64,000 nucleotides of DNA, from positions 372,001-436,000 of the forward strand of contig NW_025934720.1 in assembly GCF_000764305.2 (NCBI RefSeq), given 5' to 3'. Position numbers and translations under genes: made by a program. The notes under the pieces are model-generated. The model was not told where the DNA came from, ran no database searches, and saw only the letters and a list, made by a program, of their open reading frames with translations. How positions within the stretch are numbered: the stretch's first letter is position 1; each line of letters starts with the position of its first letter. Of the stretch, positions 1 to 64,000 are shown piece by piece. Source of the stretch: Hyalella azteca. Lineage: Eukaryota; Arthropoda; Malacostraca; Amphipoda; Hyalellidae.

Positions 1-421
1 CTTGATTACATATTATTGATATTTAACCTATCTTCGATAATATACCGTTGAAATTTAACTTGTAAAATTATCACAGAGATTTTTTTTAAATTGTAATCTA
101 TTCTACTTCTGACGACATGGAACCGTAACTAAAGAACTTTACTAACCAATCATTTTCATATTTGTTTGAAAATTGAGAATTGGTTAGCGTGATGCGAACG
201 AATCCAATCAGTTTCTCGAATTAATAATGGAGCTTAGCAAATATTGTAGCAAAATCGCGTTCCTTTGTAGCTATTATTTATAATAAAGTAGCAGTGAATT
301 TTTTTCGCCGGACTTTTAATTTTGAACGTGGATGTAATAGTTGGAGGCCCTTCCCCTCATCTGGTTTTCCATCAGCCTTCGTTTGATCAAAGTTTAAACG
401 TAGGACATTTTTGTGGTTCCG

Positions 422-754
422 ATGGATTTCCAATGTAGAAAACTACCATAATTTTGGGATATGAAATAATTCATTTGGAACCGCTGCACGTAGCAATGGA
501 GCGCAATGGAAACGAAATAGAAACAAAAGTTCCAAAATGAAAATGGAAATAAAAGTCCACGTGCATTCCTTGACAGAGCGTCGATTTGGTTTTAATTTAT
601 TAAAGTGGCCGCTGATACCGTCTTGCTCGATGTTCCGGAGCTGGAGCGCCACGATGGCTGGAAAACGAAGTTTTTGGGACGAATTTGTTGTCCTGAAGCA
701 TTGACCATAAAATTTATAACAATGCGAATTGCTAAAATGATTCTAAATCGCTGA
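422..754 (+). CDS. Candidate protein, 110 aa, strand ambiguous
   Basis: ATG at 422 reads 111 codons to TGA 752-754 with several TAA/TAG codons (Gln) in the first half and a stop-free GC-richer second half (V-L-L-D-V-P-E-L-E-R-H-D-G-W-K). The minus strand over 652-443 is also free of all stops for 69 codons (L-R-N-I-E-Q-D-G-I-S-G-H-F-N-K). One of the two is probably coding; I cannot decide which. Confidence 0.25.
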
Positions 755-944
755 AAATAGTTTGAAATTGTATTTTATGTTGAATAATTTAGCTATACAT
801 TTTTTACTGTGATAATTTTTTGTTATTATAGAGCCCATTTTGAGTTTAGTTCAATGTATAAATAAAATTAAGATAAACATCTTTTCACAAAATTTATTTC
901 ATTGCTATACAGCATTTTAGGCTCCGGATATAGTGTCTGATTTT

Positions 945-1279
945 TCACGTCAATGGAGACTGGGAGCGGTAGGCTGCGCGCGAACGGTCGTTGAGCTCTC
1001 TGTGTTATATTGTTCTATTTCTGGTCACTTGGACAACGTCTTCATCCATCAAGTTGTCAGAGGCGGACGATTTCTTTCCAGCGCCGTCGATCCTCGGCAC
1101 CGCATTAACGTAATTACTTTCCTTTTTATCCGATACTCACTTCCTCTTGAGCGTTGAAATTCCCGATATTTTCCCACAGCCTCGGAAATCTGGTGATCTT
1201 GTCAAGCTGGACGCGTGTGAGCATCAAAATCTCGTTAGGAAATCCTGCTTGTTCGGCGCGGATTTTGTAAACTTCTTCA
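945..1279 (-). CDS. Coding-like GC island, gene model uncertain
   Basis: A GC-richer island. One minus frame reads well from about 1279 to 1135 (A-G-F-P-N-E-I-L-M-L-T-R-V-Q-L-D); a second minus frame continues to TGA 947-945 (D-E-D-V-V-Q-V-T-R-N-R). Joining them needs a very short intron with a GTGAGT donor. An in-frame TGA just upstream would have to be Trp. A plus-strand frame also covers 933-1157. Low confidence. Confidence 0.18.
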
Positions 1280-1680
1280 TGATATCAATCTTGCCTCGCG
1301 AAAATTTTCTAATCGGAAGATTGCTCCACAATTAACGCTGTTAACGCATTTCGATTATACCTTGAGCATCTTGCATGATGCAAAAACAATCATATTTTTC
1401 TTATCATGGTTTGTAGTCCAAAATACAATAAGTCTTGAATACAAATTAGTCGGGCTCGTGGTTTATCATTAAAATTAATAATCCTTTTCCAACATTTTAT
1501 CACGTAAGTTCCCTCGAAATTTCAATTAAACTTGATTCCACAAATAAGTTTCAACACTGGAAAGGCATCCTTTTGCACCATAGCCTTGGAAAAATCCACA
1601 GAGACCGTAAGTTAGACTCAAAATTGCAGTTAACGCTCGACGTGTTGTGCTAAACCTGCGTCATAGAACCTGACGTAAAC

Positions 1681-2070
1681 ATGGCCTTGGCAACCGATTC
1701 TATGAAATCAGTTTCTGTTTTGATCAAAACTCAATGCCGTGACTTCCTCAGGGAGCTCTCGATGTTATGATCGCGAGGATATTTGCGAGGCTTCCTATCC
1801 GATGTCAAAAAGTACGCGCGAGACTTTTGCTTTGCGACTGCAGCGTCATTCAAAAGAAATGAACCAATGCATTTTGCGTTCGTTCTTAGATCGTTATATA
1901 AACGGAGTTAATTTCCGGTATGATGGATAGCTTATATTTAACTCAACTTGTTTAAAGATTCATCTTCTAATCCGAGTTAATGTCTGGCCGAGCAGTTTCA
2001 GCGAAGCAGTAGAGAGTTTGAACTGATGTCTCTGCACTGTAAATCCTTTTACTGTCCCAGCCAGATTTGA
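1681..2070 (+). CDS. Candidate protein, 129 aa, with two in-frame TGA
   Basis: ATG at 1681 gives 130 codons to TGA 2068-2070. Two internal TGAs would be Trp (S-M-L-W-S-R-G-Y and P-V-W-W-I-A-Y), and several TAA/TAG codons Gln. Composition is plausible (F-L-S-D-V-K-K-Y-A-R-D-F-C). A second plus frame at 1739-2025 avoids TGA and is about equally plausible, so the frame is unsettled. Confidence 0.25.
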
Positions 2071-2433
2071 TTAATTAATAGCTGACATCCTTTCTAATAG
2101 CTGCCGCTACAAAATAAAGATAATTATATACTGTAATGGGGAAGTGAGAATTTGAATAAATTGTATGAAATTTTTAGTTTTTTACGATAATAATTTTTTA
2201 AATTTTGTTATTTGCTGGCGCTCAGCTTATAAAAAATAAAAATAACACCTGCATGATAGGAATCGTGATTGTAACATCACATCAGAATATGATTTCAAAT
2301 GCAGTTGTCAGGTATGGCACTGCTAGAGTTGGCAGGAATATTATAATCGCGGCTTATCTCATTCCTGTCAACCTGTGAAAATTTATCAACTTCTCACTCA
2401 GTTCAATGTATATGTCGGTCCCAATTGTGACAC

Positions 2434-2700
2434 ATGTTTTTAACCACAGTACGAGCAGAGAGATGCAGTAGCACTGATAAGCCCTATTTCCGTTACAAAA
2501 TGGGTCAGGAGGACTTTTCATTAGCAAAATGTACATCATTATTTGAACAAACTCTTAAGTGTAGAAATTCACTAACCGCTGTCAATGCTATTCGTAGACA
2601 ACGCGGATGTAGGCCTACATCCGTGTCTACATCCAATAAGCATAAGCCTAGGATGTAGACAAAGGCCTAGAGTGACTGCCATCAGATGATAGTTAATTGA
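2434..2700 (+). CDS. Small hypothetical protein, 88 aa
   Basis: ATG at 2434; 89 codons to TGA 2698-2700. The first 74 codons have no stop; two TAG codons are then read as Gln. Charged, Cys-containing composition (K-M-G-Q-E-D-F-S-L-A-K-C-T-S-L-F) with a basic C-terminal half. No neighbour on the same strand. No family recognised. Confidence 0.35.
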
Positions 2701-4104
2701 AATGAGAACACTATTCACGAAAAAAATTTGTATCATGGCAATAACTTTCTGACTTGTGAATTGTTTCGACCACGACCACTAGACTTGCACCAGACTTGCC
2801 CAGTGACCGCTCCAGGCGCCAGTGGCAGCGAGAGAGATGCTCTGTCCATCAGTCAGTCCATCACCCATTGTCCCTAAGCCGCCTGTGCGTCGTTGTTGGT
2901 CGTAATAAACAAGAGCAATAAGTTAATATACAAGAGCAAGTTGTTGCTATTTCATTTGCTTAGAGCTCGGCCGTGTCGTGTAGTGGGCGCTAGCCTGTCC
3001 CAAGCGTGTCGCCGCTCTCATTACTGACGCCCGTGTGCTGCATCTGATCTTTTTAGCGCATTTTCTCATTCTGTCTGTCCATCTGTCCGTCCGTCCCTCT
3101 GTCCGTCCGTCCGTGACCTCAAATTTTCGTCGACGAGAAAATGCCCTCCCTGTCACTCACTGCAGTGAGTACTTTGTTATATTTTTTCTTGTCTTGCAAA
3201 TCATCAAATGACTACGTTCACCGCAGCCTGTTGAGCGCAATTAAATATTCTTTTGTCTCTCAAAATTTGTTATGCATTAGGGATTTAAGGAATTTTTCTT
3301 CGCGGTCATGCAATTGTTTTATTCTCTGGAAAGTGCAAATTATTTTGCCCATGCAGCCCTTGACACACAAGTGTTGTGTGGAGTATCCATACGAGTCAGT
3401 TTATCCTCGGCCAAACAAAAAATTTCTTGCGTAAGTATTCTTAATACCTGCATAGAATACACAGAAAAATATGACGTATGTTTCAAGATTTGAAATCCAG
3501 CTCGATGAAATCCAATTCATTGACGCTAGTATAATGTTTGTGTTCGAACAAAGTGTAGAACTCAGCGCGAATTCTCCAGCTTGTAAGCAATGCATGGACG
3601 TCGGTCCATAATAACTAAGTTGCTTTCATCTCTGACAAGCTGGAAGCTTCTCAAAACTATTGAAATTCTGTCAAAAATTCACGGCTTACTGTAGAGGATA
3701 GAGCAACATATGCAGAAGTTTATTTGTTTAATAGGTTTACAGAGAACTTTTTTATTTTTATTTCAATTGAAAAGGTGCACCAGAGAAGTTATTGTGTCTT
3801 GCGCGTAGCTGTGAAGAAAGCGTATGGTATAAACACTGTAGTATGTTGAAATTTAAATTCTCGAATGCCCTCCTAATAGTTGTAGACTCGCTACCTATTG
3901 TAACGTTATTATTGTGATTATATATTCGTTCCTTTAATATTTTTTAAACTTATGGGTTAATTGCCTAGCTTTATTTTTATTATTTATTTTTTGCATTTTT
4001 GCGTAGCTTCAAAATCTCGGGCTCTAAAAATGGAACTCATGCGTGAACTCCTTGAACAATGAAATGAAATCTCGGCTGCATGGAGGCAGAATTAAGTTAG
4101 TTAG
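2701..4104. other. No gene supported; includes dispersed element copy 1
   Basis: AT-rich DNA apart from a GC-richer stretch at 2770-3180. Frames at 3141-3595 are open but overlap on both strands. Confidence 0.3.
3048..3180 (+). mobile_element. Dispersed palindromic element, copy 1
   Basis: Shares with copies 2 and 3 a left end TTAGCGCATTTTCTC, a TCGTCGACGAGAAAATG block and a right end TCACTCACTGCAGTGAGTAC. An internal GTCC/GTCT microsatellite (3075-3115) separates the ends. Non-coding and MITE-like; I see no transposase and no convincing target duplication. Confidence 0.6.
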
Positions 4105-4292
4105 ACAAATTAGTTATTAATCATTGTTAAAATTGGTTTATTCTTCTAAACCTAGTTATATTAATGATTAATTATTATTTAAATTAGTTTATCCTCTGAA
4201 ACCTAGTTTCATTATTGATTAATTATTATTTAAATTAGTTTATTCTCTGAGACATAGTTAAATTAGTGATCAGTTCATATTAAAATTAGTTT
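4105..4292. repeat. About 60-bp AT-rich tandem repeat, 3 units
   Basis: Units share the core AAATTAGTTTAT followed by CTCTGA and AACCTAGTT, diverged from each other. Confidence 0.6.
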
Positions 4293-4739
4293 ATTTTCTT
4301 AATAATCACATTCACATGATACTATATTCATGCTATATCAGAATATAGTATGAATGATTACGTCCACAGTATTATCAAGCTCTATTGAACTGCATAGATA
4401 TCAATAGTTTCATATGTTTCTTCATAAGGGCAATTAAAATCAGCATAAAAGCTGTTGAAATTAAAACAAGAAATTATCAGTTTGATATTTGAAGATTTAA
4501 TTATCCACCAATATTTTAGAATGAATCATTAAGTGATTTTGACTGAACTTCTATTATCTTTTCCGATTTCCAGATCGTTGATAGGATCGTAAATATGTTT
4601 TGACAGTTTAATTAGCTTTTATTATCCTCGCCCTGTTGTCTCTCCAATAACAATATCATCCCAAGCACGTGAATAATATTTAATAATTATTTGATGGGGG
4701 ATTGGAATCATCATGAACCATATCAAAGGAGAATTTATT

Positions 4740-4960
4740 TATGTGCGAAATATTTTCATATGGGATGACAATAATTTTATTAAGTTATATTACATTACTT
4801 TCACGTGTTGTGACAGCTCTATTAATACAGATTAATTACAGAAACTTCATGTGTGATGACAATAATTTAAATAATTTATATTACATTATTTCCACGTGTT
4901 GTGACAGCACTTTTAATACAGATTAATTACAGAATTTTCACGTGTGATGAGAGCAACTGT
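4740..4960. repeat. About 110-bp tandem repeat, 2 units
   Basis: Two diverged copies of a unit containing CACGTGTTGTGACAGC and AATACAGATTAATTACAGAA, with a partial third copy. Confidence 0.6.
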
Positions 4961-5018
4961 AATCCAGGTATACTGCAGTAATTTTATGTTACAGTATTCT
5001 TAAGTCAGCAGAGACCGC

Positions 5019-5062
5019 ACAATAGTTATAACAATAGTTATAACAATAGTTATAACAATAGC
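5019..5062. repeat. 12-bp repeat ACAATAGTTATA, 3.5 units
   Basis: Perfect short tandem array. Confidence 0.75.
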
Positions 5063-5134
5063 TGACAATATTCTAGAAGGGGGCCTTTGTGTCCCTGCAA
5101 GATGTGCAGCTACATATACAGGGTCAGAGCTGCT

Positions 5135-5232
5135 CTATTGACATCTGCAACACAATTATTTAGTCATCCTTTTGTGTCACTATTGACATCTGCAACACAA
5201 TTATGTAGTCATGCTTTTGTGTCACTATTGAG
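5135..5232. repeat. 45-bp tandem duplication
   Basis: Two units beginning CTATTGACATCTGCAACACA, 45 bp apart, with a partial third start at 5225. Confidence 0.7.
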
Positions 5233-5929
5233 GTCCAAACTTGTCTTGTTGATTGAGTGCAGAAGCAACAAATACTGCATAGTGTGTAGGCACGCATAAG
5301 ATAAGACGATTTGCCTGTTGCTTCATCAAATATTGCGCACAGTAATGTAATTCACTTGTCCTTGTGATATAAAAAATATTGCTACGGCATCGCCGTTATT
5401 GTCAATGTCACCAGAATACTCTTCTCTCCATGATGCGAGTATCATTAATTAACTGTTATACAATAAATACAATAAATATTTCGCTACGTAATGTCATTTT
5501 CTTGATCAGACGAGTATCCTAGCGATACATAAATATTACAACACGTATGGTCGTAGCCTCGATAAGATAAATATAGATATACTATATAATGCATATTGTA
5601 TTAAATCACTGCACATTCTGACGGATTTTATACACGACGGCTTTGCGCAAGCTTGTATTAAGACGACAATATTCAATAAGAATTTTTTGTAACTAAGCAA
5701 CTTCAATCCTGAATGACTTCTAGATCTGCATCCTATTTAATCACCTCCTGAAATGAGTGCGTGATTATTATCTATGCTTCCTAATGTCTAGTTACTGGCA
5801 AACGAAGATTAATTTGCTGATAAATCTTGACTTCATTTCGTGCTACAAATGTTAATAACGTTTTGGCAGCAGGTATTTGGGCATAGCTTAAGAAAGTCTA
5901 AATGCGTGTTGTCGCATGCGTGTTGCATC

Positions 5930-6170
5930 CCTTTCTCATTCCCTCGTCCCTCTCCTATCCCCTTCCCATATTTTTCCGACTCTTACTCCCTTTTCAAACA
6001 CCTTATTCCTTTCCCTTTATCACATCACACTCCCATTCTCCCCTGCCTCTGTCACTCTCACATCCCTCCCTCACTCCTCATCCCCTCCCTTATTCTCACA
6101 TCCCTCCTTCTCCCATCCCTCTCCCTCTCCCACTCTTCTTCTCCCCTCCCATGCCATCTGATCTCAGGCG
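5930..6170. repeat. Polypyrimidine C/T-rich tract
   Basis: About 240 bases, almost all C or T on the plus strand (CCCTCC- and TCTCCC-type words), directly before the 15-bp array. Confidence 0.7.
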
Positions 6171-6203
6171 CTCGTTGCTAGGTTGTCACCATGACAACCG
6201 CTC

Positions 6204-6480
6204 CCTGCCTCTGTCCTCCCTGCCTCTGTCCTCCCTGCCTCTGTCCTCCCTGCCTCTGTCCTCCCTGCCTCTGTCCTCCCCGCCTCTGTCCTCCCTGCCT
6301 CTGTCCTCCCTGCCTCTGTCCTCCCTGCCTCTGTCCTCCATGCCTCTGTCCTCCCTGTCTCTGTCCTCCCTGCTTCTGTCCTCCCTGCCTCTGTCCTCCC
6401 TGCCTCTGTCCTCCCTGCCTCTGTCCTCCCTGCCTCTGTCCTCCATGCCTCTGTCCTCCATGCCTCTGTCCTCCCTGCCT
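6204..6480. repeat. 15-bp minisatellite, about 18 units
   Basis: Unit CCCTGCCTCTGTCCT, nearly perfect. It has no stop triplet in most frames on either strand, so long ORFs here are artefacts of the repeat. Confidence 0.85.
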
Positions 6481-6755
6481 TTGATTACGTACAAGTTCAT
6501 GCGAAGAAATTTCAAAAAAATTGAACATAATCGATGATATAATTGTAAATGTAAAGCCGATGTTGATAACTCATGTACGGAAAATTCTATTCCTTCAAAC
6601 CACCATTTCCTCATTCATCAAAATATATAAATATTACATGATCTCATTCAGCGCATACAACAAATTAATATCATTTGGCCTGGGCTAGCCGATGCTTTTG
6701 TATTGGGACACCCTTAGTAAATGCGATACTCTGTTCACTATAGTACTCACCTCGT

Positions 6756-7205
6756 TCATGTATGGAGGCTGTCTAGACGTTGGGTTACTTTGTTGAATTT
6801 ATTTCGGAACTATTTCGGATGGCTTGACTTCTCAATCATCCAATTTTTACTCCCACCAAGTATCAACTTTTTAACTATCATATCCCTTTTAACTAATTAT
6901 CCTCTGTGAATAATTGTTCCACACAATAATTTCAAGTAATTGATTACTACATGTGTATTGTGACTAAAATCAAACATATTCCAGAGACCTGCGTCCATGA
7001 GCCGTCTATGAGAACCATCACTCGGTGCTCTAAATATCCAGCGTGCAGTGGATAATAAAAAATAGATGAAAATGTTAAGACCCCAAACACATTGTTCCCT
7101 ACAATCCAAACTAGAATTAACAACCTGCCATTCCAGCTTGTCTGGATCTCTTTTCGTTTGTGCTCTCTGTACGCATTTCTCAGGATCTCTTAAATCTTGC
7201 TTCAT
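6756..7205 (-). CDS. Hypothetical protein, 149 aa
   Basis: ATG at 7205 opens 102 codons free of every stop triplet in DNA of about 40% GC. It continues through two TAA/TAG codons (Gln) to TGA at 6758-6756, 150 codons in all. The N-terminus is highly charged (M-K-Q-D-L-R-D-P-E-K-C-V-Q-R-A-Q), with a central hydrophobic stretch (L-N-I-F-I-Y-F-L-L-S-T-A) that could be a membrane segment, and a basic C-terminus. No recognised domain. No close neighbour on the same strand; the dispersed repeat at 7797 lies upstream. Confidence 0.5.
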
Positions 7206-7796
7206 TTAACTCCATTTAACGAAGCGGCGGCTTACGGAAAAGATCCGCGCCCTGACTGAGCTGCGAATCAACATTTGCACCTACGCCTCTAAACCGTTAT
7301 CGTTTTAACGCTATTTCGTTTTATAGTGACGCAATTATTAACGTTTCAAACAGCAAGGCAGTTAGGCTGAATAATATGGATTAATAATAATGCGTGAACA
7401 TTAAAAAATGATAAAAAAAATAATTTTTACTCTATCAATTATTGGATAAGATGATTACCAAAATTTTACCCTTATAATTTGCGTGGGCGCAATTATGTCA
7501 CCGGAGCGAATTATTTCAGTTCAAGTCTTCAATACGTACAAGTAGTCGCCGTGATTGCCCTGACAACCTGTGGCCTTGTCTGTAGCTCTGTTCTTATTAA
7601 TTTATTCATTGAATGAAAAAAGCCCGTGATATGGTTTTGTTTTATTTTAGTTATCGGAATTGAGTTGAAATTTTGTTAAATTAGCTTCTTTATCTCGCGT
7701 CCTGATAATATCTGTTTTCCTGGTCAAAATTAACATGCAATGAAGTGTCGAAAGAATCTCATTGCAGTTTGAGCAATGACAGTGCATTAAAAAAAT

Positions 7797-7995
7797 AACT
7801 CAGTACTCACTGCAATGAGTGACAGAGAGCGCATTTTCTCGTCGACGAAAACGTGAAGTCACGGACAGACAGACGGACAGACGGACGGACAGACGGACGG
7901 ACAGACGGACGGACAGACGGACAGATGGACAGACAGACGGACATGGTGAGCACAATAGCGCATTTTTTCATAAATGAGAAAATGCGCTAAACATG
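7797..7995 (-). mobile_element. Dispersed palindromic element, copy 2 (inverted)
   Basis: Reverse-complement copy with the longest internal GGAC/AGAC microsatellite (about 7860-7940). On the minus strand its left part folds on itself: TAGCGCATTTTCTC faces AAAATGCGCTA 15-25 nt later. Confidence 0.6.
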
Positions 7996-8623
7996 AGCTA
8001 AATTTTTTCGAGATAGCGATGCACTTTTTTGCCTTTATGTGAGTCATCCTGACCCAGTTTGACCCCGGCTGAGTGCGACGTGCAAGTAGTGTGTCACTAG
8101 TTGTACAGTTTGACTCATCAGTATACTTGAGTGTGTGCCCAATCTGGATTCAACCAAGGGTTTCTTCTTAAGACTGGACCCTAAATTACATCACTTCTGG
8201 CAATGATCTTCCTAACTCGTCATGCATATTCATGCGCTGGGCAATTGATTTTGATGGAATTACCCCTGCAACTCGAGTGCCGGTGAACGGACGGACCTAA
8301 TGCATAGGCTAGCAGTCTTTTATCGCTCGGGTCGCGTCTATAGCGACTTTTTTGCGTTAAGTCTTCGCCTGCCTTGCTGCAATTTTTTGACCTTGCTGAC
8401 GAACTTTTTCTCGTTTTTATTCATCAATTAATAGTATGCCAAACGAATTACCAGCTGGCAAAATATTTTATGCATTTTTTTGTTTCTCTTTGTTTTCAGT
8501 ACTCTAAAATTTTGTAGAACTCGTGTTCTATAGGTTTTTCCTGCTTTCAACGGTTGATAAAACAAAAACAAAAAATAACAAAATATGCATCCATATCATA
8601 ATTCTTAATTCATGATATGCATT

Positions 8624-8712
8624 TTTAGCGCATTTTCTCGTTTATGGAAAAACGGCGCTATTTTTCTCGTCATAATGCACTCTCTGTCACTCACTGCAGT
8701 GAGTACTGAGTT
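8624..8712 (+). mobile_element. Dispersed palindromic element, copy 3, no microsatellite
   Basis: Same ends as copies 1 and 2 but only about 89 bp, lacking the GTCC/GTCT tract and the TCGTCGACGA block. It shows that the microsatellite is an expanded interior, not a flank. Confidence 0.55.
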
Positions 8713-9115
8713 GTATATTTTCATTCATGACTTGATAGATGAATTTCCTATCATAGTTTGTGTGCGTGTCCCAGCGGTACATCGACCCCCCTGCGTGTAT
8801 AAATCTCTCTCATATTATTTAAATATAACATATACATCAACATTATATTTCAACACCATTCATCATGTAAATGGTTGTTGAAGCATCGCGCTGAATTTTT
8901 GACTGGTTGGTATCACCCAATGCATCTATAATATATATTTCACTGCAAATTTTAATTTTTTTGAATTAACAAAATTTAATTCACATTTTTACACTCGAGA
9001 TGAAGTCGCTTAACCATGTCGACCAAAATATTATTAATTGAAGCTATTTATTCCTTATCAATTATACGTGTATTTTGCTCAACTTGGAGTGCAATCGTTT
9101 CTCGAATGATATAAC

Positions 9116-9304
9116 TCATGTCTCACCTTCAATAATAACAAACCAAGCAAATTTTCGCGATTTATTCAAGTCCTGCAGAATTCTGGAGCATTTAACACTG
9201 CGCCTAAAGATCTTCCAACGCTGCGAGGCGCTCGACCTGAGCGCCAAATTGTCAAAGCTGGCCTGGCTGAGAACATGGCTTGGTTCCTTCATGTTCTGGT
9301 GCAT
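9116..9304 (-). CDS. Small hypothetical protein, 62 aa
   Basis: ATG at 9304, TGA at 9118-9116, no TAA/TAG. The block is GC-rich with Ser/Leu/Ala/Arg-rich helical composition (L-A-L-R-S-S-A-S-Q-R-W-K-I-F-R-R). It starts inside the end of the preceding minus-strand frame, in another frame. A plus-strand frame of 81 codons also covers it. It may be real, or part of a neighbouring gene joined by an intron I cannot place. Confidence 0.25.
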   Translation of the reverse strand: MHQNMKEPSHVLSQASFDNLALRSSASQRWKIFRRSVKCSRILQDLNKSRKFAWFVIIEGET

Positions 9305-10380
9305 CTTGCTGTTCTCTTGATATATTTTGTGTTGATATTTTGTTTACGGACTGATGCCACATAAGCTGCCGAGAAATTTATGCTGTTCGCTTTTTTTAAT
9401 GTTTAAATTCTGTTTCGGTATAGGTACGGCTATGTTGAATCTTTGTTATTACGTGAGTAGTATTAGTGCTATTAGTGCAATAATAGCCTTGTTGTTAGTG
9501 TTGTAATTGCAATGTTTAGGAGTTGTAATTGCACAGCTGTTAGTTATGTAACCGCACTGTCATTATTGTTGTAACAACACTATTGTTGCTGTTTTAAGAG
9601 CACTGTTGTTGCTGTTGTAACAGCACTGCTGTTGCTGTTGTAACAGTACTGTTGTTGCTGTTGTAACAGCACTGTTGTTGCTGTTGTAACAGCACTGTTG
9701 TTACTGTTGTAACAACACTGCTGTTGCTGTTGTAACAGCACTGTTGTTGCTGTTGTAACAACACTGCTGTTGCTGTTGTAACAGCACTGTTGTTGCTGTT
9801 GTAACAACACTATTGTTGCTGTTGTAACAGCACTGTTTTTGCTGTTGTAACAGCACTGTTGTTGCTGTTGTAACAGCACTGTTGTTACTGTTGTAGCATC
9901 ACCATTGTTCGGATTGTAACGTAACCACAATATCCGAGTGTCATATAGCGCTCCGCAAATTAGCGCAAAACTCCACGGAATAGTACGCCTTAATTGCACC
10001 ACTCGACTCCTGTAAACAGCGTCAGGGAGCAAACTTTATTGCAGCCTCTGATAGTTTCCGGAACATCCGTGACAACTGAACATCCGCACTCGATCCGCAG
10101 TCTTTGTAACTCGCGTAAACTTTTGTGATATTTCCTAGCTGCTTTACGTCGGCTCATCACAATACTAATGAGGGATATTTAAAAGCGGTATTTACAAAAA
10201 AAAAAATAGATCGATACGACATGGATAAAATGCTATAATTCGACTATGCATGTTGAAGTTCAAATCATTCAGAACTTTTAAATTAACATTAAAATCATAT
10301 AATGAGTTTCTCGATGGGTTGACATTGTCAAGCCCAATAATCAACGTGTTGTCTAATCTCTCGCACAATGATCTGCTCAT
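9289..10380 (-). CDS. Hypothetical Gln-rich protein encoded across a 23-bp array
   Basis: ATG at 10380 begins a frame of 364 codons with no TGA until 9291-9289. About 115 ordinary residues (L-I-I-G-L-D-N-V-N-P-S-R-N-S) are followed by the 23-bp minisatellite, which in this frame yields Gln/Thr/Asn/Cys-rich repeats because 23 is not a multiple of three, so the 69-bp period covers all frames. About 90 further residues follow (S-A-A-Y-V-A-S-V-R-K-Q-N near the end). Around 20 TAA/TAG codons are read as Gln. It overlaps the plus-strand candidate at 10250 by 131 bp at their 5' ends, so one start is probably wrong. Repetitive DNA lengthens open frames by itself, which lowers confidence. No family recognised. 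Confidence 0.42.
9570..9897. repeat. 23-bp minisatellite, about 14 units
   Basis: Unit GTAACAGCACTGTTGTTGCT + GTT, with a period of 23 at 9617, 9640, 9663 and 9686. Lies inside the minus-strand frame 9289-10380. Confidence 0.85.
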
Positions 10381-10930
10381 GAGATTCTCTAAGCAATTGC
10401 TTAATTACAAATTAAAACATTTGAGGGAAGATTTAAGAGACAAACGTTTCTGTAGGATTGCGTATTATGAGCAAACATCGAAAAATCTTCTATAAACTGT
10501 AATAAATTTGTGGTTTTCGCGGTAATATGTTTTTCTTTATTTTTCTTTCGATGTTTCTCCAATACAGAATTGTTTTCCAGGAATAAATTTGTCGTTTCTC
10601 AGAGCTTCAGAAACCAGAGCTTGTATTGATTTTAGTGGAGCCTGGAGTTTAATCGTTTAACAGGTGGTAGCGTGCGATCTAAATGCAACTGTAGTCTTTA
10701 GATCCTGCGCAGTTTGTATACGGACATTACAAGACGAATGCTTTTCGGAACCGCGCTGCGACGCAAAAATGATCGATATTATAATTGCTTTCGAGCATCC
10801 AGCTGTGATGCTGGGGCCAGCTGTGATGCTGGGGCCAGCTGTGATGCTGGAGCCAGCTGTGATGCTGGGGCCAGCTGTGATGCTGGAGCTCTGTGATGCT
10901 GGATCAGCCGTGATGCTGAAAAAAATGTGA
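10250..10930 (+). CDS. Hypothetical protein, 226 aa, running into a minisatellite
   Basis: ATG at 10250 gives 227 codons with no TGA until 10928-10930 and three TAA codons (Gln). The first 81 codons contain no stop of any kind although the DNA is AT-rich (K-H-L-R-E-D-L-R-D-K-R-F-C-R-I-A). The middle is Cys-bearing (R-S-C-A-V-C-I-R-T-L-Q-D-E-C-F). The last 40 residues lie in the 17/18-bp array and repeat P-A-V-M-L-G. The array's first units are 18 bp and keep the frame; it is lost when 17-bp units begin, and TGA follows. Overlaps the minus-strand candidate at its 5' end. No family recognised. Confidence 0.48.
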
Positions 10931-11195
10931 TGTTGGGGCCAGCTGTGGTGCTGGAGCAGCTGCGATGCTAGAGCAGCTGCGATGCTGGAGCAGCTGTGAT
11001 GCTGGAGCAGCTGTGATGCTGGAGACAGCTGTGATGCTGGGGCCAGCTATGATGCTGGGGCCAGCTGTGGTGCTGGAGCAGCTGCGATGCTAGAGCAGCT
11101 GCGATGCTGGAGCAGCTGTGATGCTGGAGCAGCTATGATGCTGGAGCAGCTGTGATGCTGGAGCAGCTGTGATGTTGGAGCAGCTGTGATGCTAA
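10796..11195. repeat. 17/18-bp minisatellite
   Basis: Units GATGCTGGAGCAGCTGT (17 bp) and GATGCTGGGGCCAGCTGT (18 bp) with some higher-order repetition. The 5' part is read in frame by the plus-strand candidate at 10250. Confidence 0.85.
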
Positions 11196-11728
11196 GACGA
11201 TATCTCTGTAAGCAGAAGCTGTGGTCCCGACAGACGCGTCTTCAGAGAGCATCCGCGGTGGCCAGAGATTAGCGTCTCTGCACGAGCTTCTTTAATTACC
11301 AGAATTTCTTGCCTGGCTGTGAGAAGGACTATGTGGCCGTATATTAATTATCGCTGCCGCATCCAGGCTTGTATATTGTCGATGAAATTAGAGACTAATT
11401 AACTGTGCGAGGTTTTATGCCTACTTGCTTGTGTATGAATTCGCATTCGAAACTCGATAAGGTAATTTCACGCTTGAGGAGTTAATTTTTCGATTCATTG
11501 AGGAATGTAATCTCTCTTTACAGTCACAAAGCATTTGGTTCAATGTGACCAAAACTGTTGCTTGAAAATTTCACAAGCAACTTTATTTTTATTTTATGTA
11601 ATTTAAAGGTAAACTGTGGGCGAAATAATTTAGGTTATATTTCGAGCGTGAAAAAGACGTAATCGTTTATTGAAATAACCTTCGTAACCATTCCACTCTG
11701 ACCCGATCCATAACATTCCCCCCTTCGG

Positions 11729-12022
11729 TCAGTGCTCGTAATGATATCTTCTCAAATTCAGACTATCGTCAAATGTAATGATGTGAGAACCACGATATAA
11801 TTTGACCAGCAATTTTACTTTCAGTTTTCTGTAGGCCGGATGACCCTTGGACAAGATTTTAGATGCAATGCATGCCTGGTCGAGGCTGTAAAAGCGTCCG
11901 CTTATTGGGTGCAAATGTCCCTTGTTATTGCCTCTAAATTCAATTACGTTCCGAATTAGCATCGTCTCCTGTAGCAATGGGAGGGCAATCACTATGGCTG
12001 TGCCTTCACTATGGCTGTGCAA
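11729..12022 (-). CDS. Hypothetical protein, C-terminal 97 codons
   Basis: A minus-strand frame without any stop from 12022 to TGA 11731-11729. The first in-frame ATG inside unique sequence is near 11961; upstream, the frame passes into the 17-bp array at 11982-12475, so the N-terminus may be repeat-encoded. The unique part is basic and structured-looking (A-S-K-I-L-S-K-G-H-P-A-Y-R-K-L-K, then L-V-K-L-Y-R-G-S-H-I-I-T-F-D). The tail resembles short beta-rich domains seen near retroelement proteases or chromo-like modules only loosely; I do not assign it. Confidence 0.35.
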   Translation of the reverse strand: MHSHSEGTAIVIALPLLQETMLIRNVIEFRGNNKGHLHPISGRFYSLDQACIASKILSKGHPAYRKLKVKLLVKLYRGSHIITFDDSLNLRRYHYEH

Positions 12023-12475
12023 TCACTATGACTGTGCAGTCACTATGACTGTGCAATCCCTATGGCTGTGCAATCACTATGGCTGTGCCTTCACTATGGC
12101 TGTGCCATCCCTATGGCTGTGCAATAACTATGACTGCCTTCACTATGGCTGTGCAATCACTATGACTGTGCAGTCACTATGACTGTGCAATCCCTATGGC
12201 TGTGCCTTCACTATGGCTGTGCAATAACTATGACTGCCTTCACTATGGCTGTGCAATCACTATGACTGTGCAGTCACTATGGCTGTGCAATCACTATGAC
12301 TGTGCATTCCATATGGTTGTGCTATTACTATGGCTGCGCAATCACTATATGGCTGTGAAAGCATTATGGCTGTGCAATCACTATAGCTGTTATATCACTA
12401 TGGCTGTTATATCACTATGGCTGTTCCATCACTATGGCTGTGCCATCACTATGGCTGTGCCATCACGATGGCTTT
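11982..12475. repeat. 17-bp minisatellite with higher-order structure
   Basis: Units such as TATGGCTGTGCAATCAC, with blocks of several units repeated (about 12060-12185 resembles 12190-12300). Confidence 0.85.
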
Positions 12476-13410
12476 GGAATCTTTACGGCAGTGCAATCTC
12501 TGTGTCTAAACAATCCCCACATAAGTGTAATACCGATGGCAGTGCAGTCCATGCGGCAGTGCAATTCTTTTCTTACCGCAAGCACAGCTCGCGCTCTCAA
12601 ATGATCCTCTCACACACAGAAGTGATCTTGTTCTGCTCACAGAGATCTTCTACACGCGGTGCTTCTAATGTAATAGGTTTTTAAATAAAAACTTCATGTC
12701 TATAGTTTGCTAGTTGCTTGGACAATCAAGACTTTTTAAGCCTAATTTCAATTGGATTCGGTCGATTCAGGCCTGATTTTTTTTATAAACTGTACAGTTC
12801 TGTTAGTATTTTTTTAGAACAATGAAACATTTTATAGGTACAATTTTTGTTTGGTCTGATATTTCGTTAGGCCTGAATAATGATTTAGAACCTCAGCTGT
12901 GGTGGCATTCGTACATGGTTATAGAACTTAAACATTCTCTAAAAATATATGTATTCTGAATTAAAGGTTTTTCAGTGAAAATTTTTGACAAACTTTAAAT
13001 GAGGATCGAAGTTTTGAAAGTTTAACTGATCTTTACTTCTGTTAAATCCATTTAATTTTATACAGTTATACAGTGTCCAGTGTGAACTACAGTGATAAAT
13101 TATATAGTTTCTGTATAATTTTTGCAATTTGCAGTTTCATAAGGAAGTTATGAATTTAACGTGCGTTATAAGTATTTCACTTCAGCTGTAATTATTATTC
13201 ACTGTCAACGGAACTCAAAAGTGAACAATATATAGTTTATTATTCCACCTACTATGCAATTTGTTTGTCTATTTTCTGCCAAATTGATTTCAGAAAAATT
13301 TACATATAAAAAAAAAGTTTTCCGTCTTTAAATCTTTACGACTCATCGTAACATTGGTATACCCTGAATAATAATTCTATAATATTATAAATGTTCACTC
13401 ATATATATGG

Positions 13411-13650
13411 TCAATAAACTTTACTTGCCGGATGTTCCAAGGTGTGAATATTTTAAAGAATTTTACTAAGATTCCTTCTGCTGGGAGCGAATTTTCCTCC
13501 ATAGTGCTTCGCATAGGAATTTCTAGTTTCATGATATGCAGCCATATTCAACAATATATGTGATCTTCGTAATAAAATTTCAGCATTAAATATTTGCTTC
13601 TTAAATATCGTGCGCATTAGTCCATTCCATTGATGCGTTGCCTTGTTCAT
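13411..13650 (-). CDS. Small hypothetical protein, 79 aa
   Basis: ATG at 13650, 80 codons to TGA 13413-13411, with one TAA (Gln) late in the frame. The composition is basic and helical (N-A-E-I-L-L-R-R-S-H-I-L-L-N-M-A) in DNA of about 36% GC. An upstream in-frame TTG at 13677 is not needed. It stands alone, with no same-strand neighbour within 1 kb. No family recognised. Confidence 0.35.
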
Positions 13651-14149
13651 ATTAGCAAATTGGCTAACTATGATCAATTGGAAGTGTGGTAAGGCTATGT
13701 CAATTTAAAGTTCGGCTAATTTTATTTATTTTTATTTCAAATTATGCATTATTATATGATAGTCGGGACCTGGAATCTTCGAGTATTAGAAGCTACGTGG
13801 CTTACGCTTTTATACGTAATGAAGGTATAACTAGATCAGATATAACTATAGCTGGTATTTTATTTTCTTAAAATCATAAAAATGTACCTAACGTGCTTTT
13901 GGACGAAATATTTTCTTTCGGAATTTACACTCATCGATACTCTTAAAAATATTCCAAATCTGTCTCTCGCCAGAGTTGCAATGCACTTAACTTACATTTC
14001 TCAATTCTCAATTAATTGAGAACTGATGATACGTCTGGGAGTGGAATAATTCGACAAAGTAGTGATTGTTCGCAAAGTAAAAATGAATGTTAATTTTATA
14101 TCGAGGGAAGCTTATTGTTCAGTGGCAGAGCATTAAACAAAGCTCGGCT

Positions 14150-14420
14150 CTGCCGCCACAGCATACCACAGCGCGGCAGGCTTCAGGCCTCAGCAGCTCA
14201 GGCTGTGATGCTTTGAAGTCTGGGCTGTGGTGCTGCTGTGATGTGGTCTTGTGGTCGTTGTGGAGCTTGTGTGATGTTGCTGTGTTGCTGTGAGGCAGCT
14301 GTTGTGGTGCTGCTGTAGGGCCCCATGCACTGCATTTGTGGTGCTGCTGTGGTGCTGTGGAGTGCTGTTGTGACTTCACTGTTGTGCTGTTATTGTGGAT
14401 TGTGTGCTGCAGTGCGGATA
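14150..14420. repeat. TG-rich degenerate repeat (GCTGTGGTG-like)
   Basis: Irregular repetition of GCTGTGGTGCTGCTGTG-type words, adjacent to the 45-bp array downstream. Confidence 0.55.
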
Positions 14421-14530
14421 ACTGTTGCCCATAACAAAACATTCTTATTTCACTGCATTCTTATGCTAGGCCTGGAAACGGGGGGTTAGCTGGCTGTTGA
14501 TATGATATGTGGGTCCGTTGCTGCATACCA

Positions 14531-14675
14531 TACCTGTTGATGCTCCTGAGACTGTCTGTTGCTGCTCACTCAAGCAGCCTGTTGATGCTGCTGGTGCTGC
14601 CTGTTGCTGCTCACTCAAGCAGCCTGTTGATGCTGCTGGTGCTGCCTGTTGCTGCTCACTCAAGCAGCCTGTTGA
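14531..14675. repeat. 45-bp minisatellite, about 3 units
   Basis: Unit contains GTTGCTGCTCACTCAAGCAG and CTGTTGATGCTGCTGGTG; the last two units are perfect. Confidence 0.8.
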
Positions 14676-15482
14676 ATAGTTCAGATTTCAACCATATAAT
14701 AAATAATTGTAAAAAAATTATAATAATTCAACTTAAATTCAAGCGATGTTAGGAATAAATGGGACTATATTCGATGTATAAATTGAATGCATGAATAGTT
14801 AATTATGAATCAATGCAAACTTGATTTCCAAAGAACTCGAATTAAATGGAATATCTGTGAAAAATGTGTCGATCATGTATGAAAAATGTTCCCTATTGAA
14901 TTGAATTTGTATTTAAAATATGCGAAGAACTTATGGAAAGTTGTTGAAAACGCATAAAAATATTATTTAAATTTATCAAAATTCATCCAGATTACGTGGA
15001 ATATGTACGGACTATATTTTCAGAATGTCAAAAAGTTTCATATAATTACCGAAAATTTCTAAATATGCGTGTTAAGTGTTTGGGAATGAATTAACATCTT
15101 CGTAATTTAATGGGCAACATATGAAGCCACATTCGCGAAATTTCCAGAAAATGTTGCGAATAACAAGAAAAACGCAATACATTCTTTAATATATAGCTAA
15201 TACATCAAGGCAGATAGTCACTGATTTGTCACAATCTTTCCATTACGTAACCCACACCTTAACTCGTTTGATTCCATCATATAAATTTATTAGGAACAAG
15301 AGCGCCAATTGGGTAACAAATTCCTAATCCTAATTCCGTATTTATATTCCACCAAATGAATTTATTAAACTCAATCAAGGTGGAGTCAACAATGGTATGT
15401 TCGAACCCTTTTCTGCAGTTACTCCTGTTTTGAAACGTGTAGTAAATAATGCATTATATTTAATATTTTCTGGTAAAACATA

Positions 15483-15730
15483 CAGGGTTATTTTAAATGA
15501 TGGACCCAATTTAATAAATTCGTATAATTTATACACCAATTCAAAGAGAAAGATTCAAGGTTTTTCTCCTTTTTTTCTAAATGCTCAATATGTCCCCCTT
15601 GCCCTCTCAGTAAGTGACAATCAGTCACTTCCTGAGCGTTGGGTAGGACTCGTAGGAAATGAAGATCCTAAATTTATTCCTAAATAAATAAGAATTAACT
15701 TATTAGGGTCCATCATTTAGAAAAACCCTG
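15483..15730. mobile_element. MITE-like element with 25-bp terminal inverted repeats
   Basis: CAGGGTTATTTTAAATGATG at the left end, continuing to GGACCC, is matched by its reverse complement at 15706-15730 with about 2-3 mismatches. Total length is 248 bp. It overlaps a plus-strand ORF (15397-15687, 96 codons) whose coding status is therefore doubtful. No clear target-site duplication seen. Confidence 0.5.
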
Positions 15731-18700
15731 CATTTTGAATTGAACAATGATTTCATTTCTCCATGCGAACTTTGTTCAGAATAATTAACACGCTCCCTAA
15801 TATCCTCATGTACTAGCTATTCCAGTCTTCTAGCACACTAGCGAATTATTGCTTATATACAAATAAGTAGGCAGCCTTCATATATAACTACCATAACGTT
15901 CATCAGAGACAACCTGCACTTAACGGCCGAGGGAAAAGATCAAAATTGTCTTAAATTTTTAGCCTAATTTAACATGCATTATTTGGTGTCCTCAAGTATT
16001 AGTCTAATTTATTTTAACTTTGAAGAGTATATTTAACAATCCTCCTGATTAATTTTGTAGATTCAAACAGGAAATTTCAAGTGTCGTCTCAGCCGAAGCC
16101 TCTGCGGGCTTCCTAATGAAATTTTCTAGATTGGAAGTTATTTTATTTCTCATTTAGTGCTACTACTTCAGTAAAAATAAAATAATTTATCTTGGCTTTC
16201 AACGAGCAGCTTTAATGAATATCTATTTTTGGTTAAAATCTACGTAATCTTTTCATCGTTGAGTAATAATTGTGGATGATAGATGTGGATGATAGATTGG
16301 ACATCTCTCATCGCGTTCCTGGGAAGCGTATCACCGAGGCGATCTCTCGCTCATTGCACATCAAACACGTCGGTCCCGACGACTAATCTCTGGCGCTGGG
16401 GCGCTCCGTGTAACGATACAAGCCTTGCAAAAGGTGGGACGAATTTTACACGTCGCCACGACAGCGACGAATATGGGAGGCTTCTGCGCTAATTACAGCG
16501 AGTATTTTGCGGCTGCGAGGAGATGTCTGCCGCCATTCATCTCTCGAGGATCTTATGATACTCAAGAAATTCATCCTTCCAGACTCGCTACGAGTTTTCA
16601 ATAATAGGACGTTTTTGGAATCAAGTCGCCAGCTTACAGTCAATCTTTTAGATTTTAAATTCTATAAAATATTGCTATAACATGACATCTTATTTTTAGA
16701 ATGAAAGTCTTACGATAAAAAAACTTGCCCTATATCTTCCTTGAACGGCCATCTTTTAACTTTAAAAATTGAGGCATGCTTTAACATTTATTTTTACTGA
16801 AGATTGGATTGAATGTTCCTACAGAAATGTATTATAAGTAAATATATCTGCGACTCTCTTTCAAATTATAGATGAAATTAAAATTATTTCGTCGACGAAG
16901 TTGACATATATAGATTCATGAAGCAGTATTTTTCAAATATCATTTTCTAAACAAATCAGTCACACAACACAAATCGGCATAAGAAAAAATATCATCGAAC
17001 TGTATTGAACACACTCAATTAATTACTTTGTACCAGCGTCATTAGACTCATTATTATTTCTTACATGAGAAAGTGATCGCAAGCATCGAGGTTGATCGCT
17101 GTTAATGAGGGTCGAGGCGGACGAAGTTCTCCCTCGAACGAACTGTCAGGGCTTGTCCGACCTCTCAAGTTTCTTAATAGATGCGCCGCTCCACACGTTC
17201 TGCTTGCCTATATATATGCTCAGTCTGATCCAAATGTACCTTAAAGAATATTTGAAATAAATTGAAGACCTCATCACCACCCACCATTACTTAATTAACA
17301 GAGAACTCACTTATAACTACCGCAAGCCATGAACAGCATCTGAACATAGATACACAATGCAAATATCTAATAAACTTGAGTATTCGGCAATAAAGATGCG
17401 TTGTTTCTTATTCAAATGGCATGAATAACTAATTATGCTTACACATTTTAATTATGCTTATTTATTCCTAGTGTCATGGCAAACTACCATTTAGCTGGAG
17501 AATAATTTGGTGAATGACTTGAAAAATTTATCGGAAAAAAACAGGTGCGAGAATTCATTGCAGATTCAGAGTGTTTAACTGAATCAGGAACTTTAAATTA
17601 AAAGGGTATCTTATAACATTATGTAAATATTAGCAATTAACATTAAGCTTAATAAGCGATTATAAATATCAAATAAATATCGAGTAATTATTATCAGGAA
17701 TATGCTGAGTTCCGGAAATGATCTCGCACAGGGTACGCTGTGGCAGGCGATGAGAGCTTAGCAGCAGCGCCATATGTCAGCTGCTCTGCTTCAAGACGCG
17801 ATCTCGTGAACGCTAAGCCGGTCATGGCTTTATGGTGTTCAGCTTACATGTCTAAAGTAACATTTTGAATAAAATATAATCGTGATATTGTGGGTCGGCT
17901 TGTAGGCGTTTTCACTCGCTCATAAATGAGATTTTGAGTAAATTATTTAACCTTTAGTATGTATAAGTGTTATTTAATCTGGTTTCATAAGAATTTTTAC
18001 TGGCCCAGATGACAATCTATGTGATAATCTAATGCCACTCATGAGTTTGCAGTCTATTATCACTCCAAACTTTGGATGTTCTGTTATTTTCACCTAAAAT
18101 ATTGTTGCTCTTCTTTAGATTGAAATTGAAGCTTTTTAAGCACCTTTTTCATCGTTATTTATGTTCACATTTATTATTATTTTCTATTGTTTTAAGATTT
18201 TTCTATTGAATTCATAGTCGTGTAATTTTTCCTTTCTACTATGTGCAAAATTAACGCATTCTTCTTCTCCTTTTCTGCAGGTGAGTACAGTCTGCATGCT
18301 CCCGTGACCAAAGGACTCCGAAGATCTGGTATTTACTCTATAACATTAAGAATAACATAATTATTATATTACAGATCGCTTAACTGCACGGGTAGTGACT
18401 CTGCTTTTGTAAGACAAATATTTGTCCTTAGTGCGGCGCAATTGACGTTATTCGTTATAAGCCATTCATGTCGTATTTACGTTTACCTGCACAATATAAT
18501 ATGTTTCACTTACTATGGTTATTTTCAGTCACATCATGTATGCCAATGCTCTCTATTGATTAGCTTGAAGTAATAACGGTTTGAATTTTTTATGTTGTTT
18601 TGAAGTTTTTTAACGTTTTGTGAATGTTGTTTTGAATGTTTTTTTAATGTTGTTTTGAATTTTGTTTTGAATGTTGTTCCTGGCTTTTGTTCAAACGATA

Positions 18701-20253
18701 TGGTTCGTACGGTTGGTCGTATATTTCGTAATATTTCGATTTTACGTCAGAGTTGCGAGAGCTTAGCGTACTGTTTACATCAATTCCTGTTATAGTTGGG
18801 ATTAGATTTTAATGAATCAAGTGACGTTATTCTGGTTTGGGATGTAAATAGCTATGAATAACGGGAACTAATTGGAGATGTATGCATGAGGCTACTGTCA
18901 TCCATGTTTTTATTGATATGCTTTCACTCGCTTTAAATTGTTGAATTGATAATCTGAACTCTCTCACTTTTATAATTCGGAACCTCGTTCACCTACCCGC
19001 AGAATAATTACGAATTTTTTGTCAATATAATCGCTTGTCGAATAAAATTTTCGAAAAATCTGATTGCATGGTCTGTTCAAGTTAAGATAAGTTGGTATAT
19101 TTCAATGATTAGTGTTAAAATGTTTTTTCTATATATTCAATATAAATTTGATAAATGGCGGCTGTTTATAAAAGCATGCGTGTAAATATGGAGTTAAAAC
19201 TCCAGTAAAATACAAAAAATATATTTTTCATTAACGCTCGTAATTTGTCTGTGATTTCAATTAACAATCAAGTAGTTGATCGCGGTTATGAAAACTTGAA
19301 GTGCTTGAAGAAGCTTATAGGGTTTCTGAGTATTAATGTTCTGCGGCTAAAACGGTTGAATTTATTTTTCCTAGCCTCTGTTGAACAGCTTCTAATTAAC
19401 TACTGTTCGGTTTTCCATTTTCTGTCGAATTTTATTCGCTGCTTATATTTAATTTAGTGTATTTAGGCTCACATTTATCCTAAAAGTTGATGAGAATCCC
19501 AAGTGCTCGGATTTTTATCCTAAACTAAGATAGTCGTCAAAATGTTATGCTTTGCAGCGAGCAGTATTTAAATTGTTGATGGAAAATATATTCAATCGAC
19601 ATATGAAGAAATTTTGAGCTAATTTTTTCTTGGAAAACTTAAAAAAAAATTGTAGTCGACTACTCCAGTTTTACATTTCAGTTTTACTTACCCGCGAAAT
19701 TCCATATAATATCCTGAATAATTTTAACACTGCAGTTACACTCTGGGTGCTCTTGCCGGCCTATAGTCGTTTGTTCAATGGATTAATTCACTAACAAAGC
19801 AGGGATGAGCACCCGCGACCACGTCGGAAAAACGGTTGCTGCATCGTTTTCTCCGATTGAAATCTAACGTTGATAAATAGGCGAATGAGACACCTCATTG
19901 TGTAGGAACATTAGCAGAGCATCTGTTTAGGTGCATTTTCTTGCATAGTGTTCCCTTTAACGCAACGCTTTGTGTTCGTCGATAGAGAACACGGCGCGCA
20001 GGCGCTCTGGCCAAGCGCTTTTTTCCGCGCGACCTGCGAGGGCAACGGGAGGCGCCTCAGCCGAACTGGGAGGCGCCCGAGGGGAAAAAAGGAGGAGCGT
20101 TTCATGGAGATGTGAGTCAAATGAGTGACCCATGATGAACATCTCATAAGTTTCCCTCATCTCATGACTGAATCTTTCCATGTTTATGAGGTAATGCCCA
20201 TGACGGGTGCGATGAGCCATGTATGGGCACGATTTATGAGGGATATAGGAGGT

Positions 20254-21066
20254 ATGTAAGGGGAAAATGGGTGCGGCATCGCAGCGGGCAAACTGCTAGT
20301 GTTCCTTAGAAAGCATGCGAGGGAAGGCGTTACCTTAGGTCAACAGGCGTGGCTGTTAACTGCGATACGGCCGCCCAGTTCCCTCACACGAAGCCTTTCT
20401 TCCCTCAGTTGCCCTTGGGCTGGCCTTTCGAGTACGTCTTTCGATCCCAGCAGCTCTGGCTGACGCACCAACAGGTTGAAAGACGCCACTAATTCCAAGC
20501 ACAATCTTGCTCTCCTCGATCGGATCAGTCTCAGCTCAGAGTCGCGCAAATTTAATTTTCCCATTCGGAAAGGAGCTTGTAAATCGCCAGCTAATTTAGT
20601 ATTCCCTCCCGAGTCCTTGTTTCTCTTGGCATCGAAGCTGCTGCCAGGTCAAGTACTTCGACATTCACGAGTTTTTTGTTCTGCAATAATAAATTAAACT
20701 GGTGTTGAAGAAGTCTTTCCTTTATTGAAGTTTAACTGTGATGCTTCGAAGATTATTGTCCAGCAACATCAACTAGAGTGCGATAGGTCGTCTTCGTCAC
20801 TTTAACCCACAATAAACTTGAGCAGTTTACTTTGTTAACAGTTACTGCATACTAATCGAATCAAAAGTAGGAATTAGTCGTTTGTGGCAGCTTGTATAAA
20901 TTTCAAAGATATTATTTGCTACATTATAGGCTGCGCAACTCATCGCTCAGAAATTGATCAAAATTCAGGGCAGGAAGTGAACAAGAAACACGAGCAAAAT
21001 CAAAAGCTAGTTTCCCGGAGTTGCCTTTTCCTCAAAACACGAAATTTTCTTCAAACATGGCGCTGA
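20254..21066 (+). CDS. Long open frame, 270 codons, with competing antisense ORF
   Basis: ATG at 20254 leads to TGA 21064-21066 through 271 codons with a single in-frame TGA (read as Trp) and several TAA/TAG. The second half (from 20700) is plausible: V-Q-Q-H-Q-L-E-C-D-R, later E-V-N-K-K-H-E-Q-N-Q-K. The first half is Ser/Leu/Pro-rich and looks like the antisense of a charged minus-strand ORF at 20564-20340, which has its own ATG and TGA (74 aa, R-E-E-R-L-R-V-R-E-L). Either the plus gene starts later or the minus ORF is the gene in that part. Confidence 0.3.
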
Positions 21067-24000
21067 TCACCGAAGTACGACCTCAACTCTACCATTACTC
21101 TACCATCAGTCAGGTAAACCCAATTTTTATCATGTTCTTTACTCTTTAACATTCTAAAAATAATCGTGACACCTTCTTCAGAAAGTATTTTACTCGTTCT
21201 ATTTCAGTTATTCGAATAAACTAAGAAGTCCATTTTATTTGTGCCTTACAATTATTTGGCCGCGATATCCCATATCTCTCGCTTTATTTTTTCTTCCTCC
21301 ATTAAACCTTTACCTGTTATCCTAATGTGGACTTTGTGCATAAATAATGCCTGTATATTCACTTTAATAGGGGAAACATTGAATTTTTTTCCGAGGTTTC
21401 TCCGTTTCAAATATTTGCGCATATTGCCCTGTTTTCACTAGGCTGCACAAAAAAGTCTAATTTCCTTTAATTCAGTAATTTGAACTCACATAGAGCCATT
21501 TCCACAATTATTATGTTAGAAACCACTAATGTTTTTGTAAACCACAGTTTACAAAAAAATGCATTTTTATTGGATGTATACTCGATAAAAACAAAGTTTC
21601 TACAGGCATCGCTAAATTTTGTATTTGTCGAATCTCTTTTGTTTTAGAAAAATTACTAATCATTTTTTATTATTTGCGAACGACCTTCAATTCAGATAAC
21701 TGCTCCATGCTCCGAATAAGGCTCCATATTGAATTATGCATCGTTGGCGCATTTTCTTCTTTTTAGTGTTCCATATGCATAGTTGCTAATAATTATTAGA
21801 TTTTAACGCAAATGCACTAATATTCGCTAAAAATAATTATAGATAAATTTAAAACGAATTCAAATTAGGTCTAGAAGATTTGGTTCGGTCAGTAGTTCTT
21901 AATTTGGAAGTTCGTTGTAACGGTTCGAGAAAATGTTCGATTGACTGACATTTTAACACGGCTCATTAATCACTTCTTTAATGTAATTACTATCAAAAAA
22001 GGCCACTGATGTTTGTTGTTATTCTGTTTTTTTTTTTCAACCTAAGTCAGCATAGTTTGATGAAAACAACGTGTTTATTACTGTGGCCAGCAATAACTGG
22101 AAAAATATGTATTTCGAAAGAAGCTCATTTCCAATTTTTACAAGCGCTCAAGCTCACTCTTTCTCGTAAATAATACCAACAAATAAGCAAAGAAATCATC
22201 CCATTTGACAAAATATTCAATTATGTAAAGCACATCAGGTAGCTACTTTACTCTTAATAATTGTTTGAGTGTTGAGGAATAGAAACCTTTTATTAATGAC
22301 GTCCCAAGAGGTTTCATCGTTTAGCGGAACAATTAATTTTCATTCAATTTCTAAGGAAAAACTCGTACGAGACTCGTAATTATTATCTGGGGAAATACTC
22401 GTACTAGACTCACTAGACTCGGAATTATTATCAATGGAAATACTCGTACTAGACTCGTAATTATTATCTGGGCAAATGCTCGTGCTAGACTCGCAATTAT
22501 TATTTGGGGAAATACTCGTATTAGAGTCGTAATTATTATCTGAGGAATTATTCGTACAAGACTCGTAATTATTATCTGGGGGAAATACTCGTACTAGACT
22601 CGTAATTATTATCTGGGGAAATACTCGTACTGGACTCTTAATTATTCTCTAAGGAAATATTCGTACAAGACTCGTAATTATTATCTGGGGGAAATACTCG
22701 TACTAGACTCGTAATTATTATCTGGGGAAAAGCCTGTACTTGACTCGTAATTATTATCTAGGGAAATACTCGTACTAGACTCGTAATTATTATTTGGGGA
22801 AATACTCGTACTAAACTCGTTATTATTAACTGAGGAAATATTCGTACAAGACTCGTAATTATTCTCGACGTTTAATATTCGTGATGCGGCCCACTTCATA
22901 TTTTTTCGGCCCTCTCACTGAACTCGATCGCTTGACTTCTTTAATTCACCTGCAGATACTGGATAGGATGTAAATATTAAAAAATATATTTCATCGTGCA
23001 TTCGGGGTGCGTGAATGTTTAGTATTTATTTCATCATAATAATAATAATTAGAATTAAGCGGGAGTTATTAATTATAGCGTAGATTTTAAACAGCAAATT
23101 TATCTGGCATTATTAAAAATATTTTGTCATGGCGCACAAGGTTCAAAATAAACCTTTTCCATTTCCCCAAACAGTTTTGTCCAATATATTAAAGTCTATT
23201 TTTTCACCGCATTCACCCATCAATAATCAGCACAATAAACTTATAAAATCAGAACTAATTTCAAATTCAAGCTCAAAAAGATAAGGTTATATGAATCTAT
23301 CGAGACAGTTGCTCGGACATGGCAGCTTTATTTTTCACGTCCGTAACTGCCGCTTCGGTCCTGCGATAACCGAACATCTGCTGTACAGCTCTTCACTGTC
23401 TCCCTGCCTTCTCTTTCTCATTCTGAATTTCAAGAGGAGCTTGCGCTTTAAAGTTACGGCCAGAGAAGTTACGCGCGGTGCTTGAAGGCCCGCCAGTCTG
23501 TTAAAAAATCGGACTTACAGGCCAATATGTTGACTCTTGCATCCAATGAGAGAAACTTCCGTCAATTTTTTCTTCATAAAATTAGAAAAAATAAATCGTA
23601 AAATCTGCACTCAATCATGGAGACATGTATATCGTAGCAGGCATTGTATTACTGTAGATAAATGAGATTTATTTGTAATAATAAAAAACTCCCATCAATT
23701 TGTACTCGATCAAATTATGTATTGATTCATTAATAAAGTTTCGTAACTTTGGCTATGGATTAAAGTCATGAATAAAATTAATACATAAATCCGGACCACG
23801 ATTATAATCTTTTTGTATATATTTGTACAATCTGATATTTATTTAGACCGAACGCAGCAAATTTATTAATTCACAATTGTATTGCAAATCCGATCGAATA
23901 ACACGAAGATATTTTACCTTCCATGTCAGAAAAATCTTTGGTAAAATAAGATCATATGGTTACACAACACTTGATGTTATTAACTATCATTAAATTAATT

Positions 24001-24152
24001 CGAAATTTCCTGAATCACTGAGTATTCTCAACAAATTTTATTACATGTACTTTTTTGAATAATAAAAGTACAATAGTTTGTGCATTATTTATTGACGAAG
24101 TTGAAGATGATTTTCTGATGCTAGGCTCTCCATCAAGTGCACATATACAATC
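21067..24152. other. AT-rich stretch with the 36-bp array
   Basis: A plus frame at 23291-23485 (64 codons) sits in a small GC-rich island but is unsupported otherwise. Nothing else seen. Confidence 0.3.
22340..22880. repeat. 36-bp minisatellite, about 14 units
   Basis: Unit contains GGGGAAATACTCGTACTAGA and CTCGTAATTATTATCT. In one minus frame (22899-22681) it encodes N-N-Y-E-S-S-T-S-I-S repeats, so a repeat-rich protein is possible but unsupported. Confidence 0.85.
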
Positions 24153-25892
24153 GTGCTCATACGGAGCAATGATCCTCCTATAATACTGAAGGAAAATGTA
24201 GCACTGCATGTCAGGAGCGTGATCGCTTATTTATACTCGAGAGATACGTGTTCCGAGTTGGCATTTTGTCATTGCCTCTTGTATGGTTCATTGCGCTCAA
24301 TCAACGAACGAATTTTATTGCATGAACTAGAACGAAATTTTCTGGAAAAAATTAAAAGCAACAAATACGCAAAATAAATTAAATACATCTTTTGTCAATG
24401 AATACTATACGATAAGTTTCCTTGGCGTTTTCTTTCCTTTCTAATTTTTGGTGATCTTGAGACAAGCAGACGATCCGAAGATTATTTTGGATTTTTGCAC
24501 AAAAAAAGTGAGCCGCAGCCCAGAGCAACCTTTACAAGTGCCAAGCCTAGAATTCAAGTATTATTAATTCCTAAGCAAATGACGGCAGATATTGCGCACG
24601 TTAGCACGGAGTCTAATGAGCCTGTTGCGCAGCCGTTTTGCTTCTTTGGTCCCTCGCAACTTGTTGCGGAAACTGCCGCTGATGCCGCTGCTGCTGCTGC
24701 TGCTCCATAGGATCCAGAGCTTCTTACGCGCTACTTGTTGAGCCTGGCTCGCCGTACAAGACTACTTGTTGAACTGCCTTTCTTCTCCTGGTCCTGGCAG
24801 ATGTCGCTTTTTAGGCCAATTTGTATTGCGCCGCTGTAATGGGCTATAACATCCTAGTCAGCGTTAATTTTTTATTTACTTTCTGGCTATTTCACGAGCA
24901 GCGAGTTTTTTCAATTTAACTGTGCATGTGTTGTTAAATAAATGGTAGTTTGTTTATGCACTTAAATTGGTTTTATGATGTCCTTCAGGGAATTTTCTAA
25001 CTTACTGGCTGGACACAATGTTCGTTAAAATAGAAATTATGTGTATTTTGTCCAATTAAATTGCAGAGGCGTATCTGAAGGAAAATTCTGGCTTACTGAC
25101 TTATATAAGGAGGGGATGTATTACATTATTTCCCCTCACAATTTACTGTACTTGGAATTTTCTTCCGTTCACGTGATTATTTTTGTTCATTTGCGAGGGC
25201 TTAGGCTACAAGTTAAAGCGCATAATTTGAGCCTAATCAGCAGCAAATACCAACTTTGGTCTACGATGGAGGCCTGTTTCTAGAAATTTACTTTATTTAT
25301 GACAAAAAATTTTCATGAATACGTATGGTTAGATTAATAAGATTAAGCACTAATCCGCTATTAATAACACCTGCAAATCCACCGTCGAACGAGTTTGTTT
25401 TTACGATTCAGTTTTGTTATTATGGTCCAATATCCTAATGCATAGAGGTAAGCTGGCAATTCAAATTAATCTTTGCGCGATGTGTACAAACGGAAACACT
25501 TGATCAATAACTTTTAAACATCCTTCTTTACATAAATTGCATTTAAAAATACTTTCAAATTCTGCAGCAAAAAAAAAAAAAAAAAGACATTTGAGTCAGG
25601 GTCGGGCGATCATAACATTTTCAATTATCCTCAGATTTTATTTTTTGTTGAATGATTTTAAAGGTAGTTCGTGGATTTCGTAGATTTCACTCGATTTTTC
25701 GAGGGCTTAAAGAATCGAACGTGCAAGGCGAATATGCTTCTGAAAGTTTCTGTGCAACCAATTCGGTTTACTGAAATTTGCCGCGGAGTCGGATTGTGTG
25801 TGCAGATTCCAGAGATTACAAGGATCAATATTTTGCCGCACTTAGGTGTGGTATTTACGACTACACTGCCGGGGGAACAAGAGTGCAGATGA
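24153..25892 (+). CDS. Long hypothetical protein, 5' end unresolved
   Basis: This frame stays open for about 580 codons with TGA only at 24405, 25653 and the terminal 25890-25892. Between 24408 and 25652 I count no TGA in this frame against about 7 and 13 in the other two plus frames, so the depletion is frame-specific. TAA/TAG are read as Gln. Segments include a charged helical part (L-H-E-L-E-R-N-F-L-E-K-I-K-S-N-K), a Pro/Ala-rich linker with seven consecutive Ala codons near 24690, and L-K-V-S-V-Q-P-I-R-F-T-E-I-C-R-G near 25750. No ATG is visible just upstream of 24153; the first in-frame ATG is at 24573, so an upstream exon or a later start is possible. The frame also remains open beyond 25892 to TGA 26571-26573, but that part is AT-rich. 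Family not recognised. Confidence 0.55.
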
Positions 25893-27362
25893 AAACCTCA
25901 TCAGAGACGATATCTTCTGAATAATTTGCATACATTTTATTCTGCCTCCAATCCCGTCAGCTCCCTTCTAGTTCTCTTCTAAATATTCCTGTGCATTCAT
26001 TGCCAGACGCTTGCAAGACAGAATGAAAAGACATTTGAACAAGTTTAAAGACTTACATCTACTTTGAAATAGTTTCAATTTTCCGCCGCGATTGTTGTTT
26101 AATCGGTCGCTTGTGTTGGTATAATATCAGAACAGTCTTTGTTATTTTGTTTGGTATAATCTGAATCGAATCTTACTCTAATTTAAACTAGTTCATAAAA
26201 AATTAATTGCAAAGAAAATTTATTAATAACATCGCATGACCGCCACACGGCAACGTGCTTCTGTCTGGAAGCGATGTTAAAATATTGCCTTCTCCCTCCG
26301 CTGCTTCAGATTAAAGGATTTTGGAATATGTGCATATTTTTAAACAAAAGATTTTCAAAACAACGATAATATTTCGTATCTGCTGCAATTACTAAAAAGT
26401 ATACTTAACTGCTGCTTCATCTATATTCTCCAACTTGGGTTTTCATGCATTTATTGGAAATTTAGTCCAATTTATTTATTTTTACTGTATTATTAAATTG
26501 TGGAATTTCAATGGTTTTACATTCAAAATATGACGTATTTTCAAAAAACAAATTGTTTCTAGTAAATTATTGATTAATTTTCCATTGAAGCAATTATATT
26601 ACCCCAACTCACTTTTTTCGCCATTCCCCTGAACTGCAGTCGCAGCTTTAAAAAAACTGCCTATGGAAGAGGCCTTACTGGACAGCGCCGTGTTCTTGCG
26701 ATGTTCCTTGCTGATATATAAATTACTAAGCAATATACGATGGGGAAAATAATTGTTGCTATTTAATTTTGAATTTATGGCAATTGGAGCTGATGATACA
26801 GGAGCTGGTATCTCAGGCCATTAGAATAGTTCTAGCTTTGATTGCGGTAAATTTTCTGTCTGCCGAAGAAAATGAGCCTCTAGATTGTGATTGAAAATTG
26901 TTCAAGAAAATGAGTATTGTAGATGTTTTTTAGCGTAATAAAAATGAATTCATTCTAATTCATTGTGATTATAATATTAAATTAGAGTAAAAGTGTGATG
27001 AACTCTCGCTGTGTCGAAGAACGTTATGTCAGCTTGAGTGCATTGTTAAGTGGCAGAGAATTCTTCCAAGCTTGGCTTCAAGAATTTACAAGACACATCG
27101 CCTTGACACGTCACAGGTTCCTGCATTTTAAATGGTTTACTGGCTGCCTTGAATAGCAATTCGTAACTTTGATATACAATGGAATGTCACTCACCACCGC
27201 CTGTCACATGTCGACCATCACTGCTACTCCGCCACCGTCCTTGGATGCTCGGCGATACATGTTTAGTAGCTTGGAAGTGAAATTTTCATGCCTATATCAT
27301 TCATCCTTGTCTATATGCAAATTCTACGAAATTATGCACTCTTACGCGTAAATTAAAAACTT

Positions 27363-27563
27363 TGTTGGACGCGGAATGTATTTTAATCGATGCTAACACT
27401 ACATGACGGCGTAAATGAATTTTTTAGTCAATGATTTACTGGTACATGTAACTTAACAACTTCGTTGAACGCGGAACGATGGTAACCCTTCATGACAGCG
27501 TAAATGATTTTTTTTAGTCAATGATTTACTGGTACATGTAACTTACCAACTTCTTTGGACCCG
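27363..27563. repeat. About 105-bp tandem duplication
   Basis: Copies share TTTAGTCAATGATTTACTGG and TACATGTAACTTA; a third partial copy begins at 27550. Confidence 0.65.
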
Positions 27564-27699
27564 AAGAGTATTTAGCTGATGTCTTAACAATGAGCAGTTG
27601 AGTGAGTGGTTTTAAGCAACAGCCTTACGAGACGTGGAGGTTTGAACTCTGTTCATCAGGAGACGCGACGAGCATATGGAGCAGGCTGTCAGAGCTTCC

Positions 27700-27770
27700 T
27701 CTTTCTGCCTCAGAGTGTCAGAGCAGCTTCTCTCTGCCTCAGAATGTCAGAGCAGCTTCTCTCTGGCTCT
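27700..27770. repeat. 30-bp repeat, 2-3 units
   Basis: Unit contains TGTCAGAGCAGCTTCTCTCT. Confidence 0.65.
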
Positions 27771-28171
27771 AATTACCCATCACTTGTGGATTTATGGAGC
27801 AATAACGACTACATTTGGACTCCGTAGACGTGCTTTTGCTAGCTCCAGCCAGCCAACTCTTGGGATAATTTGACTGATCCTCTCGCCTTAATCGGCCTTT
27901 AAGCCTCCTCAGTAATTTGTGTAATGCTCGCCCAAATTTCTTGTAGACACTTTGACTGTTGATGGATTAATTTCAGCACAAATGAATCCAAATCATTTCA
28001 TTCTCCTAATCATTCTATGTTCAGAACTTTATTTTCTTTGTTTTACAACTGAATATCTGCAATTAAAAAAATAACTGCGCTGTAATTTCCTTTTTGTGGG
28101 CGAGATCAACGTGTGACCAATTTCTGGCTATAACAAAAAAAGCAGCTGGAGATAGAATCAGTATCTTATTC

Positions 28172-28513
28172 ATGAAGATTGTGTTCTCGCTGAATAATGG
28201 CTTTTTTGTTATCTCCCAAGATTTTTCCAGCAGGTACAAGGTTCACCATATTTCATATGATTATAACCAGGTCTCCCAGCCTCGGGATCAAGTTAACAGG
28301 CGAATCACTTGCCGCGAGATCACGGGAAGCGAGTTTCTTACTACACCGTCCCCCGTTAAAATGGCTCGTAAATATTACGAAACACGTCATATCGACGTGA
28401 GCTTCCTAATGAAATGCCAAAAGACAATGAATGTTTCCTTCTATTGGACGCTGGAACAAGCAATTCTCGAGCTTCCTGCGGCACGCTCAGCAACTCAGGA
28501 GACTCTGAAATGA
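28172..28513 (+). CDS. Hypothetical protein, 113 aa or more
   Basis: ATG at 28172, TGA at 28511-28513, and no stop triplet of any kind in frame back to 28094, which is long for DNA of this composition. Mixed composition with conserved-looking segments (F-F-V-I-S-Q-D-F-S-S-R-Y-K-V-H-H and M-A-R-K-Y-Y-E-T-R-H-I-D-V). The frame is free of TGA further upstream to about 27984, so an upstream exon or start is possible. No family recognised. Confidence 0.4.
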   Translation: MKIVFSLNNGFFVISQDFSSRYKVHHISYDYNQVSQPRDQVNRRITCREITGSEFLTTPSPVKMARKYYETRHIDVSFLMKCQKTMNVSFYWTLEQAILELPAARSATQETLK

Positions 28514-29389
28514 TCGTTGCAAACTTATGACTCATGTAATATTTGCGAGTAAAATTTTATTGAAGAAGCAGGAGCCAAGTATTCGATTATTATCAGCAAA
28601 ATTGAAAGTCGTTAACGTTTATGAGAATGTTATGCATCTGGCTTTGTTTATTGGTTCATTTAATGATTGATATATGTTACATTCAATTCTAACATCCCTT
28701 TTAATCATATCACTCCCTTGACTAGGTATGTCATTCAAAAGTTAAAATTCTTCAAGGCTCACAGTAGATATATAGTTTTTAGAGAGGTTGAAAGCTTTTT
28801 TAATAATCTGCATTTAATGCGGTAAGCACTAATTAAATTTCGAAACGCATTAAAACATCTATTGTACTGACATTTAACAGGAATATGGCAATAGTTGGCT
28901 TATATAGTTCATATATTCTAATGATAATGTCTTCACGCAAATTCCAGAAAAAATGAAATTGCTCCGTCATTTTGAATCCAATGTTTTTCCTCTTGTGTCA
29001 AAGAAAACTTCACTGTTTTTCCTCTTTTGTAAAAAAAATTAAATGTTTTTCCTGTTATGTCAATATATTTTTCGTGCAAAATAGCTTGTTTAAAGTGATG
29101 CTTGTTTGGATTCAAAAATTTTATACTTACACCCGTTGTGAGAGCTTCAGAGCAGTCGCACAGTTTCTTCTCTCATTTACCGCATGATATTTAAGGACAT
29201 CCTTTGTCAATATGGGATCATGTTGTGCTAGTTTTATATTCTAGTTCTGATTGAATTATTTCATGGCTGTACTTATAATGTTATTTAGAATCACGTGTAA
29301 TCATTTTTTATAAGTAAAAAACATTATTAAGTGCAGAATTTGAAATTAGCTGCGTTATCTCGTGTTTTCTATATTTCATGCACGTGGAA

Positions 29390-29815
29390 CTTACCCATCG
29401 TATTTTTCATGCCATGGAAATTCATCGTATTTTTGTGCCGTGGAAATTCATCGTATTTTTTGTGCCGTGGAAATTCATCATATTTTTCGTGCCATGGAAA
29501 TTCATCGTATCTTTCGTGCCATATAAATTCATCATATTTTTCGTGCCATGGAAATTCATCGTATCATTCGTGCCATGGAAATTCATCGTATCTTTCGTGC
29601 CATGGAAATTCATCGTATCTTTCGTGCCATGGAAATTCATCGTATCTTTCGTGCCATGGAAATTCATCGTATCTTTCGCGCCATGGAAATTTATCCTATC
29701 TCTCGTGCCATGGAAATTTATCCTATCTCTCGTGCCATGGAAAAATCCACCGTTTCTTTCATGCCAGGGAGACATCCATCGTTTCTTTGGTACCGTAGAG
29801 AAATCCATGGTATAT
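29390..29815. repeat. 27-bp minisatellite, about 15 units
   Basis: Unit contains CGTGCCATGGAAATTCATCG. Because 27 is a multiple of three, all six frames give 9-residue repeats; plus-strand ORFs here are probably artefacts, while the minus frame forms the tail of the 30.2-kb candidate. Confidence 0.85.
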
Positions 29816-30224
29816 TTTGTACACAAGCCCACACGGGAAAACGTAGCCCGCACAATGCAGCGTATGCCTCTGTGGTCACTTCCAGCTGCTGCTGCTGCCG
29901 AAGACTATTAATGGCTGCTGGGTTATTGGCGGGAGTATCGACGTACAGTATTGTTGTGGGGATTACTATTGATATGAGTATTGATATATATTGATGAGAT
30001 CTGGCCTGCGCTGCAAACCTGCTCTTTCCTGTCTTCCTCTTGCTGTGCTGTGGCCAGCAAGAGAGCGCGGACTGTATGTGTGCTGGGACAAGTTTCTTAA
30101 TCAAATTAGGGAGGATTTTAATACGGACAATTGCGTCTTGATGCGTTCGGAATCTTTCGGCAATTTTCTCTATTAAATTCGTGTTCGGGATGAATGAATT
30201 GTGTACAAGTTTGAGACCTTTCAT
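29664..30224 (-). CDS. Hypothetical protein, 186 aa, ending in a minisatellite
   Basis: ATG at 30224 opens 168 codons with none of the three stop triplets, the longest such run outside repeats in the window. Two TAA codons then follow, and TGA at 29666-29664 ends the frame. The N-terminus is amphipathic and basic (L-I-E-K-I-A-E-R-F-R-T-H-Q-D-A-I), then a hydrophobic segment (S-I-L-I-S-I-V-I-P-T-T-I-L-Y-V) that could span a membrane, then a short Gln run near 29895. The last 20 residues are encoded by the 27-bp array at 29390-29815 and repeat S-M-A-R-E-I-G. The gene is visible even under the standard code. Family not recognised. Confidence 0.58.
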
Positions 30225-31091
30225 TGCTACAAAAGATTATTTTACTAAGCTAAGGTTTCACTCTGTAATCAAAAGGTGGTTGAGAACGTACAAAGTGAAT
30301 GCATGGATTAAGATCCCAACCGGAACAACTGAATCCAAAAATAATATATTATTATATAGTTCATCTTGCTTTTATCATTTACTCGTGTTCACTTTCATTT
30401 CGATCTAGGGAGATTTAGCTTTATACAATCTTCCTTTGTTGATTTTCATTCGCCTTCTCACTGGACCCTCTGACCAAATTTTCTTCAGTAAATGCTCCCT
30501 CCCCAATGTTGTTTCCTTCAAGCTTCCATCAAGTTACTGACTTCCCAAGAACCAGAGGAGCAAGACGTGTCCCTCAAAAATCGAATTCTAACAAAGGCTT
30601 TGACCCGTCAATAATCGAATTATCAGCCCCCATGAAATTTCTCCGCCTTCCTAAATGGTGAAAGGGTATGGCATGAATTTTTCCTTTCAGTTTTCGCGTT
30701 CGAGTTATCTCTGGAGATGATGTTGAAATGCGGGATGCTGGGATGCTGTTGTTGAAATGCGGGATGATGGCGGGATGCTGAATTGATGGTGGAATGTTGT
30801 ATCGATGCAATGCCGGAAAAGGAGATATTTTTATCAAGATGGTATTGGAGCTTTTCCATCACAAATACCGGCAGCTAGAAACTTTGAACTAGTATGCTGT
30901 TGACAGATTTTAGTAATTTCATCTGAACGAGTCAATTTATATTTAAGAACACATAAGTTATTTTAGAATCAGGGTTACAGCTGCAGTGCGTTTTAGTGAA
31001 ATTGTCATGATTTTTTTCACTCTACACTTGTGAACTGCGTTTGCATTATTTGATCAGAAATTTTATTATATTTACCTGCCACATATTACAA

Positions 31092-31388
31092 ATGCTCGGG
31101 CATTCGCGCATGCCACGGAACCAGGCTTCCACTAACGTTAATTCGTGCATCAAAATTCGTCCTGTCAATCCACGCTCTGGAAAATATCCGAGCGGTGTTT
31201 ACGTCGATATTTTTCCCTTCTTGCGCAGCTACCGAAAACAACTTGCCTTCCATGACAGCTTTTTATTGTCGGTGGCATTGGGCCGGTGCGTGCTCCCTTT
31301 TTGCCTCATCGAGGGAAGCGATGGAGTAAATTCATCGATATTCGCTGACCAGGAGTCTCTTGAGGCATCCGGCGCGGTGCTCGGTTGA
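31092..31388 (+). CDS. Hypothetical protein, 98 aa
   Basis: ATG at 31092 and TGA at 31386-31388 with no TAA/TAG between; the block is about 48% GC, well above its flanks. Composition includes K-I-R-P-V-N-P-R-S-G-K-Y-P-S-G and L-R-S-Y-R-K-Q-L-A-F-H-D. No close neighbour on the same strand. No family recognised. Confidence 0.36.
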   Translation: MLGHSRMPRNQASTNVNSCIKIRPVNPRSGKYPSGVYVDIFPFLRSYRKQLAFHDSFLLSVALGRCVLPFCLIEGSDGVNSSIFADQESLEASGAVLG

Positions 31389-32149
31389 GGAAAGATGGAC
31401 AATGTACTGTTTTCTATTTATTTTGCAAGATTTCAAAAATGAATTGTTTTGAATCTACTAATAATATCAATCATTCATAAAATAATAGGACTACAATAAT
31501 CATATTCAATAATAATTCAATGACCTAAAATATTTTGGGGTGGCTAATTTATTTATTTTTGAGTTTTAATTTCAATTCGCTGTGAATCATATTTCATGTC
31601 ATATTTTTCGTTGCCACTATAGCTACAAATAAAATGCCAATCTATATTTATACGCAAAGAAAAAATATAATTTAATGATCTGAAGAGAGTACAGTTCTTG
31701 GTGAGCGTCTCGAGCTTCTCGCATGCGTCGACGCGCTCATTCACGGCAAGTTCGGTCGTAATGGACGAGGCTCGCCGAGATTTAATTCATGGCTCACATT
31801 AGGAAGATTGCGTGTTTGGCGACCATTTCTTTTTGCTGAATTTCTCGCTTAGCGCTGCCCCTATAACCGCCATGAACTTGCTATCCGTTACCGCCTAGTT
31901 ACTCATATTAGAGTTATTATAGCTAACACATATTATTTTGTGTAGGTGTGTGTAGATCATTAATTATCAGTACGTTAATCAGCATGCGCTAGAAATGATC
32001 ATCGTATACCGATCATTGCCCCGTAATTTATAGTTAATGACATCTTAGCTAATTTCCTGTGAAAGGTATTATGTATGGTAAACGAATAAATCTTTTCTAT
32101 TGCTTTCAAATTTTCTATAATTTACACATTACATTTTTTCAGGATTTTC

Positions 32150-32614
32150 ATGCAGTATTCTGGCGCTGCTTTGTTCCGATCATACGATGCAAAAGAAACG
32201 ATATTAAACGTAATAATAGCGCCTCAAATCAACCATCTGCCTTCATTTGCACATAAGATTCGCCGCCTTGCTTGTTGCAGCAAAAGCAATACGCGCTCCA
32301 GCAGCGCATGGATTTACCGCGAGGCGTTAGGCGAGTTTCGGAACTCTTAGCGATATTCATGTAAAGTTGAGATGGGGAGACGTGCGGCTGCTGTGATTTA
32401 TCTCGCGCCGTCCCCCGAGTGCTCTATCCTCGACACGACATTTGTTGTCGTGTCTTCGACGTTGCTCGCTTTGCATCGCGGCTTTACAGCTCTCTTGCAC
32501 GAACTCAGGCTGCGGGGTCGGGAGAACTGGGTCGCTCTGAGTACTGCTTACTCTAGTAAATTCATGATTTATATCCACTGTTTTCTCGGGTGTCTTCTTG
32601 CGCCATATTTATGA
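32150..32614 (+). CDS. Hypothetical protein, 154 aa
   Basis: ATG at 32150, 155 codons to TGA 32612-32614, with one TAG (Gln). GC-rich second half (V-V-V-S-S-T-L-L-A-L-H-R-G-F-T-A-L-L). Its TGA overlaps the ATG of another plus frame (32611-32922, 103 aa) as ATGA. Antisense frames in this stretch are also partly open (32578-32357 and 32813-32562), so the strand call is moderate. Confidence 0.38.
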
Positions 32615-32775
32615 CTAGGGCCAGACTGCTTTCTGTGCCTAAAGTTCTGCGAGTCGTGAAGGAGGCAAGCATTTTCGCCTGTGCCCTGAAATGGCAATGG
32701 CTTCGGTTTGTGGCAAGCCGTGATTTGCATAATTGCATGCATGCGTTTCGCTCGTCAGTGACAAGACGAGAGACA

Positions 32776-33270
32776 TCAACACCACCGCTCGCCGTGACGC
32801 GTGATGGAAGCAAGACCTCGGAGTCGTATATTAATGCAGTACTAGCTCATCATTATAGAGCTTGTCGCATGAGCGAGACCTCGGAGTCGTATATTAATGC
32901 AGTACTAGCGCATCATTATTGAGCTGTAATGTCCTTACGAGACCCTCTTGCTCGCTTAAAGAGGCGTTGCTCGAACTGCCCTCGCCCTGACAGCGACATC
33001 GTCCCGCCTGCCATCGTATATTCTCCTCATACCTTGACTGCTATGGCCTCCAACTTCTGTCTCTTGGCATCTCTGCTTCGTGGTTTTGGAATTTTTCCAC
33101 AGTTGGCTTGTATCGTAAACTAGAATAAAGGAGTTTCTATCTGCAAAGACGAAGACTTTGGGACCATTTAAATCAGCTTGGTTCAGGATTTGAAATAAAA
33201 TTATTTTATCTAACTGATAATGAATTTGTACTTCGCAGCGTGCTTTCTTGAATCTAATGATAGTTTCCAC
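32776..33270 (-). CDS. Hypothetical protein, about 164 codons, 5' end unknown
   Basis: A minus frame with no TGA from 33270 to TGA 32778-32776 and four TAA/TAG codons. The first 104 codons have no stop at all and look globular (N-G-P-K-V-F-V-F-A-D-R-N-S-F-I-L-V-Y-D). The C-terminal part contains the 62-63-bp duplication at 32816-32929, giving two copies of Y-C-I-N-I-R-L-R-G-L-A. No good ATG lies at the 5' end. A plus-strand frame (32611-32922) reads the same duplication as two copies of T-S-E-S-Y-I-N-A-V-L-A-H-H-Y; the minus frame is longer and less biased, so I prefer it. Confidence 0.36.
32816..32929. repeat. 62-63-bp tandem duplication
   Basis: Both copies contain CCTCGGAGTCGTATATTAAT and GCAGTACTAGC with CATCATTAT. 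Confidence 0.75.
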
Positions 33271-34629
33271 GGAAGAGGTTGAACAAACTTGTAAATCATA
33301 TTAATAATTAATTGTTTTCGTCCATTTTTTCGTATCTCATTCCGTCGGATCATCGATACACAACCCCTCAATCGACGGAATAACTCAAATTTTGAAAATT
33401 TCTGCTGAAAATCGCTTTCTTGAGCGCCTCGAGCGACCATCGATCATATCAGGACAAATCGACGTGTGATTATAGGCAGAGCAAACGACTGCTATAAATT
33501 TACGCGCTTCAATTTGATGTAAAATGCTGGGATAGAATTACTCGACGCTGCGTCGAGGCAGCTTGTGTTAAATCTGTATGGATTCTTAAAATATCAGGGG
33601 CTCGTTTATCGACGAGTTTCACGCACAATTTTTTGGTAGTTAAATTTGTTCATGTTCGGTTAGGTTTAAAATTGACTCTAATTTATCGCTGTTAAATTTC
33701 TATCGAATATGAATGTTTTTTTTTTCTATCCCGTTTGACAACCTGCTTCATTTCTACATATTAATCTTTTTATTCATACGTAAACGTTCTAGTCGTAAAG
33801 GAAAATTAATCAAGAAGCTACACGTTGGTTCTTGAAACTGTTTATAAAATGAATATGTATAAAGGAAAATCGTTATTAAACTATAAATGGATACAAAAGA
33901 GACCTAAAAATGACGCTTTTCCTCACTTCAATCATTTGGTAAGAAAATTTCGCCGGTCTGAACACCGTTTTCATTATCAGCTCGATTGCAGTTTAGTAAA
34001 TTTCAGATTCGGACGAAACACGTGTAATTTTTAACATGATTTCCATTCACTGGCACGCATGGAGATTTTAACTTCAACGTAGCCTTTTGAAACAATAGTT
34101 TCACGTGAAATCATGGGCTAAATAAGTTTAAAGATAAGTTCTACACGTGACATTATTGTGAGTTTATTTAGAAAATTCCGCGAAAAAAAAATGCAGCTTA
34201 TCACCACACCTCTGCTTGGAGCATTAGGATTACATGAATAATTAATTTTCCTAAATATAAAAAATTTCATACACGATTATTTAGAGTTGTCGATAACACT
34301 CGAGAAATGTGTTTATAGCATGAATTGTAAACTTTCAATGACAAATAAATCGTCAAAATAATTAGGAATCCTCATTAGTAAAATTACAAACAAAAAAAAA
34401 TAATTACTAATCCTCATTATTCTTGCTTTTATAGTTAATTAATGAAGTTTCAAATCGGATCAGTATAATTAATGCATCTTCTGTCAATTCTGCAAAATGA
34501 TTCTTATTCATCAGGGAAGTTAGCAGTTACTACCACAGCAACATGCCCTTAACTAAAATAACTATATCGAAAATTATTATATAATGTAAGGAGTAGCAGC
34601 GATGAGGTTCCATGCACCTGATATAACGT

Positions 34630-34965
34630 ATAATTTGTGTTGGGTGTCCTGACATCTGAGTGAGTCTGTATAGAAGGGTCGGGCTGTATTATTTGTGTAA
34701 GATTTCGTGACATCTGAGTGAGTCTGTATAGAAGGGTCGGGCTGTATTATTTGTGTAAGATTTCGTGACATCTGAGTAGTCTGTATAGAAGGATCGGTTG
34801 TATCATTTGTATTAGATGTCCTGATCTGAGTAGTCTGTATAGAAGGGTCGGGCTGTATTATTTGTGTTAGATGTCCTGATCTGAGTAGTCTGTATATAAG
34901 GGTCGGCTGTATTATTTGTGTTAGATGTCGTGATCTGAGTAGTCTGTATAGAAGGGTCAGGCTCA
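34630..34965. repeat. About 58-bp minisatellite, 6 units
   Basis: Units contain GTCTGTATAGAAGGGTCGGG and CTGTATTATTTGTGT, with length variants. The 143-codon minus ORF here is repeat-derived. Confidence 0.8.
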
Positions 34966-35039
34966 CAGAGATCGGGTGGAGGATGATATAGAGAGGAGGG
35001 CGAGGCATGCGTTATCGTCTAGTGTTTACGCTCGGCTAT

Positions 35040-35540
35040 TTTTGAGTGCATCACCCGCTGGGCTCTTTTCTCTCTCTCTCTCTTTTGCTCTTTATTTAAG
35101 TGCATCATTATCTGAGATTTTTTCTCTTTTTTGCTCTATTTGAGTGCATTTTTCTCTGTGCTTTTCTCTCTCTTTTGCTCTTTATTTGAATGCATCACTC
35201 GCTGAGCTTTTCTCTCTCCTTTGCTCTTTATTTAAGTGCATCATTCTCTGTGCTTTTCTCTCTTTTTTGCTCTTTATTTGAGTGCAACATCCGCTGAGCT
35301 CTTCTCTCTCTCTTTTGCTCTTTATTTGAGTGCATCACCCGCTGAGCATTTCTCACTCTTTTACTCTTTATTTGATTGCATCACCCGATTGCAGTGATTT
35401 GCATCACTCTTTATTTGATTGCATCATTGCATCACGCAGAGCTCTTTTCTCTCTTTTGATTTTTATTTGAGTGAATATCCGCTGAGCTTTTCTCTCTCTT
35501 TTGCTCTTTGAATGCATCACCCGCTGAACTCTTGTCTTTA
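35040..35540. repeat. About 45-60-bp T/C-rich minisatellite
   Basis: Units contain TTTTGCTCTTTATTTGAGTG and CATCACCCGCTGAGC; about ten diverged units. Confidence 0.75.
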
Positions 35541-35859
35541 ATTACTCCCCAACTTTCATAAATGCAGGAAATTCCCTCGTCGCCCTACAAAGATCCCGAA
35601 GTATTTTTTTCCGTTCTTTGTCATTTCTTGAAAACGATGGGTTGAGAATCATGAAGACTATTATTCATTGAAGAACCTTCTGTTGATTCTGTTGATAGAC
35701 TAAATAAATTCGATTTTCATCCAACCAACGCGAGAGCTTTACCTCATTTGTGCGTTTCCAAGGGATATAAAAAAATTGTATTGCCGTTTTGAGTCCAAAA
35801 GTTAAGGAGCGCTCGCGATAGCCGAATACTTTTGAAAGTGTTCATCAGTACCCATGCAT

Positions 35860-36166
35860 ACAGGTAATGTGAATAAATGGATGATAATGAAATTAGAAAA
35901 TCAATATATAAACTTTTTGATTTTTAACTATTTCGAAGAATGTTGTGCTGCAATTTGACAATTATCAAATTTTTTCAAAAGTTACATCATGTAGTGTTCA
36001 TATCGTTACTCTACGAACAGGTAATGTGAGTAAATGTACGATAATGAATTTAGAAAATCAATATCTAGCCTTTTTGATTTGTAAATATTGCAACTAATGT
36101 TGTGCTGCAATTTGACAATTATGTGAACTTTTTCAAAAGTTACGTCATGTAGTGTTCATATCGTTT
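35860..36166. repeat. About 158-bp tandem duplication
   Basis: Two copies sharing TGTTGTGCTGCAATTTGACA and CATGTAGTGTTCATATCGTT. Confidence 0.75.
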
Positions 36167-36299
36167 GGACGTTGTAATATGGCAAGTTCGAACACGACAT
36201 TTACTCCCGAGCATAATCAGTTAAAAGTTCGCCGTTTCCTCATAAGTGGTAAAAGCCGCCCAGGTGCGCTGCTGTTCTGATAGCGCGTCCTGCGTCCTG

Positions 36300-36685
36300 A
36301 GCTGTACCACGCACAGCCTGCTCCGTGTGACCGTCCTAAACGGTGCACACGCACAGCCTGCTGCGTGCGGCCGTCCTAAACGGTGCCACGCACAGCCTGC
36401 TCCATGCGACCGTCCTAAACGGTGCACACGCACAGCCTGCTCCATGCGACCGTCCTAAACGGTGCCACGCACAGCCTGCTGCGTGCGACCGTCCTAAACG
36501 GTGCACACGCACAGCCTGCTCCATGTGACCGTCCTAAACGGTCCCACGCACAGCCTGCTCCACGCGACCGTCCTAAACGGTGCCACGCACAGCCTGCTCC
36601 ACGCGACCGTCCTAAACGGTGCCACGCACAGCCTGCTCCATGCGACCGTCCTAAACGGTGCCACGCACAGCCTGCTGCGTGTTCA
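36300..36685. repeat. 39/40-bp minisatellite with an inverted repeat per unit
   Basis: About ten units containing CGCACAGCCTGCTCC and ACCGTCCTAAACGGT. The latter is a 5-bp stem with a 5-base loop. Units vary as CACACGCAC or CCACGCAC. Confidence 0.85.
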
Positions 36686-37419
36686 AATCGCTATTAAAAA
36701 GAGTAAGTGCTCAGATTTATGATTTCCTCATTTGATGTCTGCTTAGAATTGTGATGGCATTTTCACTTAGTGATATTAGGAGACATCATTTCTCTAGGCG
36801 AAGTATGTAATTTGAGCCTTTCAGTTAACTAATTCTATACATGTGTAGTAGAATTCGTGGCTTCGATCGTATACAGTGTAATCCTTTGTTGTGAAGCGGC
36901 ATCTAACATAGGAACTTAGGAATCGCGTATAATATGGACAAGAGATCGATTGAAGTCCTTGACAAAGTTTGCCTATTGTAGCGACATTGTGGTCATTCAT
37001 ACATGAAAGCATTCCTAATTAATTTTTGAAAATGACGATGGTTTCTACAAATTTTAATTATTTATTCCCCTTCAATTATTGGTGCAATATGACTTTTTTA
37101 GATCTAAAATAATATTTTCAAATTCGTTTTCCCCGTTCTCTCGATCTGAAACTAACAGATTTCTAGTTTCAAATGATAACTGTTATACACGCTTCAAATT
37201 TTTAGAATTCAGAAAAATAGTAACTGCATTTAACGAACCGTCCCATCTTTAGCTGTGGGAAATTCGTGTAAACTTTATCCAAATTTTTGAGGCATTTCGA
37301 AAGCTGCGTCGTATGGCAGTCCATTTTCGTGAGTCGAGCGATCGAAGTTACCGGGTTTGTATGCGCATTGCGGAGAAGCTCAGAAGCATTTGTGGAATTT
37401 TTCGCTCATTCAATTCTTT

Positions 37420-37850
37420 GCAAGTCACTACTTCTCAAGTTACTGCTTCGCAAGTCACTACGCCGCAAGTCACTGCTTCGCAAGTCACTACGCCGCAAGT
37501 CACTGCTTCGCACGTCACTAAGTCGCAAGTCACTGCTTTGCAATCCACTGCTTTGCAAGTCACTGCTTCGCAAATCACTGCTTCGCAAGTCACTGCTTCG
37601 CAAGTCACTGCTTTGCAATCTACTGCTTCGCAAGCCACTGCTTCGCAAGCCACTGCTTCCCAAGTCACTGCTTCGCAATCCACTACTTTGCAATTCACTG
37701 CTTCGCAAGCCACTGCTTTGCAAGTCACTGCTTCGCAAGTCACTGCTTCGCAAGCCACTGCTTTGCAATCCACTGCTTCGCAAGCCACTGCTTCGCAAGC
37801 CACTGCTTTGCAAGCCACTGCTTTGCAAGCCACTGCTTCGCAAATCACTT
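37420..37850. repeat. 15-bp minisatellite, about 29 units
   Basis: Unit CAAGTCACTGCTTCG with variants. It keeps all frames open, so the 130-230-codon ORFs around it are not evidence of genes. Confidence 0.85.
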
Positions 37851-40800
37851 CTTCGCCTCCTCCATGTACGTGGAGAGCTCATGGCGTGCACCGAACATTC
37901 CTCCGAACTTGTGCCGCTCTCGAGCTTCAAACTTGGGCGTGAAGAACAAATGCCTTCTATTTGGTCCCGCTTGATCTTGAGCAGCTGACTTGGTCGCCTG
38001 GATCAATTTTCCCTGAATTGCCATCTACAAACATTCTCGGCATTTGCATCACTTCGCAATCTGCTGCCTTAAGGGTACGTTTTGGTGGGAAACTACCACT
38101 CTGATCTACATTGTTTGCGATTCCATCTCAATTAGTTTGCAGTATTGTGACTCGCGATGAAAGATAGCTCCTTTTTAAGTTGTACGAGTATTTCATTTCA
38201 GTATCACAATTTTTTTTCAAAAGCTGCAAATACATAGAGTCGAGAGAAATTAAATATGTAGACATTATTCTAATACGGTATTGATTTAATTCATATACTC
38301 GCCTGGAAATGTTTGCATACGTATGCAGGGTGCCAATGTGTATCATTCCTTTACCGGAAGCCAGTCTCTGCTATAAAAAATAGAAATTTTCATTTACTGT
38401 TATCTTTACTAGTTATTGATTTGAGCAAATTACAAAGAAAATATTGAACTTCATGGTGACAATATAACTTGTTATCATCTGCTTCGTAAATAAGAATATA
38501 TGATTTTTTATATTTTATATTATAATATTTTATTCTATCATACTATTTTGTTTTTATTATTGTTTGATTAAATTAAGCAGTAACATTTGATTTAATTAAT
38601 TATGAGGATACTACTGCTGATGGAGCCTCTGTTCCACTTCCGTATCTGGGTAGGGCAAGGAGATCGGTAGTGCATAGAGCGACAAGTGAGACATCGAATT
38701 CTTTGGCAAGAAACCAGGCACGTCGTCTCGAGCAGCAGTGATAACAAATACGGAGACAGAGCCCCTACAAAACACACCAACAGCAACAAGCATCTCTGGC
38801 ACCACTGTCTCTTTAATGAGAGATCACACGTGAATTGAAATGAATTGAGAGATTATTGAAGAGCGCGAGATGTGAGAGAAGAGGTTATGATTATTTAGTC
38901 CATGCAGGCATTCCGTGGTCAAAAACCTAAACATACAAAACCTCTGCTCCTCTATTTGACAAAATATATTCAAAATCTAAAAGTTTCAATAAATATAACC
39001 CTTCTGTAAATAGATAACATCACCTGCAGAGCTATTGAAATAAATTCTCTGTTTTGAAAGTCAAAATGGCATCTTATAAACCTACTATAATCAGTCATCG
39101 TCAAGCCCATTTCTGATGAATTATGAATCCTTTTTTAGCGAGTGCAGGTATGTCAACTAAACTCTGTTTTTAGTATTGTTGCTGAATTTTTCTTAAGATT
39201 TAAGGAAGGGATCGAAGAAGAATTCAAGCAGGAAAACTACTATCTGGTAATTTTATAATGAACAATCAGCAACAGGGGAGAAAATCGCGTTTTTAGACTA
39301 ATTTCTGGCGCTGAGCTGCGAACTGCGCGGCGTCGTAGTGGCAGGACGGGCAGGAGGGTAGTTGTTTGTTGACTCACTTGCTTCATGAGCTTCCCTTACT
39401 CATTTCATGAGTCGCTCTTCGACATTTGTCCGGCAGTTCAACGTTGATGAGCTTCCGCAACTTCATTTGAAAGGCTTTTAACTACTTTATCTCTTTTATC
39501 CTCCTTTAAATACTTGGGAATATGAATGATACTAAACCTGCCATCAATTCGTTATTTGTGTGAAAATCAAATATCCATGGATGAAATTCATCGAGAAAGT
39601 GGACAAGCATTCATAATCCAAGATTTCCACAACAATAAATTCTTGTAAACGGACGCAGAGATTTGTCTGAAAATATGGACGAGCGCTGAGGTCATGAACG
39701 ATAGTGAAGCATTTGAGCTCGGCACTCACAGACCTCAAAGTTTCAACTCCTGAACAAATGATTTATTTTGTTTATACTTACACTAGTAGTCGCTGGCCAC
39801 GGACGGCCATGATCCAGAAAAATGCTTAGTAACTGACTTGAAGCGCTGTTTGCCTAGGCTAGGCATTCACTTCAAAGGGCGTCTGCAGCAATATACGTAA
39901 ATTTCCTCTCAGAACTTTTCTCTCATTTATCTACTGCAACTGCCACAAAAATATCAGCCTTTCATATTATGAAGCAAGTTGCGACGAGCCGAATGGTCCT
40001 GGGTCGAGGCCTTGTGTTTGTGCAGTCATTTAGAGTATCGCGTAATGAACGATGTTTGTTGTTGACTTTAGGGATGCAACTCAAACTACGTTCAAAATTG
40101 TCGCTGAGTTCATACAGTGAGTGATATTTGGCTAGCTTGTTGGCATGGGCTCAGAATTATATATTGCCTATAGTATGTCAGCGGAACAAATTAGTATTTT
40201 CTAAAATCCATAGAATAGTGACTTTCACGACAAATTTTTAGATAGAATTTGAAATGCATGATATTGCTTGACCTCTCTGTAGACTATTCGACCAAAAATT
40301 TTGATTTTTCTCCTAATTTTCCAAATTTATTTTAAAATGATCTTGTGAGCCTTTCATTCATTTTCTTTCTTCTTATAAGCAGAGATTAGTATCATTGAAC
40401 AATTTTTAGTGAAATTTCCGAATAATCTTTTATCAAATTATTGCAAAGGTGCGTACAACACGTATTGTACACACGAGTGGTCGATTAACTCATTACTAGC
40501 AATACAGATCTTGTCTAAATATATGAGACTTAATCTGTTTAATTTTCAATAGGACTTTCTCTAGGGTTTTTTGATCCCAGTACTAAAACTATGAGTTCTG
40601 TTTCCTAAATTTTACTTCAAATTACGTTAGATGTGATTATAGAGAAAATGATTATATTTAGCTCTTCTATTAATTACTTGAAATGGCAATTGCCTTTATA
40701 ACTTTGCCATGAGTATTTATCTACCTTCAAAAATATTGAATTATGGTTCTCTGTCATCATACAAAAATTCCTGCTACTAACTCTGCTTACGAGATAAATC

Positions 40801-41438
40801 CAACTAAATTTATCTCAAGTCTGTTTGCATCTCATTGTCCGTGCACATTTTTACATCTTAAATACATCTTGTCATATACGGCGATAATTAATTGTTCTCC
40901 TTTGTCGTCCATTCCTGTTTTCTGCTTTTGACCTGAGCGGTGAGGTCTCGCCCCCCGCCCTCTGCCCCCTGTCTAATGTAAACACAAGTCCTAAACTGTC
41001 GGCTTCTGTTTACCCGACCGACATGTCTATATCTGTCTGGTCTGCTCAACGCTGTTCGCTGCTCATCTCTTCATCGTTTCCTTTCTATTTCCATTGATGT
41101 TTATTCTTGCATTTAATTAATTTGTTCTTCCTCCTCATAGTGAATGATTCTGCTGTTTCTTTTACATGCGTCGTCATTTAATTTATTCATTTACGTTCCA
41201 AACCAGAGTTTCAAATAGGAAGGAATAAAGCAAAACGAGTTTCCAGTTTTAATATAAAAAAGATTTTATTATTTTTATTAATCAGCTGTCAATTATTTTT
41301 AGTCATCACCTGTCAAATAAATGCTGCCAGAATTAGAATTTAATCAGAATCTGTCACAGTCATTGAATAACACTCGCCTTGCACCTATCAACACTTACAT
41401 CGTTATTACTAAGAAACTGAGACTCGAGAGAGGCCTTT

Positions 41439-41698
41439 CGCTAACATTATTCATTTTACGGATCTTAAGAGGTTTTGTTTAATACCTGCGGTTCGGCATG
41501 ATTTGAACCTTACATTTACCTCAAACTAGTTACGTAATTTCGTCAAAAGTTGTACTCCGTATTTTCGCTAACATTATTCATTTGACGGATCACACGGATC
41601 ACACGACGTCCTGTCTAATACCTGCTCTTCGGCACGATTTGAACATAACATTTACCTCAAACAAGTTGCTTAATTTCTTCAAAAGTTGTGCTCTGTTT
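41439..41698. repeat. About 125-bp tandem duplication
   Basis: Both copies contain TCGCTAACATTATTCATTT, then TAATACCTGC, GATTTGAAC and ACATTTACCTCAAAC. The second copy covers the 3' end of the 41.7-42.1 kb candidate. Confidence 0.7.
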
Positions 41699-42082
41699 AT
41701 TAGAATGCAGAGAACAACTTGATTTATGGTGGTCAGTGCAGCTGTGGCAGGAATTCAAAGCTTACTTTACAGCACACATGAGACCGCTTGTATAAACATA
41801 TTGCCGAAGCCGCCTGGATTCAATCTGAGGAAGATTCTCGCCTAACATAGAATACATTTTTTGACCGATTGATGCAAAGCTTAGACATTGTTTAGCTCCA
41901 CTAAATTTCAGTGTATTCGCTTTGACCTGAAATCGTGGGGTTGTTTTTGTTTTCTCTATGCTTAATTGTTGGTGGAACGAAATTTGTCCCTCACATCTAC
42001 GAAAATAGTGTGATATTGGAAAATAGTGAAATTTATTCAATGTAATCCATTTATGCAATCTTACATTAAGGTGGGAAATCAT
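41657..42082 (-). CDS. Hypothetical protein, 141 aa
   Basis: ATG at 42082 begins 142 codons ending in TGA at 41659-41657, with a single TAA (Gln). The first 107 codons contain no stop of any kind although the DNA is about 38% GC. The C-terminal 40 residues carry a Cys/His cluster (N-S-C-H-S-C-T-D-H-H-K-S-S-C-S-L-H) that could bind metal, but the spacing matches no zinc finger I know. The 3' end lies inside a tandem duplication at 41439-41698. Function unknown. Confidence 0.38.
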
Positions 42083-43683
42083 TGTAGCAGCAAACAAAAT
42101 GTCTTATTTATTTATTTTATAGATTTCACATGAACATTTCAAAATGATCAACTTTACTAAGGTCCTTGGTTCATGTTTGCCATCAATTTTACCAAGCAGC
42201 AGTCTGAGTTTGTATTGATATTATGCAAGTGAAAATTAAGGGGAGCGTTTTGGTAAATGAATCGAAAATTTTGGCACTTCTTTTTTTTTTGCCTCATTTG
42301 TAGCTGTGGGAGAGGCGCTTCAAATTCAGCAAACCGCATATATATGAGTAATCTATTTTTTGCGCGAAGCAGTTTCAAAATTGTATAAAATAAAAATTTT
42401 TAAACAGTATGTACAAAGATTCATTCAAGAAAAAAAATATTTTTAGATTATTATTCGCATTAATTCAGCTGGTTTTAAGCTCATAGAGTAGCTGCGAAAA
42501 AGGCGCGTCTTACGCCGCAAACCGTATATATGTTTGTACTTCATTTTTTGCGTGAGGCAGTTCCAAATTTATAAGAAATTAACTTTCTTTATTAGATACA
42601 TAGATTACTTTGAAAAATAGATAGATATATAGATCCCATTGAAAAATTGAATTTATATATCAGTTTTCGAGTTGATTGCAATGAGTTTAGCCTCATTTTA
42701 AAGCTGCAAAGTATGCAATAATTTTTATGTAAGGCCGTTCTCAACTTTTATGAAAAGACCATTTTAAATCAAGAAATATATTAGATAATATAATAATATA
42801 ATATTATATTATTTAAAAAACTATATTATCGAAAAATAAGCTATAAATATATTAAATTTGTTGCTTATAATTCGCGTAAAACTGGACAAGAATAAGTCTA
42901 AGGTCTCATGATGATATCCAAAAAACAAGTAATTGGCAATAGGAAGCTGGGGCAGCAGTATCAAGCAATTCTTAATTATTAATTTCTTTTTTAAACGAGA
43001 TTTTACTTATTTGGCTCCCCTGAACAATTAAAATTTCCATAATACACCGTCTTAAAAATCTATCTTCGCTAATGATTTCAAAGTGATAGCTTTGAGAGAC
43101 CTATCATTTGATTTGTAGAGATATAATCTAGCGACTCTAGATACTCTTTTTCTAATTTGTACCTTGTTAGGATTATATATTGAAAAAAACGTGGGTGGAG
43201 GGGGGCGGGGGAAATGGGGAAAATAGGAAAAAGTCGTATAAACAAAAATTGAATAAAAAATCGTAAAAAGCTGCTAGAGTTGATAAATATTCTTTTTACG
43301 AATCGCATGATTGATCTTTCGATGTTGTAGGACGTAAATTAAAGGAGGAGATAGATTTACAGTGGACCCCCCTTTCTTGCCGTTTTCTATGCATTTCATG
43401 TTCTCTTTCATATTTTTCGAAAATTCACATGAGCAAAATCTAAACAATTTCTAATTCTTTTTTTATTCGGTATAACTTTTTTAAATTACCTAATTTTGAA
43501 AAATCCGTCAGTAAATAAAAAAAAATTTTTATTGATGCAGACGTGAGATTCATTTTAGGTGCAAAACCTTTTTCCAATTTGTTCATACGTTGTAACATTC
43601 ATACTCTTATTGATCACTTAGAAAACAAAAGCTTTTTTCATGCCAGCAACGCGGATGATAATGTTTGATCTCATTACTCGGTG
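42083..43683. other. AT-rich with several short ATG-TGA frames
   Basis: Short minus frames at 43308-43078 (76 aa, hydrophobic), 43040-42906, 42762-42541 and 42339-42148 each have an ATG and a TGA, but lie in AT-rich or repeated DNA where such frames arise by chance. Confidence 0.25.
42330..42746. repeat. Degenerate repeat of about 190 bp, 3 copies
   Basis: Related segments near 42335, 42525 and 42710 share GC(A/C)AA(A)CCG(C/T)ATATAT followed by TTTTTTGCG and AGGCAGTT-like words. Short ORFs here (such as 42339-42148 and 42762-42541) are therefore weak. Confidence 0.45.
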
Positions 43684-43906
43684 TCATTTATCGTTTCTAT
43701 CGAGATCATTCCATACGAGGGCTGGCAGCTATAAGCATGTCTCGTACATCGAGATTTACTTGAAGATTGTCGCTAAGAAGACGTCGTCGTCGATATTGGT
43801 CTCCGAGCCCAAGACGGCGAATCCAATCAGACGAAGAATGCCTTGAGCATTGCACTGGAGCGTCGCCTGGCCTCTGATCTGCAATTCGGCTTTTAATGCC
43901 ATTCTC

Positions 43907-44218
43907 TCACAGAAGAAATGGCCTGTCATCCGATCGCTTATGCCGCATCGTTATTATCACTGATGTAATGAGCTTAAGGTGAATCCAATAATAAAGCATC
44001 TTGGAATCAAGAAGATCGCTTCGCCTTGCAATACTTTCAAGCTTATTGACTCGCCTCGATGCCTTGCAAACCTTTAAGCTCATTACGTCAACGCTAAAGT
44101 TTTTCAATGCTTCCCAAGCATATTACTTTTTCTTCTATAGCTCTATGATTTCGGTTTCAAATTGCTATATCCTTTGTACACCATCAAAATTCTCCCTTTG
44201 TCTTTATGCCAAGTACAT
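43907..44218 (-). CDS. Hypothetical coiled-coil-like protein, 103 aa or longer
   Basis: ATG at 44218 opens a frame that starts 76 bp after the preceding candidate ends. Four TAA/TAG codons near the N-terminus are read as Gln in a helical, charged segment (R-I-Q-Q-F-E-T-E-I-I-E-L-Q-K-K-K); the next 66 codons lack all three stops. The first TGA is at 43909-43907. Alternatives: TGA may be Trp, extending the frame to TGA 43708-43706; or a 36-nt intron with donor GTGAGA at 43908 could follow. A GC-rich block in another frame at 43929-43763 is also open, so the 3' end is unresolved. No family recognised. Confidence 0.42.
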
Positions 44219-44294
44219 GTATAAGTCATTCAGAATCAACATTACATAGCGCAGGCACGCAATTCAAATATCATATAATTTTATAACTGCATCT

Positions 44295-44865
44295 TCATCT
44301 ATTCAAAATCAGATCAACGTTCCCCAGGCAATTCTGAGAGTAAGTTGACTGAGGGATCTGAAGAAGCTGCTGTGGTTCGACTTCTTCTCTGCCAGGTGCA
44401 ATGGATTTACATTTGCGCTGAGCTCGTAAGAGAGGATCGCAATCCCCTTGATTTGGTCCCTGCAGAGTCTCTCCGTTTGAAAGCGACCGCTGGCAGCACG
44501 TTTTTATCTTCTAAGGCACATCACTACTCGTCTCGACCGTCTGCAGCAGAAGCGAGTCACGGAACTCCTTTTCTCACAATTATCGACGTGGCCCGCACGG
44601 CTAGGATGGCGAGAATCTCCTCTTTGATTTGTTCTCTTGCCCTCACACGCCGTTTCTTTGAGTCCGACGAATCCCTACTTGCCTGTTCTTTCCCTTCTAA
44701 ATCACTGGACTCGAGCAAATCTCTTTAGCAAACTCGCCAAATCCCGCCCCAAACGTTGCAGGCACGAATTGTACGCACAGTCTGCACTTCTTGCCAATTC
44801 CCGCACGTGCTCCTGAGACTCGCGTTACCTATTCGTTGCTTTTTCGCTTTGTCAAGTAGCGTCAT
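44295..44865 (-). CDS. Hypothetical protein, 177 aa, with a probable 37-nt intron
   Basis: ATG at 44865 starts 96 codons (44865-44578) with one TAA read as Gln, including a charged helical stretch (K-K-R-R-V-R-A-R-E-Q-I-K-E-E-I-L). A GTGAGA donor at 44577 and a CTGCTGCAG acceptor ending at 44541 define a 37-nt intron. The second exon (44540-44295) gives 81 Gln/Glu-rich residues and ends in TGA. Without the intron the frame either stops at TGA 44559-44557 (102 aa) or runs on through two closely spaced TGAs, which is less likely given how rare internal TGA is in PLD. Exon phase is consistent (288 + 246 nt). The gene lies 299 bp downstream of PLD on the same strand. A long plus-strand frame also crosses here, but its Ser/Leu/Arg-rich product looks like an antisense shadow. 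No family recognised. Confidence 0.43.
44541..44577 (-). other. Putative 37-nt intron
   Basis: Donor GTGAGA and acceptor CTGCTGCAG flank 37 nt that contain an in-frame TGA. Removing them joins two open exons of the 44.3-44.9 kb candidate in phase. Inferred from sequence only. Confidence 0.35.
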
Positions 44866-45164
44866 TCGACAAATTGTAAGCGCTTCTGCTTGGAAATAAA
44901 GATTCTCTTAACGAACAACAAGGAGTATTATTTAGTCGAATGCTGGGTAAATTTAATAATAAAAGTGGTTATTAAATAAATATTTATTACATATAAATTA
45001 CCTTATATTTGGTAATTTGCTAACTGTTCTCCGAAAAAGTAAACAGTTCTTGATATGCGATCTCAACATGCCTATTATGTCGCAATACAAGTACTATTTT
45101 ATTGGTACAAATGCATCAGCCTACATCAGCCTGTCAGATTCATCAATTGATTTAGCACAGAAGT

Positions 45165-48100
45165 TCACACATAAACTTTATCACAAAAGGCGAGTCCAGG
45201 AACTTTATCAGTTATTGGTGTGAGAGTTTCATCTCTTAAAAAGTTCAGGGGATAATGCACTAACATGCCGCGAATATTTTACAGAAGAGCTCGTGCCTGA
45301 TTCGGATCTGTTTGAGCCAGCGATTTTGATGGATCCCGAGCCCGGAGTTGCTTAAAATTTCGCACGGAATCGCAAGGTAAACATTCAAAGACTCGCTCAT
45401 AGAGCTTTGAATTGTCGCTGCTCCAGCGGTTCCAGACGCCGTTCCAGAAGTTTTCGCTGCATGGGTTGCTTAGATCGATAATATACGGCGCCTGATGCAT
45501 CAGGCCCAAATGCTCCCGAAAAAGAGCCATACGTAAGGATTTGACGGTGTTCAATGTTTTGTCTTGTTCTAAATCGCCAACAGTACTTTGGAGACTATCT
45601 TCTGAGTCCGAAGAAAATCCCACCGATGCTTGAGAGGCTTGCGTAGTGAAGTCACCGGTGTTGAAATAAGTTCTTTTCAGTCCCTAGAAACTTTTTTCAG
45701 TCCTGCGATCATCTTGCAGAACGACGCACAGCTCGGAGTCTCTGTCGCCTAGCAAACTACGGTCATTAATATTGGCCGAGCCCAAGATGCAAATCATATC
45801 GTCAACAATCATCAGCTTAGAATGGATATAAACTATTTCCGTTATGGGGACTCCATTAAGCATCCCAAATTGCCTCAGACTGCAGACTGACAAATAGTCT
45901 TGCCATCGAGTGACGCCGGCACTCCGAAGTCTTCCAATGATGGAGCACGGAGATTTACTCAGGGAAGCGTGAGTCCATCTTAGCAAAGCTTTTTGAGAAG
46001 TGCAAGTCTCAGTGCCCAGCTATCCTGGCATATCAGAAAGCAATGGAATCACGAGGAAAACCTTGAAGGTTTCCTGTTTCTTGTGCGCTCTGATTATACG
46101 ATCGAAAATAAGCTAAGTCACTGGGTTTGTCGGTTCACTACTCTCCTGGCTATCCTTCCCCGCACAAGTGGTGACAAAAAACTAATTCTCCAGGAAAATA
46201 AATCTTTTCGCCGTATTTATCGCCCATTCGTACGCTGCTATAATCGACGATTCTCCCACAGGGTGATGAAAGCCTGCTGATCTGACCATTTAGACGCGGA
46301 CTTCTCTCTGATAACATCCTTTTATGTGTGAATTGGTCATTTCCGGCAGTGGGCAGAGGACCGGAAATTGCTTCGAATTCCTCAGTCGAAGATCACGTCG
46401 AACGTAGTTCCACCTCTCTATGAAATGCCTCGTGAAATCGCGTGCCACTTCTCCGGTGATGTTCATGTGAACATCGTGCCAAGGCATTCTGGCCGTGTAA
46501 TAAGGATGAGCTTCCTTCACGAATGGGTTCTAAAAGTCTTTTTGTTCCCATCGTTTCCATTCTGAGCCATGTCCTAGCCCAGGACGACCCGATTCCTTGC
46601 ATATTTATGAGATCGCTGAGGTGATATCAGACATTTTATTATCCCGAACGAGGTGATGGTGATCGTCTCTCCGTCCGTATGTTAGATCAATACCTCCCAA
46701 AAAGACCTCACTTTGATCTATGACGACCAATTTTTCATGGTGAGACCACATGATTCCACGGCGATTAAATGCTATTTTTGGATGACACATTACGTGTATG
46801 TTCTCGTGCAATGAATGCAGTGTTTTTTGGACGGTGATGGCTCCCATATCTTGTATCAAGGGAACTCCTCGGTAAATCAAGACGTAAATATGGACCCCGT
46901 CTCTTGCTTTGCTGAGCAATACATCCTTGAGCTCCAGCTCCGAGCCCGGACGAATACGTAAATCAGGTGAGAGCTTGAAAGCCGTGATGAAGATTTGGTC
47001 CTTCGCTTCTACTAAAGCCTAATATAGATGATTAATATAATCCGAGGCATCAATGTGAAGGCGCACAGAACACGCGTTCCTCTCAGGAGACCAGCCTTTA
47101 AATCTGTTGCTTTGGTTTCGGGATTACCATTGATTAATTGTGTGGGTTATTCTCTGCACAACATTCTCGTAATTAGCCTCAATGCTGGTTTCGGCATGCA
47201 AATGAATAGAGACGTCAATCTTACTAATGATTTCCTTTGTACCCTATGTCACTGAAGATTCATTGAATTGATCTTGGTGCTTACCCCACAACATGCCATC
47301 GCGGCAGATGCTCGGAGTATCGTCCTTTTGTCTCGAAATTTCTTCATAGTACTTGTCAGATAGAGGTTCTTCACCTCGATTTAATGATTCGCATGGAAAT
47401 TCGTTTTATTGTTCTTCCGCAGAGTCTGGAGATGAATCATGCCCAAATTTGAGAACATGTTTTTTCTGAGTATTTAAGATCCGCTCACTACGGCTGACTA
47501 AGTTCAAGCTGGCTGGTTCTTCAAAATGTCCTGAAGCTTCTTTTCTATGGCTGTTCATACTAGAATTTCCTTGTTGCTCTATGCTCCTGTCGAAGATTTC
47601 CGTCTAAGCGCGCACAATGGCTTACAAACTAACTTCACTGCCCGTCACTTCTTTCAAGATTTTCAGATTCCATTTTTACCATTCGTTTTCCAATGTTAAT
47701 TCTTTTTCGCTTTCTTAGACCACTTTCAAACTTTAATTGTATAGAATCACGTCCTTTAAAATTGTAGTCTGCTCATTGACGAGGGCAATAAAGTCATCGT
47801 TCACGTACATTAAGCACTTCCTTCTGCCCATTGATTTTCGGAGCATAACTTGAAAACATTACTGTTAGGGCAAACATGGAAAATGAGCCATGTTTTGAAA
47901 TGTTATTGATGAAATTGTTTACTGGGGATGTTAAGAATTTAAACTATTATTTCCAAATTTCGATGTTGAAGCTGTGCTTCTGGCTCAAGTAGTATTAGTC
48001 TGAACTAAAAATAAGGAATTTTATCTCAAGTGATATGAAACCTCTTCAAGATGTCTCTGCTACAGATGATCCAGCCGAAAAAACTGCGTTCTTCTGCGTC

Positions 48101-48416
48101 CTTTGATCTCCTCGCTGTTTAAGTTTCAATTTAGGAGCCAGATTTGTGGACTTATAGAATTCCGATAGACAACGTTACTCTGCAGATAACCGGGGCCCCG
48201 GTCTAAATTTTAGGAAGGAGCTGCTGGAAAATGAGTCTCAACTGTATTTCTTTTTCTGGTATCGTGTCTACGAAAAAAAACGAGTTGGACCCGATCATTA
48301 TAAATTTATTGTATTCGAATTCTATGCCAATAAATAGTTTAGCCAGGTTCTAAAAGCAGAGTTTGATATATCACTTACTCCTATGTCTTAGGTATCATAT
48401 TTTCCGCCTTATTCAT
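45165..48416 (-). CDS. PLD: Phospholipase D, PX/PH-type, read with UAA/UAG = Gln
   Basis: Phospholipase D hydrolyses phosphatidylcholine to phosphatidic acid and choline, usually at membranes. One frame from ATG (48416) to TGA (45167-45165) gives 1083 residues, close to animal PLD1 (about 1070). The first HKD motif is HHEKLVVID (catalytic H560, K562, D567), followed by GGIDLTYGR. MPWHD opens the central conserved block. The second motif is HSKLMIVD (H865, K867, D872) followed by GSANINDRS. The tail has IRG and ends D-K-V-Y-V, like the family's E-V-W-T. Residues 1-300 fit degenerate PX and PH regions (inference). There are 28 in-frame TAA/TAG codons; residue 709 (V-R-V-Q-M-V-R-S) and residue 745 (L-E-N-Q-F-F) are Gln sites in the family. 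In-frame TGAs at residues 97 and 144 are read as Trp; if they were stops, the start would move to ATG 47891. Odd: the usual I-T-D-W-W-L-S-P reads I-T-A-F-K-L-S-P (residues 477-484). No intron is needed. Confidence 0.94.
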
Positions 48417-48493
48417 GCATGATGAAAATTTTTTTCTAACATTGACATTTGGTAATTTTTATCGCGATGCAAAATTGGTAGCTGTTTATTAGT

Positions 48494-49531
48494 TCAACTT
48501 TTTGTTCGAAACCATTGAGTGGATGAGATTTTACTGGAGAGAGTCTGAAGTACTAGAAGTGATGATGGAAATTCATGGCCTTCATTAAAGCTGACGTCGT
48601 GTAATGCTTCGTAACGGGCCGTGTCTAATGGCCTATGTTTAGGATGACGTGGCTGCTTATCGAAGAAATTTCTTACCGCATTTTGTAATCTACGTTCCTT
48701 CCATAAATTGAAGCTTCGAAGCCCTGAGCTGCCACTCCCGGCTTCATTTAAGGCCCGACTCTGCTTGTGAGGTCACATGCCTCCATGGGAATTAGTTTAG
48801 AAATTTTTATAAGAGCTCCACATCATGTAAAAATTTTGCGGACCGGCAATTTTTGCATCCGGACTCCAGGGAATATTTGGTGATCGCGTAGCAACGCAAG
48901 GACTCACGTCTACCTCCGCCTTTCTTCTGCATGTCGCTTGATTTTTTTGTTTTTGATCTTTGAGAATAAAGACATTACTGAAATAGCGTGAATGCCGATT
49001 GCAAGACATTTCAAAATATGGAAGTTTATGAGCAGAGTATTTTCGACAGCCTCGTGTACTCGCAGTGAAGGTAGTGACGTCGAAGTTCACCTCAGGCTTG
49101 CACCACCGAGGGATTTGCGTTTAATAAGTAGATGGCGGGCGCGGCTGTTCTCCAGCCACTGCACAGAGTCCCGTCTCCCGTAAAATATGGCCTCTTGCTT
49201 GATTGCCTCGCGAGCGAACGGTAAAAGGAGGACTCGATCGAAAAAATACCACATAATCGTAAAAATTCTGTTACAGATGAGATTGACTCGGAGTTTTTAT
49301 TGTTTAAAGATGGCTTCTTTCACTTGCAGATTTCTGGCAGCTGGTGTTCTCGTTTTTTCTTTGCTAATTCAAGTTGTTATCAAGAAGGTTCTTGAGTTTA
49401 AAACTAAATTTTTTGATGCAGTGCCTGTTTCCAAAACTTTTAAGTGCTTCGTCTCGTAACGGCCAAAAATTTTAAGTTAAAAGTATCATGCGTGAAATTT
49501 TTCCCTTTCCATTGAAAATAGTAATCCCCAT
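48494..49531 (-). CDS. Hypothetical protein, 345 aa, directly upstream of PLD
   Basis: ATG at 49531 opens a frame of 346 codons ending at TGA 48496-48494, 77 bp before the PLD start on the same strand. It contains five TAA/TAG codons (Gln) and one in-frame TGA (read as Trp in G-G-M-W-P-H-K). The middle 97 codons (49090-48797) have no stop of any kind. Composition is basic and hydrophilic with scattered Cys (for example K-Y-S-A-H-K-L-P-Y-F-E-M, then C-N-R-H-S-R) and a charged C-terminus (N-F-F-D-K-Q-P-R-H-P-K-H-R-P-L-D). I see no signal peptide, no membrane segment and no family I recognise. The opposite strand in this stretch has several TGAs per hundred codons, which favours the minus strand. 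The tight spacing suggests a tandem arrangement with PLD, but transcription from its own promoter in the AT-rich gap upstream is equally possible. Confidence 0.58.
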
Positions 49532-49726
49532 CAGCATTCAGATTACGTTTTGATATATATCCCAGATGTATCTATCAATTTCTAATAATATATGGAGAAA
49601 AAAATTCTGGCCATTCCATCATTGGGTCCATAAAACGCTTTCTTCAAGGACTCCATGACCGTGTAAGTAAAGGAGATAAACTCGGCCGCGCGGCACGCTT
49701 TTTAGAACAAGAAAATCTGCGGTAAA

Positions 49727-49936
49727 ATGGTCCGGAAAGTGCATTATCCGAGCGGATAAAACAAGCGTCAGATTAGAAAATATGTCACTGTCACTGCAGA
49801 AGCGGCGGGTTGTTAGTTAATATTGCGAATTTAAGTGAACTGGATGGTAGGGATTGTGCTGAAGCCGCCGTGGCAGCTAAAAGGAGTCTCGCCTGACGGG
49901 CAGGGGCAACGGCAAGCCTTAGTTTTACGGAAGTGA
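49727..49936 (+). CDS. Hypothetical small protein, divergent from the 49.5-kb gene
   Basis: ATG at 49727 gives 69 residues to TGA 49934-49936, or 95 residues to TGA 50012-50014 if the first TGA is Trp. Three TAA/TAG codons are read as Gln. The coding block is more GC-rich (about 48%) than the AT-rich DNA beyond it and is basic (M-V-R-K-V-H-Y-P, later V-L-K-P-P-W-Q-L-K-G). It would be transcribed away from the gene starting at 49531, with about 195 bp between the two ATGs. No family recognised. Confidence 0.28.
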
Positions 49937-50606
49937 AGGATAAATCTAGGATTCATGACACTGCTACCTGCAAATAGTTGGAAAGCTTATGGATGTATTC
50001 CTTCATTTGTATGATTATAGATATTTAAGTAGTAATTTTCTAGATCATGAGGCTATAGCGATATGCTTTGTCATTGTGCTCCACCATAAAAAATTTGAAG
50101 ATAAATGGTGAGAGAATAATTAAAAATAATGATTAGAGCTGGATATAAAGTTTAAGAATGTTCACTCAAATGTATCTAAATTTAACCTGATACAAAACTG
50201 ACTGAACTGAACGGGGTTAAAACTCAGCCAATCACAAAATGAACAGCTACGTTAAGTCACGGTCAATTATTTCGAACCAGAATCCTCAGAAGGAAGAAAG
50301 ATTAATTTTTGAGCTGCGCTATATAGATGATTTTATTTAAAATAACATCAACAGGGGTGAAAAACTTTTAATTATTGTCGTCGGATGTTTAATTACCACA
50401 ATTATTAATTTAAAAAAATATTAAGAGCACTTACACCTGATTGGACATGATACACTGAAATGAACATTCAAAAAGCACTCCATAAAAATTCTGTAGAAAG
50501 TCGCTTATAGGAAATTTTATTCCTCAAAACTGAATTGAACAGATGTTGACTTAACAGTTATGGTATTTCTGTGGTATAACGATATTTTCGTGGTATATTG
50601 GTATTA

Positions 50607-51116
50607 TCATGGTGTAAATTATTATTTTAATTTCATATGTTTTAGTAGCCAGGGTTCAGCTTTTCTGCGAGGTAAAATGTTGATGACATGAGAGATAATT
50701 GAATATTCGGAGCTTTCCCCGTAGATTTTATTACCTAGTTACACGGCTGATACCTCGAAAACGTTTTTTCGCGAAGTTCATATAGAACGCGAGGTGTCAG
50801 TATACTCGGAATACATATAAAGGTGAACCAATGAACCATCAAAACTGCCCACCAAACTTGACATAAGTTTTGCCACTTCCGCGAAATGGCACATTTAGAC
50901 CCAAGATTACAGTGTCTTCTGTGGCACTAAATGCATTGAACGATCGCCTTTTAAGTCGTTACGACCCAAGTAGATCATCACGCAAACTTTGCAACTTTGA
51001 CGACCTGGCAATCGTGAAGGATTGCTCCTGTTACCCAAAACGACCATCGACTTGCCGTAAATGAGAAGGCCATGCATCTTGCGCCACACGATCGTTTGTT
51101 TAGTAAACCCCAACAT
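50607..51116 (-). CDS. Hypothetical protein, 169 aa
   Basis: ATG at 51116 opens a frame of 170 codons ending at TGA 50609-50607. One internal TGA (50780-50778) is read as Trp (S-I-W-T-S-R-K-N); if it is a stop the product is 112 aa. There are five TAA/TAG codons. The first 69 codons lack every stop and are GC-rich (Y-G-K-S-M-V-V-L-G-N-R-S-N near the start). The continuation past the TGA keeps a similar composition (F-E-V-S-A-V-Q-L-G-N-K-I-Y-G), one of the hints that UGA can be sense here. It is part of the minus-strand series at 43.9-53.7 kb. No family recognised. Confidence 0.42.
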
Positions 51117-51341
51117 CCTGCTGTCCTGAATTGATTACAACTTCAATCTTTGTTACTCAAAAATAATCTTAGGACCTCGTGTAATTATTCAATTTTTTAT
51201 CGCCGATACTTTTTTCACTTCGAACGGCCAAAGTTGGAGAAGAGTATCAAATTTGAATATTCCGTATCGCTCATTTTTGATTGATAATGATTCGACAAAA
51301 GCGAAAATCCACCTAATTTCATCATTCAATGTTGAATTATT

Positions 51342-51773
51342 TCAGTCATTGCTGATTTTCCATCCAGGATTCGAATCTTTATGGCACTTGAGCGTAAAAA
51401 AATTGAGATGTGCCACGGGCTCCGAATTATAAGCAGGATTGACCACGTCCGACTGACAAATGGCGGCGAAGTAGGCGCCTCGAATTCTAATGAAGGCCGG
51501 GGCCAAAGGTTTCATGCCTCGCACTTGACTTATTTAGGCCTAAATGCCATCGAAACGGAACACTCGCCTGAATTATTCAACGAATAAATCCGACCAAAGA
51601 AGCTCAATGTCACCAAGCGTTTCCGATTCGTGCACAAAGTAATGCATTTCCATTTCCTTCGTAGCGGTACTGCCAGCAACAGAAATTCTCTTTTAGGTTG
51701 TCGAATTTTTTTTGTGTGTGTGCGCATTTGTCGCGTGGTTTCGAACAGATTTGAGTAGAATTTTTTCTGCCAT
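51342..51773 (-). CDS. Hypothetical protein, 143 aa
   Basis: ATG at 51773 opens 144 codons without a single TGA, ending at TGA 51344-51342. Four TAA/TAG codons are read as Gln. The N-terminus is basic (M-A-E-K-I-L-L-K-S-V-R-N-H), followed by an acidic part (H-E-S-E-T-L-G-D-I-E-L-L-W-S-D-L-F) and a C-terminal half free of all three stops (I-R-I-R-G-A-Y-F-A-A-I-C-Q-S-D-V-V). Another minus frame at 51727-51530 is also open for 65 codons, so the frame choice is not certain; this one is longer and has a clean ATG and stop. It lies 225 bp upstream of the next minus-strand candidate. No family recognised. Confidence 0.42.
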
Positions 51774-52060
51774 GATCTGAACGAAAATATCGTGATAATA
51801 CGTATTTTTCATTTACACCGTATAAGAAAAACCCAAAAACCCGTTTTTATTTTCTTTATTTCCGCTCAATGATATATTTTCAAGGCTTTAACATATTGAA
51901 GTCCTGATTGGCATTCGAGGTTCAAACTGTGCAATTTATTTTATTAAGATTGCGTTCAAATAAGCACTGTTTTTGTTGAAGTGAAAAAACACACTCAATT
52001 CATTATATCCAATCAAAATTTAGTCAATTTGTCAGTGCGCTTCTAGATATGATCAACTTT

Positions 52061-52465
52061 TCAAAACTAACGAAATTATTTTATTTTCGCAATCCTTGTG
52101 TAAAAGCATTTCCCGAACTCAAATTCTTTACTATTTTTTGAGGACCACAAAAATAGAGAATTTCTCGCACAAACAATTGAAGTTTGCATTGCTGAGGACT
52201 TGTCCCGTTTGCTATCGGCTATCGAAGCTGCGCAAGTCGCCCACGATATGTCGGCGGTCCACGCCTCAGGACATCCCCTCACTTCCATGCAGTTATTTCC
52301 AACTGCCCGCTTGTTAGGATGCCGCTGAAAATTTTTTCCAAGCTCACTGTTGAACTATTGAGGAAAATAATATGCACAAAACGAGTGAAAATAATTCGAG
52401 TCAAGATTGCTGTAATTATTAACAATACAATATGTTTTTTGGAAGCCTAAAGATACAGCGACCAT
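52061..52465 (-). CDS. Hypothetical protein, 134 aa
   Basis: ATG at 52465 gives 135 codons with no TGA before the terminal one at 52063-52061. Three TAA/TAG codons are read as Gln. The C-terminal 70 codons from 52288 have no stop of any type apart from the last few and are GC-rich (P-E-A-W-T-A-D-I-S-W-A-T-C-A-A-S-I). The N-terminal part is AT-rich and aromatic (N-Y-F-H-S-F-C-A-Y-Y-F-P). A start at ATG 52288 would give a 75-aa version. No family recognised. Confidence 0.4.
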
Positions 52466-52488
52466 CCAAATTTGGGATTATTTTTCGA

Positions 52489-52806
52489 TCAGTGTTGGGC
52501 GCATTGCTTTTACAGCACATCGCTTAAATGAGTTATTTTGGTTTTATCTACCGATTTAATATCGGTACATCGCGGTAAATTTACCTACCAATAGAATCAA
52601 TAGTAGATTTTCCATGTCATTTTTTGCCCGCTCGTTGACACTGTCAGCTCGCATGTAGCCAGTCACACCGGAACGTGACTCCTGGGTGACTAGTTTTTGT
52701 CGCATCAGCACCCGTTAAATCGCTCTATTGACTGCCTATCGATTATCCTTTCATTGTAGCCTGATTTCCCTGGTGTAGTTCGGGGGCGTTCGACGACAGT
52801 GGGCAT
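52489..52806 (-). CDS. Weak candidate between two minus-strand genes
   Basis: ATG at 52806 gives 33 residues to the first TGA (52707-52705). Reading three TGAs as Trp extends it to 105 residues, ending at TGA 52491-52489, just 24 bp before the next ATG. The block is GC-rich, but three internal TGAs in about 100 codons is far more than in PLD. It may be a short ORF, a wrong frame or non-coding. Confidence 0.15.
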
Positions 52807-52830
52807 CGCGTATCTTAATATTTTAGAAAT

Positions 52831-53733
52831 TCATTTCCGCAAAGTTTCCTGACAGAAATTTCGACAATTTGTTTTCAATTTGTAATGAAGCTTTTTTTAT
52901 TCAAAACGTTTCATGGTATTTGTGTAGGCCTTTTTATGGGTATATTCCTAAATTTTTTACGTATTAGAACCGGAAATTGGTAGCCCTAATCGTTTTTGTG
53001 GCTTTGATATACACTCTTATTACTTTAATTGTGAGGATGCATCGCCTAAACAATTATTTTGAAACTATTTAGTAAATTTTAACAAGCAAATGACCATCTA
53101 TTTGGCATTCATCTCCATGATCATCTATTCGCTTCTGATCTTTGTAAAAAATAGAGTTTTCCTCAATTTAGCGGTGCTTGATTGATGCTTTTGAAGTAGG
53201 ATACGTCCCGTGGTCCCAGAGTGTACAAAAACAGGTCTCTCACTTTCGAACTCAGTTTTAGTAACCGGTTTGCAGTCGCAATTATAGCTGAACTAATTAA
53301 CTACGGGATTAGTTTGGTTTTCGGATACAGCTTGGACGAATGAGTGTCCTCGGAAATGATCGCATTTGCTGCTCGCCTGAATGCGCAGCCGCTCATACAA
53401 ATGAACCTGTGCGCAGCGTCTCTTGTTCGCAATTAAATGAATTATTGCGTTGCAGTCGCGAGCGATGAGACTCAGTCGTGATTGCATGCTGAAATTTTGC
53501 ACTCTATTTGCACGAGTCAAATATCTTTTCGTTGCAATTTCTTTGCTGTTTCTTTTATCTACACTTTCTGTTGCCTCCTTGCTAGACGGGAGATTGATGA
53601 AAAATTTTCTACACTTCACCCTGAAATATAAATGTATTATTTTAACAACGATCTCATGGCTTTAAAGAGAATTTTAGAATATTTTTAACACCAATTGTTT
53701 GTATTTTGACCGTTCATATGCCGCCAATTTCAT
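52831..53733 (-). CDS. Hypothetical basic protein, 300 aa
   Basis: ATG at 53733 opens 301 codons with no TGA until 52833-52831; about 11 TAA/TAG codons are read as Gln. The stretch 53619-53293 (108 codons) has no stop of any type and encodes a Lys/Arg-rich region (S-V-D-K-R-N-S-K-E-I-A-T-K-R-Y-L). The C-terminal half is more AT-rich, with many of the UAR codons. No signal peptide or membrane helix is evident. Frames this long without TGA are expected only a few times by chance in a window of this size and composition. It heads the minus-strand series that continues down to PLD. Function unknown. Confidence 0.45.
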
Positions 53734-56700
53734 TATCTCTTTGCAATGATGTAATTTATTGGAAATTTCACTCTTTAATATTCTTTTTGACTGTTCCGTT
53801 TCATCATTTACTTTCCACTAAGATTATAATATATATAATGAACACGGTTGTATTCATTCTGAAAAAATCATTGAGTCTATACATCAGTTTCTTATAGCAC
53901 CCAACGCACACTAATAGCGTTGAAACGCTCATCATTAATCAATTATGTAAGGCTTTCACTGTTATCCACTGAACGCCTGTGATGTCACTGTAAAAAATGC
54001 ATTGAAACACTTCAATTTGGTATTTGCACGATGCAGGGAATTGCTGTAAAACACGAATATAACGTCAGGAGACATTACCATATACAGTCACGCTGCTCAA
54101 AAATTTATTCATACAATAATGAGACAAGTTTAAAAATTGTTCCCTGATCGAGACCGAAATTTTATTCTTTAAAATCGCAGTTCCGCGGTTCAACTATTTT
54201 GAAGCTATTCAACTCTCTGGATGAAAAGAAGCGGTTGGATTCCCTCTCATATTGTATTAAAACTATTTAACTAAATTATTTAAGAAATTATAAACATCAA
54301 AAGATACATCTAATGCGTATTCGATGTCCAGTGCCAGTGCGTTCAAGCAAGGGAGGACAGTGCAACGCTCGTTGCTGACGCCAGCGTGAACGCTGCCACA
54401 ACCACATTACTTTTTCAGTGAAATTGACGCGTGTCGTAGAAAACGAATCTCAGTCGTCACACAGAAAACGTGACTTGTTGAAGGGATAACTGTTTGTGAA
54501 TTGATTGCTCGAATTTATCATAGCATAGTGATGAATATTTCTGAAATGTTAAAAGAAACATCCGCACAAGCTCCATCCATACACCATGTAAAATATTTCC
54601 GATTGCATATATAAAATTCAACATTTTGGAATTTGCTTTATGAACGTTCAAGCTTTTCCGTAAGTTTATGTTTGTGATGCTTTGTTAGAAACTTATGATA
54701 ACTTTTGTGTAGTTCGACCTTAATCATATCTCAGTAACATTTTCAATAAATTTTTTCTCTTAACTTAATCAGGGCCATCTGTTCAACAAGGGTGATATGG
54801 TGTACTCTAATTTACTCCCGAAACCCGTCATCATTTAGGATTTGATGGAGATTTTGACTCCGATTTCTATACATTGCAAAAAATGTTGTGATCTCTCCAT
54901 GATTACTGACATCCATAATGTCTTGCCCTTTATTATCATTCACTGTTTTTATCTAAGGCAATAAGTTCATTTAGTTCAGTCATCCTTGTCAGCTCTTGAA
55001 CCCACTTTCCGTTCAAACCATCACTCATCATTAAAATTCAATATCATGGAATTAATACTTTTTAATATGATTAAATAAGATCTGTGATCATAAAATGTCA
55101 GCATTAATTTTTCCGGGTTCCAATTAAACCCAAATATTCTTATCACTTCATGCAACTATCTGCTGCAAGAATTACCTTGCAAATTTTATCTTCTATTCTC
55201 TGCATTGTTCATTTTATGCTGTGTACCCTGAACACCACGGCTGCCTGAGTTCATCAAATTGATGAGACGCGTGCAAATCTTCTTGTTCATTTATTCAGGT
55301 GGTAATAGCGGTTTCTAACTGCCCTTTGTGAAGAGCTTCACTTGATAATCGATAGCAATTTGTGCCTTTATTGTACACAGGTACATAGAGGCGTCCCTAA
55401 ACTCATTTCTACGCGCCACAGGACGAATAAAATGTTTTTTTAATTTAATAATTACAATTTAATTGCTAGATTATTACTACATTTTTAAGGTTCTCATTTT
55501 AGAGTTGTTTTCATGCTGTAATATTGACTTTGTTCCCATATATATTGATACGGCAAAACTAGCATTTATTTATCACAGTTTTAAATCGTAATTTTTTTAT
55601 TATTTTTTTATCTGAACTTTTCAGAATTAATTGTTTTTGAACCTAATGAGCAGGTAATTGATATAAGCATATGTTTCTACGTCCGGTTAATTAATAATTA
55701 TAATATGGAAAACATAATGCAGAGCAGATGCGTGGATAGAAACGAAACTGTAGTTGTTGGTAAAAAATAGTGCTATTTAGATGCTTGTGCGTTTACTTCT
55801 ATCTCAAATTTCTCACAGAAACTTTTTCTTCCTGAAATGGAATAAAACTGTTTCACCACACCTTTATGCTGAACCGGAAAAAAATTAAGCTTCAATTTTC
55901 ACGAGTTGAACGATAATGCTGAATGTGACGCATTATATAAAGAATCGATATGACTGAAGTTGCTCGGTTCTCATTTACGCGGTATTTTTTAGGTTGAAGT
56001 TCTGACAACGTTTTGTTGTCATGGTTGAAATTCTTGTTCTTCATCCCACCTATCTTTCAATTTTATGTCGTTGGTGCAATATTAAGAGTACCAATGGTTC
56101 CTTAAATATTCATAAATCATGATTAGACTGAGTTTTTCCACATTGCCGCAAGAAGCGCCAAGAGATAAATGGCGTATTCATTCTTGAAGTGTAAAATATT
56201 CTGCGATTTGAAAATTAGAGCTGGCGAATATTTTGCACAGATGCGATCAAGTAAAAATTACCGAGCAATTCCAATGAAGATATAATCTCGTCGCCTTGCA
56301 TGGAAAGTCGCAACTCTCATACTTAACTCGTGTAAAGTAACTTGTGCGTCAGAGCTGGGGCGAAGGTTTAGTTGCCATTAGTTCCACAAGTATATATAAT
56401 GGAAGATCAAGACGTAGGGAGACCAGAATTTTCAGCACCGCAGACGTCGTCTTTAATGAGAACACTAAAATTTCCTTCGATATTATATAAGTTATTATTA
56501 AAAGTCTTCGGGTATAATTAGAAATTGTTTAATTATGATGGTTTTTGCATTAATTTACAGTGTTGAGTTAATCATGGCGAAATTGTCACCAGTCGAACTT
56601 ATTCTCAACTCCCCCCAAGAAGCCTCGCATATGAACCGTTCCTATTTTATGCATGTAGGCATAATTTAAATATCGGCTGCTTTGAATCTGTATTATTGCC

Positions 56701-57949
56701 AAATTTTTGCATTATTGCTAAATTGACACCATACCGGGGGGATGATTGCAATAAGCACCCGTGGCCGGTAGAATTGACAAATTGATGATGATTTAAGTTT
56801 GTTACAAGTGATAAACATGCACAGTGGAGGTATTTGAGATACCGTACCGTTGAATTTTCATGATAACCGTGAAAAAACAAATACAGTTGAATAACAAGAA
56901 CTGGCGAATTTTAGCTCAGGTTTGTACTGGTTGTATATAAAGCAACTCCCTCCCTTGAAATTGTCATACATTCTTAAATTTACTCTTAATTGTAAGCAGA
57001 AATTAACTTCGTAATGTTTTCGCTATTGATATTTCAATGATACCTCGTTGCATGTCCAATGTCCGTGAAAATGCTTGTAGTTTTAACGCTGCAAGTACGT
57101 GGGCTCATCTGGCTATTCAACGCATTAAAATTAAAGGACGAAATTCAAAGGGAGAAAAAAAGTTCGGTGGGCGCCGGGCTAAAGCTTTCTGTTTCGCTAA
57201 TTAGCGTCCTAAATGTTGATGACTGCGCCTCATGAAAGCTTTCGATACACCAAATGGGCGCTAAACAGCGGCCGCGTTAGCTGCAGCTGCGCCTCTCAAA
57301 CTGCATTGTCGTCGCCTTCTGAATAAATTCCCGCCTGCACTGAAATTAAAATCCCTTCCGTCCCCAAGCTTGGTTCTGCTGAAGCATTAACAAATTTTTT
57401 TCAGAAAAAAATACAGGAGTATTTCAGTTTCAAGGCAAGGAATCCATTTGGTAATGACGACAGCCGGGTGTTTCTTTTGATGGAGTATTTCTGAAACTTA
57501 ATTGATTTCCCATTATGTGACGGATCACAGTATAGCGTACCATAAACTCGATTAAAACGAGGCATTTTTTAAAGCAAATCTGTCGAGCGACAATTATTAT
57601 TCTTTTTTTTCTAACGAAGCCAATCACAGTCTGATTAGGGTTCTGCTACATATAATTACGCAATTTATGGTAAGAAATAGATTCCATAAGATTATACTGA
57701 TATTAGCTGAGCTCGAAAACTAATCGCAAGAAAGCTTGGAATTCAATAACAGAAATTATTTTCAAATCAAAATTAGAATTTCGTTCTCCACATTTTAGAC
57801 TGCATGAGATGCACAAAAGCTCCAGTCTCCTTTGTGGTTGCCAGCGAATGAGGAACCCTCGCTAAAGAGGCCCTTTCAAAACAGTGGAGATTTTTTCACA
57901 GTATTTTTAGACCGAAAATCTGCGACCGCGAGAGGCTAATGAACTGCAA
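53734..57949. other. AT-rich, no gene supported
   Basis: A short minus frame at 54624-54457 (55 aa) and a GC-richer block at 57060-57380 are the only coding-like places. Confidence 0.3.
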
Positions 57950-58237
57950 ATGCTGTTTCCGAAAGGCCTTGCGGCAGCGACGCGCTCAACAGTGACAAGA
58001 AGAACGTCAGGCCAACGTTGCGTTCGGATCGATACTTCGATTTCTCATCAAACCAGAATCCGCCGACGACCGCCTTCTCTGGGGATGGAAGGAGAAGCGA
58101 AAAAACGGCGCTACGAAAATCTACTTAAACTTTACCATTTACTTTTTTTACATTTATTTTTGTGGTAATGTTCCGTTACTCTGACAGGTAAACGAGGATA
58201 CAAGTTCATCGATTCACCGTTGCCTACTCTAGCCTGA
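57950..58237 (+). CDS. Hypothetical basic protein, 95 aa
   Basis: ATG at 57950; 96 codons to TGA 58235-58237 with one TAA (Gln). The first 72 codons are free of stops and rich in Arg/Thr/Lys (T-R-S-T-V-T-R-R-T-S-G-Q-R and E-A-K-K-R-R-Y-E-N-L-L-K-L). It could be a nucleic-acid-binding or targeting-rich protein, but nothing specific is visible. Confidence 0.35.
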
Positions 58238-59039
58238 AATTGTTTTCGGTAATCAGTCAATAGCAGTAGAAATGACTTGATTCTATCGTTGAAGTTAATG
58301 CATGCAAAAGACCGACCTATATGAATGAAGTTTTTTGGTTTCCTAATATTCTTCGAGTTTTGGTTTTTGTCCTCGTTCGCGATTTAGGTTCAAGCATGAT
58401 TAGGTTTCATGAGTTATGGAATGATCAGCTGACGTGTTCATTTGTGTGAATAATTCATCATATGGTGATGCAGAAATATGCTCTGGAATCTGCATTCTTT
58501 GCCTCTGGAAATTGCTAGTGTTAGCTGAAAAAGCCGTTATTTATTGCGCTAGAAAATATATCGTGTTGGGCATGAATTTATGATTACCATTGATTTATGA
58601 TCAAGTCAGAGACGAATTTGTTTTCATCAGCGTCACGATTATGCTTATCTGAAAGTCTTGAATGTCGTGGCTGTCATGATTACCCTAAATATCATGGATG
58701 TATGAAAGCAATCCTTTAGCCGATGGTGAGATGGTGCAGATAATGGACAGACTGTGCAAAATTAGATTACCTTGTGTATCTACTCTGGTGTGAGAATATA
58801 ATTGCATTGACAAATAATTGTAATATCTATCCCAATAAGGAAAATTATTGTGAGAAAAAAATGAAACTCCGGCCGTGTTTTGAGTGCGTGTCGGGAAAAA
58901 AGCACTCGCGTCTGCGGCGTCCAGCTGGAGCTTCTCGCAATGATATATTGATCGTAACCTGGGACGGAGATGTGAGAGGAGGAACTGAGTTAGATGCTGC
59001 AGCAAGGCCGTCAAACTTGTCCGTACGCATTACGCAGTC

Positions 59040-59250
59040 GCACCATCCTGCTGTGTGCGTACGTTATAACGCTGCTGTACGCGTACGTTAAAGCTGCTGT
59101 GCGTACGTTAACGCTACTGTGTGCGTACGTTAACGCTGCTGTGTGCGTACGTTAACGCTGCTGTGTGCGTACGTTCACGATGCTGTACGCTTAAGTTAAC
59201 GCTGCTGTGCGTACGTTAACGTTGCTGTGTGCGTACGTTAACGCTGCTGC
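59040..59250. repeat. 22-bp minisatellite, about 9 units
   Basis: Unit GCTGCTGTGTGCGTACGTTA + AC, containing the palindromes CGTACG and GTTAAC in every unit. Confidence 0.8.
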
Positions 59251-59828
59251 ACGGACATATAAGAGCGACCCATCGACTTTATTTGTCTCGTGTTAAAATA
59301 TTTATATGTTCTGCTGAATGTTGAAAACCACCTGGACAACAGGAGACCATCTTCAGAATAAACAAAATCTGCGTCCAAAGAAACAAACTTCAAATTTTCG
59401 GCTGAAGATTTATGTGGTGTACATATTTTAACTGCAACCATTTGGATCTGTTCTGAATCAGTCATTAGAATCTGCATTTTAATAATATTCATTAACGACA
59501 ACTTATCGTTTTACCTTAACTTATCGTTTAAAAAACGAGTCACTTATCGGAGTCACTTATCGTTTAAAAAAGCCCAATGCCAGTCTCTGAGCAACAAAGA
59601 TGTAATATAAAGAAGACTTTAATGTGAAGAAGCCTCCAGAGTTTCGTTTTGTGTTGAGGTTGGCCGCGGGATCGCAAGTATGGGGCTCGGGTGATGGATG
59701 AAGACTGATGCTCTTAAGACTGGAATTGAGAGCCTCGAGTGGACAAAAATGTAACCCAAATGTTCATCATGTATAGAAATAATATTATTTTTTATTGTTT
59801 TACATTTATTATATTTATAACATTTCAT
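59175..59828 (-). CDS. Hypothetical protein, 217 aa, one TGA read as Trp
   Basis: ATG at 59828 gives 218 codons to TGA 59177-59175, with one internal TGA (N-D-K-W-L-R-Q) and a few TAA/TAG. Two segments are entirely stop-free: 59828-59619 and 59501-59238 (K-F-V-S-L-D-A-D-F-V-Y-S-E-D-G-L-L-L-S). The C-terminus enters the 22-bp array. If the TGA is a stop, the second segment would start at ATG 59492 (105 aa). A plus-strand frame from 58861 to 59694 is also free of TGA; part of it is the array. No family recognised. Confidence 0.4.
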
Positions 59829-60395
59829 TTTATATATGCTATTTACTTTTTTTTTATTATTGGAACAACAGCAAAGTTACTCCGTATGGAATATTAAACT
59901 CGCTCAAACTATATTGAATAAAAAAATGTAAGTAGACAATTTTATTGAAGGTGATCGGGTAATTTTCTCTGACTTCCAGGTCGACGCCTAGGCAATAATT
60001 AAGTTTTAATTTGGTGAAGGTCAAGTCATATTTATCTTAGAGCTTCAATTTTTTATGGTTGTGATATGGTAATAACGCATATTCGTTGATTACAACTCAT
60101 GGAAAATTAACTAATCAGTTCTTATTCGAAGACAATTTATGAGAATGACTTTATGAATTTGAAAAAGCCTTTGCGAAAGAAACTGAATTCTCACTTGAAT
60201 TATTGGAATGTTTTTTTAGAAATAACAGCTGCATCTGTAGCCTATACGATTTTTTGAGCACCAGACGTCAATATGAAGAGGTAATTAACGGCCTGATGGC
60301 GTCACGAGACGTCAATATTGAGAGGTGATTAAAACGTCTCGACGTCGCATGATTGTGGGCAAGGCATGTCACATTGTGATGAAAATGTACTCAAC

Positions 60396-60560
60396 GGGTC
60401 ACGCTAGGCGCTATAAAGAGGTAACGTACCGACAGAGGCCCGACGACGGGTCACGCTAGGCGCCATAAAGAGGCAACGTACCGACAGAGACCCGACGACG
60501 GGTCACGCTAGGCGCCATAAAGAGGTAACGTACCGACAGAGGCCCGACGACGGGTCACGC
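60396..60560. repeat. 52-bp minisatellite, 3-4 units
   Basis: Units start at 60396, 60448, 60500 and 60552 with GGGTCACGCTAGGCGC and contain GTAACGTACCGACAGAG. GC-rich compared with the surroundings. Confidence 0.85.
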
Positions 60561-61119
60561 TAGGCGCTGAAGGCGGCTGGGGCCCGTCCAGGAGGACTGG
60601 GAGGACGTATGGGGGGACGCGGGGGACGTTCAGGATGTCAGGGGGCTGGGGGAGGCGCAGCCATTTTAGCTCACCTGTTGCTTACGTGCAGCGCTGCTAC
60701 CAATCACTGACGCGCTCTTTCCTCTCGTTTCTATGACATATTCAGGCACTCTTTGTGGCTCTCAAGCGACATCATTAATGAATAATGATATCTTATATTG
60801 TTTGGTGTTGTTTTCGCGTCATTAAATCATAAAATTTTAAGAAAACATGTAGAGAAAATTGCAATCGTGGATCCTAATGTCTAAGATTTATTGGTTATGT
60901 TTTTGGCATAAATAGTGACCAAAACGAAGATTAATGATTGTGCTGTACGATTATTATTACATCTTGGCACGCATACATAAAATTTATCAACCGTTATCAT
61001 TAAAAACAGTCTGGAGAAGGCTCCCATGACGTTGAATGTTTGAATAAATCATTTGGGGAAAGTAGCCTATGAGGTACGTGGGGTTTTATCCTGAGTTGGA
61101 CCTGCAAAGTACCGAGAAT

Positions 61120-61192
61120 ATAACTGGACCTACAATGCTCGCTATAGAACAGAATATAACTGGACCTGCAATAGAACAGAATATAACTGGTT
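61120..61192. repeat. Short repeat of AATATAACTGGACCTGCAAT type
   Basis: Three copies of AGAATATAACTGG within 70 bp. Confidence 0.6.
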
Positions 61193-61782
61193 TTAGCTCC
61201 TTCTAGGCTCCCAGATGAGGCGCTGGCTGACTAACCATGACTGGCTTGTTGGCTTCCTAGCCGATATGTTAGCGGCGCTGCCATTGGCCGGCGTCTGGTA
61301 TCACTTGTTGCCGGAGGTACGCGGCCGCTTGCATGTTGCTCTTCCAGGCCGAATAAAGGATGGCACGGAGGAGAGCGTCCAATGTTTCTTCAGCTAGTCT
61401 ATGTCGTTGTTGGATGTATTCCTACTAGAGTAGCGTTATTCGTCGTCGTATTCGTTATAATATACATGAAGTAGATTACGTTTTCTGCGACTGTGAGTGT
61501 TAGTGAGTTATTACTGGTGCAGGAGTGGAGTGTTATGTGTGGCCAGACTGTGGCGTTATAGAGTGCTAAATATAACGTGATTGAGGGACGCTTTGCCACG
61601 CCAAACTGACAGGATCAGAGCCTCGGAGAAACTATTTTATTCGAGGCTTCTAACCTCAATGTTACCAGCCTTTAGGTGTGTGTGCGAGGTTTGAAAAATC
61701 ACTATTTTGGATTCTAGTTTTACCATTTTAGTGTTATTGCCTCGGTGCTGCAATAAACTAATCTCTCGGAGCGAAGGCCTCG

Positions 61783-61980
61783 TCACTGCAAGGTGATTTC
61801 CCGCGGGCGCAACTTAGCACAGGCGTCGCTTTCACCAGCGTCATCCGGTGAAAGAATTCTACGCGAATAAACCATCAATGTTTCGTGTTCTCTACATACA
61901 AACTTAACTTGCATCATTGGTTGCTGCTGGAGCTGCAGGGCGACGCTCGCCCTCTGACCAATTATACGAAACAATTCCAT
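61783..61980 (-). CDS. Small hypothetical protein, 65 aa
   Basis: ATG at 61980, TGA at 61785-61783, no other stop triplet. GC-rich block (about 47%) with Gln/Arg-rich composition (A-L-Q-L-Q-Q-Q-P-M-M-Q-V-K-F-V-C-R). No same-strand neighbour within 1 kb. It may be an exon of a larger gene. Confidence 0.3.
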   Translation of the reverse strand: MELFRIIGQRASVALQLQQQPMMQVKFVCREHETLMVYSRRILSPDDAGESDACAKLRPREITLQ

Positions 61981-64000
61981 CCATTGCTGCGAGACAGAGT
62001 CATTTATCTCGTGACAATACCAGCTGCTGAATTGAGCCCTACTCGATATTGAATGCTTTGAACTTACGCTGCAAACATTATTGGTTTCATTCGTGCATTT
62101 GTTAAGTTCCCTCCGCCCTGCCGTTGTTTCGTGAGGCCTTACGGAGCTTCGTACTTCTGATGCTGGAAGTTGTCATGTGAGTATTTATTTTGATTTCTGT
62201 ACTTGATTTTGCCTTTTTAATTACCTGCCCAGTTCGTGGTACGTAACATGGCAGTTCTTTTTGCGAAACAGTATACGAGTAATAATTTGGGTCGTTGTAA
62301 GCAATGTAAGGTAATCCTGGTTTTAAAATATTTATGGTAAACATGAATTTGGATTTGCCAATTGACTGTGGTATAAAATACTTTCAATGTATTGTTTAAA
62401 AAAGTAATTTTTATTATCGGAAATTTTCTGGTTTGATAAAATATTTTCTGTGTTATCACATTATCATCACTGAAATTCTTATGCTCTTCGCTCAACCACT
62501 TGACAGGATTTTTTTTCTGAGTCGCATTAGGCTATGAAGTATTGATATATAAAAATTTGATATCAGTATAAATGGGTTAACAACACCGCGGGTTTGGTAT
62601 ACAATGCACTTAGTGTACGTTTTTTACTTACATATATACTGTCCATTGTGAATACAGCATATTTTGCTCTTTAGTATCTATAGTGTATTATTGATATTTT
62701 CAGATTTTTACTCGTATTCAATGACGATGGGTCTTCTTGTATCTTTAAGCATAAATGTGTTATATTTTGACTGAATTCTCATGGTAACTTGCGATCTTGT
62801 TGGCTGAAATGGCTATAGGATTTATAGGTACTATTGGAATATACTGTAGGAATATATGCAACATAGGAATATACTGTAGGAATATAGTTAACGTAGGAAT
62901 ATACTTTATGAATATGCTATAGGAATATAGGTATTATGGAAAAAAATTGCCGTTCTTGATAAGCCGTAATATTCTAGACTGAAGATCAGCTGCGACAGCC
63001 ATCGATCCCATGGCTGGATGGCGTCAGTCGGGGAGCTGAAAAATATTTTTTGTCTGTTTTTCATTATTTCTTTATTCGAATTCCGACTAAAGGTGGGCTC
63101 TTGTTCCATGGATTTCCCCACTGAATAAATTGTGTCTGTAGGAAGGGGAGATCAGTTTGATCTCGGAACAGATCGCTTGAAATGATATAGGGTAGCAATA
63201 AAATTAGGAGTCTAAATATAACTATAATTGTTATTATTTAAATTTCTTACGAACACGTACGTGGCAGTTAATTCGATTTTAGAATGCATGCCCTGTTAGT
63301 TTTTAGTTAATTTTTAGACGAAAAGCATGAAAAATTTGGTAAGCGATGGTCTAAAATCACTTTATGTACAAATTTTCTTAGTCGCTGAAAAACAACATAT
63401 TTCAAGCTATCTATATTTCGTCTATATCAAACCGATTTTACATGAAGTTTCTTTAAGAAAAATAATCAATCAATACGATTTAGCCTGGCTTGCATATATT
63501 CTTAGGATATATTTGTACTTGTTACATTTTATTCTTCACTTAATGATGAAGTTGTGGAAAATGGCGTGAAAACCCGGAGCATAAGGTCGCGTTGAGGAGC
63601 ACCGAACGGACAAATAATTGAAAATCTACGGGTGTTACTCCGAATATTTGATTTACTTGGTTGGCTGACGGCATATACTTATCCTTGCAAAATTTAGAGG
63701 CGTGAGCGACCCTGCATTAGGGCCGCCTAGGACTCTAGGAGCACGCAAATCAGCTTCTCTATGTCCGCTTCGGCTCAGGGCTCGGTGGGCAGTCTCTGGG
63801 CAGCTTGCTAGCTCGGTATTACTAGGCTCGGCCGACCCTTGTCATTTCTTAATCAACTATAAAGTCGGAAGGGAGTTTTCGAACGGGTGGCCAAGAAGAC
63901 CCAGAATAATTTTGCGCCGAGTGTAGTGAATATTCGGCCGAAGCCTATAGGCGGTCCCTGAATTTTGTTAGGGTATTGTTTCATAAGAAAATTTGTCTCA
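61981..64000. other. Mostly AT-rich; edge of window
   Basis: A GC-richer block at 63560-63960 has an open plus frame (63702-63926) and could belong to a gene running off the window. Otherwise only the 36-bp repeat. Confidence 0.3.
62827..62925. repeat. About 36-bp AT-rich repeat, 3 units
   Basis: Units contain TAGGAATATACTGTAGGAAT. Confidence 0.7.

Follow-up and report, generated by a model that had tools for sequence, protein, structure and literature searches.

The window, i.e., the whole 64,000-nucleotide stretch of DNA analyzed here, spans positions 372001-436000 of contig C1201 in an assembly of 519 Mb and 4890 contigs; beyond it, positions 1-200000 and 436001-446000 of the 1,166,737 bases of C1201 were examined. 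A Pfam search of the six frames of the window, translated with NCBI table 6 (UAA and UAG as glutamine) and with TGA read through, finds phospholipase D (PLD) only, apart from matches apparently driven by repeats (Extensin_1, pentapeptide and decapeptide repeats, HC2; E up to 0.01), and there are no tRNA or Rfam matches at gathering score in the 64 kb. The features are as follows, with TAR standing for TAA or TAG and CAR for CAA or CAG:

45098..45103, minus strand: AATAAA downstream of the PLD stop
45165..47891, minus strand: open reading frame with UAA/UAG as glutamine, the open part from an ATG; 908 codons, 19 TAR, TGA stop; part of a PH-like region, a complete two-HKD PLD catalytic domain and a C-terminal domain
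45216..47858, minus strand: part with PLD homology detectable in profile searches
45756..45824, minus strand: second HKD motif region (Pfam PLDc), intact
46182..46184, minus strand: TAG, codon 745, in a column with ~100% Gln (ENQFF motif) in 66 homologues
46290..46292, minus strand: TAA, codon 709, in a column with 94% Gln (weighted) in 66 homologues
46716..46739, minus strand: first HKD motif, within HHEKLVVID, intact
47985..47987, minus strand: in-frame TGA, codon 144 of a longer, 1084-codon frame
48126..48128, minus strand: in-frame TGA, codon 97 of the 1084-codon frame
42844..43439: diverged interspersed repeat, 1.7 kb from the PLD stop, also found at C1201:175.4-175.9 kb (75-81% identity)
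3070..8725: copies of a dispersed GACGGACA-type repeat common to C1201:1-200k and contig C3114
6201-6480, 9547-9909, 10800-11193, 11985-12498, 22355-22863, 34628-35509, 36293-36676, 37416-37856 and 59048-59253: minisatellites

Minisatellites are dense in the window, mostly with 15-60 bp units, and where the period is a multiple of three, long spurious open frames result.

The homology to the PLD family noticed in the first-pass annotation is strong: the gene matches the human PLD1 catalytic construct at E = 1e-107 as well as Pfam PLDc and PLDc_2. In an AlphaFold model of the 908-residue product, most of the catalytic core is modeled at pLDDT ~70-95, with values below 50 in 386 of the 908 residues, and Foldseek matches the model to human PLD2/PLD1 with E down to 5e-54. 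The two HKD motifs, together with the modeled catalytic fold, indicate a member of the eukaryotic PLD1/2 family. Of the upstream domains, the PH-like region is represented by its 3' part alone, and a search for PX along the minus strand as far as 64 kb gives no positive-scoring match.

The gene had been annotated as an unbroken frame of 1084 codons (45165-48416, minus strand). Its ATG start, its TGA end and its 28 in-frame TAA/TAG codons (18 TAA and 10 TAG) are there, but two internal TGAs, at codons 97 and 144, were overlooked and mean that this frame is not open under table 6. PLD homology starts at 47858, with an N-terminal profile score of 44 bits, and the sequence upstream of this point, scored alone, falls below zero against both profiles used; nine TARs and both internal TGAs are thus left without evidence of coding. 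From 47861 on, the frame comprises 898 codons with 10 TAA, 8 TAG and no TGA before the terminal one, and no frameshift is seen in this homology-covered part. At a TGA rate of 2.6%, zero TGA in 898 codons has a chance of 5e-11; the five other frames of the 1084-codon region carry 20 to 36 TGAs each. A start at 48416, and the count of 28 TARs with it, was rejected in view of the two TGAs and the lack of homology 5' of 47858. Judged from the sequence, the supported gene is a single exon of ~898 codons with 18 TAR that starts inside the PH-like region; the border near 47860 would fit either a splice acceptor or an insertion edge. The PLD frame is real, with its annotated boundaries wrong.

The glutamine preference that had been expected of the TAR columns is borne out. 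In an alignment with TARs masked as X, built with 66 of 109 homologues (21 ids were dropped for shortness or bacterial origin before a redundancy filter), the Gln frequency summed over 12 TAR columns is 2.55 vs 0.47 expected (permutation P = 8.5e-5); Gln is the only residue enriched, the next lowest P being 0.19 for Ser. Columns at least 70% filled were scored, i.e., 12 of the 19 TARs in this alignment and nine in a first, coarser one, which left out matches under 800 aa and three bacterial ones. Among 97 columns conserved at ≥95%, the window PLD keeps the residue at 85, differs at 10 and has a TAR at two, both of them Gln columns. Codons 604 and 799, aligned on a Gly and a Phe column, respectively, were kept and count against Gln. 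In the coarser alignment, the nine TAR columns score 8.7 bits for Gln, 3.8 for Lys and 3.0 for Glu; the four TAA columns alone put Lys (4.4 bits) above Gln (0.4 bits), so the assignment of TAA to glutamine leans mainly on codon 709. Some TARs are placed differently by the two alignments. Both UAA and UAG fall on conserved Gln positions, as table 6 has it, and the Gln codons of the window PLD would then be 18 TAR and 33 CAR. The UAR = Gln signature and the intact frame argue that selection preserved the encoded protein while the gene was in a cell reading UAA/UAG as glutamine.

The most ordinary alternative is a decayed animal pseudogene, a 5'-truncated processed copy with TARs that are nonsense mutations. 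Like a processed pseudogene, the window PLD is one exon with homology truncated 5', here inside the PH domain, and the stop-bearing HSP70 copies of the assembly likewise have more TAR than TGA (12 vs 3). It differs from such copies in showing no frameshift, no internal TGA, no loss of a catalytic motif, both HKD motifs being intact, and no poly-A tract; it also keeps 85 of 97 highly conserved residues and carries TARs on Gln columns. A neutral simulation predicts far more damage. Starting from a CAR-coded gene and run until 19 TAR are gained (kappa 2 and kappa 4, 400 runs each), it needs ~960-1060 mutations and destroys at least 15 of the 85 conserved residues, 43-44 on average. The first-pass annotation had reasoned that decay should bring TGAs, and the simulation agrees, averaging 7.3-7.4 TGAs vs zero in the 898 codons; a run free of TGA occurs once in 400 at kappa 2 and never in 400 at kappa 4. 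Neutral decay would have destroyed far more, which argues that the frame was maintained with UAR = Gln. Set against the stop-bearing HSP70 copies, the absence of TGA alone is weaker evidence: TAR:TGA ratios of 18:0 and 12:3 differ at Fisher P = 0.08. A C-to-T change of CAR codons was considered as well and rejected, with 11 CGA remaining and no TGA (P = 0.008). The search for marks of retroposition found none that convince: 45164-44845 holds no run of five or more A, and a target-site duplication is not convincingly present, the one short direct repeat between the two ends being eight bases long and AT-only. The locus thus lacks the decayed frame, the poly-A tract and the target-site duplication of a processed pseudogene, and this reading is strongly disfavored and highly improbable.

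The glutamine reading had also been extended to the genome as a whole, and there it fails. Glutamine in the other homology-defined genes is encoded by 258 CAR and 0 TAR: 13 CAR in the exons of a host intron-bearing PLD, 12 in a Bruno/CELF-like exon, 84 in four C2-type PLDs and 149 in eight HSP70 loci. The difference from the window PLD (TAR vs CAR, 18:33 vs 0:258) has a Fisher P of 4.5e-16. The four C2-PLDs in this count were read to the first stop, which makes their TAR count zero by construction; that stop falls at the C-terminus of the family, and the HSP70 matches were read through stops. Five C2-PLDs end at the conserved C-terminus on TAG, TAA, TAG, TAG and TGA, i.e., four of the five on TAR. 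HSP70 gave 61 matches (59 of 121 candidates scored), none of them UAR-coded: 53 lack an internal stop and eight have one to three, for a total of 12 TAR and 3 TGA. Among the eight loci fetched, four hold stops (5 TAR and 1 TGA), which sit on columns where no other locus has Gln. Six high-scoring HSP70 copies are clustered at C3322:98137-151958; one of them holds a lone TAA, at a position where the remaining loci examined have Ser, Thr or Ala.

On C1201 itself, an RRM-coding exon at 69.9-70.4 kb, presumably Bruno/CELF-like, is followed by a GT donor, and an ORF at 53.5-54.8 kb has 137 CAR and no TAR; the longest table 6 frames listed for C1201:1-200k look, by eye, like minisatellites, extensions of standard ORFs or noncoding stretches. 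The host PX-PH-type PLD is a multi-exon gene on C3114; its Gln codons are CAA/CAG, with CAG at both conserved columns that are TAR in the window PLD, and it ends on TGA. It groups with one insect and one nematode PLD (98 SH-aLRT in a tree of 80 homologues, 91/98 in a tree of 21). An exon-like stretch, IDLCYGRWDDYRHRLV, occurs eight times in 0.6 kb within this host gene (L029:6937-7512). Plant-type PLDs are present as one long open frame (770-944 codons) on C1274, C654 and C1853, with a sixth at C4148:135295-136224 besides the five whose ends are given above; the C654 gene, seen whole, has two C2-like domains by eye. These C2-PLDs may be transferred genes. Contamination as the source of the C654 contig was dropped: it has repeats in common with C1201 that are 97-98% identical. 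The sequences support the conclusion that C1201, C3114 and C654 belong to one genome, with the host PLD and the CELF-like exon marking it as animal; the HSP70 contigs, C1274, C1853, C4148 and C4613 (see below) are tied to C1201 by no test. The ordinary genes examined in the assembly appear to use the standard code, neither reading UAR as Gln nor having UGA as their only terminator.

The tRNAs that a UAR = Gln code would need, with UUA and CUA anticodons, were proposed as a check, and the assembly contains such genes, putatively charged with glutamine. Across the 519 Mb, a search pattern that couples a UUA- or CUA-bearing anticodon arm of the Gln type to a B box returns two matches, C4613:68625-68655 and 69572-69602 on the minus strand, with none in a reversed control. 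They belong to two genes:

C4613:68613-68684, minus strand: tRNA gene, anticodon CUA (ARAGORN; Rfam tRNA model 67.8 bits)
C4613:69560-69631, minus strand: tRNA gene, anticodon UUA (ARAGORN; Rfam tRNA model 73.5 bits)

ARAGORN reports both as complete tRNAs, cta and tta, labeled tRNA-Pyl and tRNA-Stop under the bacterial code. The genes are intact, lie 0.9 kb apart and differ at 5 of 72 positions. Their body (CATGGTGTAATGGTTAGCAC, GGACTYTAAATCC) resembles eukaryotic tRNA-Gln, and both tRNAs may carry glutamine. In the surrounding 7 kb of C4613, few genes are apparent by eye and minisatellites abound, as in the host contigs; no repeats common to these 7 kb and the sampled host DNA were found, so an animal origin of C4613 is suggested by style and composition alone.

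The ancestry of the window PLD is less clear than its code. There is no second copy among the matches in the assembly, and a recent copy of the host C3114 PLD is ruled out, the two being only 33-48% identical. Among the matches of the protein searches there is no named relative with a UAR = Gln code; identity in the nearest long alignments is 30-40%, and the branch is long. Trees were built with 80, 21 and 16 homologues, each with the window PLD and the host PLD added. With 21, the window PLD falls weakly (66/82) beside a K/N-rich group, P0004/P0012, which might at a guess be ciliates; an animal clade that includes the window PLD is not rejected (AU p = 0.355). With this group left out, in the 16-homologue tree, it joins animals (93/92), and fungal and oomycete placements cost more without being rejected (p = 0.08 and 0.15). 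At six sites where the K/N-rich group alone differs, the window PLD has the animal-and-fungal residue at four, another residue at two and that of the group at none, which argues against kinship with P0004/P0012. It has the animal residue at one of three sites where animals alone differ. In pairwise score over 406 columns it is nearest to animal PLDs, with a non-animal row scoring slightly higher in one 76-column exon, and it has a one-residue insertion in common with four animal-type rows. In tetranucleotide make-up it resembles the host background, unlike the GC-rich exon of the host PLD.

Any account has to combine three facts: the frame was selected under UAR = Gln, the animal genome surrounding it uses the standard code, and the assembly also contains UUA/CUA tRNA genes. 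The reading placed first, at a probability of roughly 0.42, is foreign DNA from a UAR = Gln eukaryote that entered the animal genome by recent horizontal transfer; decoding by the animal, a mis-join and the pseudogene follow in this order. Foreign DNA leads because it explains the frame and the tRNAs by a known kind of code. The donor would be a eukaryote of such a kind, i.e., of ciliate, hexamitin, oxymonad, aphelid or syndinean type; its PLD would have arrived 5'-truncated inside the PH domain and been dead on arrival, since the first UAR would stop translation in the animal, and the two tRNA genes would have come from the same source. TARs on Gln columns, the undecayed frame, the lack of a second copy and the presence of the tRNA genes all fit, but other observations pull away from a foreign origin. 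The searches turned up no close UAR = Gln relative. The gene has no firm position in the tree, joins animals once the K/N-rich group is left out, and never has the residue of that group at the six sites. Its tetranucleotides are those of the host, and the DNA around the tRNA locus is rich in minisatellites and poor in genes, in the style of the host. The UAR = Gln signature has its own soft spots in the preference of TAA for Lys in one alignment and in the P of only 0.08 for the comparison with HSP70 stops. A symbiont genome, moreover, should give UAR-coded HSP70, and none occurs among the 61 matches (59 of 121 candidates scored). This last point also weighs against an assembly artefact, in which symbiont DNA was mis-joined into an animal contig and there was no biological transfer. 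A mis-join gains from flanks (48.4-64 kb and 43.45-45.16 kb) devoid of repeats common to the sampled host DNA, and a contaminant could account for the UAR-type tRNA genes of the assembly; yet the window contains no N, a host repeat reaches to 1.7 kb from the PLD in the left flank, and the right flank is compositionally host-like over 16 kb and has no Pfam match. An artefact of this sort seems improbable.

That the animal itself decodes UAA/UAG as Gln, in a limited set of genes or cells, is a less likely alternative. UARs in the PLD mRNA would be decoded by the two tRNAs, and UAR would remain the terminator of most genes, as in context-dependent codes; the PLD would be a fast-evolving animal gene with one large last exon, or a retrogene. 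All three facts are then explained inside one genome, and both loci are host-like in context: the tRNA genes are intact and lie in gene-poor minisatellite DNA of host style, and the PLD is host-like in composition, nearest to animal PLDs over 406 columns, has the insertion common to four animal-type rows, and groups with animals without the K/N-rich group and is not rejected from them with it. Against this stand the 258 CAR vs 0 TAR at Gln in other genes, the TAR that ends four of five C2-PLDs, and the five TARs of four HSP70 loci on non-Gln columns. To read through 18 UARs, suppression would have to be very efficient, and genes ending on UAR should suffer from it; among the titles and abstract openings listed in literature searches, none points to an animal case. 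The fuller claim, of an animal genome that translates UAR as Gln in one or more maintained genes with a tRNA-Gln-type pair of its own while most genes stay standard, is doubtful.

Protists and algae are known to use UAR = Gln codes, and to our knowledge no animal does; either reading, transfer or animal decoding, would be unusual. A foreign-coded gene residing in an animal genome would directly attest to transfer across a code barrier, the code of the transferred gene serving as a built-in tracer of the donor. Animal decoding, if true, would be the first part-reassigned or dual code in Metazoa, and a UAR-coded animal gene served by a functional UUA/CUA tRNA-Gln pair would amount to code reassignment under way there.

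The window gene resembles PX-PH PLDs (PLD1/PLD2, Spo14 type) in its two HKD motifs, PLD1/2 catalytic fold and C-terminal domain; it differs in having no PX found and a partial PH-like region, and is ~30-40% identical on a long branch. Passages in the literature assign the nuclear code with UAA/UAG as Gln (NCBI table 6) to some ciliates, ulvophyte algae, hexamitin diplomonads, some oxymonads and Amoeboaphelidium (PMC5304391, PMC2984419, PMC6394959, PMC4967479). The window PLD is like genes in this code in its UARs on conserved Gln columns and its UGA terminator, and the assembly in its UUA and CUA tRNA genes; by contrast, the genome here is animal-like, UAR serves as stop in other genes, and no other gene examined has UAR at Gln. 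Context-dependent codes are described, again in passages, for Condylostoma (UAR = Gln) and Blastocrithidia (UAR = Glu) (PMC5304391, PMC12153298). Sense use is genome-wide in these organisms, whereas here it is seen in one gene; if the animal does decode UAR, the likeness would lie in the same codons acting as both sense and stop in one genome.
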